Shown piece after piece: positions 1-64,000 of a stretch of DNA of 64,000 nucleotides. The position numbers and the translations under genes are program-made. Every line of letters begins with the position of its first letter. The first letter of the stretch is position 1. Below the pieces are notes generated by a model. The model worked only from the letters and a program-made list of their open reading frames with translations, was not told the DNA's origin and made no database searches. The stretch spans positions 1 to 64,000 of the forward strand of contig CANJLD010000002.1 in NCBI GenBank assembly GCA_947475165.1. The letters run 5' to 3'. The stretch comes from Bacteroidota bacterium. GTDB taxonomy: Bacteria; Bacteroidota; Bacteroidia; Chitinophagales; LD1.

Positions 1-13
1 CACCGCCTTTCAG

Positions 14-87
14 CTCCCCCTCCTGGGCTCGAACCAGGGACCCCAAGATTAACAGTCTTGTGCTCTAACCAGCTGAGCTAAGGAGGA
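14..87 (-). tRNA. tRNA-Asn (anticodon GTT)
   Basis: Minus strand reads TCCTCCTTAGCTCAGCTGGTTAGAGCACAAGACTGTTAATCTTGGGGTCCCTGGTTCGAGCCCAGGAGGGGGAG. Cloverleaf arms pair (TCCTCCT/AGGGGGA acceptor, CCTGG/CCAGG T-stem) and the anticodon loop is CTGTTAA. Confidence 0.95.
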
Positions 88-247
88 ATGTTTTCCGTCT
101 GCCTGTTTTCGGCAACCAGCCGGAAAACATCCTTTTTACTCTAACTTTCAAGCCTAAACTGTTGCTTTTTGGTGTTGCAACCTTGCTAAGGGACGGCAAA
201 TGTAAATTTCTTTCGAAATTTTGCCAATATCACCACAAGTTTTTTCA

Positions 248-931
248 ATGCAGCCACCCGAACTACATATTATTTACGAAGACAAACAACTGCTGGCCAT
301 AAATAAACCGCAGGGGCTGGTCACCGAATTTGAGCATCATTTAAATTTTACGCTCGAGTCGCTGGCATTAAATTACATCCGCAGCAAAGAAAAATACCCG
401 CAGAAATGTTTCATCGGAGTTCCCCATCGTTTAGACCGACCGGTGAGTGGCGTTGTGCTACTCAGCAAAAAGAAAAGCGTTTTAAAAATGCTGATGGACA
501 TATTTGCCAAACGCGAAATAGAAAAAACGTATTGGGCTATAGTAGAAAACAAACCGGCAAAAGAAGAAGACGAATTAATAAACTGGTTAGTGAAGAATAC
601 GGAGATACGAAAAGCCATTATTCACAACAGCGAAGTAAAAGATGCCATGCGCGTAGTGCTGCGCTATAAATTCATTAAACAAAACGAACAGGGTTCGTTA
701 CTCGAAATAAAACTCATCACCGGTAAGTTCCACCAAATACGCGCACAGTTAGCGCACATGGGCTGTCCTATTATTGGCGATGCGCATTACGGTTCAACCA
801 AAGTTTACAAAGAGAATGCGGTTTGTCTACACGCACGTGAGTTGAAGTTAATTCATCCGGTTACACAAGAACCGCTAACACTAACTGCGGAAGTTCCTCA
901 TGATGAAATATGGCAGCCGTTCGTATTATAA
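248..931 (+). CDS. RluA-family pseudouridine synthase
   Basis: ORF with PHRLDRPVSGVVLLSKK and KFHQIRAQLAHMGCPIIGDAHYG motifs. The ATG at 248 is preferred over the TTG at 221. Confidence 0.9.
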   Translation: MQPPELHIIYEDKQLLAINKPQGLVTEFEHHLNFTLESLALNYIRSKEKYPQKCFIGVPHRLDRPVSGVVLLSKKKSVLKMLMDIFAKREIEKTYWAIVENKPAKEEDELINWLVKNTEIRKAIIHNSEVKDAMRVVLRYKFIKQNEQGSLLEIKLITGKFHQIRAQLAHMGCPIIGDAHYGSTKVYKENAVCLHARELKLIHPVTQEPLTLTAEVPHDEIWQPFVL

Positions 932-938
932 AATACAA

Positions 939-998
939 GCCATGAATTTCACGAATTGAAAAATATTCTTTCTGCATTTAATTCGTGTAATTCGTGGC
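939..998. repeat. Imperfect inverted repeat (about 22-bp arms) built from CACGAATT units
   Basis: gccatgaatttcacgaattgaa (939-960) pairs with tttaattcgtgtaattcgtggc (977-998), 19 of 22 matches. Confidence 0.75.
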
Positions 999-1014
999 TC
1001 AATCAAAAAACTCC

Positions 1015-1761
1015 ATGCCAAACATAAAACTGAAAACTATAGATAGCCGTGCTCCAAAAAAACTCAATAAAGAGCACGTAAAAAAAGAAACACAAAAACT
1101 AAAATTCAAGCTCGAAGAATTACAGAACCTGCTGTATGCTGAAAGCAAACATGCATTATTGATAGTACTACAGGGTATGGATGCATCCGGTAAAGACGGT
1201 GTGGCAAAAAATGTTTTTGATGCGGTAAACCCGATGGGTTGTCGCGTTATTCCCTTCAAGAAACCAACTGAGCTTGAAATGAAACATGATTTCCTGTGGC
1301 GCATTCATCAGCAAGTTCCTGAAAAAGGAATGATAAATATTTTCAACCGCTCGCATTATGAAGATGTGCTTATTCAGCGCGTTCATAAATGGGTAGATGA
1401 AAAAACTATCAAGCAACGTTTCGCGCATATCAACAATTTCGAAAAGCTTTTAAGCGAAACCGGAACGGTGGTTTTAAAATTCTATCTGCATGTTTCTAAA
1501 GAAGAACAATTGATTCGCCTGCAGGAACGTCTGAGCGACAAAACAAAAATGTGGAAGCACAACGAAGAAGATTTGAAGGAACGCGAATTCTGGAACGACT
1601 ACATGAAAGCATACGAAGATGTTTTCGATAATTGCTGCACCGGTGCCGATTGGAATATTATTCCGGCTGACCAGAACTGGTATAAAGAATATTTAATAGC
1701 CAAGAAAGTAGTAGAAACACTTGAATCACTTAAAATGAAATTTCCCGGACTTAAAGTATAA
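1015..1761 (+). CDS. Polyphosphate kinase 2 family protein (polyphosphate:nucleotide phosphotransferase)
   Basis: PPK2 motifs GMDASGKDGVAKNVF, FLWRIHQQVPEKGMINIFNRSHYEDVL and Walker-B-like region. The ORF-track start at 994 (GTG) lies in the inverted repeat, so ATG 1015 is preferred. Confidence 0.92.
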   Translation: MPNIKLKTIDSRAPKKLNKEHVKKETQKLKFKLEELQNLLYAESKHALLIVLQGMDASGKDGVAKNVFDAVNPMGCRVIPFKKPTELEMKHDFLWRIHQQVPEKGMINIFNRSHYEDVLIQRVHKWVDEKTIKQRFAHINNFEKLLSETGTVVLKFYLHVSKEEQLIRLQERLSDKTKMWKHNEEDLKEREFWNDYMKAYEDVFDNCCTGADWNIIPADQNWYKEYLIAKKVVETLESLKMKFPGLKV

Positions 1762-1764
1762 ACC

Positions 1765-2253
1765 ATGACACAAAAAACAACCGACCTCTGCGACAATCAT
1801 CCCGACAAAGTGCGCATAGCCGAGCCTATAGGCTTCAAAGATTTTGGAGGAGCAAAACTCTTCAACGGTAAAATTGAAACCGTAAAATGCTTTGAAGACA
1901 ACAGTTTTGTGCGCAAAGCCCTCGAACAAAATGGCGAAGGCAAAGTTTTAGTAGTAGATGGTGGCGGCTCCATGCGCTGCGCACTACTGGGTGATATGCT
2001 CGGAGAACTTGGCGCAAAAAATAAATGGAACGGTATCATCGTTTACGGCTGCATCCGCGACTCAGCCGCTATGGCAACACTACAACTTGGCGTAAAAGCC
2101 CTCAACACAAATCCATTAAAAAGCAATAAAAGAAACGAAGGGCAACAAAACATACCGGTTCATTTTGCAGGAATAGATTTCGATCCGGGTGACTTTGTAT
2201 ATGCTGATGAAGACGGAATTATTACAACTGCAACACCCCTAAGTCCCCTTTAG
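1765..2253 (+). CDS. RraA-family protein (regulator of RNase E activity / aldolase-like)
   Basis: VLVVDGGGSMRCALLGDMLGELGAKNKWNGIIVYGCIRDS. The C-terminus TPLSPL is encoded by the palindromic repeat. Confidence 0.88.
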   Translation: MTQKTTDLCDNHPDKVRIAEPIGFKDFGGAKLFNGKIETVKCFEDNSFVRKALEQNGEGKVLVVDGGGSMRCALLGDMLGELGAKNKWNGIIVYGCIRDSAAMATLQLGVKALNTNPLKSNKRNEGQQNIPVHFAGIDFDPGDFVYADEDGIITTATPLSPL

Positions 2254-2268
2254 GGGATTTAGGGGTGG
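2235..2268 (-). repeat. Stop-associated palindromic element, copy 1
   Basis: cacccctaagtcccctttaggggatttaggggtg, 16-bp arms with one mismatch. Located 5 nt after the stop codon of the minus-strand gene 2274-5921. Confidence 0.9.
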
Positions 2269-2273
2269 CTGTT

Positions 2274-5200
2274 CTATCTCACCAAAGTTACAGTCCCTTT
2301 CTTATCCGTTTTCTTATCGTTCAAGAAAACAATTTTTACAGCGTAAGTAAATACCTGCGGCAATTGCACTTGCCCTTTGTAAGCTCCATCCCAACCATCG
2401 AACTGGTTATTGCTTTCATAAACTAACTCGCCCCACCGGTTGAATATTTTCAAATCCACGGTTTTAATTCCCTGTCCGTAAATCTGAAATACATCATTGT
2501 TACCATCACCGTTTGGAGTAAATGAATTTGGAACATACACGGGTGGAGGGGGCAATACATCGGCATGTAAAGTTGCAGAACCGTAACAGGTAGCACTGCC
2601 GTTTACCATACTTATGGTTACCACATAATCCTGTCTGTAAAACGGACTCACTAATGGATTCGGACAATCGGTGCAGCTTAAACCAAGCTCCGGTGCCCAC
2701 GCATAAGTTACGTTAGCCGATGCGTTGATATAAACTACCTGCACTTGCTCTGCATCGCCAAGTGGCACAATAACCGTATCAGGAATAACATCTACCACAA
2801 TCGGCAGCGGTTCTAAAACTACCACCGGTATAGTGCTTACACAACCGTTAAAGTTAGTAGCAGTAATAGTATGCGCACCGGCAGAGAGATTAAAGAAATC
2901 TCCCGAAAACTGAGGAATGCTTCCATCAATATTAAACTCATAAGGTCCATTCTGAATAGATGTTGCCGTGATGTATGCAGCACCATCATTATAATCAGCA
3001 CCGTAACATGAAGTAGAATCCGTTGCAGTAGTGAAGTTGTCAATTGTTGCATTCGGCACAGTCGCCAAAACTGTTTTTGTGCAACCGTTGTCGTCAGAAA
3101 CTATTACTGTGTAAGTTCCAATAGCTAAACCAATAATTACACCGTTGGTAGCAAAAACAAAATTCGCTCCGTCAAGTGTAGCCGAATAATTATATGGAGA
3201 TGTTCCACCGGTAGCAGTAACCGAGATAGTTCCGTTGGCATCGCCAATACATTTTACTGCGGTAACGCTAGTATTAATAATCATGTCAGCCGGTTCATTT
3301 ACTACATCAGCATCTGATACAGTGCAGCCGTTGCCATCAGTTACCACACAGGTATAAGTGCCTGCCAATAAACCGGTAGCGGTTTTAGTTGCCTGGCTAC
3401 CCGGGTCTGACCAAGAATATGAATACGGGAGCGTTCCACCGGTAGTGGTAGCATCTATACTTCCGTTAGGTGATTGATAGCAAGTTGCATCTATCGTCTG
3501 CAAAGTAGTTGCAAGTTGCGATGGCTCAGTAAGCGTATATGTTTGCGATGCGGTGCAGAAATTTGCATCGGTGCAAACTACAGTAACTGAACCAGCCGGA
3601 AGATTAGTTGCTGTAGCACCAACTTGCGGAGGATTAGAGTTCCATGCAAAAACATACCCGGCACCACTGCCACCGGTGGCACTTACCGTTACTGTTCCAT
3701 CGGTTCCGCCAAAGCACGACACATCTGTTTGCGTTGTTTGTGCAATTACAATTTGTGCTGGTTCGGTTAAGTTGAACGTTGCAGTTGCGGAGCAATTGGC
3801 ATCTGTAAATGTAACGGCTGCTACTCCTGCACTCAATCCATTTACAGTGGAATTAGGAGAAACACCGGCTCCGTTCCAATCATAATTGTAAGGAGGCGTA
3901 CCTGTAGAAATGGTTATAGTTGCCGTTCCATCGCTTCCGCCAAAACAAGAAACATTGGTTTGAGATTGAGTAAACGCCAAAGCCGGAACAGCCGTAATTG
4001 CATAGCTGGCAGTAGCTGAACAACTATTAAAGTCAGTAACCGTCAGCGAATAATTATCTGCCGCCAAACCGTTAATAGTTTGTCCGCTGTATACCTGGCT
4101 GTTTGATTGCTGCACCCAATCGTAAGTATAGGTTTGTGTTCCTCCTGAAACATTGGCTGTGATAGAACCGGTGGCCACACCGCCACAACCTATATTGGTA
4201 ATGTTAGGCGCATTAATAACTAATTGAGTTGGCTGGGTTACATTATACGAACCGGTTGCCGTGCATCCTGCACCATCATCAACCGTTACATTGTATTGTC
4301 CGGCAATTAGATTTGAAATTGTTGCTCCTGCATTTACCGGACTCCAGTTGAATGTATACACTCCACTTCCACCGGTGGCTCCTGTAGTTATACTTCCGTT
4401 GTTTCCGCCAAAGCACAAAACATTTGTAATAACCGGATTGTTGAGTGTAACGTTATTTCCCCCTGCATTGATAGTAAGGGTTCCGCTGGCTGCAATTGAG
4501 CAACCGTTAACATCTGTAACGGTAACTGAGTATGTTCCTTGCATTACATTATCTAAAATAGAATCGGTTTGCACCGGAATCGAATTCCAACTATATAAAT
4601 AGGGATATGTTCCTCCGCTTGAAGCACCTACCAAAGTGCCGGTGCCGTTTCCTGAACAATTAGTTTGGCTTACACTTGGAACATTTGCCGCTACTTGTGT
4701 TGGCTGTGTAATTACCACGGTATCTGACCGCACACAAGCCGAAGCATCGGTAGCGGTAAAAATATATTGCCCCGGTGAAAGACCGGTAATGGTTAACGTA
4801 TTCTGACCATTTGACCAACCGTAAGTTAAGCCTGCATTAGAGGTTGTAGCGTGCGCATAAGCTGTTCCGTTGTTTGCACCAAAGCAGGTTACGTTATGCG
4901 AAGAATCTATACCTGCCTGCAAAGCACCGGCAAGGTTTACGTTTACGTTATCAGTTACCACCACCGGTGTTCCTCCGGCACATGGAAGGTAAGTTGCCTG
5001 TGCCGTATAAGTAGTATTACTGCCTGGACAAACGTTTACGGTAGCACCGGTGCCTACCAAAGTTGCTCCTTGAAACCAATCTACTGTTACAATAGATGGC
5101 CCGTTAGGTGTAAAACGCCAAGCATCGTTGTTGGCTGTCCATACTGAATTGTTTCTTCCTGGAACGGTGTAGGCTATTGTTTGCCCGGCATTTTGAATTC

Positions 5201-5921
5201 CTTCAACCGCTAAACCATCGTTCCAGCCTGGGTTACCAAAAAATCCTCCTGCATCCGGGCAGGCATCTTTGTGCGCTATATAAACTTCAATAGCATTAGT
5301 GGTTTCGTAAATAGCAATCTGGTGAGTGGCATCCATTCCATTACAGGTAGAAAACAGATTGTCTGAATTATACATGGGCACCTGATAATACGACACTACA
5401 AAAATTCTGCATGGTGCACTTCCAATAATCTGGTAAGTAATTGACCCGCCTAAAGAAGGGTCAATATCATGATACGGACCCATAATACAGTTGCCATAGA
5501 GATTTGCTGTGGGCATTGCACCCGCTGTTGTAATATCCCAAACGCAATATTGAGTTGCCTCAGCTACATCAAACGTTATAAGACCGTTGGCTCCAATAAC
5601 CGCTTGCGTATACGAGTTTCCAAAAAAGCAAAAGGTAAAAGGAAGATTGATTACACTAGACCATATATCATCCGTATTTACTAATACAGATGTTCCAGCA
5701 GTATAAGAGAAAGGAGTGTAAGGAATAGAGCCTACGCTGTAGCTGGTGGTGTTACCACTTGGGAAAAAAGTAGCATTTAAGTTCGTGCAGTTAGTTCCGC
5801 ATGGCAGCGAAACATCGCTACCAGCATTTACACTGGGGCACCCTGGCTGTGCTATTAAGGAAGTAGTTAAACAAAATAAAAGACCAGCTAAAAGAATTTT
5901 ACAAGAGGAAAAAATTTTCAT
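2274..5921 (-). CDS. Large secreted SprB-repeat protein with gliding-motility-associated C-terminal (CHU_C) domain, predicted T9SS substrate
   Basis: Signal peptide at N-terminus, many repeats of the type VSCFGGxDGTATI..GGTPPYNYDW..LSAGxxxVTVTDxNGC, and C-terminus VYVPNSFTPNGDGNNDVFQIYGQG..LKIFNRWGELVYESNNQFDGWDGAYKG. Confidence 0.93.
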   Translation of the reverse strand: MKIFSSCKILLAGLLFCLTTSLIAQPGCPSVNAGSDVSLPCGTNCTNLNATFFPSGNTTSYSVGSIPYTPFSYTAGTSVLVNTDDIWSSVINLPFTFCFFGNSYTQAVIGANGLITFDVAEATQYCVWDITTAGAMPTANLYGNCIMGPYHDIDPSLGGSITYQIIGSAPCRIFVVSYYQVPMYNSDNLFSTCNGMDATHQIAIYETTNAIEVYIAHKDACPDAGGFFGNPGWNDGLAVEGIQNAGQTIAYTVPGRNNSVWTANNDAWRFTPNGPSIVTVDWFQGATLVGTGATVNVCPGSNTTYTAQATYLPCAGGTPVVVTDNVNVNLAGALQAGIDSSHNVTCFGANNGTAYAHATTSNAGLTYGWSNGQNTLTITGLSPGQYIFTATDASACVRSDTVVITQPTQVAANVPSVSQTNCSGNGTGTLVGASSGGTYPYLYSWNSIPVQTDSILDNVMQGTYSVTVTDVNGCSIAASGTLTINAGGNNVTLNNPVITNVLCFGGNNGSITTGATGGSGVYTFNWSPVNAGATISNLIAGQYNVTVDDGAGCTATGSYNVTQPTQLVINAPNITNIGCGGVATGSITANVSGGTQTYTYDWVQQSNSQVYSGQTINGLAADNYSLTVTDFNSCSATASYAITAVPALAFTQSQTNVSCFGGSDGTATITISTGTPPYNYDWNGAGVSPNSTVNGLSAGVAAVTFTDANCSATATFNLTEPAQIVIAQTTQTDVSCFGGTDGTVTVSATGGSGAGYVFAWNSNPPQVGATATNLPAGSVTVVCTDANFCTASQTYTLTEPSQLATTLQTIDATCYQSPNGSIDATTTGGTLPYSYSWSDPGSQATKTATGLLAGTYTCVVTDGNGCTVSDADVVNEPADMIINTSVTAVKCIGDANGTISVTATGGTSPYNYSATLDGANFVFATNGVIIGLAIGTYTVIVSDDNGCTKTVLATVPNATIDNFTTATDSTSCYGADYNDGAAYITATSIQNGPYEFNIDGSIPQFSGDFFNLSAGAHTITATNFNGCVSTIPVVVLEPLPIVVDVIPDTVIVPLGDAEQVQVVYINASANVTYAWAPELGLSCTDCPNPLVSPFYRQDYVVTISMVNGSATCYGSATLHADVLPPPPVYVPNSFTPNGDGNNDVFQIYGQGIKTVDLKIFNRWGELVYESNNQFDGWDGAYKGQVQLPQVFTYAVKIVFLNDKKTDKKGTVTLVR

Positions 5922-6089
5922 TTATACGATAGGCTTTAGGTTGCAGTAAAGATGAAATTTTTCGCGAAACAGTTGTTTGGCAATTTAGAATAAAAAATAA
6001 CTGGTTACGGTTCAAAAATAATGCGCCTGCTGTGGTTGGAGATTAAGGTAGGGAAGGCAAGAAATTAGGGCAAAGATGAAACTTCTACA

Positions 6090-6680
6090 TCAATCGTAAG
6101 CAGCTACAATTTTTTCTATCTCTTTCAGGTGCTTTTGCTTTTCTGTTTCGCGGTGCTTTTTACAGAAGTTGGTGTGATAGCGGTGACCTTTCAAAAAGTT
6201 CATCTGAATAATATTCCATTGCCGCTCGCTTTCCACATCCAAATAAATCTTGATTTCTTCAAACAGTGTTTTTCCTATTCGTTCAAAATCATCGGTACCC
6301 AAATATTCTAAATCAGCATCGGCAATAATGTATTCGAGTTTTTTCTGCGGGTTTTGCGGAATCTTGGTAGCGCGAATCATTCCGCAGATGGTTTCAACTT
6401 CTATTTCATTAAAACCAAAGCCGGGCAAATCTACTTTCGCCATTTCGCAGGCTACTTCTTCGTGGTTCCGGTAAACTTTAATAAAACCAGCATCGTGATA
6501 AAGCACCGCTACTTTCAGCAACAGCATTTCTGCTTCCGTCAGTTTTTCCTGCCTGCCAATCAGTTCTGCTGAGCGCAAAACATCCATAGTATGGTGTAAG
6601 CCGTGGTAATAAAGATTATTTGGCAAATCACGCTTCAGAATACTCACAATATGTTGCTCTACCTCTTTAAAATTTCTCAT
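6090..6680 (-). CDS. HD-domain metal-dependent phosphohydrolase
   Basis: YYHGLHHTMDVLRSAEL...VLYHDAGF and DADLEYLG motifs. Confidence 0.85.
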   Translation of the reverse strand: MRNFKEVEQHIVSILKRDLPNNLYYHGLHHTMDVLRSAELIGRQEKLTEAEMLLLKVAVLYHDAGFIKVYRNHEEVACEMAKVDLPGFGFNEIEVETICGMIRATKIPQNPQKKLEYIIADADLEYLGTDDFERIGKTLFEEIKIYLDVESERQWNIIQMNFLKGHRYHTNFCKKHRETEKQKHLKEIEKIVAAYD

Positions 6681-6710
6681 TCCTGAAGTGAAATTATCTT
6701 TTGCGCTATA

Positions 6711-8003
6711 TTATGCAATTGCTTTTTCCACGAAATACATATCTATTTCTCCTTTGTTTTTCGCTTCTACTTTTCCGCGATAAATACAAGCAAACTTATC
6801 TTTCACCAATTCGTAAGTAGCACCTGAAATATTGATTTTGCCAGCTTCGCTCGATTGCTGCATGCGTGCAGCCATGTTCACTGTATCGCCCCAAATATCG
6901 TAAGCGAATTTACGTATTCCAATAACGCCAGCCACTAACTGACCGGTGTGTATGCCAATACGAAACTCAAATGGAATTTTGCCTTGCGCTCTGCGCTCTC
7001 TGCGCAACTTGTCAATTTCATATATAAAATCAAGAGCCGCCTGCACTACTAAATGCGGATTGCCTTCGCTCTTAGTAGGCACGCCACCGGCACACACATA
7101 CGCATCGCCAATGGTTTTAATTTTTTCTATATCATACTTCTCAATCACCTTGTCAAAGCGTTCGAAATATGCATCGAGTCCTTCAATCAAATCGTCCGGA
7201 GAAAGCTGCTCGCTGATGGTGGTAAAATCTTTTATATCGGCAAACAGCACCGTTGCTTTCGAATAATTTTTTGCCGTGGTTTTGCCGTGTGCCTTTAATT
7301 CGTGCATTACTTCTTCAGGAAGGATGTTCAATAAAAGCTCATCGCTTCTTCTCTTTTCTTCGTTGATGATTTTGTTTTTCTCTTCCAGTTCCCGCAATGT
7401 TTTTTGGCGAGCAAAAAACAACAAACCAATTACGGTAAGTAAACTGAGCGAAATAGCGGCAACAATTATGTAGAGGTTGTTCTTCGCTTTTTGTGCGTCT
7501 AATTCTAATTCTGATTTTTTCAACAAAAGGTCTTGTAGTTCTTGCTCTTTCTTCAAAATTTTCACGCTGTCCTCTTGAAATTGCAACCGCTCTGCAATGC
7601 GCTTCTTCTGCATTTCGGACGACACCAGCATTTCTTCTGTTTCGCCCAAAAGTTTTCTAGCAGAATCAATTTTAACTTGTGTTTCGGCTAATTCACGCTT
7701 CTTGTTTTCTAATTCAGCCTTAGCACGAGCCGCTTCACCTTTGGCGACTTGCGCTTCCTGTTTAGTACTCGCTATTTCAAAATTTTTCTGCTGGTTCTCT
7801 TGATTCAGCTTTTTAATTTCCTGCTGTGACGATTGGTTATTCCATTCGTTTTGCAGTTTTTGTTCTTCCATCTGTTGCTGTTTCAACAAACGAATCTGTT
7901 CAATCTGCTTTGCTTTAGCATCTCCACCCGTTTGTGCAACGGACGCAACTGAAATGAAAAGCGATAAAAAGAGGAGGCTGAAAAATTGAAAATATTTTTG
8001 CAT
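6711..8003 (-). CDS. Class III adenylate/guanylate cyclase with N-terminal signal/coiled-coil/TM region
   Basis: KATVLFADIKDFTTISEQLSPDDLI, KIKTIGDAYVCAGGVP, RIGIHTGQLVAGVIG and YDIWGDTVNMAARMQ are class III cyclase motifs. Start placed at MQKYFQFFSLLFLS. Confidence 0.92.
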   Translation of the reverse strand: MQKYFQFFSLLFLSLFISVASVAQTGGDAKAKQIEQIRLLKQQQMEEQKLQNEWNNQSSQQEIKKLNQENQQKNFEIASTKQEAQVAKGEAARAKAELENKKRELAETQVKIDSARKLLGETEEMLVSSEMQKKRIAERLQFQEDSVKILKKEQELQDLLLKKSELELDAQKAKNNLYIIVAAISLSLLTVIGLLFFARQKTLRELEEKNKIINEEKRRSDELLLNILPEEVMHELKAHGKTTAKNYSKATVLFADIKDFTTISEQLSPDDLIEGLDAYFERFDKVIEKYDIEKIKTIGDAYVCAGGVPTKSEGNPHLVVQAALDFIYEIDKLRRERRAQGKIPFEFRIGIHTGQLVAGVIGIRKFAYDIWGDTVNMAARMQQSSEAGKINISGATYELVKDKFACIYRGKVEAKNKGEIDMYFVEKAIA

Positions 8004-8025
8004 CAGGGTTGAATCAAAATTGAAA

Positions 8026-9930
8026 TTAAGAAATGCCGTTGACAAAATACATATCTATCTGACCTTTATTCTTGGCTTCTATTTTTCCGCGGTGCGTACA
8101 GCTTACTTTTCCTTTTACCAATTCATAAGTGGTACCGGAAATATTGATTTTCCCTTCCTCACCGTGTTGCTCCATTCGCGCAGCAATATTTACGGTGTCT
8201 CCCCAAATATCGTAAGCAAATTTTCGTAATCCAACTATACCGGCAATAAGTGGTCCGGTATGAATTCCAATTCTGATTTCGAAATAAATACCACCAGTTT
8301 TCTCCTTCTCTTCTTTAGTGCGCTTCATAAACTCCTGCATTTCGAGAGCCGCACAAATTACGTAGTAGGCATTATCTACATCAGCCTTTGGCAAGCCGCC
8401 CACACACAGATAAGCATCGCCAATGGTTTTTATTTTTTCAATTTTATACTTGCCAACTATGTCATCAAAATTTTTGAAGTAATAGTCAATTTCTGTTACC
8501 AATTGGTTCGGACTCATCTTTTCAGCCGCACCGGTAAAGTTTTTAATATCGGCAAACAACACGGTTGCCATATCGTAATTCTTTGCTTTGGAGTGTCCGC
8601 TTTCTTTTAATTCGGCAGCCACTTCTGCTGGTAAAATATTCAGCAGCAATTCATCCGATTTTCTTTTCTCCACAGCAATCAGTCTTGTATCGTTACGTTT
8701 TTGTATGAAAGCAAAAATGGCGAGCGAAGCAATTACAGCCAATAAACCAATGCCGATGAACGAAGCTTTCTTCACCAGTTTCTGTTTTTCAAAAGCCGAA
8801 TTCATTTCCGAATCTTTTTTAGACTGAATTGCCTTTGCAATCTGTCGCTCCTTGTCAAAATTCGTTTGCAACTCAAGTTGCGTCATTTTTTTTGCCAGAT
8901 CTTTTGTATGATTTGTTTCAGACAGTTCATGAAATTTTACGTGATAATCAAGCGCTTTTGTTTTATCGCCTTTATATAGATATGCGTAGTAAAGTGCTTC
9001 TGCTGAACTCTTTTCCAAATCAGTTTCGCCATTTGCTTTCCCTTCTTGCAGCGACATTTTGGCAAGGTCAATAGCCAAATCATATTGTTTATCGCTGAGC
9101 AAAACAAAACACATGAGCAATCGGCTATGACTAAACGATGACATTGAACCGGTCTCCTGAAAAATGTCCATTGCCTGGGTAACATTTTTCATGGCTTGCT
9201 TCGTATCATTCTTATCGTAGTAGATAGAGGCCAACTGTTGCAAGCAACTTGCTTTGTTATTCAGGTTTCCCGCATCTTCCGAAAGCAGAATGGCCTCATT
9301 ATATTTTGCAAGCGCATCGTCCAATTTCCCTTTCTTATACAATTGATTCGCCAGTTCAAAAGTTACATTGCCGTACCATTCTTTAAAGTTCGCTTCTTTG
9401 GCAACAGCTAATGATTTAGTATAAAGCTCCAACGCCTTTTCATCTTCGCCAAGCGATTCATAAATAGTGGCTTTGCCATCTAAGCAACGAGCAATATTTC
9501 TTTTGTCGCCAATTTTTTCTGCAAGTAAAAGTGCGGTTTGATAAAGGTCAAGTGCCTTGCCATATTGCCCCTGATTCAATTCTAAATTTGCCAGCCAGTA
9601 TTTGCTAAAAGAAATAGCGGAAGTATCATTAAGCTGCTCGCTGAGTGCTTCTGCCTGATTGATAAAAATTCGCGCTTTGGCGTAATCGTCAATTTTATAA
9701 TTCGCAACGCCCATTAAAACCACCGCCTTTGTCTGCCCTTTCTTATACCCAATATTTTCTGCTGCCGATTTTGCGTTGCCTGCTGTAGCCAAACTTTCTT
9801 TAGGCTTTTGGTTCAAAAGCGACTCTGCCTTTTGATTCAACTGATCAACATCATTTTCACTCTGCGCCAACGCAATAGCACAGAAAAGAAGAGAGAGAAA
9901 AACAAACGAGGAGAATTTTTTCATCAACAC
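8026..9930 (-). CDS. TPR-repeat sensor protein with class III adenylate/guanylate cyclase domain
   Basis: Multiple TPR units (YGKALDLYQTALLLAEKIGD, DEKALELYTKSLAVAKEANF), a TM helix, then cyclase motifs TVLFADIKNFT and YDIWGDTVNIAARMEQ. Confidence 0.93.
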   Translation of the reverse strand: MLMKKFSSFVFLSLLFCAIALAQSENDVDQLNQKAESLLNQKPKESLATAGNAKSAAENIGYKKGQTKAVVLMGVANYKIDDYAKARIFINQAEALSEQLNDTSAISFSKYWLANLELNQGQYGKALDLYQTALLLAEKIGDKRNIARCLDGKATIYESLGEDEKALELYTKSLAVAKEANFKEWYGNVTFELANQLYKKGKLDDALAKYNEAILLSEDAGNLNNKASCLQQLASIYYDKNDTKQAMKNVTQAMDIFQETGSMSSFSHSRLLMCFVLLSDKQYDLAIDLAKMSLQEGKANGETDLEKSSAEALYYAYLYKGDKTKALDYHVKFHELSETNHTKDLAKKMTQLELQTNFDKERQIAKAIQSKKDSEMNSAFEKQKLVKKASFIGIGLLAVIASLAIFAFIQKRNDTRLIAVEKRKSDELLLNILPAEVAAELKESGHSKAKNYDMATVLFADIKNFTGAAEKMSPNQLVTEIDYYFKNFDDIVGKYKIEKIKTIGDAYLCVGGLPKADVDNAYYVICAALEMQEFMKRTKEEKEKTGGIYFEIRIGIHTGPLIAGIVGLRKFAYDIWGDTVNIAARMEQHGEEGKINISGTTYELVKGKVSCTHRGKIEAKNKGQIDMYFVNGIS

Positions 9931-10034
9931 AATTTAAATTCAATATAGGAACAAATCGCCATTAATAACAAACTGAAAGAGGAAATTTGGATTGTGGAAT
10001 TGACCGGTGATGGTTACTTAATAAGATAAATGAC

Positions 10035-10511
10035 CTATTTTTCGCTGACAAAAAGGAAATCAATTCGCTTCGTTTTGCCTTTGTTCTTTCCTTCAATATA
10101 GGCGTGAAGATGAGCGGCATCTTTTAGCTCATACACAATTCGCTGAGGAAAATCGTGCGTGAGGTTTTCTGCCACAAAAGATTTTGAAGTAAACAAAGTG
10201 ATTTTAAACTCCACTTCCTTTCCTTTGTTTTCGCCTTGGGGTTTGGGGATGTAAAAATAATTTGCCCCTCGCACTATCAGCCGAATTGATTCATCGAAAT
10301 AAATATCTGTTTCGTCTTTATCGTGTTCTTCCTGCGCATAGTGATAAATAATACCGCCAATCATAGTGTCATTTATAGTCTGCCACTTTTCGTACGCCTG
10401 TTTGCCATCCAATTTCCAGCTTCCTTCCAACCACAAAAATTGCTTTACAGAATTTTCCTGTGCGTATGCAATTGAAGTTATCGAGATAAAAAATAAATGC
10501 AGGTACCTCAT
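10035..10511 (-). CDS. Small secreted protein, DUF6265-like
   Basis: MRYLHLFFISITSIAYAQ signal peptide then FLWLEGSWKLDG...EKWQTINDTMIGG. Upstream extension in the ORF track overlaps paaD and is not used. Confidence 0.7.
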   Translation of the reverse strand: MRYLHLFFISITSIAYAQENSVKQFLWLEGSWKLDGKQAYEKWQTINDTMIGGIIYHYAQEEHDKDETDIYFDESIRLIVRGANYFYIPKPQGENKGKEVEFKITLFTSKSFVAENLTHDFPQRIVYELKDAAHLHAYIEGKNKGKTKRIDFLFVSEK

Positions 10512-10512
10512 T

Positions 10513-11049
10513 CTAAATCGGTTTGAATTGTTCGAAGCCTTGTTTGCACGAAAAACAAAAACGAATAGCGCGACAAAGTGTGGAGCCAAATGCAGAGCGC
10601 AAAGTAGTATCGGTGCTATGACAATGCGGACAGCGAACTTTGTTGAGTTGCTCTTCTGTGAGCTCACCATCATTAAGCATAACCGGTGGAGCTAAACCAA
10701 ATTTCTCCAATTTGATTTTTGCAGAAGGTTTCATTCGGTCACTCGTCCATTGCGTTTCAAAATCAACTTTTACTTCAACCTCCTCAAAGCCGAGCTTCAG
10801 AATTTCTTCGCGAATATTTTTTTTGATTACGTCAATAGCGGGGCAACCAACAAATGTTGGAGTCATTGTAACTTGTGCGGAATTAGAATCGCGAATTTCA
10901 ATTCCCGTAATCATACCCATATCCACTATAGAAATTACAGGAATCTCGGGGTCTTTCACGTTTTCCAGTGCAAGCCAAATTTGTTGTTCTGTAATTTCCT
11001 GTATTTCCATTCTCGAATTCTCAAATTTGCATCTACCATTCCGCATCAA
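10513..11049 (-). CDS. paaD: 1,2-phenylacetyl-CoA epoxidase subunit PaaD
   Basis: LENVKDPEIPVISIVDMGMI, TPTFVGCPAID, and C-terminal Cys cluster RCPHCHSTDTTLRSAFGSTLCRAIRFCFSCKQGFEQFKPI. Confidence 0.93.
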   Translation of the reverse strand: MMRNGRCKFENSRMEIQEITEQQIWLALENVKDPEIPVISIVDMGMITGIEIRDSNSAQVTMTPTFVGCPAIDVIKKNIREEILKLGFEEVEVKVDFETQWTSDRMKPSAKIKLEKFGLAPPVMLNDGELTEEQLNKVRCPHCHSTDTTLRSAFGSTLCRAIRFCFSCKQGFEQFKPI

Positions 11050-11794
11050 TATCCGTTCTCACCACTTCGCACATTTCATCTAAAAGAGGTTTCAAAAATT
11101 CAGAATGAAAAGCTTTGCGTCCTCCGTAAACTATTTTCGATTCATCGGTTGCGGGAACTTTCAAATTTGCCACTTCAAGAATTGGAATGATTTTTTCCTG
11201 CCAGCGTTTTTTTAATTCATCTTCTCCGACAAAAATATTTTCTGAAATCAATTCGTTTTCAAATTCACTTTTTTCAAAAATGCCAAGTGACAAATGCCAG
11301 GCATAATTCAAAGATGATTGCAAGCGTGCCCTACTTTCTTCTGTTCCGTTGCCGAGTTGCTTTACAAAAGTATCAGCATGCATAACGTGATACTTTATTT
11401 CGCCTTTTACCTTCTTAGCAAGTTGCGCTAACGGCTGAAAAGAAGATTGAGTTAGCATATCATACCGAATCAATTCAGCATGGTCGAACAAGAACTGACG
11501 AACAATACTGAAATCGTATTCACCAATAGGCTGCTCAACAAACTGACAGCATTTGAATTGCTTTTCTTCACGTTTAAATGCAAGTGTATCCGGATCAGCT
11601 TCTCCTAAAACTTCATTCAGAATTTTATAAAGTGCTTGTGCGTGTCCAATTTTATCCTGCGCCATTGAAGAAAACGCGAGGTCTTCTTCCAGCATTGGAC
11701 CAATACCCGTCCATTCCGAATTACGGTGACCGATGATGAGCGCATCATCTGCCATTTTGTAAAGTAAATTTTTAAGTGCGTTGCTCATTTTCAA
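11033..11794 (-). CDS. paaC: 1,2-phenylacetyl-CoA epoxidase subunit PaaC
   Basis: LGHRNSEWTGIGP-like N-terminus, EEDLAFSSMAQDKIGHAQALYKIL, position in paaABCD cluster. Confidence 0.92.
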   Translation of the reverse strand: MKMSNALKNLLYKMADDALIIGHRNSEWTGIGPMLEEDLAFSSMAQDKIGHAQALYKILNEVLGEADPDTLAFKREEKQFKCCQFVEQPIGEYDFSIVRQFLFDHAELIRYDMLTQSSFQPLAQLAKKVKGEIKYHVMHADTFVKQLGNGTEESRARLQSSLNYAWHLSLGIFEKSEFENELISENIFVGEDELKKRWQEKIIPILEVANLKVPATDESKIVYGGRKAFHSEFLKPLLDEMCEVVRTDIDAEW

Positions 11795-12153
11795 ACTTTT
11801 TGCTTGCTCTGAAATTTTTCAATTTTATCTCTCACCTTATAATATGCCGGATCACGGAAAGTTTTTTCAGGAGTGGTTTCAAACATATCTTCATCATCCG
11901 AACCGAATGTGTAAACATCGCTTGTCTTCACCACCCAAAGGTTGGTTGTCTTTCCTCTTCTGCCAAAAACTTCTTTCGCCATCACCAAAGCCATTTCAGG
12001 ATTTGATGCGTGAACGACTCCTACGTGCGTTACATGTTTCCCTCTCTTTTCCTGATGAAAAACTTCATAGGTAATTAAATGAGAGTTCGTCTTTTCCACT
12101 TCGGCAGAAGGTTCTAAAGACAAGCGTTTTATTCTTGGGTCTAACGTGTTCAT
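11791..12153 (-). CDS. paaB: 1,2-phenylacetyl-CoA epoxidase subunit PaaB
   Basis: YEVFHQEKRGKHVTHVGVVHASNPEMALVMAKEVFGRRGKTTNLWVV, between paaA and paaC. Confidence 0.92.
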   Translation of the reverse strand: MNTLDPRIKRLSLEPSAEVEKTNSHLITYEVFHQEKRGKHVTHVGVVHASNPEMALVMAKEVFGRRGKTTNLWVVKTSDVYTFGSDDEDMFETTPEKTFRDPAYYKVRDKIEKFQSKQKV

Positions 12154-12181
12154 TGTATTTTGTATTTTGTATTTTGTATTT
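12154..12181. repeat. Perfect heptanucleotide tandem repeat (TGTATTT)x4
   Basis: Four exact consecutive units abutting the paaB start codon (minus strand: (AAATACA)4-ATG). Confidence 0.97.
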
Positions 12182-12214
12182 CATTCTCAAATTCTCCCAT
12201 CCGCTAACTCCTAA

Positions 12215-13201
12215 TTACGCAAGTGGCACTACATATTTTTCTGTCGGATTCATCAATGCCTGGCGCACCCATCTTCCCGCTTCTTCTGCAAATTTTCTGA
12301 CTGCAATTCTTTCGGCATTACAAGGTCCGCCACCATTAATTACTTTCTTAAATTCATTCCAATCGGGGTCGCTGAATTCCCAAATGCCATCGTTGTTCTT
12401 TTTCAAATTCGGGTCAGGGAAAGTGATATCGAGTTCCCAAATTTTAGGAACGTATTGGTCGAGGAACTGATTTCGCATATCGTCATTCGAAGCGAGTTTC
12501 ACTTTCCACTTCATCAATTTTTCGCTGTGCGCGCTCATTTTATCTGGCGGACCAAAAAAATGTAACAAAGGAACATACCACCGGTTGATGGCATCCTGCA
12601 AAATTGCGCGCTGATGTTTTGTGCCCGTAGCTAGATAAACCACATTATCGTGACCTTGCTTTAAGTGAAAACTTTCTTCGTAACAAATTCTTTCCAACGC
12701 GCGACAATACGGACCGTAACTTCCTTTACTATTAATAACCTGATTTACGATGGCTGCGCCATCCACTAAAAATCCGATCACCGCTATATCTGCCCATGTT
12801 TTAGCAGGGTAATTAAATACGTTTGAATATTTCGATTTACCATTCAGCAAATCATTCAGCATTTCCTCTCGCGTTTTGCCAAGCGTTTCAGCTGCCGAAT
12901 AAAGTAACTGACCATGCCCGATTTCGTCCTGCACTTTTGCAATCAACGCCAACTTTCTTCTGAAATTTGGAGCACGGGTAATCCAAGTTCCTTCGGGCAA
13001 CGCACCAACAATTTCTGAATGCGCATGTTGCTCAATCATACGAATGAGTTGCTTGCGATATTCCACCGGCATCCAATCCTGCGGTTCAATTTTTTCGCCA
13101 CGAGCAATTCGCGATTCAAACGCTTCCAATTTCTCGGGGTCTTCCACCGTGGTGTTCATTCGTTTTGCATCTTCTTCCGATAAGTTTGTGCTTCCGTACA
13201 T
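12215..13201 (-). CDS. paaA: 1,2-phenylacetyl-CoA epoxidase subunit PaaA
   Basis: [54 protein letters not shown] and [17 protein letters not shown] diiron motif. Confidence 0.94.
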
Positions 13202-13204
13202 GGT

Positions 13205-13780
13205 TTATGATTTAAGTCCTTTCAATAATAAATCAGAAATATCATTCGCAATTTCTTCTTGTGTCAAATTTTCGTTCGAGTTATACAAATCGTAAGTGGC
13301 GTTTAGCGCAGAGAAAATTGCGAAGGCAATCAACTTCGAATTCATTTTTTTGAAATCGTCCTTCTTAATTCCCTTGTCAATAATATCGCGGAATTTCATT
13401 TCATATTCAAAGCGTAGTTTTTTGAATTTGCCCAAATTCGGCTGTTCTAAAAATACCCACTCATTAAAAAATACTTCCGATGCTTCAAGGTTCGATACAA
13501 TTACACCAATGTGTGCTTTAATAACAACTTTCAATTTGCGCTGAAATTTTTCCTCAGTAACAACTGCTTTATCAAACGCAGCAAAAAACTGCTGCGCCAT
13601 ATCAAAACAAATTTCGCGTAGCAAATCATCTTTGCTTTTATAATGGTTGTATAAACTCGGAGCCTGTATGCCAACTTCTTTTGCCAACTCACGCATACCA
13701 ACAGCCGCATAACCGCGCTCGCGGAAAAGCTTTTGCGCTGTTTTCTTTACTTTTTCTTTGGTTGTTTGTGCAACTGCCAT
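13205..13780 (-). CDS. TetR/AcrR family transcriptional regulator
   Basis: KVKKTAQKLFRERGYAAVGMRELAKEVGIQAPSLYNHYKSKDDLLREI TetR HTH; directly upstream of paaA. Confidence 0.92.
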   Translation of the reverse strand: MAVAQTTKEKVKKTAQKLFRERGYAAVGMRELAKEVGIQAPSLYNHYKSKDDLLREICFDMAQQFFAAFDKAVVTEEKFQRKLKVVIKAHIGVIVSNLEASEVFFNEWVFLEQPNLGKFKKLRFEYEMKFRDIIDKGIKKDDFKKMNSKLIAFAIFSALNATYDLYNSNENLTQEEIANDISDLLLKGLKS

Positions 13781-13811
13781 AACTCTTAGCAAAAGAAAGC
13801 TTTTCTTTTGA

Positions 13812-13829
13812 AACTAACAAGTGTTAGTT
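13812..13829. promoter_or_regulatory. Candidate TetR-family operator (perfect palindrome AACTAACA-AG-TGTTAGTT)
   Basis: 8-bp perfect arms, 2-bp spacer, 32 bp upstream of the tetR-paa start codon. Confidence 0.75.
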
Positions 13830-13842
13830 ATCTTGAAAATCT

Positions 13843-14295
13843 TTACTCGCTTAGAAAGTCAAATGAGTATTCATATTTACCCTCACCATCGTAAACTTTA
13901 ATCATGATAGAGTTGCTGTCTTTTTGCAAAATATCACTCTCATATATTATGCGGGGATGAGTGCTGCAAATAGTATGTGCTATTCGAAGCATTAACCGGT
14001 TCCCTTCTAAATGGAAATAACTACATGAATCGTTACTGAAATTATTTGATGCAGTAGAATCATCAAGAAGTAGAAATACGTCCATTTCTATTCTATTGCC
14101 CTTCGGAGGATGCTTTTTAGCAGTAACCCTTCCTCTAAATGAAATTGGCTTGATTAGGTTTCGACAATTACTTTTTTGAATTGAATCATGCCGCAAGTAA
14201 TTATCTCTATCAGCCGAATTACAAATTATATCACGCTGAATATAAATTACGCATATAAAGAGGAATCCGAGTAATATGGAAATTTTGCTTTTCAT
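13843..14295 (-). CDS. Hypothetical protein with N-terminal hydrophobic segment
   Basis: ORF starting MKSKISILLGFLFICVIYIQ; no recognised domain. Confidence 0.6.
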   Translation of the reverse strand: MKSKISILLGFLFICVIYIQRDIICNSADRDNYLRHDSIQKSNCRNLIKPISFRGRVTAKKHPPKGNRIEMDVFLLLDDSTASNNFSNDSCSYFHLEGNRLMLRIAHTICSTHPRIIYESDILQKDSNSIMIKVYDGEGKYEYSFDFLSE

Positions 14296-14394
14296 AAAAT
14301 TATGTACGCTAACATATAACAAGCAAAGCAAACAAGCTCTACCCATTTTGAAATTCCACTTCTAAGTGTATATTCGCACCGGATTTATTGAGAA

Positions 14395-14416
14395 AGAGGG
14401 GACGAGAGTCCCCTCT
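14395..14416 (+). terminator. GC-rich hairpin in the rimP leader (possible attenuator or upstream terminator)
   Basis: AGAGGGGAC-gaga-GTCCCCTCT followed by CTTATTTTT, ending about 14 nt before the rimP ATG. Confidence 0.65.
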
Positions 14417-14430
14417 CTTATTTTTCGGAC

Positions 14431-14922
14431 ATGAACTTTGAAGCAGTAAAGAACAAGATTGAGGAGTGGTTGCAGCCCATACTGAACGAGAAAAATCTGT
14501 TTCTCGTGGACATCAAATTCCCAATGGGAAGGCAGATTGAGGTGTATGTGGACAGCGATAAAGGAATCCATATTTCGGAATGTGCCGAGATATCGCGGTT
14601 TCTGGAAAAGAATTTAGATGGCAGCGGTCTGGTGCCCGAAAACTACATTCTTGAGGTGAGCAGTCCGGGTATGGATAATCCGCTGCGGATTCCGCGCCAA
14701 TATAAGCGCAGAGTTGGGCAGGTTTTAGAAGTGACTAAAACAAACGGAGTGCAGGTGGTGGGAGAATTGATTGAAGCGAATGAGGCAAACATAAAGTTGC
14801 GCGATGTGCCGGAAGAAAAGAGCAAAACCCAGAAGGCCAAAAGCAAAGAAACACAAGAGCTAAAAGAACACGAACTGAAATTTGAGGAAATAAAAAAAGC
14901 CGTAATACAATTCAAATTCTAA
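14431..14922 (+). CDS. rimP: Ribosome maturation factor RimP
   Basis: LFLVDIKFPMGRQIEVYVDSDKGIHISECAEISRFLE and YILEVSSPGMDNPLR; followed by nusA-infB. Confidence 0.94.
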   Translation: MNFEAVKNKIEEWLQPILNEKNLFLVDIKFPMGRQIEVYVDSDKGIHISECAEISRFLEKNLDGSGLVPENYILEVSSPGMDNPLRIPRQYKRRVGQVLEVTKTNGVQVVGELIEANEANIKLRDVPEEKSKTQKAKSKETQELKEHELKFEEIKKAVIQFKF

Positions 14923-14980
14923 AACCAATACTTGCATTTTAAAACTAAAACCATAAATCTTCAAAACAAAATTTAATACC

Positions 14981-16240
14981 ATGAACAGCTTAGATCTGAT
15001 TGACTCGTTCAGCGAGTTCAAGCAAATGAAAAATATCGATCGCCCGACTATGATGAAGGTGCTCGAAGACGTTTTCCGCACCTTGCTTCGCAAAAAATAT
15101 GGCGATGTAGATAATTTCGACATCATCGTAAACACCGATAAAGGCGATTTGGAAATTTGGCATAAACGCGAAATTGTAGAAGATGCCGCGGTGGAAAATC
15201 CGATTACGCAAATCGGAATTACCGAAGCGAAAAAGATTGAAGAGGATTTTGACATTGGTGAAGAAACCTATGAAAAAATCACACTGGAAAGTTTTGGTCG
15301 CAGAGCGGTTTTAGCTGCGCGTCAAACACTGGCATCGCGCGTTGGCGATTTAGAGAAAGACGAAGTTTTCAAAAAATATAAAGACCGTATTGGCGAAATT
15401 CTTTCAGCCGAAGTTTATCAGGTTTGGAAAAAAGAAATTCTGTTGCTGGATGAAGAAGGAAATGAATTGTTGCTTCCTAAATCTGAACAGATTAAAACTG
15501 ATTTCTTTAAGAAAGGCGAAACAATCCGCGCGGTAGTTCGCAAAGTTGAATTGCGCAACGGAACTCCGTTTATCATTCTCTCAAGAACCGACAATGCTTT
15601 CCTTGCAAAATTGATGGAAGCAGAAGTTCCTGAAATTTTTGACGGATTGATTGTGATTAAGAACATCGTTCGTGAACCGGGAGAAAAAGCAAAAGTTGTT
15701 GTTGAAAGTTTCGATGACAGAATTGACCCTGTGGGCGCATGTGTGGGTGTAAAGGGTTCTCGTATTCACGGCATTGTTCGTGAGTTGAAGAACGAAAATA
15801 TCGACATCATTAACCACACGAACAATCTTTCGTTGATGGTTCAACGCGCATTGGCTCCGGCAAAAATTACTTCGTTAGATATTAATCAGGAAACAAAAAG
15901 AATTTCGGTTTACCTCGCTCCTGACCAAGTGTCGTTAGCAATTGGTAAGCGCGGAGTGAACATTAAACTTGCCAGCCGTTTGGTTGGTTTCGAAATTGAT
16001 GTGTATCGCGAAAACGAAGAAGGCAACGAAGAAGAATACGATATTGACCTTGATGAATTTGCAGATGAAATTGACGACTGGATGATTGATGAGTTGAAAA
16101 AAATTGGTTGCGATACAGCGCGCAGTGTTCTTCAATTAAGCGAAGACGAATTGGTTCGCAGAACTGATTTGGAAGAAGAAACTATCAAGGAGATTCGCAA
16201 GATTCTTCAGACAGAGTTTCAAGATGATAAGAAGTCGTGA
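14981..16240 (+). CDS. nusA: Transcription termination/antitermination factor NusA
   Basis: FDDRIDPVGACVGVKGSRIHGIVRELKNENIDII KH domain, S1 region, gene order. Confidence 0.97.
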   Translation: MNSLDLIDSFSEFKQMKNIDRPTMMKVLEDVFRTLLRKKYGDVDNFDIIVNTDKGDLEIWHKREIVEDAAVENPITQIGITEAKKIEEDFDIGEETYEKITLESFGRRAVLAARQTLASRVGDLEKDEVFKKYKDRIGEILSAEVYQVWKKEILLLDEEGNELLLPKSEQIKTDFFKKGETIRAVVRKVELRNGTPFIILSRTDNAFLAKLMEAEVPEIFDGLIVIKNIVREPGEKAKVVVESFDDRIDPVGACVGVKGSRIHGIVRELKNENIDIINHTNNLSLMVQRALAPAKITSLDINQETKRISVYLAPDQVSLAIGKRGVNIKLASRLVGFEIDVYRENEEGNEEEYDIDLDEFADEIDDWMIDELKKIGCDTARSVLQLSEDELVRRTDLEEETIKEIRKILQTEFQDDKKS

Positions 16241-16346
16241 GTTTTGCGATGAGAACGGGTAAACAACAAACAAATAAGTGATGCGTAATTGGCGATGTAA
16301 CCAGTTACGCATCGCCAACAAAATTACAAGTCACTAAATAAAATAC

Positions 16347-19064
16347 ATGGCAGAAGTAAAAGTATTACGATTAGCAAAAGCCGGAACAACTTATAACGTT
16401 TCGCAAGATCACATTGTGGAGGCGTTGCAGAAAGCGAAGTTTGCTCTTACCGGTGGCCCGAATGAGAAACTTTCACCGGAGATGATTGCTGTACTCGACA
16501 AAGAGTTTGGTACAGACAAGAGCATCAAACAACAGGCAGATATTACTTCCTTAGCTGAAAAAGCGCAGAAAGAAAGTATTGAAGCAAAGGTTGACAACAT
16601 TGCTACGCACAAAAAAGAAAAAGAAGACAAAGAGATTATTATTACCAGCAACATTGAACACAAAGAGGAGAAAGCAAAAGTAAAAGTTGAGAAACCAGTA
16701 GAAGAAGTGATTACTGCGAAAAAGCAGAAGCTGGAAGGACCGAAGATTGTTGGGAAAATAGAAGAGGAAGAAAAACCTAAGAAAGGAAAGAAGAAGAAAG
16801 AAGAAGAAGTTGTAGTGCCACCGGTAGTGGAAGAAGTGGTTGAAGAGAAAAAAACAACCAGGAAGAAAAAAGAAGAACCGGAGCCGGAGCCGGAAGTAAA
16901 AATTGAAACCAAGTATCAAACACTTGAAGGAACAAAAGAAGTAGGCAAGATTGACCTTTCTAAATTTGACCCTAAACCGAAGAAAAAGGAAGAACCTGTT
17001 GGAGATAAAAAACCTCGCGAGCGCAAATTAGTTAAGAAGAAAGAACGCGCACCGCTTGGTGGCGACCAATACTACGATAAAAAAGTAGAGAACTTCCAAC
17101 GCAAGCGCGAAATTGGCAGTGGCACAGGTTTTAAAAAACCAGAGATAACACAGCCAGCAGAGATAACTGAAAAGCAGATTGAAGATAAGATTCGCGCTAC
17201 AATGGCGAAAATTCAAGCGCAAACTTCTAAGAGTGACCGCTCGAAAATGCGCAGAGGAAAACGCGAAGCCATTCAGGAAAAAATAGAAGCAGCACAGGAA
17301 GGCGTTCAGCATAATAAGCTACAGGTAGCAGAATTTATTTCTGTTTCCGAATTGGCGAGTTTGATGAACATGGCACCGGTGAAAGTTATTTCTACCTGTA
17401 TGCAGTTAGGCGTTATCGTTTCAATCAATCAGCGGTTAGATGCTACGGTTATTGAATTGGTAACTGCAGAGCACGGTTATGAAGTAGAATTCATTTCTGC
17501 TGCCGATCAAACTGCATTTAAAGAAGAAGAAGCCGATAAACCGGAAGACCTTCATACACGCGCGCCAATTGTTACCATCATGGGTCACGTTGACCACGGT
17601 AAAACTTCGTTGCTCGATTACATCCGCAAAACAAATGTGGTGGCGAAAGAAGCCGGAGGTATTACACAGCACATTGGTGCGTATGAAGTTACCACCGGTG
17701 ACGGAAGAAAAATTTCTTTCCTCGATACGCCCGGCCATGAAGCGTTTACCGCTATGCGTGCGCGTGGAGCAAAGGTTACCGATATTGCCATAATTGTAAT
17801 TGCCGCTGATGATGCAGTAATGCCTCAAACAAAAGAAGCCATCAATCACGCGCAGAGTGCGGGTGTGCCGATGATTTTTTCGTTCAACAAAATAGATAAA
17901 GACGGAGCGAATGCTGATAAAATTCGCGAGCAACTTTCCGGTATGAATTTGTTAGTGGAGGAATGGGGCGGTCCTCACCAGAGCCAGGAAATTTCTGCCA
18001 AGAAGGGATTGAACATTGATTTGTTATTGGAGAAAATTTTGCTTCAAGCTGAATTGCTTGAATTAAAAGCAAATGCAAAACGCCTTGCCACAGGTTCGGT
18101 GATTGAAGCAACTTTAGATAAAGGTCGTGGTTATACAACCACCATTCTTGTTCAAAACGGAACATTGAAAATGGGTGATATTATTGTTGCCGGTCCGTAT
18201 ATGGGAAGAGTAAAAGCCATGTTCGACCACACCGGTGCTAAAATGAAAGAAGCAGGACCATCGGTTCCTGTGCAAGTTTTGGGTTTAAGTGGTGCGCCAC
18301 AAGCCGGTGAAAAATTTAAAGTGTTCGATAATGAAGCGGACGCAAAAGAACTGGCAACTAAACGCGCACAAATTGAACGCGAAACCGGTATCCGCACCAA
18401 GAAACATATTACGCTTGATGAAATTGGAAGACGTTTGGCTCTCGGAAACTTCAAGGAACTTAGCTTGATTCTGAAAGGGGATGTGGACGGTTCGGTAGAA
18501 GCGTTGGCTGATTCGTTGTTGAAGCTTTCGACAGAAGAAATTCAAATCAAAATTATTCACAAAGGTGTGGGGGCTATTTCCGAATCGGATGTGTTGTTGG
18601 CAACAGCATCAGATGCGATTGTGATTGGCTTCAACGTTCGTCCTTCGCTTAATGCGCGCAAGATTGCAGAAACAGAAGGAGTGGATATCCGTCTTTACTC
18701 AATTATCTATAACGCTATTGAAGAAATTAAGAGCGCGATGGAAGGATTGCTTGAGCCGAAGATTGAAGAGAAAATTATCGGTATGCTTGAAGTTCGCAAC
18801 GCTATTCACGTAAGTAAATTGGGAACGATTGCCGGCTGCTTTGTGAAAGACGGAAGAGTTTTGAGTCGCTCAAAGGTTCGTATTATCCGCGATGGAATTG
18901 TAATTCATACTGGTACTGTTTCAGGATTAAAACGCTTTAAAGATGATGTGAAAGAAGTGGTAAGCGGACTTGAATGCGGTGTAATGGTGAAAGATTATCA
19001 GGACATTATAGAGAACGATATCATAGAGGTATTTGAAGAAATAGAAGTGCAACGCAAATTGTAA
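16347..19064 (+). CDS. infB: Translation initiation factor IF-2
   Basis: [72 protein letters not shown]. Confidence 0.98.
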
Positions 19065-19082
19065 TCGACAAGTTCTTTAACC

Positions 19083-19117
19083 AAAAGCCTCCCTGACAAG
19101 TCGGGGAGGCTTTTTTT
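19083..19117 (+). terminator. Rho-independent terminator after infB
   Basis: AAAAGCCTCCC...GGGAGGCTTTTTTT stem and T-run. Confidence 0.9.
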
Positions 19118-19121
19118 CATT

Positions 19122-20231
19122 TTAAAGTGTTTTGTAAACGTTCATTGTTTTCTCTGCGATTATTTTTCCAGTCATAGTTTGTGCATGAGCGAATCCGTTC
19201 TCTATCATTTGTGCTTTTAGTTTCTCATCGTTCACCACTTTCAAGATTGCATTCGCGATTTCTTCTGCTGAGTTTGGGTTGATGTAAAGAGAATCTTTAC
19301 CGCCTGCTTCTTCAAAGCACCCGCCTTTAGTTGTAATCACTGGCATCTTACTAAAGAGAGCTTCAACAATCGGCATTCCGAAACCTTCATATAAACTTGG
19401 GAAGACAAACACACTTGCTCCTCTATATATTGTGGGTAAATCTTCATTTGAAACATTTGAAAGAATTTTCACTCGTTCTTGTAAATTTTTTTCCGCAATC
19501 AACCTTTCGATTTCTCTCTGCATATTTCCCGAGCCACCAACTAAAACGAAATCTTCTTCAACTTTGTCTTTAATTAAATCAAATGCTTCAATAAGCGTTC
19601 GCTGATTTTTGCGGGGGAAAAACGAACCGACATTCAAAATATATTTCTTCGGCAAGTTCAAATCTGATTTCCAATTTCTGATTTCCGATTTCTGAAATGC
19701 CGAATCAACAAGCGGATAAATTACTTCAATCTTCTCTTCGGTTACTCCATAAAATTCCATTAAATCATTCTTCGTTTCGTTGCTCACAGCAATTATTTTG
19801 TCAGCATGTTTTGTAGCATACTTTGTTTTCAGTTTGTAAACCTGTCGATCAACAAAAGGATATTGCTCCGCGTGTTTCAGAAAAATTAAATCGTGAATGG
19901 TGACAAGAGTGCTGAATGTTGAGTGCTGAGTGCTGAATGGAATTTCATTGCTAAGTCCGTGATAAATATCAATGCGGTGTTTTTGTAAATCATGTTTTAT
20001 GCCAACCGAACGCCAAAGCGGATGAAACGACTTTTGAAGATTAGTTTCAGGCAAGGCAATTTTAAACTGACCGGTTAACTGATTGAAAAATTCTTCTTTA
20101 GCTTTTGGCGCGAAGAGTAAATACTCTTCGTTCGGAAAATTCTGCATCAACGCGTTGAGCAAATTGCGGGAATAGTTTCCTAAACCCGAGCCGTTGTTTA
20201 AAGCGCGTTTTGCATCAAAGCCAATCTTCAC
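19122..20231 (-). CDS. Glycosyltransferase family 1 (GT4-type)
   Basis: GSGLGNYSRNLL, KYILNVGSFFPRKNQRTLIEAFD, VFVFPSLYEGFGMPIVEAL. Contains two heptanucleotide-repeat segments. Confidence 0.9.
   Translation of the reverse strand: MKIGFDAKRALNNGSGLGNYSRNLLNALMQNFPNEEYLLFAPKAKEEFFNQLTGQFKIALPETNLQKSFHPLWRSVGIKHDLQKHRIDIYHGLSNEIPFSTQHSTFSTLVTIHDLIFLKHAEQYPFVDRQVYKLKTKYATKHADKIIAVSNETKNDLMEFYGVTEEKIEVIYPLVDSAFQKSEIRNWKSDLNLPKKYILNVGSFFPRKNQRTLIEAFDLIKDKVEEDFVLVGGSGNMQREIERLIAEKNLQERVKILSNVSNEDLPTIYRGASVFVFPSLYEGFGMPIVEALFSKMPVITTKGGCFEEAGGKDSLYINPNSAEEIANAILKVVNDEKLKAQMIENGFAHAQTMTGKIIAEKTMNVYKTL
19664..19698. repeat. Degenerate heptanucleotide array (CTGATTT-type, 5 units) inside a glycosyltransferase CDS
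   Basis: ctgattt ccaattt ctgattt ccgattt ctgaaat. Confidence 0.85.
19909..19936. repeat. Degenerate heptanucleotide array (GTGCTGA-type, 4 units) inside a glycosyltransferase CDS
   Basis: gtgctga atgttga gtgctga gtgctga. Confidence 0.88.
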
Positions 20232-20254
20232 GAGTAGTTAATTTTAATACAGCA

Positions 20255-21013
20255 TTAAAACTTCTTTCCTTTCTGCATTGCGTACAGTTTTACGTATCGC
20301 ATAAACACACCTTTAGCCACAAGCGAACAAATAATTAATCCTGCATAACCATCAAGAAATCCCAAGTCAATTACATAGTGTTTGAAAAAGCGAAAGCAAG
20401 GCTTGATGATCAAGTGAAACAAGTTAGGTTCTACTGCTTTTTTAGCAGCCTCGTTCGCACTCCATGTAGAATATCGGTCCCATTTTTCGAGGTAATGAAA
20501 AATATTTTTGTAGGTATTGTGAAGCAATTTACTTTTCAGTTTGCCGACCTTTCCAGATGTAACAATTTCGGCATGCACTTCTTTCTCCTCGTACCTACAG
20601 CAATCACGTTTGAATAACCGGATTACTTTATCGCGCTGCCAACCGCTGTATTTAATTTCCTGTCCTAGAAAAAAGTTTTTCCGGTAAATCCAAAATGCAT
20701 CATATTCAATACTGTCGGCACTAAGTATTTTTTGTATTTCTTCTTTTAACTCCTCTGTTACTCGTTCATCAGCATCAACCAACAATATCCATTCACTTTG
20801 TGCAAGCGGTATCGCACGGTTTTTCTGGCTTGCTGAATTGATGTACTCGCTTTCAATAATCCGGCTTGTATATTTTTTAGCAAGCTCAACCGTGTTGTCT
20901 GCACTGAATGAATCTACCACCATTATCTCGCTGCACCACGAAACAGACTGAAGCACCGCCTCAATATTGTGGGCTTCATTTTTACACGGAATAATGGCTG
21001 TAACCTTATGCAT
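20255..21013 (-). CDS. Glycosyltransferase family 2 (LPS-core-type)
   Basis: VTAIIPCKNEAHNIEAVLQSVSWCSEIMVVDSFSADNTVELAKKY, WILLVDADERVTEELKEEI. Confidence 0.92.
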   Translation of the reverse strand: MHKVTAIIPCKNEAHNIEAVLQSVSWCSEIMVVDSFSADNTVELAKKYTSRIIESEYINSASQKNRAIPLAQSEWILLVDADERVTEELKEEIQKILSADSIEYDAFWIYRKNFFLGQEIKYSGWQRDKVIRLFKRDCCRYEEKEVHAEIVTSGKVGKLKSKLLHNTYKNIFHYLEKWDRYSTWSANEAAKKAVEPNLFHLIIKPCFRFFKHYVIDLGFLDGYAGLIICSLVAKGVFMRYVKLYAMQKGKKF

Positions 21014-21087
21014 TTAAAAAATTGGGAACCAGTTTTCTGTCTATATGGTTCTTTACCGAAAGTAAAAGAAATTACAACTTAAAGAAT

Positions 21088-22344
21088 TTAGCCAACAGAT
21101 TTTTCATTGGTAAATTGGTTGATGAATAACAAAAGAAAGCCAAGATAAAAACCGGTTCCTATTTGCTCCTCTAATGTTGCTTCCGTAAAAAATGACGAAA
21201 ACAAAATGAGATGAAGAACTACCAGCAACCAGTTTTTATAGTTGCCATTTACCAATAATGGAAATGAAAACGCAAAAAGAAAAAGTGCCAATCCGAAAAT
21301 TCCGGTTGTTGCTAAAACCCAAATGAATTGATTATGCGGCCGCTTGCGACCGCTTTCTTCAAGCTGCGAATAATGCTCGTTGTAAAATTTATTCATTTCT
21401 ATTTTTAAATCACCGGCACCCACACCCAGCCATAAATTTTGTTTAGCCACTTCCAATCCGCCTTGCATAGAAAGCAGGCGAGCACCATCTGAAAGATTTC
21501 TAACTTCACCACTTTTGAAGCTGTTATAGTCATACTTCATGTACGCTATTTTGTTTTTCAAACTTGGTATAAACTTATAGGCACTGAACGATACAACAAC
21601 CAACATCAACAAGAAAATTGTTCCAGGTAAAATTTTCTTCTGCACAAAAATGAATCGCAGTAACAGAAAAATTATCCCAACATAAAGCGCAAGCAAACTA
21701 CTGCGAACAGAAAGTATGTGCAATGCAACAAAAAGAAATACAAGAAGAAAAGTTTGCACCCATTTCTCATTCGCACTGAAAAAAAATTTCTGCCTTTCCA
21801 ACAGGAACCAACTACAGAAAAATGCAAACGCCACCATAAGCGTATAGCGGATATGGCTATAAGGCATTGGTATTGTATTGCCGCGCAGAAATGATTCGGT
21901 AATAGTGCTGTAATTCAAAAAGTAATTGACAAGAACAAAGGCAACACTTATAGAAAGTGTAATGACAAACCCATAAAGCAGTGCAATGAATTTTTGTTCT
22001 TCTAATTTTTTAATAGAAGCAAATGCGATTGGCAACGCGAGGTAAGGAAGTTTTATGCGAACCCAATTCAACCAGTTTGTTTTGTCTTCCGAATAAAAAC
22101 CTGATAGGAAGACTATCAGAAAAAACAGAGCGAGAACCACCAATTCCCTCCGCTGAAAATATTTTTTGAATGTTTCTTCAAAGCCATTAAACAGAAGCGA
22201 GGAAACAACAAGTGCAATCATACCAATACTTGCTAATGCCCGCGAACAAACAAATCCAATAAAAATAAACTGGCAGCAAATAACAATCAGCCATTGAAAG
22301 TTACCTTCACTCAAAAATCTTTTTGTTGATAATTCTTTTGTCAC
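21088..22344 (-). CDS. O-antigen ligase-family integral membrane protein
   Basis: Multiple TM helices; GVGAGDLKIEMNKFYNEHY...RKRPHNQFIWVLATTGIFGL matches the Wzy_C/O-antigen ligase signature. Confidence 0.88.
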   Translation of the reverse strand: MTKELSTKRFLSEGNFQWLIVICCQFIFIGFVCSRALASIGMIALVVSSLLFNGFEETFKKYFQRRELVVLALFFLIVFLSGFYSEDKTNWLNWVRIKLPYLALPIAFASIKKLEEQKFIALLYGFVITLSISVAFVLVNYFLNYSTITESFLRGNTIPMPYSHIRYTLMVAFAFFCSWFLLERQKFFFSANEKWVQTFLLVFLFVALHILSVRSSLLALYVGIIFLLLRFIFVQKKILPGTIFLLMLVVVSFSAYKFIPSLKNKIAYMKYDYNSFKSGEVRNLSDGARLLSMQGGLEVAKQNLWLGVGAGDLKIEMNKFYNEHYSQLEESGRKRPHNQFIWVLATTGIFGLALFLFAFSFPLLVNGNYKNWLLVVLHLILFSSFFTEATLEEQIGTGFYLGFLLLFINQFTNEKSVG

Positions 22345-22393
22345 AATTGGCTTTCGAAAAGGATTTTAATTTTAAAGCATAAACATAAAACTC

Positions 22394-23272
22394 TTGCCCA
22401 ACAAAAATTCCATTACCGATTTTAAAACTCTTGCCCGCACTATTTCGCTGGTAGAAAATGAAGCAGAAAACTTTGAAACCATTCTTCAACAACTTCAACC
22501 AAACGATATTCCGGTGATTGGCTTTACCGGTCCACCGGGAGCAGGTAAAAGCACGTTGCTAAACGCTGTTATTGGAGTTTTATTGGATGAAAAGAAAAAA
22601 ATAGGTCTCGTCTTGGTTGACCCGTCTTCACCATTCAATCTCGGTGCTTTGCTTGGAGACCGTCTTCGCATGAGCACTCATTTTACCAATGAAAATCTTT
22701 TTATCCGTTCGGTAGCAAGTCGCAGTTCGCTGGGCGGTTTGAGTGATAAAATAATTGAAGTGGTAGAAGTAATGCGCAGCTATGCCTTTGATTATATTTT
22801 TATTGAAACCGTAGGCGTTGGACAAAGTGAAGTAGAAATTGCAGGGTTAGCTGACACAACAGTTGTTATTCTTGTTCCGGAATCGGGCGACTCCGTTCAA
22901 GCCATGAAAGCAGGACTGATGGAAATTGCCGATGTGTTTGTCATCAACAAAGCCGATCGGGCAGATGCCGAAGCACTGGCAAATTCGCTATCGCATCAAT
23001 TGCATATTAGCGGAAGAGAAAGTATTCCGGTTTTAAAAACAGTGGCGGTGGAAGCAAAAGGAGTGAAAGAGTTGATTGCTGAAATTTTTACACGAAAAGA
23101 ATCAAACGAAAACGCTAACAGAAAATCGATACTGCTTACCGAAAAAGCACTACGCATAATTTCTAAAAGCAGAATGAAAAACTTTGACAGTGAAAAACTG
23201 AAGTTGGATTTAGGCAAAGAGATGAATGCGTCCAATTTTAACCTCTACAATTTCGTGAAGCAATATCTCTAA
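22394..23272 (+). CDS. meaB: MeaB/ArgK-family methylmalonyl-CoA mutase-associated GTPase
   Basis: VIGFTGPPGAGKSTLLNAVIGVLLDEKKKIGLVLVDPSSPFNLGALLGDRLRM. The start codon (TTG) is uncertain. Confidence 0.92.
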   Translation: MPNKNSITDFKTLARTISLVENEAENFETILQQLQPNDIPVIGFTGPPGAGKSTLLNAVIGVLLDEKKKIGLVLVDPSSPFNLGALLGDRLRMSTHFTNENLFIRSVASRSSLGGLSDKIIEVVEVMRSYAFDYIFIETVGVGQSEVEIAGLADTTVVILVPESGDSVQAMKAGLMEIADVFVINKADRADAEALANSLSHQLHISGRESIPVLKTVAVEAKGVKELIAEIFTRKESNENANRKSILLTEKALRIISKSRMKNFDSEKLKLDLGKEMNASNFNLYNFVKQYL

Positions 23273-23280
23273 TCACGAAA

Positions 23281-24315
23281 ATGATTCAACAGCTTTCGAT
23301 AGAAGATTTTCTGACTCATTCAAAAGAACATTTAACGCTTGATGTACGCTCTGAAGGCGAATTCAATTACGGGCGACTACCTCATGCCACCAACCTACCG
23401 CTATTCAATAATGAAGAGAGAAAAATAGTGGGCATTGCATATAAACAGCAAGGAAAAAACGAAGCTGTTCTTCTGGGCTTAGATATTGTCGGGAAGAAGA
23501 TGGCGGATTTTATTCGATTCGTTCAACCCTTGATTAAAGACAATAGAATTTTTGTGCATTGTTGGCGCGGAGGAATGCGCAGCGGAAGTATGGCATGGCT
23601 GCTGAATCTTTTCGGTTATGAAGTTTTTGTGTTAACCGGTGGGTACAAATCATATCGGCATCATGTTCTTGCACTTCTTGCAAAAAAATTTCCTTATATC
23701 GTTTTGGGCGGAAGAACCGGTAGCGGGAAAACAGACATATTGAATGAATTAAAAAATCTTGGCGAACAAATAATTGATTTGGAAGCTCTGGCAAATCATA
23801 AGGGTTCTGCGTTTGGTGGACTCGGACAATTACAGCAACCATCTACAGAGCATTTTGAAAATCTGATGGCAGAGGAATTAAAATACTTTGATGAAAGCAA
23901 AACAGTTTGGATTGAAGATGAAAGCAGAACCATCGGAAAGGTTTTTCTTGATATAAATTTCTGGAATCACTTACGATTATCTCCTTTATTCATCATTAAC
24001 TTACCGGTTGCGATTCGCTTAAAAAAACTGGTAGGAGATTACGGCAAGTTTTCTGATGAAGAATTGAAAACATCGTTCGGCAACATTGTGCGCAGGCTTG
24101 GAAACGAACAATGGAAAAATGCAATTGCTGCATTGGAAGAAAAGAACATAGAACTTGCGGCAAAAATTGCATTGCACTATTATGATAAAGCATACGACAA
24201 GGGAATTGCCATGAAAGAAACAAAAAAGATTTTCCGATTTCCTTTTGAAGAAGACAACGTACATTCTATGGCGAATACTTTAATTGCAGAGGCAAACAGG
24301 AAATATGGAAATTAA
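23281..24315 (+). CDS. mnmH: tRNA 2-selenouridine synthase MnmH (SelU)
   Basis: Rhodanese domain with VHCWRGGMRSGSMAWLLNLFGYEVFVLTGGYKSYR followed by P-loop GGRTGSGKTDIL. Confidence 0.95.
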   Translation: MIQQLSIEDFLTHSKEHLTLDVRSEGEFNYGRLPHATNLPLFNNEERKIVGIAYKQQGKNEAVLLGLDIVGKKMADFIRFVQPLIKDNRIFVHCWRGGMRSGSMAWLLNLFGYEVFVLTGGYKSYRHHVLALLAKKFPYIVLGGRTGSGKTDILNELKNLGEQIIDLEALANHKGSAFGGLGQLQQPSTEHFENLMAEELKYFDESKTVWIEDESRTIGKVFLDINFWNHLRLSPLFIINLPVAIRLKKLVGDYGKFSDEELKTSFGNIVRRLGNEQWKNAIAALEEKNIELAAKIALHYYDKAYDKGIAMKETKKIFRFPFEEDNVHSMANTLIAEANRKYGN

Positions 24316-25333
24316 ACTCACTCAGTTTTCTCGCGGCAGCGGATGTGGATGTAAGGTGTCGCCTGCTGTTTTGGAAGAGATATTAAGAGATACCGGCGAA
24401 AATTTTCTATCAAAAAATTTATTGGTCGGCAATGAAACTAAAGACGATGCTGCGGTTTATGATTTAGGCACCGGCACAGCTCTTATTAGCACCGTAGATT
24501 TTTTCACGCCTATTGTAAACGATGCATTTACTTATGGAAGAATCGCTGCTGCAAATGCACTGAGTGATGTTTATGCTATGGGAGGCAAGCCATTTCTGGC
24601 TATTGCCATCCTCGGATTCCCTACAGAAAAAATTCCTGCCGCAATTGCTCAACAAATTATTGCGGGAGGAAAAAGTATTTGCAAAGAAGCCGGAGTATCG
24701 CTGGCGGGTGGACATACCATTGATTCGCCCGAACCGTTTTTTGGTTTATCGGTTACTGGAATTGTTCCGATTAAAAACCTAAAACAAAATTCAACTGCAG
24801 AGCAAGGTGATTTGCTTTTTCTTACTAAACCCATCGGAACGGGAATGCTCGCAACAGCGGTAAAAAGAGAAATACTTTGCGAAAATGAAATTCAACACGC
24901 CATTGATTTCATGTGTTCGCTCAATACATTAGGAGAAGAGTTGGGCAAGCATGAATTTGTTCATGCCCTTACCGATGTTACCGGTTTTGGTTTATTGGGA
25001 CATTTGATTGAATTGTGCGAGGGCACAAATCTCTCAGCAGAAATAAATTATTCCAAAGTTCCTTTGATGAAGGGAGTAAAAGATTTATGCGCCAAGTTCG
25101 TCTATGCTGACAATACGATGCGAAACTGGAAGGCTTACGAAGGGAAAGTGCATGGAATTGGCAGCGAGTCATTGCTTACACTTTGCGACCCGCAAACAAG
25201 TGGAGGTTTATTGGTTGCCGTTAATGAAAAAAGCGAAATGGAATTTTTATCGCTTGCCGCACAAAATAATTTTCAACTAGAATCCATCGGAAGATTTACC
25301 TCACCAAAAGAAAAACTCATTTACATTTTATGA
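24305..25333 (+). CDS. selD: Selenide, water dikinase SelD
   Basis: FSRGSGCGCKVSPAVLEEIL, TVDFFTPIVNDAFTYGRIAAANALSDVYAMGGKP, DVTGFGLLGHL. Starts at ATG 24305, overlapping mnmH by 11 bp. Confidence 0.95.
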   Translation: MEIKLTQFSRGSGCGCKVSPAVLEEILRDTGENFLSKNLLVGNETKDDAAVYDLGTGTALISTVDFFTPIVNDAFTYGRIAAANALSDVYAMGGKPFLAIAILGFPTEKIPAAIAQQIIAGGKSICKEAGVSLAGGHTIDSPEPFFGLSVTGIVPIKNLKQNSTAEQGDLLFLTKPIGTGMLATAVKREILCENEIQHAIDFMCSLNTLGEELGKHEFVHALTDVTGFGLLGHLIELCEGTNLSAEINYSKVPLMKGVKDLCAKFVYADNTMRNWKAYEGKVHGIGSESLLTLCDPQTSGGLLVAVNEKSEMEFLSLAAQNNFQLESIGRFTSPKEKLIYIL

Positions 25334-26175
25334 AGGGAAGAAACGTAATTATTACAGGCGGAAACGCGGGAATTGGCTTGGCAACATCTATTGCCTTGGC
25401 AAAACAAGGTGCGAATGTTTATATCGTATCGCGCAGTAAAGACAAAGCTGAGGAAGCAGTGAAAACCATTATTGACGAAAGCGGAAACAAAAGCGTAAAG
25501 CACTTTGTCGCTAATCTTTCCTCGCAAAAATCAATCCGTCAACTCGCTTCTGAAATTAAAAACGAAATGAGCGTAGTGGATGTGCTTATCAATAATTCAG
25601 GTGGAACTTTCTCTGACTTTACTTTAAGTGATGATGGTCTGGAAATGACTATTGCCACCAACCATTTTGCTTATTTTCTGCTTACTAATCTTCTGCTCGA
25701 CCGCATTAAAAAATCTGATTATGCCCGCATTGTAAACGTTGCCTCCGGTTCGCACTACAAGGGAAAAATAGATTTTGAATCGTTTGGGAAAAAGAAAAGC
25801 TATTTCATTATGAAGGCTTACGAGCAAAGTAAATTGGCAAACGTGCTGTTCACCAACGAACTGGCGGAAAGATTAAAAGGTACAAACGTTACCACAAACA
25901 GCTTGCATCCGGGTTTTGTAAGAACACATATTGGTAATAAAAATGCAACCTGGTATTCAGATTTATTCTGGTCCATAGCAACAACACTTGGGGCAATAAG
26001 TGTTGAAGAAGGCGCAAAAACATCTGTCTATCTTGCGTCATCACCAGAAGTAAAAAACGTAACTGGAAAATACTTTGACAAATGCAAAGAGAAAAAACCT
26101 GCCGCATTGGCATTAGATAAAGAGCTCGGCAAACAGCTTTGGAAAAGGAGCGAAGAACTGTGTCCAACCTCTTAG
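25330..26175 (+). CDS. Short-chain dehydrogenase/reductase (retinol-dehydrogenase-like)
   Basis: IITGGNAGIGLATSIALAKQGANVYIVSRS, LINNSGG, YEQSKLANVLF catalytic motif. Confidence 0.92.
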   Translation: MKGRNVIITGGNAGIGLATSIALAKQGANVYIVSRSKDKAEEAVKTIIDESGNKSVKHFVANLSSQKSIRQLASEIKNEMSVVDVLINNSGGTFSDFTLSDDGLEMTIATNHFAYFLLTNLLLDRIKKSDYARIVNVASGSHYKGKIDFESFGKKKSYFIMKAYEQSKLANVLFTNELAERLKGTNVTTNSLHPGFVRTHIGNKNATWYSDLFWSIATTLGAISVEEGAKTSVYLASSPEVKNVTGKYFDKCKEKKPAALALDKELGKQLWKRSEELCPTS

Positions 26176-26182
26176 TTCAAAT

Positions 26183-26211
26183 TTGATTTCTAAAGAATAA
26201 TTCTACTTTTG
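26183..26211 (+). promoter_or_regulatory. Candidate Bacteroidota-type promoter upstream of slyD-like gene
   Basis: TTG (26183-26185), 18 nt spacer, TACTTTTG (26204-26211), matching TTTG-N19-TAnnTTTG. Confidence 0.55.
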
Positions 26212-26289
26212 ATTTTGTTAGAGAACGAACGTTTTCACTGCTGAAATCTTCTCTCCTCTCACGTATTTTTTCATTCCAAAAACAAAAAG

Positions 26290-26796
26290 ATGAAGGCAGC
26301 ACCAAATACAGTTGTAAAACTTACTTATGAATTAAGAAACGAGCCCAACGGACAGGTAATGGACGCTGCGGACAAAGAAAATCCGTTTGCATTTTTATTC
26401 GGCCACGGAAATGTGTTAGATAAATTTGAAAAGAATCTTGAAGGGTTGATTGCCGGTAATCAATTCAATTTTGAGTTGAGCGCAGAAGACGGTTATGGCG
26501 AATACGATGAGCAAGCTGTAATTCAATTAGACAAAAATGTTTTTGCTGTTGACGGCAAAGTGCAAGATGAAATGTTGTTTTTAGGCAACGTAGTTCCTTT
26601 GCAAGACCAAAACGGAAATCCTTTTCAAGGAAGAATTGTAAATATCATTTTAGATAAAGTGACCGTTGACTTGAATCATCCATTTGCGGGCAAGACGCTT
26701 TTATTCAGCGGAGAAGTTGTTGAAGTGCGCGAAGCACATGCGGTTGAGTTAGAACATGGCCACGTTCACGAACATGGTGACCATAGTCATCATTAA
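26290..26796 (+). CDS. FKBP-type peptidyl-prolyl cis-trans isomerase, SlyD-like
   Basis: FLFGHGNVLDKFEKNLEGLIAGNQFNFELSAEDGYGEYDEQAV; His-rich tail EHGHVHEHGDHSHH. Confidence 0.92.
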   Translation: MKAAPNTVVKLTYELRNEPNGQVMDAADKENPFAFLFGHGNVLDKFEKNLEGLIAGNQFNFELSAEDGYGEYDEQAVIQLDKNVFAVDGKVQDEMLFLGNVVPLQDQNGNPFQGRIVNIILDKVTVDLNHPFAGKTLLFSGEVVEVREAHAVELEHGHVHEHGDHSHH

Positions 26797-26800
26797 AAAA

Positions 26801-26830
26801 CCACCCCTAAATCCCCTAAAAGGGACTTAA
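26801..26830 (+). repeat. Stop-associated palindromic element, copy 2
   Basis: ccacccctaaatcccctaaaagggacttaa, 4 nt after the slyD stop. Confidence 0.9.
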
Positions 26831-26870
26831 ATACAAACAGCCGAAGAAATTTCTTCGGCTGTTTGTATTT
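26829..26870. terminator. 42-nt perfect palindrome, likely bidirectional terminator between slyD and hisIE
   Basis: aaatacaaacagccgaagaaa|tttcttcggctgtttgtattt is a perfect 21-bp inverted repeat. Confidence 0.88.
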
Positions 26871-26884
26871 TGTATTCTGTCTTT

Positions 26885-26911
26885 CAAGTCCCCTTTAGGG
26901 GATTTAGGGGG
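26885..26911 (-). repeat. Stop-associated palindromic element, copy 3
   Basis: caagtcccctttaggggatttaggggg directly abuts the hisIE stop codon (26912-26914). Confidence 0.9.
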
Positions 26912-27508
26912 TTATTTCTTACGGGCTTCAAGCTTCGCAATTACATCTTGCAGCTTAAAACCTTTTGCTTGTAGCAGTATTAAATAATGAAAAAGCAAAT
27001 CAGCTGATTCATTCAGAAATAAATCATTGTTGTTGTCTTTTGATTCTATAACCATTTCTATGGCTTCTTCGCCTACTTTTTGTGCAACCTTATTAATGCC
27101 TTCGGCAAAAAGTTTTGAGGTGTATGAATCTTGAGTAGGAGAATTTTTTCGTGTTTCAATGGTTTGTTCCAGTTCTGTTAAAAAATCAAGATTCCCTTTA
27201 TTGTTTTTTTCTTTCCAACAAGTATCGGCACCGGTATGGCAAACAGAGCCAACCGGATTTGCTTTGATAAGAAGTGTATCATTATCGCAATCCATCTGAA
27301 TTGAAACTACATTCAGATAGTTGCCGCTTTCCTCACCTTTTGTCCATAACCGATTTTTTGTTCGGCTGAAAAAAGTAACGCGCTTTTCTTTTTGCGTTTT
27401 TTGAAAAGCTTCATCATTCATAAAGCCCAGCATCAAAACTTTATTGGTTGTAGCATCCTGAATAATAGCAGGAACGAGTCCGTTCTCTTTGGCGAAATCT
27501 ATCTTCAT
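26912..27508 (-). CDS. hisIE: Bifunctional phosphoribosyl-AMP cyclohydrolase / phosphoribosyl-ATP pyrophosphatase
   Basis: [54 protein letters not shown] and [13 protein letters not shown]. Confidence 0.97.
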
Positions 27509-28257
27509 AATCTTACGGTTATTGCTTTTTGTTGTAAATAGTTTTTCAAATCATTGATTCCAATTTCTTTAAAATGAAAAATGCTGGCGGCTAAAGCCGC
27601 ATCTGCTTTACCATAGGTAAAAGTATCATAGAAATGCTCCATTGCTCCCGCACCACCCGAGGCAATAACGGGAATATTTACAGTTTCTGAAAGTTGTCGC
27701 AAAGCATCATTCGCAAAACCATTTTTTGTCCCATCATGATTCATAGAGGTAAAGAGAATTTCACCGGCTCCAAGTTGTTCTGCTTCTTTCGCCCATTCAA
27801 ACAAATCAAGTTCGGTTTCTAATCTTCCTCCGTTTAAATACACTTTCCAATTCGCTGTCTGTTTCGCGTCTATAGCCAACACCAAACATTGACTCCCAAA
27901 TTTCTCAGCAATGTGCGAAATCAATTCTGGATTTCGCACCGCTGCCGAATTCAAAGAAATTTTATCTGCCCCGCTTTGAAGTAAAGCATAGACGTCTTCT
28001 ACAGTCGAAATTCCACCGCCAACGGTAAAAGGAATGTTGATGGTGGCTGCTATCCGTTCAACTAATGCGACAAGTGTTTTTCTTTTTTCGTGTGTAGCTG
28101 TGATATCTAGAAACACTAATTCATCAGCACCTTCTCCACTATAAATTTTTGCAAGTTCCACTGGGTCACCGGCATCCCGCAAACTTTCAAAGTTCACGCC
28201 CTTAACGGTACGGCCGTTTTTAATATCTAAACATGGAATAACTCGTTTGGCTAACAC
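27505..28257 (-). CDS. hisF: Imidazole glycerol phosphate synthase subunit HisF
   Basis: [54 protein letters not shown]. Confidence 0.98.
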
Positions 28258-28974
28258 TCAATTGAACTTTGATAAATCTGCTAATGAAATTCTTCCTTCA
28301 TAAATCGCCTTACCGATAATTGCTCCATGTAAACCGGTTTCGCTCAAAACATTCAATTCATTTAAATCACTTACTCCTCCACTGGCAATTAATTTTAGTG
28401 CTGGAAATTGTTGCAGAATTTTTTTGTAGAGAGAAATCGAACAGCCTTGCAACATTCCATCTTTTGCAATATCAGTGCAGATGACATACTGAATTCCATG
28501 AGCCACATAATCTTTCAAAAATCCGAACAGATTGATGATGCTGTTTTCTTGCCATCCACTCACCGCTATCATTTCATCTTTTACATCGGCTCCTAGAATA
28601 ATTTTTTCTGCTCCGTATTTATCAAGCCAGCACAAAACCGTGTCGCGTGACTTTACAGCAATACTTCCGGCAGTTATTTTCTGTGCACCTGAATCGAAAG
28701 CAATTTCTATATCTTCATCTGTTTTAATTCCTCCGCCAAAATCTATTTTGAGTTTTGTTTGCGAACTGATTGTCTGCAAAGTCTTATGATTAACAATATG
28801 ACTTGCCTTTGCTCCGTCTAAATCTACCAAATGCAATCGTTGTAAACCGGCTGCTTCAAATTGTTTGGCAACCTCCAATGGATTCTCATTGTAAATAATT
28901 TTCTGCGCATAATCGCCCTGGGAAAGACGCACACATTTTCCGTCTATAATATCTATGGCAGGAATTATTTCCAT
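28258..28974 (-). CDS. hisA: ProFAR isomerase HisA
   Basis: [56 protein letters not shown]. Confidence 0.97.
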
Positions 28975-29525
28975 TATGCTTCAATAAAGTTTTTCAAAAA
29001 ATCTTCTCCGGCCTGGCCACTTTTTTCAGGATGAAATTGAACTGCAGAAAAATTCTCTTTTTGAATAGCCGCAGAAAATTGGGTGATGTAGTTGCAGGTC
29101 ATTGTGGTGAATTCATTTTGAGGCACATAATAGCTGTGAACAAAATAATACCAGTCATCGTTGCCATCTGTTTTGTTCCAGCCTATATGCGGCACTTTCA
29201 GCTTTGGTTCAAATAGCTTTACACTTTCATTGAAAATTCCCAGACAATCTACATTGCCTTCTTCACTGAACTTACACATTAATTGCATACCCAAACAAAT
29301 ACCAAGCACCGGTTGCTTTAGTTGGGGAATTAAAATATCTAAACCCTTTTTTCTCAACACATCCATTGCCGCTTTTGCATGGCCAACTCCAGGGAAAATA
29401 ATTTTATCGGCAGAAAGAATTTCCTCTTTACTGTATGATAAAACCGGAGTAATGCCTAATCGCTGAAAAGCAAACTTTACCGATTGCGTATTACCTGCAC
29501 CGTAATTGATAATAACTAGTTTCAT
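28974..29525 (-). CDS. hisH: Imidazole glycerol phosphate synthase subunit HisH
   Basis: [45 protein letters not shown]. Confidence 0.97.
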
Positions 29526-30658
29526 TAAAGCACTCCTTTAGTAGAAGGAGGTTGAAGGTTATTCAAATCACGCTTTACCGCCATTTTAATTGCCTTGGCA
29601 AATGCCTTAAAAATGGCTTCAATTTTATGGTGTTCGTTTTCACCTTCTGCTTTAATGTTCAAATTGCATTTGCCAGCATCGCTGAACGACTTAAAGAAAT
29701 GAAAGAACATTTCGGTAGGAACATCCCCCACTTTCTCGCGCTTAAATTCCGCCTTCCATTCAATCCAATTTCTTCCGCCAAAATCAATGGCTACTTGTGC
29801 CAAAGCATCGTCCATCGGCAAACAAAATCCATAACGTTCAAGACCTTTTTTATTTCCAAGGGCCAATGCAAAAGCTTCTCCGAGCGTTATGGCGGTGTCT
29901 TCTATAGTATGATGTTCGTCAATTTGCAAATCGCCTTTGGCAGAAATCTTTAAATCAATATTTCCGTGCTTTGCAATTTGTTCCAGCATGTGGTTTAAAA
30001 AATTGAGGCCGGTAGAGATTTCTGCTTTCCCAGTTCCATCAAGATTTAGTTCAACCATTATTTGCGTCTCCTTCGTGTTTCTTGAATGAGTCGCTTGTCG
30101 CGGTCCGCCTTTTAAGTAATTATAAATCTGTTCCCATTCGCGGGTTTCAAGAGCGATAGATTTTTTCAGTTCATCCTGATTGTCTTTAACTTCAGCAGCT
30201 CCAAGACCTCTTCCATCGTTTAAGTAAAAACATTTAGCACCCAAATTTTTTGCCAACTGCACATCGGTAATTCTATCGCCAATTACAAATGAGTTTTTCA
30301 AATCGAAGTCAGCAGAGAAATATTTAGTGAGCATACCTGTTCCCGGCTTTCGGGTAGGTAAGTTTTCGTGCGGAAAAGATTTATCAATGTGCGCATCTAC
30401 AAAATGAATACCCTCATCATGGAATGTTTTGACAATAAAATTTTGCACCGGCCAAAAATCTTCTTCCAAAAGTTCAGGAGTTCCTAAACCATCCTGATTA
30501 GTGACCATCACTAATTCATAATCTAACTCGCGGGCAATTTTACCAAGCCAGTAAAATAATTGCGGATAGAAAACCACCTTTTCAAATTTTTCAATTTTGA
30601 AATCATCGGTTTCTAAAATTAGGGTGCCATCACGGTCAATGAATAAAACTTTTTTCAT
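29525..30658 (-). CDS. hisB: Bifunctional histidinol-phosphatase / imidazoleglycerol-phosphate dehydratase HisB
   Basis: HAD motif [12 protein letters not shown] plus [33 protein letters not shown]. Confidence 0.97.
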
Positions 30659-31704
30659 GCTGTAAATTTAGTAAGCGCATTTAGCAAGGCGCGGTTTTCA
30701 GATTCTGTTCCTACCGTTATTCTTAAACATCCTTCGCATAAGGCTACTTTACTTCTATCGCGCACAATAATACCGAGCGATACAAGATAGTCATAGGTAG
30801 CCTGTGCATTTTTCACTTTTACTAAAATGAAATTTGCATCGGAAACATAAATTTTTTCAACTAAAGAGTGTTGCTGAAGTGCATCTTCCAACTTTTTCCT
30901 TTCAGCAATAGCCTCGAGAATACGCTGATTCACCCAGTCAATATTATCAAGTGCTGTCATTGCAAGTTGCTGTGTGGCCTGGTTGATATTGTATGGAGGC
31001 TTCACCTTGTTCATGTAATCAACAATAATTTGTGGTGCGAAAGCCATACCTAAGCGTAAAGCCGCCAAGCCCCATGCTTTGGAGAAGGTTTGCAACACCA
31101 CCACGTTTTCATATTCGGTAAGAAGGCGAATAGCAGATTTTTGTTTGGAGTAATTGATGTATGCTTCGTCAATAACTACAATGCCCGGAAATTTCTGAAT
31201 CAGTAATTCCACATCATCGGCATCAAAAGAATTAGCTGTCGGATTATTGGGGGAACAGATGAAAAGCAATTTTGAATGTTTGTCGAAGCCTTCTAAAATT
31301 CGTTCTACATCTAACTCAAAAGAAGGAAGCAGGTTTATCCTCCGAACTTCTACATCATTGATGTTTGCACTCACTTCATACATACCATAAGTTGGCGGAC
31401 ATATAATTATGTTATCCGTTTTCGGTTCACAGAAAATGCGGAACAACACATCAATAGCTTCATCGCTGCCATTACCCAAAAAAATATTTTGAGATGGAAC
31501 ACCCTTTATGCTGCTGATTTTTTCTTTAAGTTTTTTCTGTAGCGGGTCAGGATAACGGTTATAGTTTCCCGTAAGCGGAGAACCAAAACTATTTTCGTTA
31601 GCATCTAAAAAAACAGAAGCCTCTCCTTTAAATTCATCGCGGGCAGATGAATAAGGCTTTAAGTTCAGAACATTCTGACGAATAATAGTTTCTACATCAA
31701 ACAT
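30655..31704 (-). CDS. hisC: Histidinol-phosphate aminotransferase
   Basis: [45 protein letters not shown]. Confidence 0.97.
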
Positions 31705-33017
31705 TACTTGTTCTTTAATTTTTTCAAACGAATGCTCACCGCGTTTTTATGCGCTGACAAATTTTCGGCTTCTGCCATTACCTCAATCACACTTCCTATA
31801 TTCTTAATTCCCTTTGGTGAAATTTTTTGATAGGTAACTTTCTTTACAAAAGAATCTAACGATACCCCCCCGTAAACCCTTGCGTAACCATTAGTTGGCA
31901 AAGTGTGATTGGTGCCGCTGGCATAATCTCCGGCACTTTCGGGGGTATAATTGCCAATGAAAACCGAACCTGCATTCACCACATTTTTTAAAAAATAGTC
32001 TTCATCCTTTACTGCTAATATTAAATGCTCCGGGGCGTATTGATTTATAATTTCAACCGCTTCTAATTTATTCTTAACCAAAATTATTTTTGAATGTTGA
32101 AGGGCTTGCGCAGCAATATCTTTACGCGGCAATTCCTTTAACTGACGAGCAACTTCTACTTGCACTTTTGCAATCAAGTTTTCCTTTAACGCAACAAATA
32201 TTACCTGCGAATCGGCACCATGCTCTGCTTGGGAAAGCAAATCGGCAGCCACAAAAGAAGGCTCGCAACTTTCATCGCCCACTACTAATACTTCCGATGG
32301 CCCAGCGGGCATATCAATAGCCACACCTTCTTTTTGTATTAACTGCTTTGCAACCGTTACATATTGGTTTCCCGGTCCAAAAATCTTTTCAACTTTCGTA
32401 ATAGCCTTTGTTCCGTAAGCCATGGCAGCTATTGCTTGCGCTCCGCCTGTTTTATAAATTTCATGAACACCGCAAAGATGCGCAGCAAACAAAATAGCGG
32501 GATGAATTTCCCCTTCTTTATTGGGTGGCGTGCACAGAATAATTCGTCCACAGCAGGCAATACTTGCAGGAGCTGCTAACATTAAAACAGTGGAAAACAA
32601 AGGTGCGCTACCTCCTGGGATATACAAGCCAATATTTTGAATAGCACGGCTTTCTCGCCAGCACACAACACCTTTAGTGGTTTCAATTTTCTTCTCTTTC
32701 AGCTCTTGTACCTGATGAAATTTTTTGATGTTACGATAGGCCGTTTCAATTGCCTGCTTTAACTTCTTATCAACTAAACTTTGCGCTTCTTTTATCTCTC
32801 TTTCTGTTACACGCAATTCTTTCACTATTGCTTTATCAAACTTCAGCGCATAACTTCTTAATGCAACATCTCCATTCTTCTTCACCTCATTCAGAATTTG
32901 CTGCACTATTTTTTCAATAGCCGTGCTATCTGCCGAAGGTCGCTTCAACAATTTTTCTAAATCTTTTTGCTTTGGGTATTTTACAATTTGCATTTCTGTA
33001 TTTGTATTAAGTCTCAC
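31704..33017 (-). CDS. hisD: Histidinol dehydrogenase
   Basis: GLYIPGGSAPLFSTVLMLAAPASIA, GPGNQYVTVAKQLIQKEGVAIDMPAGPSEVLV, NAGSVFIGNYTPESAGDYASGTNHTLPT. Confidence 0.98.
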   Translation of the reverse strand: MRLNTNTEMQIVKYPKQKDLEKLLKRPSADSTAIEKIVQQILNEVKKNGDVALRSYALKFDKAIVKELRVTEREIKEAQSLVDKKLKQAIETAYRNIKKFHQVQELKEKKIETTKGVVCWRESRAIQNIGLYIPGGSAPLFSTVLMLAAPASIACCGRIILCTPPNKEGEIHPAILFAAHLCGVHEIYKTGGAQAIAAMAYGTKAITKVEKIFGPGNQYVTVAKQLIQKEGVAIDMPAGPSEVLVVGDESCEPSFVAADLLSQAEHGADSQVIFVALKENLIAKVQVEVARQLKELPRKDIAAQALQHSKIILVKNKLEAVEIINQYAPEHLILAVKDEDYFLKNVVNAGSVFIGNYTPESAGDYASGTNHTLPTNGYARVYGGVSLDSFVKKVTYQKISPKGIKNIGSVIEVMAEAENLSAHKNAVSIRLKKLKNK

Positions 33018-33042
33018 TTTCGGGGAGATGTAGAGGGGATTT

Positions 33043-33906
33043 TTACATCACCATTTTTTCAATCGGCACCACTAAAATTCCTTGCGCGCCCAATTTTTTT
33101 AATCCATCAATCTTATCCCAAAATTCGTTTTCGCTAATAACCGAATGCAACGAACTCCAACCTTCTTCTGCCAAAGGAAGTATGGTTGGGCTTTTCATTC
33201 CCGGCAACAAAGCAATTATCTCCTGCAATTTATTGTTGGGGGCGTTTAGCAAAATGTATTTGTTGTTGCGTGCTGACAATACCGCATTTATTCGAAACAA
33301 TAATTTATCGAACAAGTTCTTTGCCTCTGCACTTAAATTTTTACCGGTTATTAAAACAGCTTCCGACTGAAACAAAACTTCCACTTCTTTCAATCCATTT
33401 TTAAAAAGAGTAGAACCGGTGCTTACTATATCGCAAATGCCATCTGCTAAACCAATGTTCGGAGCAATTTCTACCGAGCCTGAAATTTCATGAATCTCGG
33501 CACTCAAATTATTCTTCTTCAAAAATTGTTGAAGTGTATTCGGATAAGAAGTAGCCAGTTTCTTTCCATCAAAATAATTCAACCCGTTATAGTTTTCGTT
33601 TTTAGGTATGGCCAACGAAACTTTGCATTTACTAAAACCCAAACGTTGAATCACTTTTACTTCATGCGGCTTCTCAATCAACAGGTTTTCGCCAATAATG
33701 GCAATGTCTGCCACGCCATCTTCTATGTATTGCGGAATATCGCTGTTGCGCAAAAAGAAAAGTTCCAACGGAAAATTTCTTGCGGTTACTTTCAATTGGT
33801 CTTCACCATTATCAATGGCAATGCCACAATCTTTAATCAGCTTGAGCGAATCTTCGTTCAACCTGCCCGATTTTTGAATAGCTATTCTTAATTTTTTCTC
33901 TGCCAT
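33043..33906 (-). CDS. hisG: ATP phosphoribosyltransferase (long form)
   Basis: KLRIAIQKSGRLNEDSLKLIKDCGI, LGLADGICDIVSTGSTL-like region, C-terminal regulatory domain. Confidence 0.96.
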   Translation of the reverse strand: MAEKKLRIAIQKSGRLNEDSLKLIKDCGIAIDNGEDQLKVTARNFPLELFFLRNSDIPQYIEDGVADIAIIGENLLIEKPHEVKVIQRLGFSKCKVSLAIPKNENYNGLNYFDGKKLATSYPNTLQQFLKKNNLSAEIHEISGSVEIAPNIGLADGICDIVSTGSTLFKNGLKEVEVLFQSEAVLITGKNLSAEAKNLFDKLLFRINAVLSARNNKYILLNAPNNKLQEIIALLPGMKSPTILPLAEEGWSSLHSVISENEFWDKIDGLKKLGAQGILVVPIEKMVM

Positions 33907-33920
33907 AATTATTTAATTAA

Positions 33921-33949
33921 AAAGCCCGCTGATGGTTACAGCGGGCTTT
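33921..33949 (-). terminator. his leader attenuator terminator
   Basis: Minus strand AAAGCCCGCTG-taaccat-CAGCGGGCTTT followed by TT, 11-bp perfect stem between leader peptide and hisG. Confidence 0.9.
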
Positions 33950-33976
33950 CATTTATTTTTTGCTTGCACAAAAACA

Positions 33977-34030
33977 TCAATTACCTCGCTGTGCGATGAT
34001 TGAATGATGGTGATGTGTAATACGAATCAT
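33977..34030 (-). CDS. hisL: Histidine operon leader peptide (MIRITHHHHSIIAQRGN)
   Basis: Minus-strand ATG ATT CGT ATT ACA CAT CAC CAT CAT TCA ATC ATC GCA CAG CGA GGT AAT TGA: four consecutive His codons just upstream of a terminator and hisG. Not in the supplied ORF track because it is short. Confidence 0.9.
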   Translation of the reverse strand: MIRITHHHHSIIAQRGN

Positions 34031-34046
34031 TGTTTAAATTATGTGC

Positions 34047-34077
34047 CGAAGATAAAAGCAGGTTTTATAAAACCAAA
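34047..34077 (-). promoter_or_regulatory. Candidate his operon promoter
   Basis: Minus strand TTTG (34077-34074), 19 nt spacer, TATCTTCG (34054-34047), one mismatch to TTTG-N19-TAnnTTTG. Confidence 0.65.
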
Positions 34078-34079
34078 CC

Positions 34080-35420
34080 TCAATAAGAAATAATCTTTGA
34101 GTTCTTCATTTTCCGCAAATGACCGCGGATAATTTTCTGCACCTCCAAATCATCTTCATCGTGCTTAATTACTTCTTTCAGATTATCGGGAGTATTTGTA
34201 GTCAGTTCAGGATTAAAATATCCGAAGCCACGGTAAGTATTGTTCTCAATCCAAATCACCGAATGCTCATCGGGGTGAATGCCTTCGGCAATAATGAAAA
34301 AGTTGGGGCTCCGGTATAAATGTTTGCGGATAGCTTTCTCAATTTGCGTATTGTAGTTCTTCAGGTTTTTTTCTTCCAGTCCGGTCTCTTTCATTTTAGA
34401 GCGGATGGCAAACCAGCCGTGCAGATTATTATCCTTAATAATCTTTCCCAGAATTTTATTCGCCACGGCCTTCGAGGGAAATTTTAAAATCAATTCTCCT
34501 TCAGCCCAGTCGAGCGGATGAATTTTTAGTTGAAGAAATCCCTGTTCATCCTTATCAATAAAAATTCCGTGCGTGTGTGCCTGTATTCGCGGCTTCTTGT
34601 TGAACTCCGGTAAATGCGTTTTCAGTTCGCGGTACGAAAGCAATTTTGCTGTCAGCTCATTACCGGTCAACTCATAATCAATATTGCGCATCAATTCAAA
34701 CATTCTCGTCTTTTCGGGCGAGTCTGCCGGTTTCGAAAAATCGGTGATTACTTTTTTGCGAATGTTCTTTGAGCCATCCAGGTAAAGAATTTTTCCTACC
34801 TCATCTTTGTAATAAAACACACCGGCATCTTCGGGCAGCTTTTCAATTTCGGCTTTGCTTAAATAAGGCGGCAGCAAATCAGCATCAATGCCGTGGTTCA
34901 ATTCTATCTCTATATACTTCTGCGAAACCTGTTTATCTAAAATCAGTTTCAACAGCTTTACCGTTGCCTCCGCATCACCGGTGGCGCGGTGACGGTCAGT
35001 AATTTCAATTCCTAAGCTGTCACAAATGTTTCCTAAGCTGTATGAATTAAACCCCGGAATAGCTTTACGCGCCAGGTTCACCGTATCTAACTGCTTCCGG
35101 TTATAATCAATTCCCAAACGTTTAAACTCCTGACGAATCATTCCGAAATCAAACTTCACATTATGCGCTACAAAAATATTTTCGTGCGTTAGCTCCAGAA
35201 TTCTTTCATGCACATCATCAAACAGCGGAGCATTAACCACCATCTCGTTGCTGATGCCCGTGAGCTTGGTCACGTAGGGGTCAATCGGGCGCTTAGGATT
35301 AATAAGCGTAGAAAAGGAATCCGTAATTTTTTCGCCATCAAACACAAACACCGCAATTTCTATCACGCGGTCTACAGAAGGGCTTCCGCCTGTGGTTTCT
35401 ACATCAATAATGGCATACAT
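34080..35420 (-). CDS. DnaQ-like 3'-5' exonuclease fused to a GIY-YIG nuclease domain (UvrC/Cho-like)
   Basis: AIIDVETTGGSPSVDRVIEIAVFVFDGEKI, HNVKFDFGMI, HRATGDAEATVKL exonuclease motifs, then LPEDAGVFYYKDEVGKILYLDGSKNIRKKV GIY-YIG-like region. Confidence 0.88.
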   Translation of the reverse strand: MYAIIDVETTGGSPSVDRVIEIAVFVFDGEKITDSFSTLINPKRPIDPYVTKLTGISNEMVVNAPLFDDVHERILELTHENIFVAHNVKFDFGMIRQEFKRLGIDYNRKQLDTVNLARKAIPGFNSYSLGNICDSLGIEITDRHRATGDAEATVKLLKLILDKQVSQKYIEIELNHGIDADLLPPYLSKAEIEKLPEDAGVFYYKDEVGKILYLDGSKNIRKKVITDFSKPADSPEKTRMFELMRNIDYELTGNELTAKLLSYRELKTHLPEFNKKPRIQAHTHGIFIDKDEQGFLQLKIHPLDWAEGELILKFPSKAVANKILGKIIKDNNLHGWFAIRSKMKETGLEEKNLKNYNTQIEKAIRKHLYRSPNFFIIAEGIHPDEHSVIWIENNTYRGFGYFNPELTTNTPDNLKEVIKHDEDDLEVQKIIRGHLRKMKNSKIISY

Positions 35421-35425
35421 CGGGC

Positions 35426-36160
35426 GTGAAAATAATTATTTGCAAAATGCGAGTGACTCTATTTCCACACATAAACGCCTCCCGGTGGTTTATTCGTCCT
35501 TTAAAATTTACGCCATCTGCACCAAACATTCTTTATTATCGTGGCGTGAACACCTGCGCCAAATACTTCTGTCTCTTACTGCTGCTTACGGCAACTTACC
35601 TTGCCAGCGCACAGGTAATTAAAGAAGATACCACTACCAACGCGCCCTTCTTTGCCGCCAAAAAATTCGACAGTAAATTCAATGTCGGCTTCGAAGCCAT
35701 CCCCACACAAATTTTAAAAACCAAAGCCGCCATGAACCTCGGCTTTAATTTAAACTGGGTCGTCAACCACAAGTATGTGGTAAGTGCCAAATATTATGTG
35801 CTCACCACACCCGTCAACGTCCGTCCACTCGTAGAGCCCAACCGCACCGATACCATCAACCTTACCCACCATTCGGCTGGCCTGGCCTTTAGTTACATTC
35901 TGTTCCACAACAAAAAATTCTCTTTTCAGCCCGAGCTGTATGCCGGCTGGGGATTTTTAAAATACGGCTACAGTGGCGGCAATTACTACCGGCATTTCGG
36001 GGTTATCGTTCCGGCTGTTTACGGAGTTTACAACGCCCACAAAAACGTGCGCCTCGGCATCGGGCTCAACTACCGCCTCACCGCAGGCGCCATCCTCATT
36101 AAAGATTCGCAATTAAGCGGAGTTGGTGGTGTGGTGTTTTTGCGGGTGGGGACTTTTTAA
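35426..36160 (+). CDS. Predicted secreted outer-membrane beta-barrel protein
   Basis: Signal-like YFCLLLLLTATYLASAQ and alternating aromatic/polar strands ending VVFLRVGTF. Start uncertain. Confidence 0.6.
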   Translation: MKIIICKMRVTLFPHINASRWFIRPLKFTPSAPNILYYRGVNTCAKYFCLLLLLTATYLASAQVIKEDTTTNAPFFAAKKFDSKFNVGFEAIPTQILKTKAAMNLGFNLNWVVNHKYVVSAKYYVLTTPVNVRPLVEPNRTDTINLTHHSAGLAFSYILFHNKKFSFQPELYAGWGFLKYGYSGGNYYRHFGVIVPAVYGVYNAHKNVRLGIGLNYRLTAGAILIKDSQLSGVGGVVFLRVGTF

Positions 36161-36460
36161 GCTGTAATAATTGGGGCGCGTCTCTCGCAAAGCCTCGGGT
36201 CGGGCTATCGCTTCAAGTCCTCACCCCAAAGCGGGCTGCGGACTTTCCGATCTATCCCTCGCGCAAACAGCCGGTTCCGAACTTCTTAATTTAAACTCTG
36301 GTAGAAATTCATTTGTGGGCGGTAGAATTTCAATTTGCATCGTTAGAATTTCATTTTGAGCTGTCCGCAAGTCATTTGTATGTCTTTGCTGGCAAAACTG
36401 TCCTTCTCTACGGACAGTTTTCGGTTCCACTGGCGTAAGCGTCCGCTCGTGAAAACAAAA

Positions 36461-36480
36461 AACCCCGCGAGAGCGGGGTT
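36461..36480. terminator. Hairpin terminator
   Basis: AACCCCGC-gaga-GCGGGGTT flanked by A- and T-rich runs. Confidence 0.75.
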
Positions 36481-36504
36481 CTTTGTTTTTGTGGTTGGCT
36501 GTTA

Positions 36505-36530
36505 TGCCCCCTTTAGGGGGTTGGGGGTGG
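36505..36530 (-). repeat. Stop-associated palindromic element, copy 4
   Basis: tgccccctttagggggttgggggtgg, 2 nt from the mscL stop codon. Confidence 0.85.
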
Positions 36531-36532
36531 CA

Positions 36533-36913
36533 TTACTTCTTCAACGAATCTCTTATTTCCATCAACAACAAATCGGTAGAAGATACTGCCGGTGGAGTGG
36601 AAGGAACTTCCGCTTCCTTTTTCTTAGCTGCATTCATGCCTTTAATAATCAAAAACAAAACAAAGGCTACAATTACAAAGTTGATAGTTGCCGAAAGAAA
36701 ATTACCATACTTCACCGTTCCAAAAATGGTCAACTCTTCCAATTTTGTAAGGTGCGCAGCTTCTAAAGCAGGCTTAAGCATCAGCGGTGTAATTACATCA
36801 TCAATAAGCGAGCTTACAATCTTGCCAAACGCTCCGCCAATGATAACACCAATAGCTAAATCAACAACATTGCCCTTCATGGCAAATTCTTTAAATTCTT
36901 TAATCATTCCCAT
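36533..36913 (-). CDS. mscL: Large-conductance mechanosensitive channel
   Basis: IKEFKEFAMKGNVVDLAIGVIIGGAFGKIVSSLIDDVITPLM. Confidence 0.97.
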   Translation of the reverse strand: MGMIKEFKEFAMKGNVVDLAIGVIIGGAFGKIVSSLIDDVITPLMLKPALEAAHLTKLEELTIFGTVKYGNFLSATINFVIVAFVLFLIIKGMNAAKKKEAEVPSTPPAVSSTDLLLMEIRDSLKK

Positions 36914-37023
36914 AGTTATAAGTTTTAGGGTGAGGAAATATTAACGTAAAATAAGCGTTGAAACCCGAAGCCGGAATTATTCGGCAGAAAAGTTTTGCAC
37001 GCTTGTATTTTGTAATTGGTTGT

Positions 37024-37051
37024 TAAGCCCCCTTCAGGGGGTTTGGGGTGG
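37024..37051 (-). repeat. Stop-associated palindromic element, copy 5
   Basis: taagcccccttcagggggtttggggtgg, 2 nt from the BatE-like stop codon. Confidence 0.85.
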
Positions 37052-37053
37052 TA

Positions 37054-37848
37054 TTAAATCTTCTCGAAAAGATTTTTTTCAATCCATCCTACTTTGCCAT
37101 CGGCTAAACGGATTTTTGTCCAGTTCCCTACTTGGTCGCAAAGCTCCAACTTAAGTCCTTCGTGAATGGTGAAGAGGTCGGTGCCATTAGCATCCGGTGC
37201 GCTTTTTAAGCTTACATTTTCAGCCATCAAAATTGCCGTATCCGAATTTTCTTCGGCATAGCTTTGCTTAAAAGCAAGGGCAATTGAAGCAATAGAAAGA
37301 AGCAGAAACAAAGAGCCGAGAAATAAAACAAACCCCTTACGAGCAACAAAAAGATAAACGGCAAACACAATCAGAGCCGTCCAAACAAAGCCAAGCGCAA
37401 AAATCCCCCAGCCCTTAGATGACTGAGAGGACAAAAAATTATTCCACGAAGTAATAATGCCCAACTGCGGAACGGGAGTGAGGTTGTCAAACGTTTTAAG
37501 CTGAGCCAATTTCAGGTTGTGCGCAATGTCTTCATCTTCCGGTGATAGTTTATGCGCACGTTCAAAATTTAAAATGGCCTTACCGATGTTATGCAGTTTA
37601 AAATAACTGTTGCCTAGGTTGTAATAAACCTCCGGATTGCGATAGCCCTGCATCAAAACTTTTTCATAAGCCGAAGCAGCCTGCTCAAACTGATTGCTTT
37701 TGTAAAACGAGTTTGCTGAAGTGTAAAGTTGCGATGGAGTTTGCGCGGATAAAGAAGAACAAAGACCAAATATCAAAGACCAAAAAAATGCAAACGCAAT
37801 CTTTGAACTTTGAACTTTGATTTTTGAACTTTGAACTTCCCGTCTCAT
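37054..37848 (-). CDS. batE: BatE-like TPR + SH3 domain protein
   Basis: TPR (YRNPEVYYNLGNSYFKLHNIGKAILNFERAHKLSPEDEDIAHNL) and C-terminal SH3 (GLKLELCDQVGNWTKIRLADGKVGWIEKNLFEKI), in the bat gene cluster. Confidence 0.88.
   Translation of the reverse strand: MRREVQSSKIKVQSSKIAFAFFWSLIFGLCSSLSAQTPSQLYTSANSFYKSNQFEQAASAYEKVLMQGYRNPEVYYNLGNSYFKLHNIGKAILNFERAHKLSPEDEDIAHNLKLAQLKTFDNLTPVPQLGIITSWNNFLSSQSSKGWGIFALGFVWTALIVFAVYLFVARKGFVLFLGSLFLLLSIASIALAFKQSYAEENSDTAILMAENVSLKSAPDANGTDLFTIHEGLKLELCDQVGNWTKIRLADGKVGWIEKNLFEKI
37757..37784. repeat. Degenerate heptanucleotide array encoding part of the BatE signal peptide
   Basis: gaacaaa gaccaaa tatcaaa gaccaaa. Confidence 0.8.
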
Positions 37849-37884
37849 GTCTAATATCTTGTGTCTATCGTCTAAACTCTATTT
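37801..37884. repeat. Period-7 array (about 12 units) spanning the batE start codon and the batD-batE junction
   Basis: ctttgaa x2, ctttgat, ttttgaa, ctttgaa, cttcccg, tctcatg, tctaata, tcttgtg, tctatcg, tctaaac, tctattt. Confidence 0.85.
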
Positions 37885-39783
37885 CACTTCATCTTCCAAG
37901 TCTGCCATCAAATTCATAGCTACATCATAATTCGTTTTCATTTCGCTTCCCTCGCCTACCGGTGAATACAGAGCAAGCTCACAGGTGTTTAATAATCCTT
38001 TGAGTTTAGAAATGGTTTCAGCCTTTGCATTTTTCACCAATAATTTTTCTTCTACATTCTCTTTCGAAAGCATTGCCATGTCAATGTTCAGTTTGTCTCC
38101 CAGATAACCCCAGGTGGCGCGAGATACTTCATCGTAGAAGTTTTTCTTATCACCGGTTGTCAAATGTTTTTCGGCAACGCTCAATCTTTTCTTCGCCAGC
38201 TTTAATGCCCTTCTTCTCTTGGCTCCAATTACATCAGCCGCAAGATTTTCGTTTCTTCTCTTCGCCATCACTAACGTTACAAACAATAAAAACGGAGCCG
38301 AATACATAGCCGCAAAACCAGCCGAGGCAAAAAATGAATTTCCTTTTTTGAACTCCGGTGTATTGGTTTTGATGTAACGAATATCCTGACCAACCAAAGC
38401 CACCTCTTCTTTATTAATTTCTGCCGGTGTGTTAGTATTTACATTCTTCGAAGGCTCACCGGTTATCTTCACCGCATATTCCGGTGACTTCACCGTAAAA
38501 TATTTTGCGCTCGAAGGTTCAAACCACGAAAATGTTTTCGATTCAATTTTATACTCACCGGGCTGGCGAGGAATGAGGAGATAATCATACTGTCGCATGC
38601 CGCTCATGCCTGCCGTGCTGTTGTTGATGTTTTCTTTTGTCTTAGGGTCATACACTTCAAACTCTGCCGGAAATTGAGGCGAGGGCGCATCAACAAATTT
38701 CAAGTTACCGGTGCCGGATATTTTCAAAGTGTAAGTTATCGGCTCATCGGTCTTGGCTTCTTTATTAGAAAGGGATGTTTCGAATTTGTAGTTGCCCACT
38801 GCACCGGCAAAGTCTGCGGGCTTACCGGCTTCCGGCAATTCTTTCACGTTCACAGTTGCCGCATTTGTTTTTAAAGCCATAGGCACTTGCTGCACCTGAC
38901 CGAAAAAACTGCCAAAGAAATTTCTTGAATTAGAACGAACCTGTACCTGCACTACCGTACTTACCTCGCAACTTGCCACCGGTAAAGCACCGGCACGCTG
39001 CGGATACAAATTGTATTTTAAAATTTCAATGGTGTTGTATTGTTTTCCATTTATGGTTTCTACAGAAGGTCTGCGCTTAGGGTCGAGTTCAACTTCCTGG
39101 CTCCAGTAACCATCAAAGGCAGGTGCCTTACTCACATTAAAGCCTGAAAGATTTTGACGGAAATAAAGTTTGTAAGAAGCAGTAAGCATTTCGCCTTTGT
39201 AAACAGAATTTTTATTCACCGATAGTTTTACAAACACATCATCCTTCAATTGCTTTTCTAAATCGGCATTACTTGTTTGCGGTTGCTCTTCTTCACCGCC
39301 ATTAAAAAACGGGTCATCAAAAGGGTCGTACGGATTTCGATGACGTTGTTGTTGCTGCGCAGCCACCGGTGCAGTTACCTGAACCGTAACTTCGTTGCTC
39401 TCCATAGTAACACCGGCAACTTGTATACTTCCTTTGCCAATTTTAAATGTGCCCTGATTTTTTGGACGAAGAATATAATTGTAAGTAATGCTCTGCGTTA
39501 CGTTACCATTTACCCATTGCATACTGGTAGAAGTATTCGGCCCACCAAGCACCTGAAAATCTGTAATGGCAGGCGGCTTTAAATTACTTCCGTTGCCATT
39601 CTCCAATGTATAACTCAACTGAAAATTCGAGTTCTGCGGAACAGATTTAGGGGCAGAAGCAGAGAACCGCGCCTGAGAAAAAGACGATAGACAACCTACA
39701 ACGGACAACAGAAATATAAATGCAACAATAAGCTTGCACTTATTTACACTTCTAATTTCTGATTTCTGATTTCTGATTTCCAT
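37879..39783 (-). CDS. batD: BatD-like protein (oxygen tolerance family)
   Basis: FSASAPKSVPQNSNFQLSYTLENGNGSNLKPPAITDFQVLGGPNTSTSMQWVNGNVTQSITYNYILRPKNQGTFKIGKGSI. Start placed at MEIRNQKSEIRS. Confidence 0.9.
   Translation of the reverse strand: MEIRNQKSEIRSVNKCKLIVAFIFLLSVVGCLSSFSQARFSASAPKSVPQNSNFQLSYTLENGNGSNLKPPAITDFQVLGGPNTSTSMQWVNGNVTQSITYNYILRPKNQGTFKIGKGSIQVAGVTMESNEVTVQVTAPVAAQQQQRHRNPYDPFDDPFFNGGEEEQPQTSNADLEKQLKDDVFVKLSVNKNSVYKGEMLTASYKLYFRQNLSGFNVSKAPAFDGYWSQEVELDPKRRPSVETINGKQYNTIEILKYNLYPQRAGALPVASCEVSTVVQVQVRSNSRNFFGSFFGQVQQVPMALKTNAATVNVKELPEAGKPADFAGAVGNYKFETSLSNKEAKTDEPITYTLKISGTGNLKFVDAPSPQFPAEFEVYDPKTKENINNSTAGMSGMRQYDYLLIPRQPGEYKIESKTFSWFEPSSAKYFTVKSPEYAVKITGEPSKNVNTNTPAEINKEEVALVGQDIRYIKTNTPEFKKGNSFFASAGFAAMYSAPFLLFVTLVMAKRRNENLAADVIGAKRRRALKLAKKRLSVAEKHLTTGDKKNFYDEVSRATWGYLGDKLNIDMAMLSKENVEEKLLVKNAKAETISKLKGLLNTCELALYSPVGEGSEMKTNYDVAMNLMADLEDEVK
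39684..39711. repeat. Degenerate heptanucleotide array encoding part of the BatD signal sequence
   Basis: acgatag acaacct acaacgg acaacag. Confidence 0.75.
39752..39779. repeat. Heptanucleotide array (CTGATTT-type, 4 units) directly after the batD start codon
   Basis: ctaattt ctgattt ctgattt ctgattt. Confidence 0.9.
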
Positions 39784-39862
39784 AATAAAATTATACCGCA
39801 AATTTCATTGTTCTGTTCCTAATGCGAAAGATGCTTAATTATTTTTCACAAATACCTTTTGC

Positions 39863-41770
39863 TTACCAATCTTTCTCCTTTTTACTTCCGTTGCTTTTCT
39901 GTTGCTGCCGCTGCATTTTCTTATTAGTCTTTTGCTCTTCGTTTTGCAGTGCCTGTAAAAGTTTTTGCGCTTCCTCTTTAGTCAGTTTCAACTGCATTGG
40001 TTTTCCGTCTTTCGACTTTTCGTTGCTCAATTGCAAATTGACCTGTTGTTCTTTTTTGTCTTTCTCTCCATCCATCATTTGCTTAATTGCTATCAATTGC
40101 CTCACCACTTCGCGCATTTTTTCTGCCGCTTCCTGCTGATGTTGTTGCGCAGAATCGTTTTTCTGTTGTTGTAAATCCTGCTGTGCCTGTTGTTGTTCCT
40201 GCTGTGCTTCTTCTAAATTCTTTTTCGCTTCATCGCCTTCCTTGCCCTGCGTTTCGTTCATCTTCTGCAACTCTTCTTTAGCCTGCTCTAATTTTTCGTT
40301 CAGTTCTTCCTGTTGCTCTTTTAGCTTTTCCTGCTTTTGCGGGTCGGCTGCTTGTTTATTCTGTTCAGCTTTTTCAGCTAACTGTTCCTGCTCTTTCGCC
40401 ATCTCCTGCATTTTTTCAATGGCTTCATTCATTTGTTGTTTGCCTTGCTGCTCTTCTTCCTTTTTCTGTTGCTGCTCTGCCTGCTGTTGCATCTGCTGCA
40501 TTTGTTCAGAAGCATCTTTCATTTCTTGCGCTGCCTGCTTTTGTTGTTCGGCAGCTTGTTTATTTTCCTGTTGTTCGCTGCTTTGTTGCGCCTGCTCCTG
40601 CTTTTTCTCCGCCTGTTCTATTTGCTTTTGAATTTGTTCCAATTTTTGCTGGTCTTCTTTCTTCTCCGCCTGCTGTTTTAAATCCTCCACCTGCTTCTGT
40701 GCCTCGTTAATATCTTTTTTTACTTCTTGCTGCTTTTGCTGAATCTGTTGTTGCGCCTGTTGATTAGCGCTGTCTTTTTGCGCTTCGGTTTTCTTCGCTA
40801 TTTCTTCCTGTTTGTTGGCAATGCTGTCCATTTTCTCAGCCGCCTCTTTCATTTTTTGATTGAAGTATTCCAGTAACGCATTGCGCAAATCTTCTTCCAA
40901 TTCCTTTTTTAAATCGTTGAGCTCCTGCGAGGCCTCGCTCATATTTTCAGCCGCCCTTTCCTGATTCTCAGCCGCTAAATCGTTTTGGTTTTGCTCAGCA
41001 TTTTTCTGCGCTTCTTCCTGTTGCTTTAATGCACGCTCTAATTTCTTTTCTGCCAGCGAAATTTTTTTGCCGGTTTGTTTTTTCAAATCTGCCAGTTCTT
41101 TTTGCGCGCGCTTTAGTTCTTCTCTAAGTTTGTTTTGCTCTTTTTTTATTTCTTCCTGAAGCTTTTTGTTGTTGCCATTTTTATTGGCTTTCGCTTTACG
41201 AGCTAAATCCTGTTGCCGTTTCGCAAGGTCTTTTAGTTTGTTTGAAGCAGCCAAAAGTTTTCCCTGCAACTCGAGTGAATTTTCTTTTTGCGGTTTTTCA
41301 GCGCGCACATTGGCATAAGCTAGATTGTATTTCGTATCCATGTCGCGCGGATTATTTTTCAGCGCATCTTTAAATGCCTTTTGAGCTTCTGTCCATTTGC
41401 CCTGTTGAAGATAAATATTTCCGATGTTATGATAGGCTTTTGCCTTTGTGTTTTTATCTGCACTGCCATAAGCCACCACACGAAATTTCTCCAGCGATTC
41501 TTCATATTTCTTCTGCTGATAAAACACATCGCCTAAATTGAAATGTGCTTCCGTCATATCTGCATCTTTGTCCAGAGCCTTCCGGTAACTGATTTCGGCA
41601 TCGGCATAATTTGCCTTTGCGTATGCTTTATTGCCGTCTCGTATATCGTTCTTTTTAGGCTGAGCAGAAAACGGAATTTGTGAAAACGCATTGAATGAAA
41701 ACAGAAATGACAATACAATTGTTGCTGCATAAACAGAAAGCGATAAGCGATAAACAGATTTCATTCTCAT
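39863..41770 (-). CDS. batC: BatC-like TPR protein with very long K/E/Q-rich coiled-coil region
   Basis: TPR (YADAEISYRKALDKDADMTEAHFNLGDVFYQQKKYEESLEKFR) followed by a >400-residue Q/E/K-rich segment; cluster position. Confidence 0.85.
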   Translation of the reverse strand: MRMKSVYRLSLSVYAATIVLSFLFSFNAFSQIPFSAQPKKNDIRDGNKAYAKANYADAEISYRKALDKDADMTEAHFNLGDVFYQQKKYEESLEKFRVVAYGSADKNTKAKAYHNIGNIYLQQGKWTEAQKAFKDALKNNPRDMDTKYNLAYANVRAEKPQKENSLELQGKLLAASNKLKDLAKRQQDLARKAKANKNGNNKKLQEEIKKEQNKLREELKRAQKELADLKKQTGKKISLAEKKLERALKQQEEAQKNAEQNQNDLAAENQERAAENMSEASQELNDLKKELEEDLRNALLEYFNQKMKEAAEKMDSIANKQEEIAKKTEAQKDSANQQAQQQIQQKQQEVKKDINEAQKQVEDLKQQAEKKEDQQKLEQIQKQIEQAEKKQEQAQQSSEQQENKQAAEQQKQAAQEMKDASEQMQQMQQQAEQQQKKEEEQQGKQQMNEAIEKMQEMAKEQEQLAEKAEQNKQAADPQKQEKLKEQQEELNEKLEQAKEELQKMNETQGKEGDEAKKNLEEAQQEQQQAQQDLQQQKNDSAQQHQQEAAEKMREVVRQLIAIKQMMDGEKDKKEQQVNLQLSNEKSKDGKPMQLKLTKEEAQKLLQALQNEEQKTNKKMQRQQQKSNGSKKEKDW

Positions 41771-41772
41771 AA

Positions 41773-42858
41773 CTAAAAACTGAATTTCAATTTGCGTTCG
41801 GTAATCCACCATTCCAATAAAAGCAACATAGCCGCAATTGCCAGACAATACTGAAACTTGCTATCGAAAGCGGTAAACACCATTTCATTCATTTCCTTTT
41901 TACTGATGCCGCCTAACTCTTTAAAGATGGCTTCAATTTCATCTTTCCCGCTGCCGAGTTGAAAATACTTTCCGTTGCCTTTTACTGCAATCTCCCTTAA
42001 CATCTTTTGATTGATTTTTGAAAGCACTATGTTACCGTCATTGTCGCGCTTAAAATTGCTGCCTTCCGGTATGGGACCGCCATTATCCGTACCCACGCCA
42101 AGCGTAAAAACCTTCACACCTTGCTTGGTTATTTTTTGCAATGCCTCATCGGTACCGCCTTCGTTGTCTTCGCCATCGGTTATAATAATCAGTGCTTTGC
42201 TTTTAGGCGTTCCTTCTTTAGGAAAAGATTCCTGCGCCATTTGTATCGCTTCGGCAATATCAGTTCCCTGATAAGTAATTAAATCGGTACTGATAGTTTT
42301 CAGATACATGCGCGCTGCACCGTAGTCGGTGGTAATAGGCATTTGCAGCGAAGCTTTACCGGCAAATGCAATCATACCTACACGGTCGTTCTTCAGCGTG
42401 TCTATAAAATTGCTGATGAAATTTTTCGCACGCATCAGCCGGTTGGGCTTTACATCTTCGCCTAGCATAGAGTTAGAAACATCAAGTGCTATGATGACAT
42501 CAATTCCTTTGCGCATTATTTTTTCCTGCCGCGTTCCCACTTGCGGATTGGCAAAACCAATCACCATAAATTCGAATGCCAGCGAAAGCAAAATGAATTT
42601 GATTAAATGTTTGTTGAACGAAATATCGGGTGTAAGCTGTGCCAGCAAATAGGAGTTGGCGAACCGGTCAAGGTTTTTCTTTCTCCAGTATTGAAATAGT
42701 AAAAACAAAATGAGCATGGGTGCAATAGCACCGAGCAGCCATAAGTATTCTTTGAACTCAAAACGGAACGCTTCTTCGCGCAGCAGTATAAGTACCGTTG
42801 CGATAGGAATTGCCAAAATCAGCAACCAGAGATATTTTATGTAATCGCTGCGTTTCAC
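41773..42858 (-). CDS. batB: BatB-like von Willebrand factor A domain protein
   Basis: VIIALDVSNSMLGEDVKPNRLMRAKNFISNFIDTLKNDRVGMIAFAG MIDAS motif. Confidence 0.93.
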   Translation of the reverse strand: MKRSDYIKYLWLLILAIPIATVLILLREEAFRFEFKEYLWLLGAIAPMLILFLLFQYWRKKNLDRFANSYLLAQLTPDISFNKHLIKFILLSLAFEFMVIGFANPQVGTRQEKIMRKGIDVIIALDVSNSMLGEDVKPNRLMRAKNFISNFIDTLKNDRVGMIAFAGKASLQMPITTDYGAARMYLKTISTDLITYQGTDIAEAIQMAQESFPKEGTPKSKALIIITDGEDNEGGTDEALQKITKQGVKVFTLGVGTDNGGPIPEGSNFKRDNDGNIVLSKINQKMLREIAVKGNGKYFQLGSGKDEIEAIFKELGGISKKEMNEMVFTAFDSKFQYCLAIAAMLLLLEWWITERKLKFSF

Positions 42859-43868
42859 GGAATACTTTTTACAATTAAATAGCGCATTAAAAATTCAAAC
42901 AGCAACAACACAATTGCTATGAGTGCAAACGGGAAAAAATTTTCTGTTTTCCGCTCAAACGCACTCACCAGAATTTTTGTTTTTTCCAGTTGGTCAATTT
43001 GCGAATAGATGTCTTTCAGTTTTTTGTTATCGGTAGCACGGAAATATTTTCCTCCGGTCTTTTTTGCAATGTCGCGTAACAGCGGCTCATCAATCTGCAC
43101 ATCGGCATAATCAAAAATTAATTCTCCGCCCGGTGTCATTGCCACCGGTGTCATTGCTTTGCCGTTAGTGCCAATGCCGACCGTATAAACGCGGGCTTTA
43201 TATTGTATGGCAATATCAGAAGCAGTGCTCGGGTCAATCAAACCTTTGTTGTTTACACCGTCTGTCATCAGAATTATCACTTTGCTTTTGGACTCGGATT
43301 CTTTCAGCCGCTGAACCGCAGTGGCAAGCCCCATTCCTATAGCAGTGCCATCTTCCATCAACCCATTTTTAATTTGTTTGAGTTGAGTTTTTAAAATTTC
43401 ATGGTCAACAGTAAGCGGGCATTGCGTAAAACTTTCTCCCGAAAAAACTACCAGTCCAATTCTATCGTGCGGACGACCATCAATAAAATTCATCGCTTCT
43501 TTCTTTGCTGCCTCTAACCGGTTAGGCGAAAAATCTTTGGCAAGCATAGAAGTGGAAACGTCTACCGACAGCACAATGTCAATTCCTTCATTCGTCACTT
43601 TTTCTTCATCGTGTAAAATTTGAGGACGCGCTAAAGCAATAACCAAAAAACTTATAGCGGCTATGCGAAACACCGGAAGAAAGTTTTTCATCATCGCCCG
43701 GAATGGAGTTCCATTTCCGGCAAAAGCACTTGTGGTAGAAAGTTTAATTGAAGGGAACGCGCGCTTCGATAAAAAGAGCCACCACAAACCACCCAGCACA
43801 ACTACTGCTGGGATGAGGTATAAAACCCATCTGTTAGCAAAAGTGATATTTGACAGGCTGCTGAGCAT
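42855..43868 (-). CDS. batA: BatA-like von Willebrand factor A domain protein
   Basis: DIVLSVDVSTSMLAKDFSPNRLEAAKKEAMNFIDGRPHDRIGLVVFSGESFTQCPLT. Confidence 0.94.
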   Translation of the reverse strand: MLSSLSNITFANRWVLYLIPAVVVLGGLWWLFLSKRAFPSIKLSTTSAFAGNGTPFRAMMKNFLPVFRIAAISFLVIALARPQILHDEEKVTNEGIDIVLSVDVSTSMLAKDFSPNRLEAAKKEAMNFIDGRPHDRIGLVVFSGESFTQCPLTVDHEILKTQLKQIKNGLMEDGTAIGMGLATAVQRLKESESKSKVIILMTDGVNNKGLIDPSTASDIAIQYKARVYTVGIGTNGKAMTPVAMTPGGELIFDYADVQIDEPLLRDIAKKTGGKYFRATDNKKLKDIYSQIDQLEKTKILVSAFERKTENFFPFALIAIVLLLFEFLMRYLIVKSIP

Positions 43869-44854
43869 TACTTCTCTACAGTTTTATTTTCGCTTGGTTC
43901 AGTAAAATCTATGAACTTTTTTGCGTTCTCCATCGCTTTCATGTTGGCATCTGGCAACGGAATCATCTTCGCAAATTTTACCAAGTCAGCCGAGCGCAAA
44001 ATTGCAAGCAGATTCTCTTTTGCTTTTTCTTTCAGGTTGTAGTTTTCAATTTCGGTTTGAATTTCCTCGGTAGTTGATTCCATAGCATACCAACCGTAAC
44101 GATACTCAACATACAAACGGAGAATATCGGTGAGGCGACTGTAATAGAGCTTTACATCATGGCTTTGCCAAATTTTCTCCTCTTCTAATTTTTTCAATTC
44201 TGTTCGTGCCCAAATATGTGCAGGAGTTTTTGGTTTTGGTCGCTCCACTATTATCGGTTGCGGTTTTTTTGAACTTCTCCAAAGAAGAATTGCTATAACA
44301 AGAATCAACAACAACACAATACCGGCAACGATGTAATAAATAAATTCCTGCCACGAATACGAAACATTAAGCGGGGCTTTAATTGCTTTGAATGGTTTTG
44401 TTGTGTCAACATCAAGCGTATTTACCCTTATTGGAATATCGTTTGACAAAATACTATCCAATTCGCCAGCACTGTTTTTAAAATAAATTTTTATCGGACC
44501 GGCATGATAGTCACCTGAATCGTACGCTGAAATGGTATAGAGTTGCGAGAAAATTTTGTTACTGCCATCTATAGTTGAATCAACTTTAGAAGCAGAAACA
44601 ACTTCCAAATTTCCAAGTGTATCGTTACCGGTTGGAAAAGCAACAGCAATATTGTTTGAAGTCTTTACCGTTAAGTGAACGTTGAGATAGTCGCCAATTA
44701 AAATTTGAGTAGAGTCGGCACGAAGAGTGGCAGAAACAGATTGAGCATTCGACCACTGACAACTGACCATTGACCATAGCAATGCAAACGCGACTATACG
44801 CAAATGTGTTTTTACGATGGTCAATCGTCTATTGTCAATCGTCAGCCGTTTCAT
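43868..44854 (-). CDS. Bat-operon membrane protein of unknown function
   Basis: Signal peptide, beta-rich domain, single TM (YYIVAGIVLLLILVIAILLW), cytoplasmic tail; between DUF58 and batA genes. Confidence 0.8.
   Translation of the reverse strand: MKRLTIDNRRLTIVKTHLRIVAFALLWSMVSCQWSNAQSVSATLRADSTQILIGDYLNVHLTVKTSNNIAVAFPTGNDTLGNLEVVSASKVDSTIDGSNKIFSQLYTISAYDSGDYHAGPIKIYFKNSAGELDSILSNDIPIRVNTLDVDTTKPFKAIKAPLNVSYSWQEFIYYIVAGIVLLLILVIAILLWRSSKKPQPIIVERPKPKTPAHIWARTELKKLEEEKIWQSHDVKLYYSRLTDILRLYVEYRYGWYAMESTTEEIQTEIENYNLKEKAKENLLAILRSADLVKFAKMIPLPDANMKAMENAKKFIDFTEPSENKTVEK
44751..44778. repeat. Degenerate heptanucleotide array in signal-peptide codons of the bat-operon membrane protein
   Basis: gaccact gacaact gaccatt gaccata. 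Confidence 0.85.
44814..44848. repeat. Degenerate heptanucleotide array directly after the start codon of the bat-operon membrane protein
   Basis: acgatgg tcaatcg tctattg tcaatcg tcagccg. Confidence 0.85.
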
Positions 44855-45783
44855 CTTTTGCTTTCTCTTTTCTTAAACATATTCATCAGCGAAATCACAT
44901 AGTTATCTTCTGTTTTAATTGATTCTAACTGCGCTCCGCTTTTGCCGAATAAATCTTTTGTACTGCGTACGTTTTCGTGAAAGTTCTTCGCATACTTTTC
45001 GCGAAGCGACTTATCGCTCGTATCAATCCAAAACTCTTTTCCGCTTTCGCTGTCAACTACTTTTGCTAAACCTATATTGGGCATGTTGGCTTCGCGCTCA
45101 TCATATATGTGTAAGCCAATTAAATCGTGCTTCTTACCAAGTATTTTCAATGACTTTTTGAAATCGTTTTTATCTGCAGCATTATCTGTCAGAAAATCTG
45201 AAATCAAAAACGCGATTGATTTTTTCTTCACCACATTGTTGAAATACTTCAATGCTTCAGTAATATTCGTTCCGGTTTGTTTCGGATTAAAATCATATAT
45301 CTCTGAAATGATTCTCAGAATGTGGCTTTTGCCTTTTTTAGGAGGAATAAATTTTTCAATCGTGTCGCTGAAAAAAAGAACTCCTACTTTATCGTTGTTG
45401 GTGATGGCAGAAAATGCAATCACTCCGCTTATCTCGGCAATGATGTGATTCTTAAATTCGTTCTGTGTTCCGAAAAATGATGACTGACTTACATCAATCA
45501 GCAACATCACCGTCAACTCTCTTTCTTCTTCAAAAACTTTGATGAAAGGTTTGCGATTGCGCGCAGTTACATTCCAGTCAATCGCGCGAATGTCATCGCC
45601 ATACTGATACTCGCGCACTTCACTAAAAGAAATGCCTCGTCCCTTAAACGCAGAATGATAACTGCCCGAGAAAATCTGATTAGAGAGTTTCCGGGTTTTT
45701 ATCTCTATGCGTCTGAGTTTCTTTCTTTTCTCCTCAGTAGTATTTGAAATTTCTTTTGCCACAGATTCACAGATTAGATACAA
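44851..45783 (-). CDS. DUF58 domain-containing protein
   Basis: GSYHSAFKGRGISFSEVREYQYGDDIRAIDWNVTARNRKPFIKVFEEERELTVMLLIDVSQSS. Confidence 0.95.
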   Translation of the reverse strand: MYLICESVAKEISNTTEEKRKKLRRIEIKTRKLSNQIFSGSYHSAFKGRGISFSEVREYQYGDDIRAIDWNVTARNRKPFIKVFEEERELTVMLLIDVSQSSFFGTQNEFKNHIIAEISGVIAFSAITNNDKVGVLFFSDTIEKFIPPKKGKSHILRIISEIYDFNPKQTGTNITEALKYFNNVVKKKSIAFLISDFLTDNAADKNDFKKSLKILGKKHDLIGLHIYDEREANMPNIGLAKVVDSESGKEFWIDTSDKSLREKYAKNFHENVRSTKDLFGKSGAQLESIKTEDNYVISLMNMFKKRESKR

Positions 45784-45798
45784 AACGAATTCTGTATT

Positions 45799-45824
45799 AA
45801 AGTCCCTTTTAGGGGATTTAGGGG
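45799..45824 (-). repeat. Stop-associated palindromic element, copy 6
   Basis: aaagtcccttttaggggatttagggg directly abuts the moxR stop codon (45825-45827). Confidence 0.9.
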
Positions 45825-46859
45825 TTATGGAACTTCTACTGCATTCAAGATTTCTGAAATTACTTCTTCACTGGTAATATTCTCCGCTTCAGCTTCATAA
45901 GTTAAGCCAACACGGTGGCGCATTACATCATAACAAATAGCCCGCACATCTTCCGGTATTACATAACCTCTGCGCTTGATAAAGGCATAAGCTTTTGCGG
46001 CAATTGCCAGATTGATACTAGCTCTCGGAGAACCTCCATAACTGATAAGCGATTTCAGTTTAGTCAGTTTATAATCTTCCGGTTTGCGCGTAGCGAATAC
46101 AATGTCGAGAATGTAGCGCTCAATTTTTTCATCCATGTAAACTTCACGAACAGTTTTGCGTGCAGCAACAATTTCTTCTGCTTTCACCACGGGATTGATT
46201 TGTTTATCACTCATCTGCATGTTCTGGCGAATGATGAGTTGCTCCTCCTCTTTCTTTGGATAAGTGATAACCGCTTTCAGCATGAACCGGTCAATCTGCG
46301 CTTCCGGTAGCGGATAAGTTCCTTCTTGCTCAATCGGGTTCATGGTAGCGAGCACTAAAAAGGGGTCTTCAATTTTATACGTGTTGTCTCCAATAGTAAC
46401 TTGTCTCTCCTGCATAGCTTCTAACAAAGCTGATTGCACTTTTGCCGGAGCTCGGTTTATTTCATCTGCTAAAACAAAGTTTGCGAACACCGGTCCTTTC
46501 TTCACCACAAACTCATTGTCTTTTTGGTTGTAAATCATAGTTCCTACTAAGTCGGCAGGAAGCAAATCAGGCGTAAATTGAATACGTGAGAATTTTGCAT
46601 GAATGGCTTGTGCAAGAGATTTTATAGCCAATGTTTTTGCCAAACCCGGAACACCTTCTAACAAAATATGTCCGTTGGCAAGCATGGCAAGCAACAAGCG
46701 CTCTACCATATATTTTTGACCAACAATAGTTTTGCCGAGTTCCAGATTCAGAATATCTACAAAGGCACTTTCGCGATTTATTTTTTCGTTCAGTGCAGCA
46801 ATGTCAACCGTGGTGTTTCCTGATATTACTTCCATAGCTTTTGTTTTAATGGGCGACAA
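45825..46859 (-). CDS. MoxR-family AAA+ ATPase
   Basis: GHILLEGVPGLAKTLAIKSLAQAIHAKFSRIQFTPDLLPADLVGTMIYN, VLADEINRAPAKVQSALLEAMQERQVTIG. Confidence 0.96.
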   Translation of the reverse strand: MSPIKTKAMEVISGNTTVDIAALNEKINRESAFVDILNLELGKTIVGQKYMVERLLLAMLANGHILLEGVPGLAKTLAIKSLAQAIHAKFSRIQFTPDLLPADLVGTMIYNQKDNEFVVKKGPVFANFVLADEINRAPAKVQSALLEAMQERQVTIGDNTYKIEDPFLVLATMNPIEQEGTYPLPEAQIDRFMLKAVITYPKKEEEQLIIRQNMQMSDKQINPVVKAEEIVAARKTVREVYMDEKIERYILDIVFATRKPEDYKLTKLKSLISYGGSPRASINLAIAAKAYAFIKRRGYVIPEDVRAICYDVMRHRVGLTYEAEAENITSEEVISEILNAVEVP

Positions 46860-46932
46860 ATATATCCGCCTACCTAATTGTTAAATTTGAAATTTTGTTA
46901 AGCGAAAACCTTCGTGGTAATGATAGAAATAA

Positions 46933-46957
46933 AGAAGGGGCTTGCTCTGCCCCTTCT
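46933..46957 (-). terminator. Hairpin terminator downstream of DUF3078 gene
   Basis: AGAAGGGGC-ttgctct-GCCCCTTCT. Confidence 0.7.
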
Positions 46958-46978
46958 CAAATATTGTGATAGTGTTTT

Positions 46979-48145
46979 TTAAAACTTCGCAGTTAAGCCA
47001 ATACCAAACTGTTCGAAAATCTGAATTTTATTAAACGCTCTGATGGAGTTTTTGAATTTATCAATATCCGGTGCGCCATCTGCGCCTTTGCTGCCATCCG
47101 AATTTTTGCGCGTATCAATTGGCACTAAAGCGTTGTATTGGTAAGCAAGCTTAACCGACAATGTTGCGTTCAACCACTTGTTTACTTTAAACACAATATC
47201 GTTGTCCCATTTTATTACCGGTATATGTTTAGTGTTTTCGCTTATGGTTATCGCGCCTAACGAATCCTGGTCGGTATAGTATTTAGGCATAATGGTATTG
47301 TAGCTGGCATTCATATACGCGCCAAACACATTCAGGTGGCTTTTCCAGTTTACATTTTTCACAATATCTTTTTGGAAAAGTAAATCCAATTCCCAACCCA
47401 GTTCCCCCATAAAATAGCCGCCACGCTTTAAACCAAAACGCGTTTCATCGATAGTGCTATAGTAAGCATCGCTATATCTTCCATCGGGTAAGGTATCCAT
47501 GTTTTTGCCGGGCGCATCTTGGCTAACAAATGTCATTTTACCTTCTACCGGTGAAAAGAACATAGTGAAATAGTCTTTCGGCTTATAAGTCAACCCCGGA
47601 CCAATAGTAAGCACAGCCGGTGCTGCAAATTTTGAAACTGCAAATCTTCTGAATTCGCCATTAACGGTATCGGTTTGCGAGTAATCGTAGGTTGGTGTAA
47701 ACTGACTTTCGAAGCCCAACTTAGCTGCTACATAAAGCGACTTGCTAACCTCATAACCCACCATTGATTTAATTGCTAACACATCCACATTTTTTTGCAG
47801 ATTGGTTTGCGCCAAGGCTTTGTTACGAATTAGACCAACGGCTATCATTCCCCACTTAGCATCTAAGCTATTGTCAGAAATTATCTTCCCTTTCTTATAG
47901 TTAGCGTAAAAATTTCCTCCTAAGGTGAATGAGAAACTATTGAAACCGCCCGGTCCCCATTGGTAAAGCGCAGTTTGATTGAGCAACACACCGGCATAAC
48001 CGCCAATTTTCCAAGTGCTGTCGCGCAGGTAAACGCCATCGCCACCGAAAACGGGCTTAATTTTTTTCTTTACCGTAGTTGAATCTTGCGCCATAGTTGC
48101 GCACATTAGCATAATTAGCATTGAGAGTAGAAGTCCTTTCTTCAT
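46979..48145 (-). CDS. DUF3078-like outer-membrane protein
   Basis: Signal peptide MKKGLLLSMLIMLMCATMAQ, then WKIGGYAGVLLNQTALYQWGPGGFNSFSFTLGGNFYANYKKGK, C-terminal FGIGLTAKF. Confidence 0.8.
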   Translation of the reverse strand: MKKGLLLSMLIMLMCATMAQDSTTVKKKIKPVFGGDGVYLRDSTWKIGGYAGVLLNQTALYQWGPGGFNSFSFTLGGNFYANYKKGKIISDNSLDAKWGMIAVGLIRNKALAQTNLQKNVDVLAIKSMVGYEVSKSLYVAAKLGFESQFTPTYDYSQTDTVNGEFRRFAVSKFAAPAVLTIGPGLTYKPKDYFTMFFSPVEGKMTFVSQDAPGKNMDTLPDGRYSDAYYSTIDETRFGLKRGGYFMGELGWELDLLFQKDIVKNVNWKSHLNVFGAYMNASYNTIMPKYYTDQDSLGAITISENTKHIPVIKWDNDIVFKVNKWLNATLSVKLAYQYNALVPIDTRKNSDGSKGADGAPDIDKFKNSIRAFNKIQIFEQFGIGLTAKF

Positions 48146-48393
48146 ATATCCTGTTTTAGTTGGCTCAAAAATGTGGTTAGAACGCCAAAAAACCATGCTT
48201 AGTTTTAAACAAAAGCAGTTTTTTATAGAATAATTTATGCTACGATTAAAAAAGATTAAAATTTTTAACCCTTAAAATCAACCGGTTACAAAATATTTAT
48301 AAAAAATATACTACTGTGTGTTGCATAATACCATTTAATAAACATATCATTGCATCGTCAAGTAGCTTAGTAAACCACATAAAATAAATTATA

Positions 48394-48747
48394 ATGAAAA
48401 AATCAATCAAAACCACCGCCTTTATCATCGGATACTTTATTCTGATGAGCACTTTCGGAATTATAGCCGCTGTTCCGGGAAACATTGAAAAAGCAGCTAA
48501 AGAAAATGTTCGCAGAGAAATTATCCGCAACATAGTTTGTCCTGAATTTGTAACTGCGAACACAGAAGCCAACGATGTGAAGGCTTTGATATCGGTAGAT
48601 GAAAATGGAAGCGTGAATGTGTTCGAAATTACTTCCACCAACGCGGAATTAAAAAATTATGTAGCCAATACTTTAAAAGGAATGAAAATTCAAAATACAA
48701 TTCCTACCGAAAAGTTTGTGCTGGTAGTAAAGTTCAGAGTAGCCTAA
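48394..48747 (+). CDS. Small secreted protein of unknown function upstream of padR
   Basis: Signal-like N-terminus and conserved-looking VKALISVDENGSVNVFEITSTNAELKNYV. Confidence 0.7.
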   Translation: MKKSIKTTAFIIGYFILMSTFGIIAAVPGNIEKAAKENVRREIIRNIVCPEFVTANTEANDVKALISVDENGSVNVFEITSTNAELKNYVANTLKGMKIQNTIPTEKFVLVVKFRVA

Positions 48748-48777
48748 AACAATTCCACAAAAAATAAAATTGATAAA

Positions 48778-49119
48778 ATGAATATAGAAAACACAAAAGC
48801 GCAAATGCGCAAGGGAGTGCTGGAGTTTTGCATTCTCTCTATCCTTTCGGATGGAGAACATTATCCGACAGAAATAATTGAGCGGATGAAAACTGCCAAA
48901 CTCTTAGTGGTGGAAGGAACCTTGTATCCTTTACTTACCCGACTGAAGAATGACGGGCTGCTTACTTACCGTTGGGAGGAATCTACCTCCGGACCTCCGC
49001 GCAAATATTTTACGCTGAGCGAGGAAGGGAAAAAATCGCTGACGGAACTGCTTAACAGCTGGACAGAACTTACCACTTCGGTGAACCAAATAATTCAACA
49101 AACCAACAAAACCAACTAA
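48778..49119 (+). CDS. PadR family transcriptional regulator
   Basis: MRKGVLEFCILSILSDGEHYPTEIIERMKTAKLLVVEGTLYPLLTRLKNDGLLTYRWEESTSGPPRKYFTLSEEGK. Confidence 0.95.
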   Translation: MNIENTKAQMRKGVLEFCILSILSDGEHYPTEIIERMKTAKLLVVEGTLYPLLTRLKNDGLLTYRWEESTSGPPRKYFTLSEEGKKSLTELLNSWTELTTSVNQIIQQTNKTN

Positions 49120-49120
49120 G

Positions 49121-50878
49121 ATGAGAAAGACATTAAACATAAACCTGGGGGGCATGGCATTCATTATAGATGAGAATGCTTTTGAATTACTCCACAACTA
49201 TCTGGAAGCTTTGAAGCGAAAGTTCAGCAACGAAGCAGAGCGCGAAGAAATTCTGCACGATATAGAAGCCCGCATTGGCGAAATGCTGAACCAGAAATTA
49301 GCTGACCGCAAAGAAGTAGTAAGCGTTGCCGAAGTTCAAGCGGTGATGGATGCTATGGGTAAGCCGGAAGATATTGCCGGTGAAGAAACTGAGCCAACAA
49401 CAGTTGGCAGCAGCGAACAGCCGAATACCAATACAGTATTTACCGCACCGGTAAAGAAAAGATTGTATCGCGATGCGGATGATGCTAAGGTGGCGGGTGT
49501 AATTGCGGGGCTTTGTCACTACTTCGGTATTAGCGACCCCGTTTGGATGCGTGTGGCGGCTATTGTTTTAATTCCGCTTACATCGGGTTCGGTTATTCTT
49601 CTTTATCTATTGCTGATGATTATTGTGCCTAAGGCGGTGAGCTCTGCCGAAAAATTAGAAATGAAAGGCGAGCCGATTAACATTAACACGATTGAAAAAG
49701 AAATTAAAGATGCAATGACCCGCACCGGTGAGTCGGCACATAAGTTTATACGCGAGGATACCTTTTTCGAAAAACTGGGCGGCATTATAGTGGCACTCTT
49801 TAAAACGTTTTTCAAATTCGTTTTGTTGATAGCAATGCTGGTTGCTATAGCTTCTTTAGTAGGCGTGTTTATCGGCTTTGTGGTATTTTATTTCCTGGGC
49901 ACTTCGCAGTTTAATGAGGCTACAAAATTATTGGTAGATGCACCGCACGTGCTTACTTATTTCAGCTTTGGTTACCTGTTGTTTTTAGGCGCACCGCTGA
50001 TTGTGATTCTTTATGGCGGGTTTAGAGTTTTTCTTGGAGACCGCACGCGTATTAAATGGATGAAGTGGTTATTGCTCGGTGCATGGATTGTAGGCATCTG
50101 GCTGCTTTCTTTATCGGCTTACAAAACGGCTATAAATTTTAAGGAGAGCAAAACCAACAACAAGCAGGTGATACTGATGCAGCCTACCAACGGAGCTTTA
50201 CTGGTTCAACTTACGGACTCGACCGGTAAGAAAATAAGCAAGGATGACGCAGAAGAAATAGAGAGTTTTAACATAGATAATGACGGTGTGTTTGTAAACG
50301 GAGTGAACCTGAAAGATATGGAGCGCATACCGGTGGCAAAACCTGCGCTGGAAATTATGGCTTCGGAAAACGATTCGTTTTACATACAACAAATAGTTAC
50401 CGCACGCGGCAGAACGCAACCGGATGCCGGTAAAAATGCCGATGCCGGTAATTATACTTTTAGCCAAACCGATACGCTGTTGAACCTGAGCCCGTGGTTA
50501 TACATTAACAAGAACGGAAAGTGGCGCGCGCAGAACATTAAAATTCGCATTGCCATACCGGAAGGCAAGAAGATAAGTTTTGCCGATAACATAGATTTTT
50601 GGACGGCTGTGGTAAAAGGCAACGAGAGTTATAACGACACCTATTTTGCCAATACTACCTGGACGGTAGAGAACGGAAAGGTAAAATGCATTGCCGGTGA
50701 AAACCATTTTAATGCCGATAAGGATGATGATGTGATAACCGAAGAAATATCGGAAGTTGAAATAAACGGCAAAAAGCTGAAGAAGAAAATCCAGATACTA
50801 AAAGAGAAGGCGGAAGAACTGGAAGTAAAGGGCAAGAAGCTGGAAGAAAAAATAATTGAAAAAACAGAAACCAAGTAA
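49121..50878 (+). CDS. PspC domain-containing membrane protein
   Basis: KRLYRDADDAKVAGVIAGLCHYFGISDPVWMRVAAIVLIPLTSGSVILLYLLLMIIVP PspC domain, further TM helices, long C-terminal domain. Confidence 0.92.
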   Translation: MRKTLNINLGGMAFIIDENAFELLHNYLEALKRKFSNEAEREEILHDIEARIGEMLNQKLADRKEVVSVAEVQAVMDAMGKPEDIAGEETEPTTVGSSEQPNTNTVFTAPVKKRLYRDADDAKVAGVIAGLCHYFGISDPVWMRVAAIVLIPLTSGSVILLYLLLMIIVPKAVSSAEKLEMKGEPININTIEKEIKDAMTRTGESAHKFIREDTFFEKLGGIIVALFKTFFKFVLLIAMLVAIASLVGVFIGFVVFYFLGTSQFNEATKLLVDAPHVLTYFSFGYLLFLGAPLIVILYGGFRVFLGDRTRIKWMKWLLLGAWIVGIWLLSLSAYKTAINFKESKTNNKQVILMQPTNGALLVQLTDSTGKKISKDDAEEIESFNIDNDGVFVNGVNLKDMERIPVAKPALEIMASENDSFYIQQIVTARGRTQPDAGKNADAGNYTFSQTDTLLNLSPWLYINKNGKWRAQNIKIRIAIPEGKKISFADNIDFWTAVVKGNESYNDTYFANTTWTVENGKVKCIAGENHFNADKDDDVITEEISEVEINGKKLKKKIQILKEKAEELEVKGKKLEEKIIEKTETK

Positions 50879-50890
50879 ACCAATAACATC

Positions 50891-51349
50891 ATGCAAGTAA
50901 TATCAGTAAACAACAATTATTCATCGGGCTTCCGCAGGCTGGTGGCTTTTATTATCGACCACATGCTGGTGGGTGCCATTCTATCTGCTTTGGCCTGGCC
51001 GTTGTTCGGTTGGCCTCTTAGCTTTAGCGATTTCAATTTCCCTTTTCACTGGCATAACTGGAACTTCAGTTTTATGAGCCATAATTTCTACAAAGAAATA
51101 TTCATCATTATCTATTACGCGCTCATGGAGTCGAGCAAGTATCAGGCTACGGTGGGTAAGATTGTGATGGGCATAAAAGTGGTGAACAAAAACAATCAGC
51201 CGTTGGATTTTTCGAAAGCCCTGCTGCGCAATCTTTCAAAAATTCTTTCTGCCATTATTATGGGTATTGGCTACATCATGATAATTTTTGACGACCGCAA
51301 ACAAGGCCTGCACGATAAGATTGCAGATACGTTTGTGGTTAAGCAATAA
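50891..51349 (+). CDS. RDD family membrane protein
   Basis: FRRLVAFIIDHMLVGAILSALAWPLFGWP, KYQATVGKIVMGIKVV, DDRKQGLHDKIADTFVV. Confidence 0.93.
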   Translation: MQVISVNNNYSSGFRRLVAFIIDHMLVGAILSALAWPLFGWPLSFSDFNFPFHWHNWNFSFMSHNFYKEIFIIIYYALMESSKYQATVGKIVMGIKVVNKNNQPLDFSKALLRNLSKILSAIIMGIGYIMIIFDDRKQGLHDKIADTFVVKQ

Positions 51350-51398
51350 AACACCGCACCATACAAACAGTTTATCGCAATTTTCTCTTTGATGGTTG

Positions 51399-51432
51399 GT
51401 TGCCCTTCCCGGTTTCGGGAGGGGCTTTTTTT
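51399..51432 (+). terminator. Rho-independent terminator after rdd gene
   Basis: GCCCTTCCCG-gttt-CGGGAGGGGC followed by TTTTTTT. Confidence 0.9.
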
Positions 51433-51530
51433 ATTTCAAAAAATTTCTTCTTTTTACACCTATAACACACAGCGTTCGCCCTATGAACTCCGCTTTAATA
51501 ACCACCACTCTTCTGCCGCTAAACAATTCG

Positions 51531-51577
51531 CTATTGTACAATAGTGTGTGTGTGTGTGTGTGTGTACGCGCGCGCGT
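51531..51577. repeat. Palindrome plus alternating purine-pyrimidine tract: CTATTGTACAATAG overlapping (GT)11-ACGCGCGCGCGT
   Basis: 14-nt perfect palindrome 51531-51544, then (GT)11 51544-51565, then ACGCGCGCGCGT 51566-51577. Confidence 0.95.
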
Positions 51578-51628
51578 AGTATAACACCGGCATTTAATTT
51601 TTCAAATACTTTACTGCGAATAGTTACT

Positions 51629-51832
51629 GAAAGGAATTTCCTTTCACTGTCTTCTACAAGTCAAAGCCCCCAAAAGGAATTTCCTTTTACCCCCTTTTAC
51701 AAGTCAAAGACCCCAAAAGGAATTTCCCTTCACCCCCTTTTACAGGTCAAAGGCCCCAAAAGGAATTTCCTTTCACCCCCTTTTACAAGTCAAAGACCCC
51801 AAAAGGAATTTCCTTTTGCCCCCCTTTACCGC
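51629..51832. repeat. 43-bp tandem repeat, four full copies plus a partial fifth
   Basis: Unit AAAAGGAATTTCCTTTTACCCCCTTTTACAAGTCAAAGACCCC at 51629, 51672, 51715, 51758, 51801; each unit contains the inverted repeat AAAAGGAA-T-TTCCTTTT (with variants). Confidence 0.95.
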
Positions 51833-51889
51833 TTATTTTCAGTCATTTAAACCAAAAACAACATAATTATTAAGTAAAAACCCCCTACT

Positions 51890-53080
51890 ATGCCAAAAAG
51901 ACAACTACCCAACTCAAACGCCAAACGCAGCCGCGCTCTTAAAGCCGCCACCGACCGTAAAAGCATTACCCTGCCAGCCGATATGCCGCTTACTGCGGCT
52001 ACTGTTACGCGGCTCGATGTGTTTTTTCCGCAATACAAAACCAAGCAATTGGCGGTTAACACTGCCCTTGCGGCTCAGTCGCTGCTTACCGGTCAGGTAA
52101 AAGCTGCCAAGCTTACGGCAGGTTATTTTGTGGCCGATATGATAGATGCTTTGCAAAACGCTATCAGGCGCGGAACTTTTAATGAAGGGGTAAGGAGCTT
52201 ATACAGCCTGCCGGTAAATAAACCGTTGCGCCCCGAAATTATTACAGAGCAGGATGTGCTGGACTGGGGCGAGCGGGTACACGATGGCGAAACAGCGCGC
52301 ATAGCTGCGGGCGGTACTGCCATTGGTTTCCCCACGCTGGCCGAGGTAGATGCGGCAGTGAATAATTTCAGAACGCTTAACTTAAGCCAGGCAGCGGCTA
52401 AAACCACTTACGACAATGCACAGGAAGCGTTGGTGGAAGCAAACATTGAAGCCGATAAGCTTATTTTAAAAATATGGAACGAACTGGAAGCCGCTTTTGA
52501 TGTGGGCGATAAGCCGAGCGTAAGGCGCAAAGCGCGGGAGTGGGGCGTAGTATATGTACCAAGCCCGGGCGAAACACCAAGCCCCGATGATTACTCTATA
52601 ATGGGTACCGTAACCGACAGTGCCGCCGGTAACCCGCTGGAAGATGTAGCGGTGCTTATTAACGGCACACCGGTAATTGAAGTAACCGGTGCCGATGGTA
52701 AATATTTTATTCCCGTTCAAACACCGGGCACTTATGATATTACTTTTTACAAAGGCACCTATCAGCCAAAAGATGTTTCGGGAGTAGTGGTGGTAGCCGG
52801 TGCTATTACCACCGTAAACGCAGTGCTTGACCCTGCCGGGCCTACCGGTACCGTAGCCGGTAATGTAAAACAAGGCGGTATGAACGTAGCCGCAAACGTT
52901 AGCATTAACGGCATACCGGGCAATGTAACTACCGATGGCATGGGCAACTTTATAATGACCGATGTGCCCGAAGGCCCGCAAACGGTTAGGGTAGAACTTA
53001 CTGCAAACCCTGCTATGTTTCAAATACAAAACATTACGGTTATAGCTAACAGCACCAATAACCTGCAGTTTAATTTTTAA
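51890..53080 (+). CDS. Hypothetical protein with C-terminal carboxypeptidase-regulatory/Ig-like domains
   Basis: YSIMGTVTDSAAGNPLEDVAVLINGTPVIEVTGADGKYFIPVQTPGTYDITFYKGTY and a second similar domain; N-terminal ~230 aa unrecognised, no obvious signal peptide. Confidence 0.75.
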   Translation: MPKRQLPNSNAKRSRALKAATDRKSITLPADMPLTAATVTRLDVFFPQYKTKQLAVNTALAAQSLLTGQVKAAKLTAGYFVADMIDALQNAIRRGTFNEGVRSLYSLPVNKPLRPEIITEQDVLDWGERVHDGETARIAAGGTAIGFPTLAEVDAAVNNFRTLNLSQAAAKTTYDNAQEALVEANIEADKLILKIWNELEAAFDVGDKPSVRRKAREWGVVYVPSPGETPSPDDYSIMGTVTDSAAGNPLEDVAVLINGTPVIEVTGADGKYFIPVQTPGTYDITFYKGTYQPKDVSGVVVVAGAITTVNAVLDPAGPTGTVAGNVKQGGMNVAANVSINGIPGNVTTDGMGNFIMTDVPEGPQTVRVELTANPAMFQIQNITVIANSTNNLQFNF

Positions 53081-53084
53081 AACT

Positions 53085-53115
53085 AAAGACCCCACTCAAT
53101 TGAGTGGGGTCTTTT
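53085..53115 (+). terminator. Perfect-palindrome terminator
   Basis: AAAGACCCCACTCAATTGAGTGGGGTCTTT then TT. Confidence 0.9.
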
Positions 53116-53160
53116 TAATAGTAAGTCAATTATTTAATCATTATAAACCAAACAAAAACC

Positions 53161-54156
53161 GTGAAAAAGCACTTCTCTCTCTTACTTAGTTTATTTGCCA
53201 TTGTACTGCTGTTGCCGCAATGTAAAAAAGAAAAAACCGTAGAGGTTTACTTTACCTCTTCGTCTGCTACTGCCACCCGTGGTGGTGGGGTTTCAGTAAC
53301 CACTATCGAGTTTTCGGAGCCTACCAATGATGTGGTAGAATTAGATTTGCAATCAATAGGCACCGACCCGCTTCACTTTGGTTCTTATAACGATGTTTTT
53401 TTACTTGACGATAGCGCAAAATGCCAGGCAACCATCGACAACAATGCCTTTATTGATACTACCGGCCACCTTAAAATAGGTTACGGTGTAAAAAAAGTAA
53501 CCATCACTTTTACTCCGCAGTTTGATAACTTTCCACATGCAGAGGCTAACTACAAAATAAAAATTACAGCTGCCAAAAATGCCATAGTGCGCTCCGGCAG
53601 CAATGAATTTTCTTATCACATTAGCGAGGCGGCAGCGGTTTATAATTTCTCATCCCAAATTGCTTACAACGGCTTAGAGCATGCCAACAAGTTTAACAGC
53701 GATACAATTTGTGTAGATACAATAATGCAAAGAGCCGGTTATTTTACTTTGGGTAATTACACTTATACCAAACAGGCTAACGGCAAATTCCATTTAGAGT
53801 TGAACTATAATTTTGCATCGGGCAACACGCATGTGCCATACATACAAATAACCGTTAACGATTTGTCGCCATTTGCTTACGGCATCAATAATTTCGATTG
53901 TAGTAATGTTTCAATTCTATACACGCCACCTGTATCTTGCGGGCAAACAGGAACTAATGTTGTAGCACCTAACCTAACCGGTAGCTTTACTACCTGCAAC
54001 AATCAGGCAACGGGTTACCCTAACACAAGTCCGGAGTATGGCAAGTATATAACTCTTACAGGTAACATGAATTTAGGAGGAGCAGTAAACGTAGATGGAG
54101 CAAACGGCACCATTTCGCTCAGCGGTACTTTAAATTCAGATTTTATAGTTTACTAA
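53161..54156 (+). CDS. Predicted lipoprotein of unknown function
   Basis: GTG start, LLSLFAIVLLLPQCKKEKTVEVYF lipobox-like N-terminus. Confidence 0.75.
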   Translation: MKKHFSLLLSLFAIVLLLPQCKKEKTVEVYFTSSSATATRGGGVSVTTIEFSEPTNDVVELDLQSIGTDPLHFGSYNDVFLLDDSAKCQATIDNNAFIDTTGHLKIGYGVKKVTITFTPQFDNFPHAEANYKIKITAAKNAIVRSGSNEFSYHISEAAAVYNFSSQIAYNGLEHANKFNSDTICVDTIMQRAGYFTLGNYTYTKQANGKFHLELNYNFASGNTHVPYIQITVNDLSPFAYGINNFDCSNVSILYTPPVSCGQTGTNVVAPNLTGSFTTCNNQATGYPNTSPEYGKYITLTGNMNLGGAVNVDGANGTISLSGTLNSDFIVY

Positions 54157-54170
54157 ACAGTTTATAATAA

Positions 54171-54207
54171 AAAAAGCAGTTCCGCTATTGAAGCGGAACT
54201 GCTTTTT
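54171..54207 (+). terminator. Rho-independent terminator
   Basis: AAAAAGCAGTTCCGCT-attga-AGCGGAACTGCTTTTTT. Confidence 0.93.
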
Positions 54208-54245
54208 TATTTAAGAAGGTTATTTTTAAAATATAAAATAATAAG

Positions 54246-55745
54246 ATGAAAAAGGTGGTGGGTTTAGTTGCGGTGCTGGTGGTGTTGGGGTGGGCAGCTA
54301 AAGCACAGGCACCAAGTATTGAGTGGCAGAAAACGTATGGCGGGAGCGGTTATGATGAGGCACATTCCATTATTCAAACCTCAGATGGCTTTTTAATTGC
54401 AGGTCAAACTAACTCTACAAACGGAAACGTTACAGGCAATCACGGTTCTTACGATGGTTGTCTGCTAAAGCTGGATAATGCAGGAGCTATCCAATGGCAA
54501 AAAACTATTGGTGATAGTATGGGTGACTTTATGCGCTGTATTATTCAAACCTCTGATGGGGGATACATTACCGCAGGCTATTCTAGTAAATCCGGCACTC
54601 ATGGGTCGAATGATTATTGGGTAGTAAAGTTAAGTAGTGCAGGAGCAATACAATGGCAAAAATTATATGGCGGCAGTTCCTTTGATTACGCTTATACTAT
54701 TATTCAGTGTAATGACGGGGGTTACGCAGTAGCCGGTGCCGCAACTTCCAGTAACGGTGATGTAACCGGCCATCATGCCTCTTATGATTCCTGGGTGATT
54801 AAGTTAGATAGTACCGGAAACATACAATGGCAAAAAAGTTTGGGAGGCAACGGTCAGGATGAGGCCTATTCTATTATCCAAACTGCAGATAGTGGCTTTG
54901 TCGTAGGTGGTTTTAGTGAATCTACTGATGGTGATGTTTCGCACAACATTGGTTCCCACGATTTTTGGATAGTAAAGCTGACAAATAATGGAGTGATTCA
55001 ATGGGAAAAATCTTTAGGCGGAACTTATCCGGATTACGGCTTCTCTCTTATTCAAACAATTGATGGAGGTTATGCGCTGGCTGGAATTACTATGTCTAAT
55101 GATAGCGATGTGACAGGTAACCATGGGTATGAAGACTATTGGGTTGTGAAGACTGACAGTTTAGGAAATATCGAATGGCAAAAAGCATTGGGTGGCAGTG
55201 TTTCTGATTATGGTTATTCTCTCGTTCAAACAATTGATGGTGGATATGTGGTTGCTGGTTATGCGGACTCGGATGATGGCGATGTGGTTGGCCATGTAGG
55301 TTTTAACGGTAATCTTATTTGGATAGCAAAACTGAATAATTCGGGTGTGCTTCAGTGGCAAAAATGCATTTATCTTACTAAGGCATTTTCAATTATTCAA
55401 ACCAATGACCTTGGTTATGCGTTAGTTGGTTTAGCGGGTGGCGCGGGTGGAACCGACTTTGCAATAGTCAAGTTAGGTGCATCTACTGACATCGAGGAAA
55501 CAAGAAGTAATGATTTATTTAATCTTTATCCCAACCCCACTACCACCCAACTCAATATAGAAATTGATGAAAGCCTTACCGGTGCCCAGCTAAACATTTA
55601 TGATGTAACCGGTAGCTTAATACAAACAGGCAAACTTGAAATCCGCAATTCGCAATTCGAAATCCGCAATCTACCTTCGGGCGTTTACATAGCCGAGATA
55701 AAAACGAAAGACACAAGTGTAAAGAATCGGTGGGTTAAAATGTAA
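54246..55745 (+). CDS. Secreted repeat protein with T9SS type A sorting domain
   Basis: About seven ~50-aa repeats (IQWQKSLGGNGQDEAYSIIQTADSGFVVGGFSESTDGDVSHNIGSHDFWIVKL) and C-terminal LYPNPTTTQLNIEIDESLTGAQLNIYDVTGSLI...GVYIAEIKTKDTSVKNRWVKM. Confidence 0.9.
   Translation: MKKVVGLVAVLVVLGWAAKAQAPSIEWQKTYGGSGYDEAHSIIQTSDGFLIAGQTNSTNGNVTGNHGSYDGCLLKLDNAGAIQWQKTIGDSMGDFMRCIIQTSDGGYITAGYSSKSGTHGSNDYWVVKLSSAGAIQWQKLYGGSSFDYAYTIIQCNDGGYAVAGAATSSNGDVTGHHASYDSWVIKLDSTGNIQWQKSLGGNGQDEAYSIIQTADSGFVVGGFSESTDGDVSHNIGSHDFWIVKLTNNGVIQWEKSLGGTYPDYGFSLIQTIDGGYALAGITMSNDSDVTGNHGYEDYWVVKTDSLGNIEWQKALGGSVSDYGYSLVQTIDGGYVVAGYADSDDGDVVGHVGFNGNLIWIAKLNNSGVLQWQKCIYLTKAFSIIQTNDLGYALVGLAGGAGGTDFAIVKLGASTDIEETRSNDLFNLYPNPTTTQLNIEIDESLTGAQLNIYDVTGSLIQTGKLEIRNSQFEIRNLPSGVYIAEIKTKDTSVKNRWVKM
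55638..55672. repeat. Heptanucleotide array (5 units) inside the T9SS C-terminal domain codons
   Basis: gaaatcc gcaattc gcaattc gaaatcc gcaatct, encoding EIRNSQFEIRN. Confidence 0.85.
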
Positions 55746-55757
55746 AACCCAAAAACA

Positions 55758-55791
55758 AAAAAGCCCTTCGCTAACGCGAGGGGCTTTTTTT
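55758..55791. terminator. Terminator between convergent genes
   Basis: AAAAGCCC...GGGCTTTTTTT. Confidence 0.85.
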
Positions 55792-57025
55792 ATTCCTCAT
55801 TAAGCTGCTCGGTATAATCCTGCCAGTAACCGGCTTTGTAGGGGTAGCGTTGCAGGTAAAGCTTTTTCACCTTTTGAAAAAGCAGTTCGCGCAGCTCGGC
55901 TGTGTTGCGGTTTTGTATGGCCGAAACAAAAATGCAGTTATCGTGCGTGCGTGCCATCCAGCTTTCTTTCAACTCGGTAAGCATGTTCTTTTTTACATCG
56001 GCAGGCAGGTATTCGTCAAACTGGTTTTGCTCATACAAATCCATTTTGTTAAAGATAACGATAACCGGTTTGGTATCGCACTTCAGCTCTTTCAAAATTT
56101 CGTTCACCACATTCATCTGGTCTACGAAAGCGGGATGCGAAATATCTACCACGTGCAAAAGAATATCAGCTTCAATAGCTTCATCTAAAGTTGATTTGAA
56201 ACTCTCCACCAAATGATGCGGCAACTTGCGGATGAAGCCCACCGTATCGCTTAGCAAAAACGGCACGGCATTGAAAGTAACTTTGCGCACCGTGGTATCG
56301 AGCGTAGCGAAGAGTTTGTTTTCGGCAAACACATTTTCTTTTGCCAGCAAATTCATGAGCGTAGATTTACCTACGTTGGTGTAGCCCACCAAAGCCACGC
56401 GCGTCATATCCGCGCGGCTCTTTCTGCGCGTTATGTTTTGCTTGTCAATTTTTTTCAGGTCTTCTTTTAAGGCAGTAATTTTTTTCTCGGCAACGCGTCT
56501 GTCGGTTTCAATTTCTTTTTCACCCGAGCCACCACGCGTTCCGGTTCCTCCGCGCTGACGCTCCAAGTGCGTCCACATACCTTTCAAGCGCGGCAACATG
56601 TATTGCAATTGTGCCAGTTCCACTTGCGTTTTTGCCTGGACGGTGCGTGCACGTTGTGCGAAGATGTCGAGAATCAACATACTACGGTCAAGCACACGCT
56701 TCTTCAAAACTTCTTCGATGTTGCGCTGCTGCGAGGGAGAAATTTCATCGTCAATCAAAATCAGGTCAATGCCTTTTTCTTCTACATACGCTTTTATTTC
56801 TTCCAGCTTTCCTTTGCCTACGTAGCTTTTGTTATCGGGGTGCGCTAACCTTTGAGTAAAACGCTTGAGGGTTTTTACGCCATCGGTTTCGGCCAAAAAT
56901 TCCAGCTCATCTAAATATTCTGTGGTCTGCTCATCGCTCTGCTCTTTAGGAACAACCGCTACAAGCACAGCCGTTTCGGTGTGCACAATAGTATTATCGG
57001 TTCCGAATTTTACTTTGTCTTTCAT
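55790..57025 (-). CDS. hflX: GTPase HflX
   Basis: YVGKGKLEEIKAYVEEKGIDLILIDDEISPSQQRNIEEVLKKRVLDRSMLILDIFAQRARTVQAKTQVELAQLQYMLPRLKGMWTHLERQRGG, VALVGYTNVGKSTLMNLLA. Confidence 0.97.
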   Translation of the reverse strand: MKDKVKFGTDNTIVHTETAVLVAVVPKEQSDEQTTEYLDELEFLAETDGVKTLKRFTQRLAHPDNKSYVGKGKLEEIKAYVEEKGIDLILIDDEISPSQQRNIEEVLKKRVLDRSMLILDIFAQRARTVQAKTQVELAQLQYMLPRLKGMWTHLERQRGGTGTRGGSGEKEIETDRRVAEKKITALKEDLKKIDKQNITRRKSRADMTRVALVGYTNVGKSTLMNLLAKENVFAENKLFATLDTTVRKVTFNAVPFLLSDTVGFIRKLPHHLVESFKSTLDEAIEADILLHVVDISHPAFVDQMNVVNEILKELKCDTKPVIVIFNKMDLYEQNQFDEYLPADVKKNMLTELKESWMARTHDNCIFVSAIQNRNTAELRELLFQKVKKLYLQRYPYKAGYWQDYTEQLNEE

Positions 57026-57044
57026 ATATCCGGGCGCAAAATAG

Positions 57045-57079
57045 AAAATCCCCTTCCGAAAAGTTCAGAAGGGGATTTT
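57045..57079 (-). terminator. Terminator downstream of the second SprB-repeat gene
   Basis: AAAATCCCCTTC...GAAGGGGATTTT. Confidence 0.85.
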
Positions 57080-57107
57080 GTTTCATCCCGCCTTAGCGGA
57101 AAGGGGT

Positions 57108-60059
57108 CTATCTTACCAAAGTAGCAGTACCTCTTTCGGTAGCATGCACACCATTAATATAAGTTACGTTAAAAGTCCACACATAAGCGCCCACCGGTTG
57201 CTCACGGTTGCGGAAAGTTCCATCCCAGCCATCACCGGGCAGCATATTGCTGTTGCTGTAAACCAGTTCGCCCCAACGGTTGTAAACGGTAAAGTCGAGT
57301 TTCTGCACATTGCGCATAATGGTTACTAATTTGTCGTTTACGTTATCGCCATTTGGAGAGAAGGCCGTAGGCACCAGTACCACAAATTTATCGGGCTTAC
57401 AGCTTTCCGGGTCAACAGCAGGGTCGTCTATAAATGTTTGTCCGGTGCTTTGGCAACCGTTTGCATCGGTTACCGTTACGCCATAAGAGCCACGGTGAAT
57501 TCTTTCTACAAATGCAGCGGTATCAGTTATAGAAGTACTCCATACATATTTCATAGGAGCCACACCACCGGTTGTGCTGGCAGCCACTGCACCGGTTGAA
57601 TCGCCAATGCAATTAGGAGCAATGCCAATAACAGTTACGGTAAATGGCGAAGGTGCATTTACACCTATTGAACCAGTTTCGGTACAGTTATTAGCATCGG
57701 TTACAGTTACCGTAAATGAACCGGTAGCCACCTGCGGATTTTGTTGTGTAGAAGTAAATCCTCCGCTGCCCGTCCAGCTATAACTGTAAGGCGAAGTGCC
57801 ACCGGTAGCCAAAGTAGTAATAGAACCGTTTCCTGAATCAGCACATAAAGGTTCAAAAGCTGTAAGCTGAATATCAATTTCTGCCGGTTGAGTAATGGTT
57901 GATGTTACAATTGTATCACAACCGTTCGCATCTTCAATTACCACCGAAAAAGGTCCGCCATCTAAACCGGTTACACTCGAAGTGGTAGCAAAGTTGCTCC
58001 AGAAATAAGTGTAAGGCGAAGTTTCACCGCTTACGTTTACAGAGGCTGTTCCGTTAGTTGCTCCGTAGCATAAAAGATTGGTGGTGTTAAGTGCAATGTT
58101 ATAAGGAGTAGGCTCTGTAAGTGTGGCAGTAGCGGTAACGGTACAAAGGCTTGCATCGCTAACGGTTACGGAATAAGTTCCGGCAACCACATTATTCAGA
58201 TTTTGCGAAGTGGCATTACCCGGGCTCCATAAATAAGCATAAGGTTGAACGCCACCGTTCACGTTAATATTTACAATGCCATCGCTGCCTGCATTGCAAC
58301 GCGGGTTAAACGTAAACGAAACCGAAGTGGTAAGAACTGTTGGTTCAGTAATAGTGTAAGTATTTCCCGAAGTGCAACCAATGTTGTCGGTAACAGTAAT
58401 AGTGTAATTACCGGGACCAAGATTTGGATTATCTTCTGTTACTACCTGCGCATTGCTCCATGCAAAAGTAAGCGGAGGCTGTCCACCGGTTGAGGTCAGA
58501 TAAATTCCACCATTAGCCGCACCAAAGCATTGAACGTTTTTCAAACTATCCAGCGCAATAACCACTGTGGTAGTATTAGCTACCGTAGCATTACTTGCCA
58601 CCGTGCAAAACTTACTATCGGTTACAGTTACTATATAACTTGAAGCGCATAAAAAAGTAGCATTCTGCAATTGCTGCGGAGGAAGCGAGTTCCACGCGTA
58701 AGTATAAGGAGGTGTTCCACCTTGTGCAGTAACCGAAGCCGAACCATCGCAAGCACCGCCACAGGTAACCGGATTGGCAGTGGTGGTGGAAGTAAGTTGT
58801 GTAGGAACATTGAGTTGAACAGAAGCCGTTGCGTTACATCCTTTAAAATCGGTAACGGTAATGCCGTAAGTTCCACCGCTTAAGCCGGAAATAGAATTCA
58901 CATTTCCTTGTGCGGGGTTCCAGGTATAAGTAAATGGAGGAGTTCCGCCTTGCAGGTTAGCTGTAATTTGTCCATCACTTCCGCCAAAGCAAGAAACATC
59001 CTGCACCGCAGGAATTACGGCAAAACTAAAATTCGGATTATCAGAAACAGTAAGTGTAAACGTTCCAAAATCGTTAGCCGTTTTTCCGTCTACCACTAAA
59101 TAGTAATCACCGGGCTGGCAGATAGAAAAAGCGAGTGTAGATTGAGTTCCGCCACAGGCATCATCGTTGGCGGTATCAGGTACAACCTGTCCGCAGGCAC
59201 TATATAAATACAAATAGCTATCAAACTGAGCACCGGTCAATCCGCAAAGCGAAGCGGTAATTCCTATTGGCTGATTTACATTAAATTTATACCACACATC
59301 ATTGCCCGGTGAAGCGGCATGTGTGTTTGTATAACATTCGTTGCTGTTAAAGTTAGTAAGCGTTCCACCGGTAGTGAGCGTTCCTAAATCAAGAGCCGTG
59401 GCGCAGGAAGTTCCATTGGTGTAACGCCAAAAAGTTTCAATGCCAGGTTTCCAGTTATTACCACAACCACCGGCAATAAAGCCTTGGTCAAACCATTGAC
59501 ATGGCGGACCGTTGCGGTAAGGAAGCGAGGTGGCATAAGGGTCAGCATTGCATTGCTTATCATCGCCTTCGTTCAAACCAAAACAAGTTCCAAAAATTGG
59601 AATACCGCAACATTGTTGACCATCAAAATTACAGGTCTGTCCGTTCGAACAAAAACCAAGCAAGGCATCTGCCGGATTATCGTCTTCGTAGGCATACATT
59701 TTTAAATCGTAAAACTGCGGAACTGTAGCGGTTGGATAAGTGTAGTTGAAAATTATTTCATTAATAGCCGGAGTAATTTGTGGCAAGTTGGCAATGGCAA
59801 ATGAATGGCAGGTATTTGGACCTTGCCACGCCTGTCCATCTAAGTCGGCATTGTCACGAGCCTGCACACGAATGACTGGTTCATCTGGCGCAAAGCCTAC
59901 ACCAAGCACACCCGCATCGGTTTCGGTAAAGCCTACGTTTACATCGCGCAGACGAACCTGAAGTTGAATAGGACCATCGGTAAAGGTTTGAGCAAAAAGC
60001 TGTTGACAGGAAAGGAGCGTAACAAAAATAAAAAACGCTTGAGCGTAAACTTTTTTCAT
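57108..60059 (-). CDS. SprB-repeat protein with gliding-motility-associated C-terminal domain
   Basis: Signal peptide, SprB-like repeats (VSCFGGSDGQITANLQGGTPPFTYTWNPAQG...LSGGTYGITVTDFKGC), C-terminus FVVLVPTAFSPNGDNVNDKLVTIMRNVQKLDFTVYNRWGELVYSN. Confidence 0.93.
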   Translation of the reverse strand: MKKVYAQAFFIFVTLLSCQQLFAQTFTDGPIQLQVRLRDVNVGFTETDAGVLGVGFAPDEPVIRVQARDNADLDGQAWQGPNTCHSFAIANLPQITPAINEIIFNYTYPTATVPQFYDLKMYAYEDDNPADALLGFCSNGQTCNFDGQQCCGIPIFGTCFGLNEGDDKQCNADPYATSLPYRNGPPCQWFDQGFIAGGCGNNWKPGIETFWRYTNGTSCATALDLGTLTTGGTLTNFNSNECYTNTHAASPGNDVWYKFNVNQPIGITASLCGLTGAQFDSYLYLYSACGQVVPDTANDDACGGTQSTLAFSICQPGDYYLVVDGKTANDFGTFTLTVSDNPNFSFAVIPAVQDVSCFGGSDGQITANLQGGTPPFTYTWNPAQGNVNSISGLSGGTYGITVTDFKGCNATASVQLNVPTQLTSTTTANPVTCGGACDGSASVTAQGGTPPYTYAWNSLPPQQLQNATFLCASSYIVTVTDSKFCTVASNATVANTTTVVIALDSLKNVQCFGAANGGIYLTSTGGQPPLTFAWSNAQVVTEDNPNLGPGNYTITVTDNIGCTSGNTYTITEPTVLTTSVSFTFNPRCNAGSDGIVNINVNGGVQPYAYLWSPGNATSQNLNNVVAGTYSVTVSDASLCTVTATATLTEPTPYNIALNTTNLLCYGATNGTASVNVSGETSPYTYFWSNFATTSSVTGLDGGPFSVVIEDANGCDTIVTSTITQPAEIDIQLTAFEPLCADSGNGSITTLATGGTSPYSYSWTGSGGFTSTQQNPQVATGSFTVTVTDANNCTETGSIGVNAPSPFTVTVIGIAPNCIGDSTGAVAASTTGGVAPMKYVWSTSITDTAAFVERIHRGSYGVTVTDANGCQSTGQTFIDDPAVDPESCKPDKFVVLVPTAFSPNGDNVNDKLVTIMRNVQKLDFTVYNRWGELVYSNSNMLPGDGWDGTFRNREQPVGAYVWTFNVTYINGVHATERGTATLVR

Positions 60060-60237
60060 GCAGATTTTTTTGATTTTGTAAATGTAAATTTTTTCGGCAT
60101 TGTAGTAAAGATTCTATTATCTGAATTTTGGTTGTTTGAACGAAAAGCAAAAGCAATTTTATTTTATCGAAACTTATTGCTAACATTATCGGCTCAAAAT
60201 TTTGTGTAACACAATCTTCACTTAAAGCAGACATCAC

Positions 60238-63200
60238 ATGAGAAAATTTTCCGCTCTTGTAATTGCATTTATTGTTCTTCATTTTTCAGCTAAGGCTCAA
60301 ATACCAAACGGGCAGTTAGATGATATAAAAGAGTTCAGTACAAAAATTACCGTTCCGTTTGTAATGCCCGATGGCGTTAAATTATTTACCGATGTGTACG
60401 TGCCGCGTGTGCGCGATTCGCTGGTGGTAGATTTAGGTACGCTCAATATATTAGGGGCGCAACTGGTAACCAACCCAATTACCTTTATTCCATACGGAGC
60501 GCAAATTCTTGTTTATGATTCTATGAACGGTCAGCCGAATCCTAACCCGTATGCTTTGCCCACTATTTATACCAGAACCCCTTACGACAAAGGGGACTTT
60601 GATGAGTTAGGCGGCATTCTTCCAATACTTGGCTATAACTACATGTTGCAGGATATGCGCGGAAGATATTCTTCAGAAGGCGTTTACTTTCCCATGTATT
60701 CAGATAGCTGGAATAAAAATCCTTACCATCCTTTCGGTCACGTGTTAGATTATTTGCCAACTACCGACCCGAGATATTCAAACAAACACGAAGATGGTTA
60801 TGAGTCGGTAAAAATTATTTCCATCCTTGACTCTGCTTATGCGGCAAGTGTTGGCGCTACACAACTATCAGAAATGTATACCGGCTATCCGCACGAAAGC
60901 ACTCGCGTAAACAACGGAACTATCGGAATGTTTGGTGCTTCGGCTTTAGGTAACACGCAGTTGCAGTTAGCCTTGGCTCACCGTTGCTCAGATTCATTGC
61001 CGCACTTAAAATGTTTAATGCCGATTGTAGCTACCACCGAGCACTATATTTCTACCGGATATAACAACGGTGTTTTCCGCGATAGAATTGTAACCGGTTG
61101 GTTAAAGGGACAAATTTTCAGCGGAACCGATGACGATTTAATGCCGGTTGATAACGACCGCCAAAACACCGTTCACACGTCTATTGATTACGACCTTCCA
61201 AAAACTATTACACTAAACGGTGTAACTAAAACGTTCCAGCAAAATAAATTTGACGCAGCCAATCTTTCGATTGACCACTTTACTGCCATGCGCTATTTGA
61301 AATTAGACGGAACACTCGGCAATGCGGGTTTCTATCCTAACTCAACCGGCCGCCCCGATATGGATGGAAGTTCAGCACCGGTTAGTGCCAATGGCGAAGC
61401 GGTTAATACTATCAATACAGATTCTGCTCAGTTTCCTCTACCGGGTCTTACACATAGCCGTTACGAAAATCAGGATGTTCCAACCCTCCACATTTTTGGA
61501 TGGTGGGATATTTTTACTGAAGGGCAATTCAATAACTCAAACTTTGCACGCGAAGCACTTACCGGTTATCCTAAATTAATGCAAAAATCAGTAATTGGAC
61601 CGTGGGCGCACCAAACTATTGCCAGCCGTGTTTCGGGCGATAGAATTTATCCGAAAAATGTAACCGACCTTACCAAGATTGACCTTTCTAATTTCGATAT
61701 CAACAGCGTGCCTATTAACGAAATTGTAAAATCAGATTTAGTAACCTGGTTCCGTTATAACCTTAACTACAATCCTGATTATTTAGTTGGTGAGCCTAAA
61801 TTTATTATCCGCGAAAGTCAAAACTGGCAAGCGTTAGGCACCATTCCTGGTGTAGGCGATATTCTTATCCGTGTTCCTTCTGAAGATTATGTAGTGCCGT
61901 TTATCAAAATGGTGAATTTCTTAGGAGGAAATGGCTCGTTGTCTGACTTGCCAATTCAATTAAGCGCACAAGGCGCAACTATCAATACCACGCAGAATGT
62001 TCCTACTTTAGGTTCAGGTCTTAGCCAGTTTGCCGGACACCCGCTTACTGAAATTCCTTTCCGCGATTTCTTAAACGAAACACCGAATTACCGTTTCTAT
62101 GTTCCGGGGCCGGATTCAGCTGCTGATGCTACAGCCGGTTATCCAAACAATTACCAAATGGGAAATTACTGGGTAGGCTCTGACCAGTTTCCTCCAAGCG
62201 AACATATTCAATGGCAGAAAATGTATTTGCACCAGAACGGAACTTTAAATGGCAACGCACCAGTGCAGGATGAAGGATACAGATTATATGTAACCGACCC
62301 GGATGATCCAATTCTTACAGTAGGTGGTAGCAACATGATTGTTCGTTCACCGGACGGCACGAGAAATTCTCAAAGCCAGATGGAAATGACCGACCCTACC
62401 AATGCTCCATATACTATGGACAGAGAAGGGGTAATTCAATTCAACAGCGACCCTATTACCGATTCGTTTACCATTATTGGCTTACCGGTTTGTACGTTGT
62501 ATGCTAAAACAAATCCTACAGGGGTTGCCAGCGGACCTACCGATTGCGACTGGAATTTCCGCTTATGCGATGTATGGCCGGATGGACGTGTTTACTTTGT
62601 GCAGGAAGGAATTGTAGGTGCGCGCGGAAGAGACTGGGCGCGTGCTTTGGTTGACCAAATGGGAACACCCGGAGCAGCTACTTATGTAAATGGTATAGAA
62701 GACCCGGGCGATAAAGACATACCTTACAGCAACATTAACATTGGCGATATATATGAGTATGTATTTAAGATGATGCCTATTGGTTACACGTTTGCAAAAG
62801 GACACAAGCTTCGCATTTTGGTTAACTCAAGCAACTATACCCGCTATCAGGCTAATCCTAATTTGCCTTTGGAAGACGGAGAGTTTTTCCGCAGAAAGCC
62901 TGGCGATGGTCAGTTCTATATGTTCCAGGGCCAGCAGATGTTTCCTCGTGTAGCTGTTCAACGCGTTCATTTCTCGCCTGAACATCCTACCAGCATCAAC
63001 TTCCCGGTTTATAATTCAGATTATCAATACAACGCAGTTAATCCTATACCGGTTGATTCTAAATTCGATATTTCGGTATTTCCGAATCCGGCTTCTGATA
63101 AAATTCAGATTTTCTCGAACATGCAGGGCGACCACGAGTTGGTTATTACCGATATTACCGGCAGAACTGTATTTACAGGAAGATTTGATGACAACATTAT

Positions 63201-63303
63201 TTTGAACACATCTACCTTCGGCAAGGGAATTTATTTTGCTACGGTTACTGATAAGAGCAGTAAAACAGCAGATAGAGTAACTAAGAAATTTATTGTTCAA
63301 TAA
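60238..63303 (+). CDS. CocE/NonD-family hydrolase (X-Pro dipeptidyl-peptidase-like) with T9SS C-terminal domain
   Basis: ITVPFVMPDGVKLFTDVYVPR, PTIYTRTPYDKG, MLQDMRGRYSSEGVYFPM, NGTIGMFGASALGNTQLQLA, C-terminal ISVFPNPASDKIQIFSNMQGDHELVITDITGRTVFTG. Confidence 0.9.
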   Translation: MRKFSALVIAFIVLHFSAKAQIPNGQLDDIKEFSTKITVPFVMPDGVKLFTDVYVPRVRDSLVVDLGTLNILGAQLVTNPITFIPYGAQILVYDSMNGQPNPNPYALPTIYTRTPYDKGDFDELGGILPILGYNYMLQDMRGRYSSEGVYFPMYSDSWNKNPYHPFGHVLDYLPTTDPRYSNKHEDGYESVKIISILDSAYAASVGATQLSEMYTGYPHESTRVNNGTIGMFGASALGNTQLQLALAHRCSDSLPHLKCLMPIVATTEHYISTGYNNGVFRDRIVTGWLKGQIFSGTDDDLMPVDNDRQNTVHTSIDYDLPKTITLNGVTKTFQQNKFDAANLSIDHFTAMRYLKLDGTLGNAGFYPNSTGRPDMDGSSAPVSANGEAVNTINTDSAQFPLPGLTHSRYENQDVPTLHIFGWWDIFTEGQFNNSNFAREALTGYPKLMQKSVIGPWAHQTIASRVSGDRIYPKNVTDLTKIDLSNFDINSVPINEIVKSDLVTWFRYNLNYNPDYLVGEPKFIIRESQNWQALGTIPGVGDILIRVPSEDYVVPFIKMVNFLGGNGSLSDLPIQLSAQGATINTTQNVPTLGSGLSQFAGHPLTEIPFRDFLNETPNYRFYVPGPDSAADATAGYPNNYQMGNYWVGSDQFPPSEHIQWQKMYLHQNGTLNGNAPVQDEGYRLYVTDPDDPILTVGGSNMIVRSPDGTRNSQSQMEMTDPTNAPYTMDREGVIQFNSDPITDSFTIIGLPVCTLYAKTNPTGVASGPTDCDWNFRLCDVWPDGRVYFVQEGIVGARGRDWARALVDQMGTPGAATYVNGIEDPGDKDIPYSNINIGDIYEYVFKMMPIGYTFAKGHKLRILVNSSNYTRYQANPNLPLEDGEFFRRKPGDGQFYMFQGQQMFPRVAVQRVHFSPEHPTSINFPVYNSDYQYNAVNPIPVDSKFDISVFPNPASDKIQIFSNMQGDHELVITDITGRTVFTGRFDDNIILNTSTFGKGIYFATVTDKSSKTADRVTKKFIVQ

Positions 63304-63322
63304 TTGAATAAAGCGACTGGTG

Positions 63323-63356
63323 AAACGTCCCGCAGAATTGCGGGACGTTTCTTTTT
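63323..63356 (+). terminator. Rho-independent terminator
   Basis: AAACGTCCCGCA-gaat-TGCGGGACGTTT then CTTTTTT. Confidence 0.92.
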
Positions 63357-63385
63357 TATATTCGCCCCAACAAACAAAAATTGCT

Positions 63386-63961
63386 ATGCTGAACATAGTT
63401 TTATTCGGACCTCCGGGAAGCGGTAAAGGAACACAGGCAGCCAAACTGGTTGAAAAGTATAATCTGGTTCACCTTTCAACCGGAGATATTTTCCGCGCCA
63501 ATATTAAAGGCGAAACTGAATTGGGTAAACTGGCGAAGAGTTATATGGATAAAGGACAACTGGTTCCCGATGAAGTAACGGTGGATATTCTAAAGTCGGA
63601 GGCATCGAAATATGCCGATGCCAAGGGGTTTATTTTTGACGGCTTTCCGCGCACTACTTTTCAGGCGGAGGAGTTAGACAAGTATATGTCTTCGCGAAAT
63701 ACTTCAATTACCCTGATGCTTTCGCTGGAAGTAAATGAGGAAGAATTGAAAACGAGATTGTTGCTTCGCGGCAAAGATTCGGGTAGACCGGATGACCAGA
63801 ACCCGGAGGTGATTCAAAAGCGGATTGATGTGTACAATAAAGAAACCGCACCGGCTAAAGAATTTTATACCAAACAAAACAAGTACAGTGCAGTAAATGG
63901 CGTGGGTGCTATTGACGATATATTTGGTTCGCTTTGCACAGAAATAGATAAGGTGAATTGA
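63386..63961 (+). CDS. adk: Adenylate kinase
   Basis: MLNIVLFGPPGSGKGTQAAKLVEKYNLVHLSTGDIFRANI, GFIFDGFPRTTFQAEEL. The ORF-track start at 63320 lies within the preceding terminator, so ATG 63386 is preferred. Confidence 0.96.
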   Translation: MLNIVLFGPPGSGKGTQAAKLVEKYNLVHLSTGDIFRANIKGETELGKLAKSYMDKGQLVPDEVTVDILKSEASKYADAKGFIFDGFPRTTFQAEELDKYMSSRNTSITLMLSLEVNEEELKTRLLLRGKDSGRPDDQNPEVIQKRIDVYNKETAPAKEFYTKQNKYSAVNGVGAIDDIFGSLCTEIDKVN

Positions 63962-63994
63962 ATTTAGATTTTTGAATGCTGAGTGCTGAATGGG
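63960..63994. repeat. Degenerate heptanucleotide array at window edge
   Basis: gaattta gattttt gaatgct gagtgct gaatggg. Confidence 0.7.
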
Positions 63995-64000
63995 TTTCAT

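Follow-up and report, generated by a model that had tools for sequence, protein, structure and literature searches.

The 64,000-nucleotide stretch of DNA analyzed here (the window) carries a histidine (his) operon from a member of the Bacteroidota, raising the question of how expression of this operon is controlled. Ribosome-mediated attenuation by means of His-rich leader peptides controls the his operons of enterobacteria, and the first-pass annotation of the window proposed that the same mechanism is used in this Bacteroidota-type genome. Our analysis supports that proposal, with a leader, a terminator and a competing antiterminator that are kept and covary across many Bacteroidia families. 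Based on sequence and on predicted RNA folds, we consider it very likely that the region upstream of hisG attenuates transcription of the his operon by a ribosome-mediated (leader-peptide) mechanism.

The elements of such an attenuator can be read from the minus strand of the window. A Bacteroidota-type promoter spans positions 34047 to 34077 and consists of TTTG (34077-34074), a 19-nt spacer and TATCTTCG (34054-34047). A strict version of this pattern, TTTG-N18-20-TAnnTT(T/C)G, precedes 54 of 165 related leaders within 80 nt, as compared to 0.12% of shuffled sequences. Downstream of the promoter lies the leader ORF, MIRITHHHHSIIAQRGN, whose 17 codons run from an ATG at 34030 to a TGA stop codon at 33977 and which occupies the same place as the leaders of related genomes. 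As expected for a leader-peptide attenuator, this short ORF, standing before a his operon, contains a run of codons for the operon's own amino acid: the putative regulatory codons CAT CAC CAT CAT (34004-34015) specify four His residues, and the His run is kept in relatives. The first gene of the operon, hisG, has its ATG at 33906 and extends to 33043 (TIGR00070, 183.4 bits against a cut-off of 75.75). It is followed by hisD, hisC, a bifunctional hisB, hisH, hisA, hisF and hisIE, which are contiguous or overlapping at positions 26912 to 33017 of the same strand according to NCBIfam matches and ORF coordinates. The promoter described in the first-pass annotation is therefore right to the base, its 17-codon ORF with four His codons is where it was placed, and the eight NCBIfam assignments agree with its hisGDCBHAF(IE) operon. 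Leader, terminator and hisG stand in the order and at the spacing that an attenuator needs, and the 136-nt leader has a predicted folding energy of -34.5 kcal/mol, as compared to -19.6 kcal/mol for shuffled sequences (z = -4.7).

The predicted intrinsic terminator occupies positions 33919 to 33950, between the leader and the first structural gene as in known leader-peptide attenuators, and consists of a stem (33950-33939 paired with 33931-33920), a 7-nt loop and a U run, with an energy of -20.3 kcal/mol. We count 12 predicted pairs in this GC-rich stem, which had been described earlier as 11 bp. By eye, no convincing antiterminator pairing had been identified; that part of the first-pass annotation no longer stands, as the end of the leader ORF is predicted to pair with the 5' arm of the terminator. 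One strand of this antiterminator, ACAGCG(A)GGT with a bulged A (33983-33992), lies over leader codons 13-16 and is supported by duplex energy and by the fold of RNA with a stalled ribosome. The other, GCCCGCTGT (33938-33946), is part of the terminator 5' arm and is predicted to pair with either the antiterminator strand or the terminator 3' arm; its homologous columns covary in relatives. The two strands are joined by a predicted internal hairpin, TTTTTGT-GCAA-GCAAAAA (33957-33974). Folding the region for mutually exclusive structures, as the annotation had suggested, thus yields an antiterminator, ACAGCG(A)GGU (33992-33983) paired with GCCCGCUGU (33946-33938), that competes with the terminator for the same 5' arm. 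The duplex has an energy of -14.2 kcal/mol, and 2% of shuffled sequences do as well.

The position of the antiterminator strand relative to the leader codons is suited to control by a ribosome. The strand begins 11 nt past the last His codon, which means that a ribosome stalled there need not cover it, and the strand ends 3 nt before the stop codon, so that a ribosome at the stop codon would cover it and the terminator would no longer be excluded. Folding of the RNA left accessible by a ribosome stalled on the His codons gave the antiterminator helix over the internal hairpin at -16.3 to -16.4 kcal/mol. When the ribosome is instead placed on the stop codon, it covers the strand, an outcome set by the masking that we imposed, with an assumed footprint of 14 nt. 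In predicted folds of the completed transcript the terminator always forms, indicating that switching must be kinetic. A 1:2 (pause) helix is not favored in window RNA that lacks the 3' terminator arm, and the antiterminator is predicted to form in that RNA even when it is untranslated. Thus, the window has no clear default-off helix of the kind found in the classical four-segment design. Relatives differ from the window in this respect, with fewer than 3 antiterminator pairs expected in the untranslated RNA of approximately 62% of them.

These features suggest how the switch might operate. Transcription would start a short distance before the leader ORF, with a ribosome trailing RNA polymerase through the leader. 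With sufficient charged tRNA-His, the ribosome would reach the stop codon and cover ACAGCGAGGU, in which case the terminator arm GCCCGCUG would pair with its 3' partner and transcription would end before hisG. With scarce charged tRNA-His, the ribosome would stall on the four His codons and ACAGCGAGGU would be available for pairing with GCCCGCUGU, enclosing the internal hairpin, such that no terminator would form and the operon would be transcribed. We infer the real start site, translation of the leader, its coupling to transcription and the response to histidine, and we assume that transcription and translation are coupled in Bacteroidota.

If the leader is functional, the His-rich ORF should be kept upstream of hisG in related genomes, and the first-pass annotation had named its absence there as grounds for rejecting the idea. 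We collected 181 hisG upstream loci from whole-genome draws (same genus, family and order) and from 80 named genomes, and we scored as a leader any ORF with an ATG start, 8-45 codons and at least 3 His within 6 residues that lies within 420 nt of hisG. Such a leader is present at 166 of the 181 Bacteroidota loci, as compared to 0.8% of shuffled upstream regions, although the sampling favors genomes whose hisG resembles that of the window and the count is therefore not a phylum-wide frequency. The same test applied to any other amino acid is positive at no more than 33 of the 181 loci. Of the 15 negatives in this first set, at least two (L006 and L023) do have a His-containing leader, with TTG as the start codon. 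A class-wide draw from other families produced leaders at 23 of 28 further loci by script and at one more on recheck, and two of the 28 appear to have a leader with a GTG start.

Several individual loci deserve mention. At L002 (G001:C9), hisG is 99% identical to that of the window, and no leader is present in the unrelated DNA upstream of it; the operon may have moved, the leader may have been lost, or the assembly may contain a join. At L023, the leader and terminator are located approximately 200-320 nt upstream of hisG, and a run of near-identical CCGCAAGCAAAATTTC repeats separates the terminator from the gene. In G362 (C1:2873507-2874357), hisG is found in two overlapping pieces, the second of which has three stop codons, possibly reflecting a pseudogene or a sequencing error. 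The his operon itself is patchy within the genus: hisG is present in 10 of 17 other genomes (G001-G017) and absent in 7, some of which are approximately 98-99% complete.

The terminator and the competing pairing are kept together with the leader. Among the 166 related loci with a leader, 152 have a terminator of -8 kcal/mol or lower located between the leader and hisG. Pairing between the leader end and the 5' arm of its own terminator has a mean energy of -13.6 kcal/mol in a set of 147 distinct loci, as compared to -8.6 kcal/mol for shuffled leader ends and -9.8 kcal/mol for the leader ends of other genomes; the paired Wilcoxon test against shuffles gives p = 3e-24, a value that serves only as a guide since these sequences are related and hence not independent. 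When synonymous codons are substituted at the leader end, the mean pairing weakens to -9.6 kcal/mol from the native value, indicating that the codons at the leader end are constrained as RNA and not only as peptide. For the window alone this test is not significant, with 8.5% of recodings as good as the native sequence. When a ribosome is placed on the first His codon, 91-95% of loci are predicted to form an antiterminator, as defined by 3-5 or more expected pairs.

Covariation points in the same direction. Since MAFFT shifts the clade of the window relative to Flavobacteriia by approximately four columns, we counted covariation on Flavobacteriia only. In 35 aligned flavobacterial relatives, 86.8% of the cells of the antiterminator are paired, as compared to no more than 49.5% when the pairing is slid, and 97.1% of the cells of the terminator are paired, as compared to no more than 56% when slid. 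The two structures share one 5' arm in these relatives and each has four double-changed pairs; column 106 shows compensatory changes with both of its alternative partners. The antiterminator pairs vary by clade and the scheme is constant. With clades named from hisG identity to named genomes, the window type is ACAGCG(A)GGU:GCCCGCUGU, the Flavobacteriaceae type is CUCARGCG(A)GGU:ACCCGUUUGAG, the Chitinophagaceae type is GGUARGCC:GGCUUACC, and Saprospiraceae-like genomes have longer GGCAAAUGGU:ACCAUUUGCC types.

We weighed these results against other explanations of the locus. The leader peptide could exert its control through translation of hisG or through Rho, with the hairpin adding only polarity. 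The terminator ends 13 nt before the hisG ATG and could therefore also mask the start region, and some Bacteroidia his leaders have no terminator at all, indicating that another route exists in the class. The stem in the window, however, has a U run and a competing antiterminator with conserved pairing, and a terminator of this kind accompanies the large majority of leaders in relatives (152 of 166), which leaves this explanation very improbable. Even less likely, and already contradicted by the data, is a reading of the stem as an ordinary terminator serving the upstream exonuclease gene, with the His run as a chance ORF. Although that same-strand gene reaches to 34080, which puts its end just 3 bp upstream of the promoter, both the promoter and the His-rich ORF sit between it and the stem, the ORF recurs at 166 of the 181 sampled loci rather than at the 0.8% expected by chance, and its 3' end covaries with the terminator.

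The reading of the region as a transcription attenuator receives further support from a covariance model, R1, that was built from 35 flavobacterial leaders, none of which belongs to the clade of the window, and that recovers this very element. R1 matches the window leader over positions 1-122 of 122 with 51 bits (E = 3.2e-7 over the 3.88-Mb genome), and in a search of the whole genome this is the single strong match. The second-best match (G000:C3:56809-56892; 28.8 bits, E 0.019) covers only the 3' part of the model and is probably an unrelated terminator. Given that R1 matches the window leader at full length, the leaders of Flavobacteriia and of the window's clade are very probably homologous as judged by sequence; by analogy of position and pairing scheme, homology with the Chitinophagaceae and Saprospiraceae leader types is likely. 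No Rfam family reaches its curated cut-off in the leader region. The best sub-threshold scores there are those of Thr_leader (27.8 of 55 bits) and, slightly lower, the enterobacterial RF00514 His_leader (26.6 of 49 bits), and these reflect general leader shape only. Control of the operon by a T-box or metabolite-binding riboswitch is extremely unlikely, even though such elements govern the his genes of Firmicutes and Actinobacteria (PMC9413887). Every Rfam family stays below its cut-off in the leader region, the T-box has no match at the gathering threshold in the window and none in the leader region at E up to 10, and the conserved feature is a translated His run, which would be superfluous for a riboswitch.

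A second kind of his leader is found at 15 loci from several Bacteroidia families (L018, L021, L022, L091, L095, L100, L211, L213, L214, L216-L219, L224 and L225), approximately 90-190 nt upstream of hisG. Its peptide ends in HHSS, HHSK, HHRR or similar, with a few looser cases, and these 15 loci have no intrinsic terminator before hisG. A hairpin of 5-7 bp, which starts at the last His codons or directly behind them, has the stop codon within its loop or close to it, as in CACTCC-AAGTA-GGAGTG, ATTCCTC-TTAAC-GAGGAAT and ATCGCC-GATA-GGCGAT. Each of the 15 hairpins is predicted to be more stable than at least 95% of shuffled sequences, and their paired bases vary by clade. One finely balanced proposal is that the Bacteroidia his leaders form one ancient RNA family, absent from Rfam and kept in most of the class despite sequence drift, with a side branch that has shed its terminator and relies on a hairpin around the leader stop codon. 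If so, translation would closely trail RNA polymerase in Bacteroidota; ribosomes of this phylum largely work without Shine-Dalgarno sites.

The window's element, like enterobacterial hisL (RF00514), places three features before hisG: a short leader peptide containing a run of His, a terminator with a U run, and an antiterminator that competes with it; the operons also share the gene order hisGDC[NB]HAF[IE]. The window's element differs from hisL in having four His codons rather than seven and an antiterminator strand located within the leader ORF, at its 3' end. Work reviewed in PMC8305728 includes a proposal that the hisGDC[NB]HAF[IE] operon was transferred. We considered common descent with E. 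coli hisL by such a transfer and did not adopt it, as the Bacteroidota model gives E. coli hisL only 20.4 bits (E 0.048). E. coli hisL (L226 2052-2064) and a Crocinitomicaceae leader (L072) do share TCAGGCGATGTGT after the His codons; this segment is seemingly unpaired with the E. coli terminator, and the sharing is probably compatible with chance.

Bacteroidetes/Chlorobi were reportedly among the groups with candidate attenuators described by Vitreschak and colleagues (2004). The Bacteroid-trp motif, a likely trp attenuator, differs from the his leader and has no match in the window. That motif (RF01692; PMC2864571) is an RNA motif of Bacteroidetes and, judging by its name, is connected with trp genes. 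In 2010, leader-peptide systems were stated to be known only in Proteobacteria and Actinobacteria, to which Firmicutes were then added (PMC2965389). Another paper covers the his attenuators of Proteobacteria and of some Firmicutes, with no mention of Bacteroidetes (PMC9413887). Its Firmicutes examples (Bacillus cereus group, Peptostreptococcaceae, Erysipelotrichales) resemble the window leader in having a leader peptide with three to five consecutive His codons, a terminator and an antiterminator, a likeness at the level of description, and they belong to another phylum and were termed independent acquisitions (PMC9413887). Transcript mapping in Flavobacterium psychrophilum revealed a structured 5' element of hisG, the same gene in the same phylum as the window, that is conserved in other Flavobacteriaceae and has no Rfam match, along with strong clues to leader-peptide attenuation upstream of amino-acid operons (PMC9723704). 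In the parts of that report available to us, the hisG element is only listed, with no hisG mechanism and no reach beyond Flavobacteriaceae (PMC9723704); it very probably belongs to the same family as the window leader. Thus, the mechanism is a known one, and others have already noted it in Bacteroidota; what is new here is the specific antiterminator, the class-wide breadth, the covariation and a working covariance model.

Other attenuators in the same genome were considered for comparison and set aside. In this genome (99.7% complete), no match was found for ilvD (PF00920) or pheA (PF00800), and none over the cut-off for trpE (PF04715), leaving nothing to compare. Apparently, the organism has kept a full his operon and lacks other amino-acid pathways.

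While his attenuators are usually presented as proteobacterial, with a few cases in Firmicutes, in Bacteroidia they are apparently the rule. The Bacteroidia his leader has a conserved, covarying RNA core for which there is no Rfam family, and R1 could be submitted as a new one. The leader also offers a natural reporter for transcription-translation coupling in Bacteroidota. The mechanism is a textbook one, yet it has been kept throughout a large bacterial class in which it has hardly been described, and it probably lets the cell transcribe its his genes only when histidine is short.
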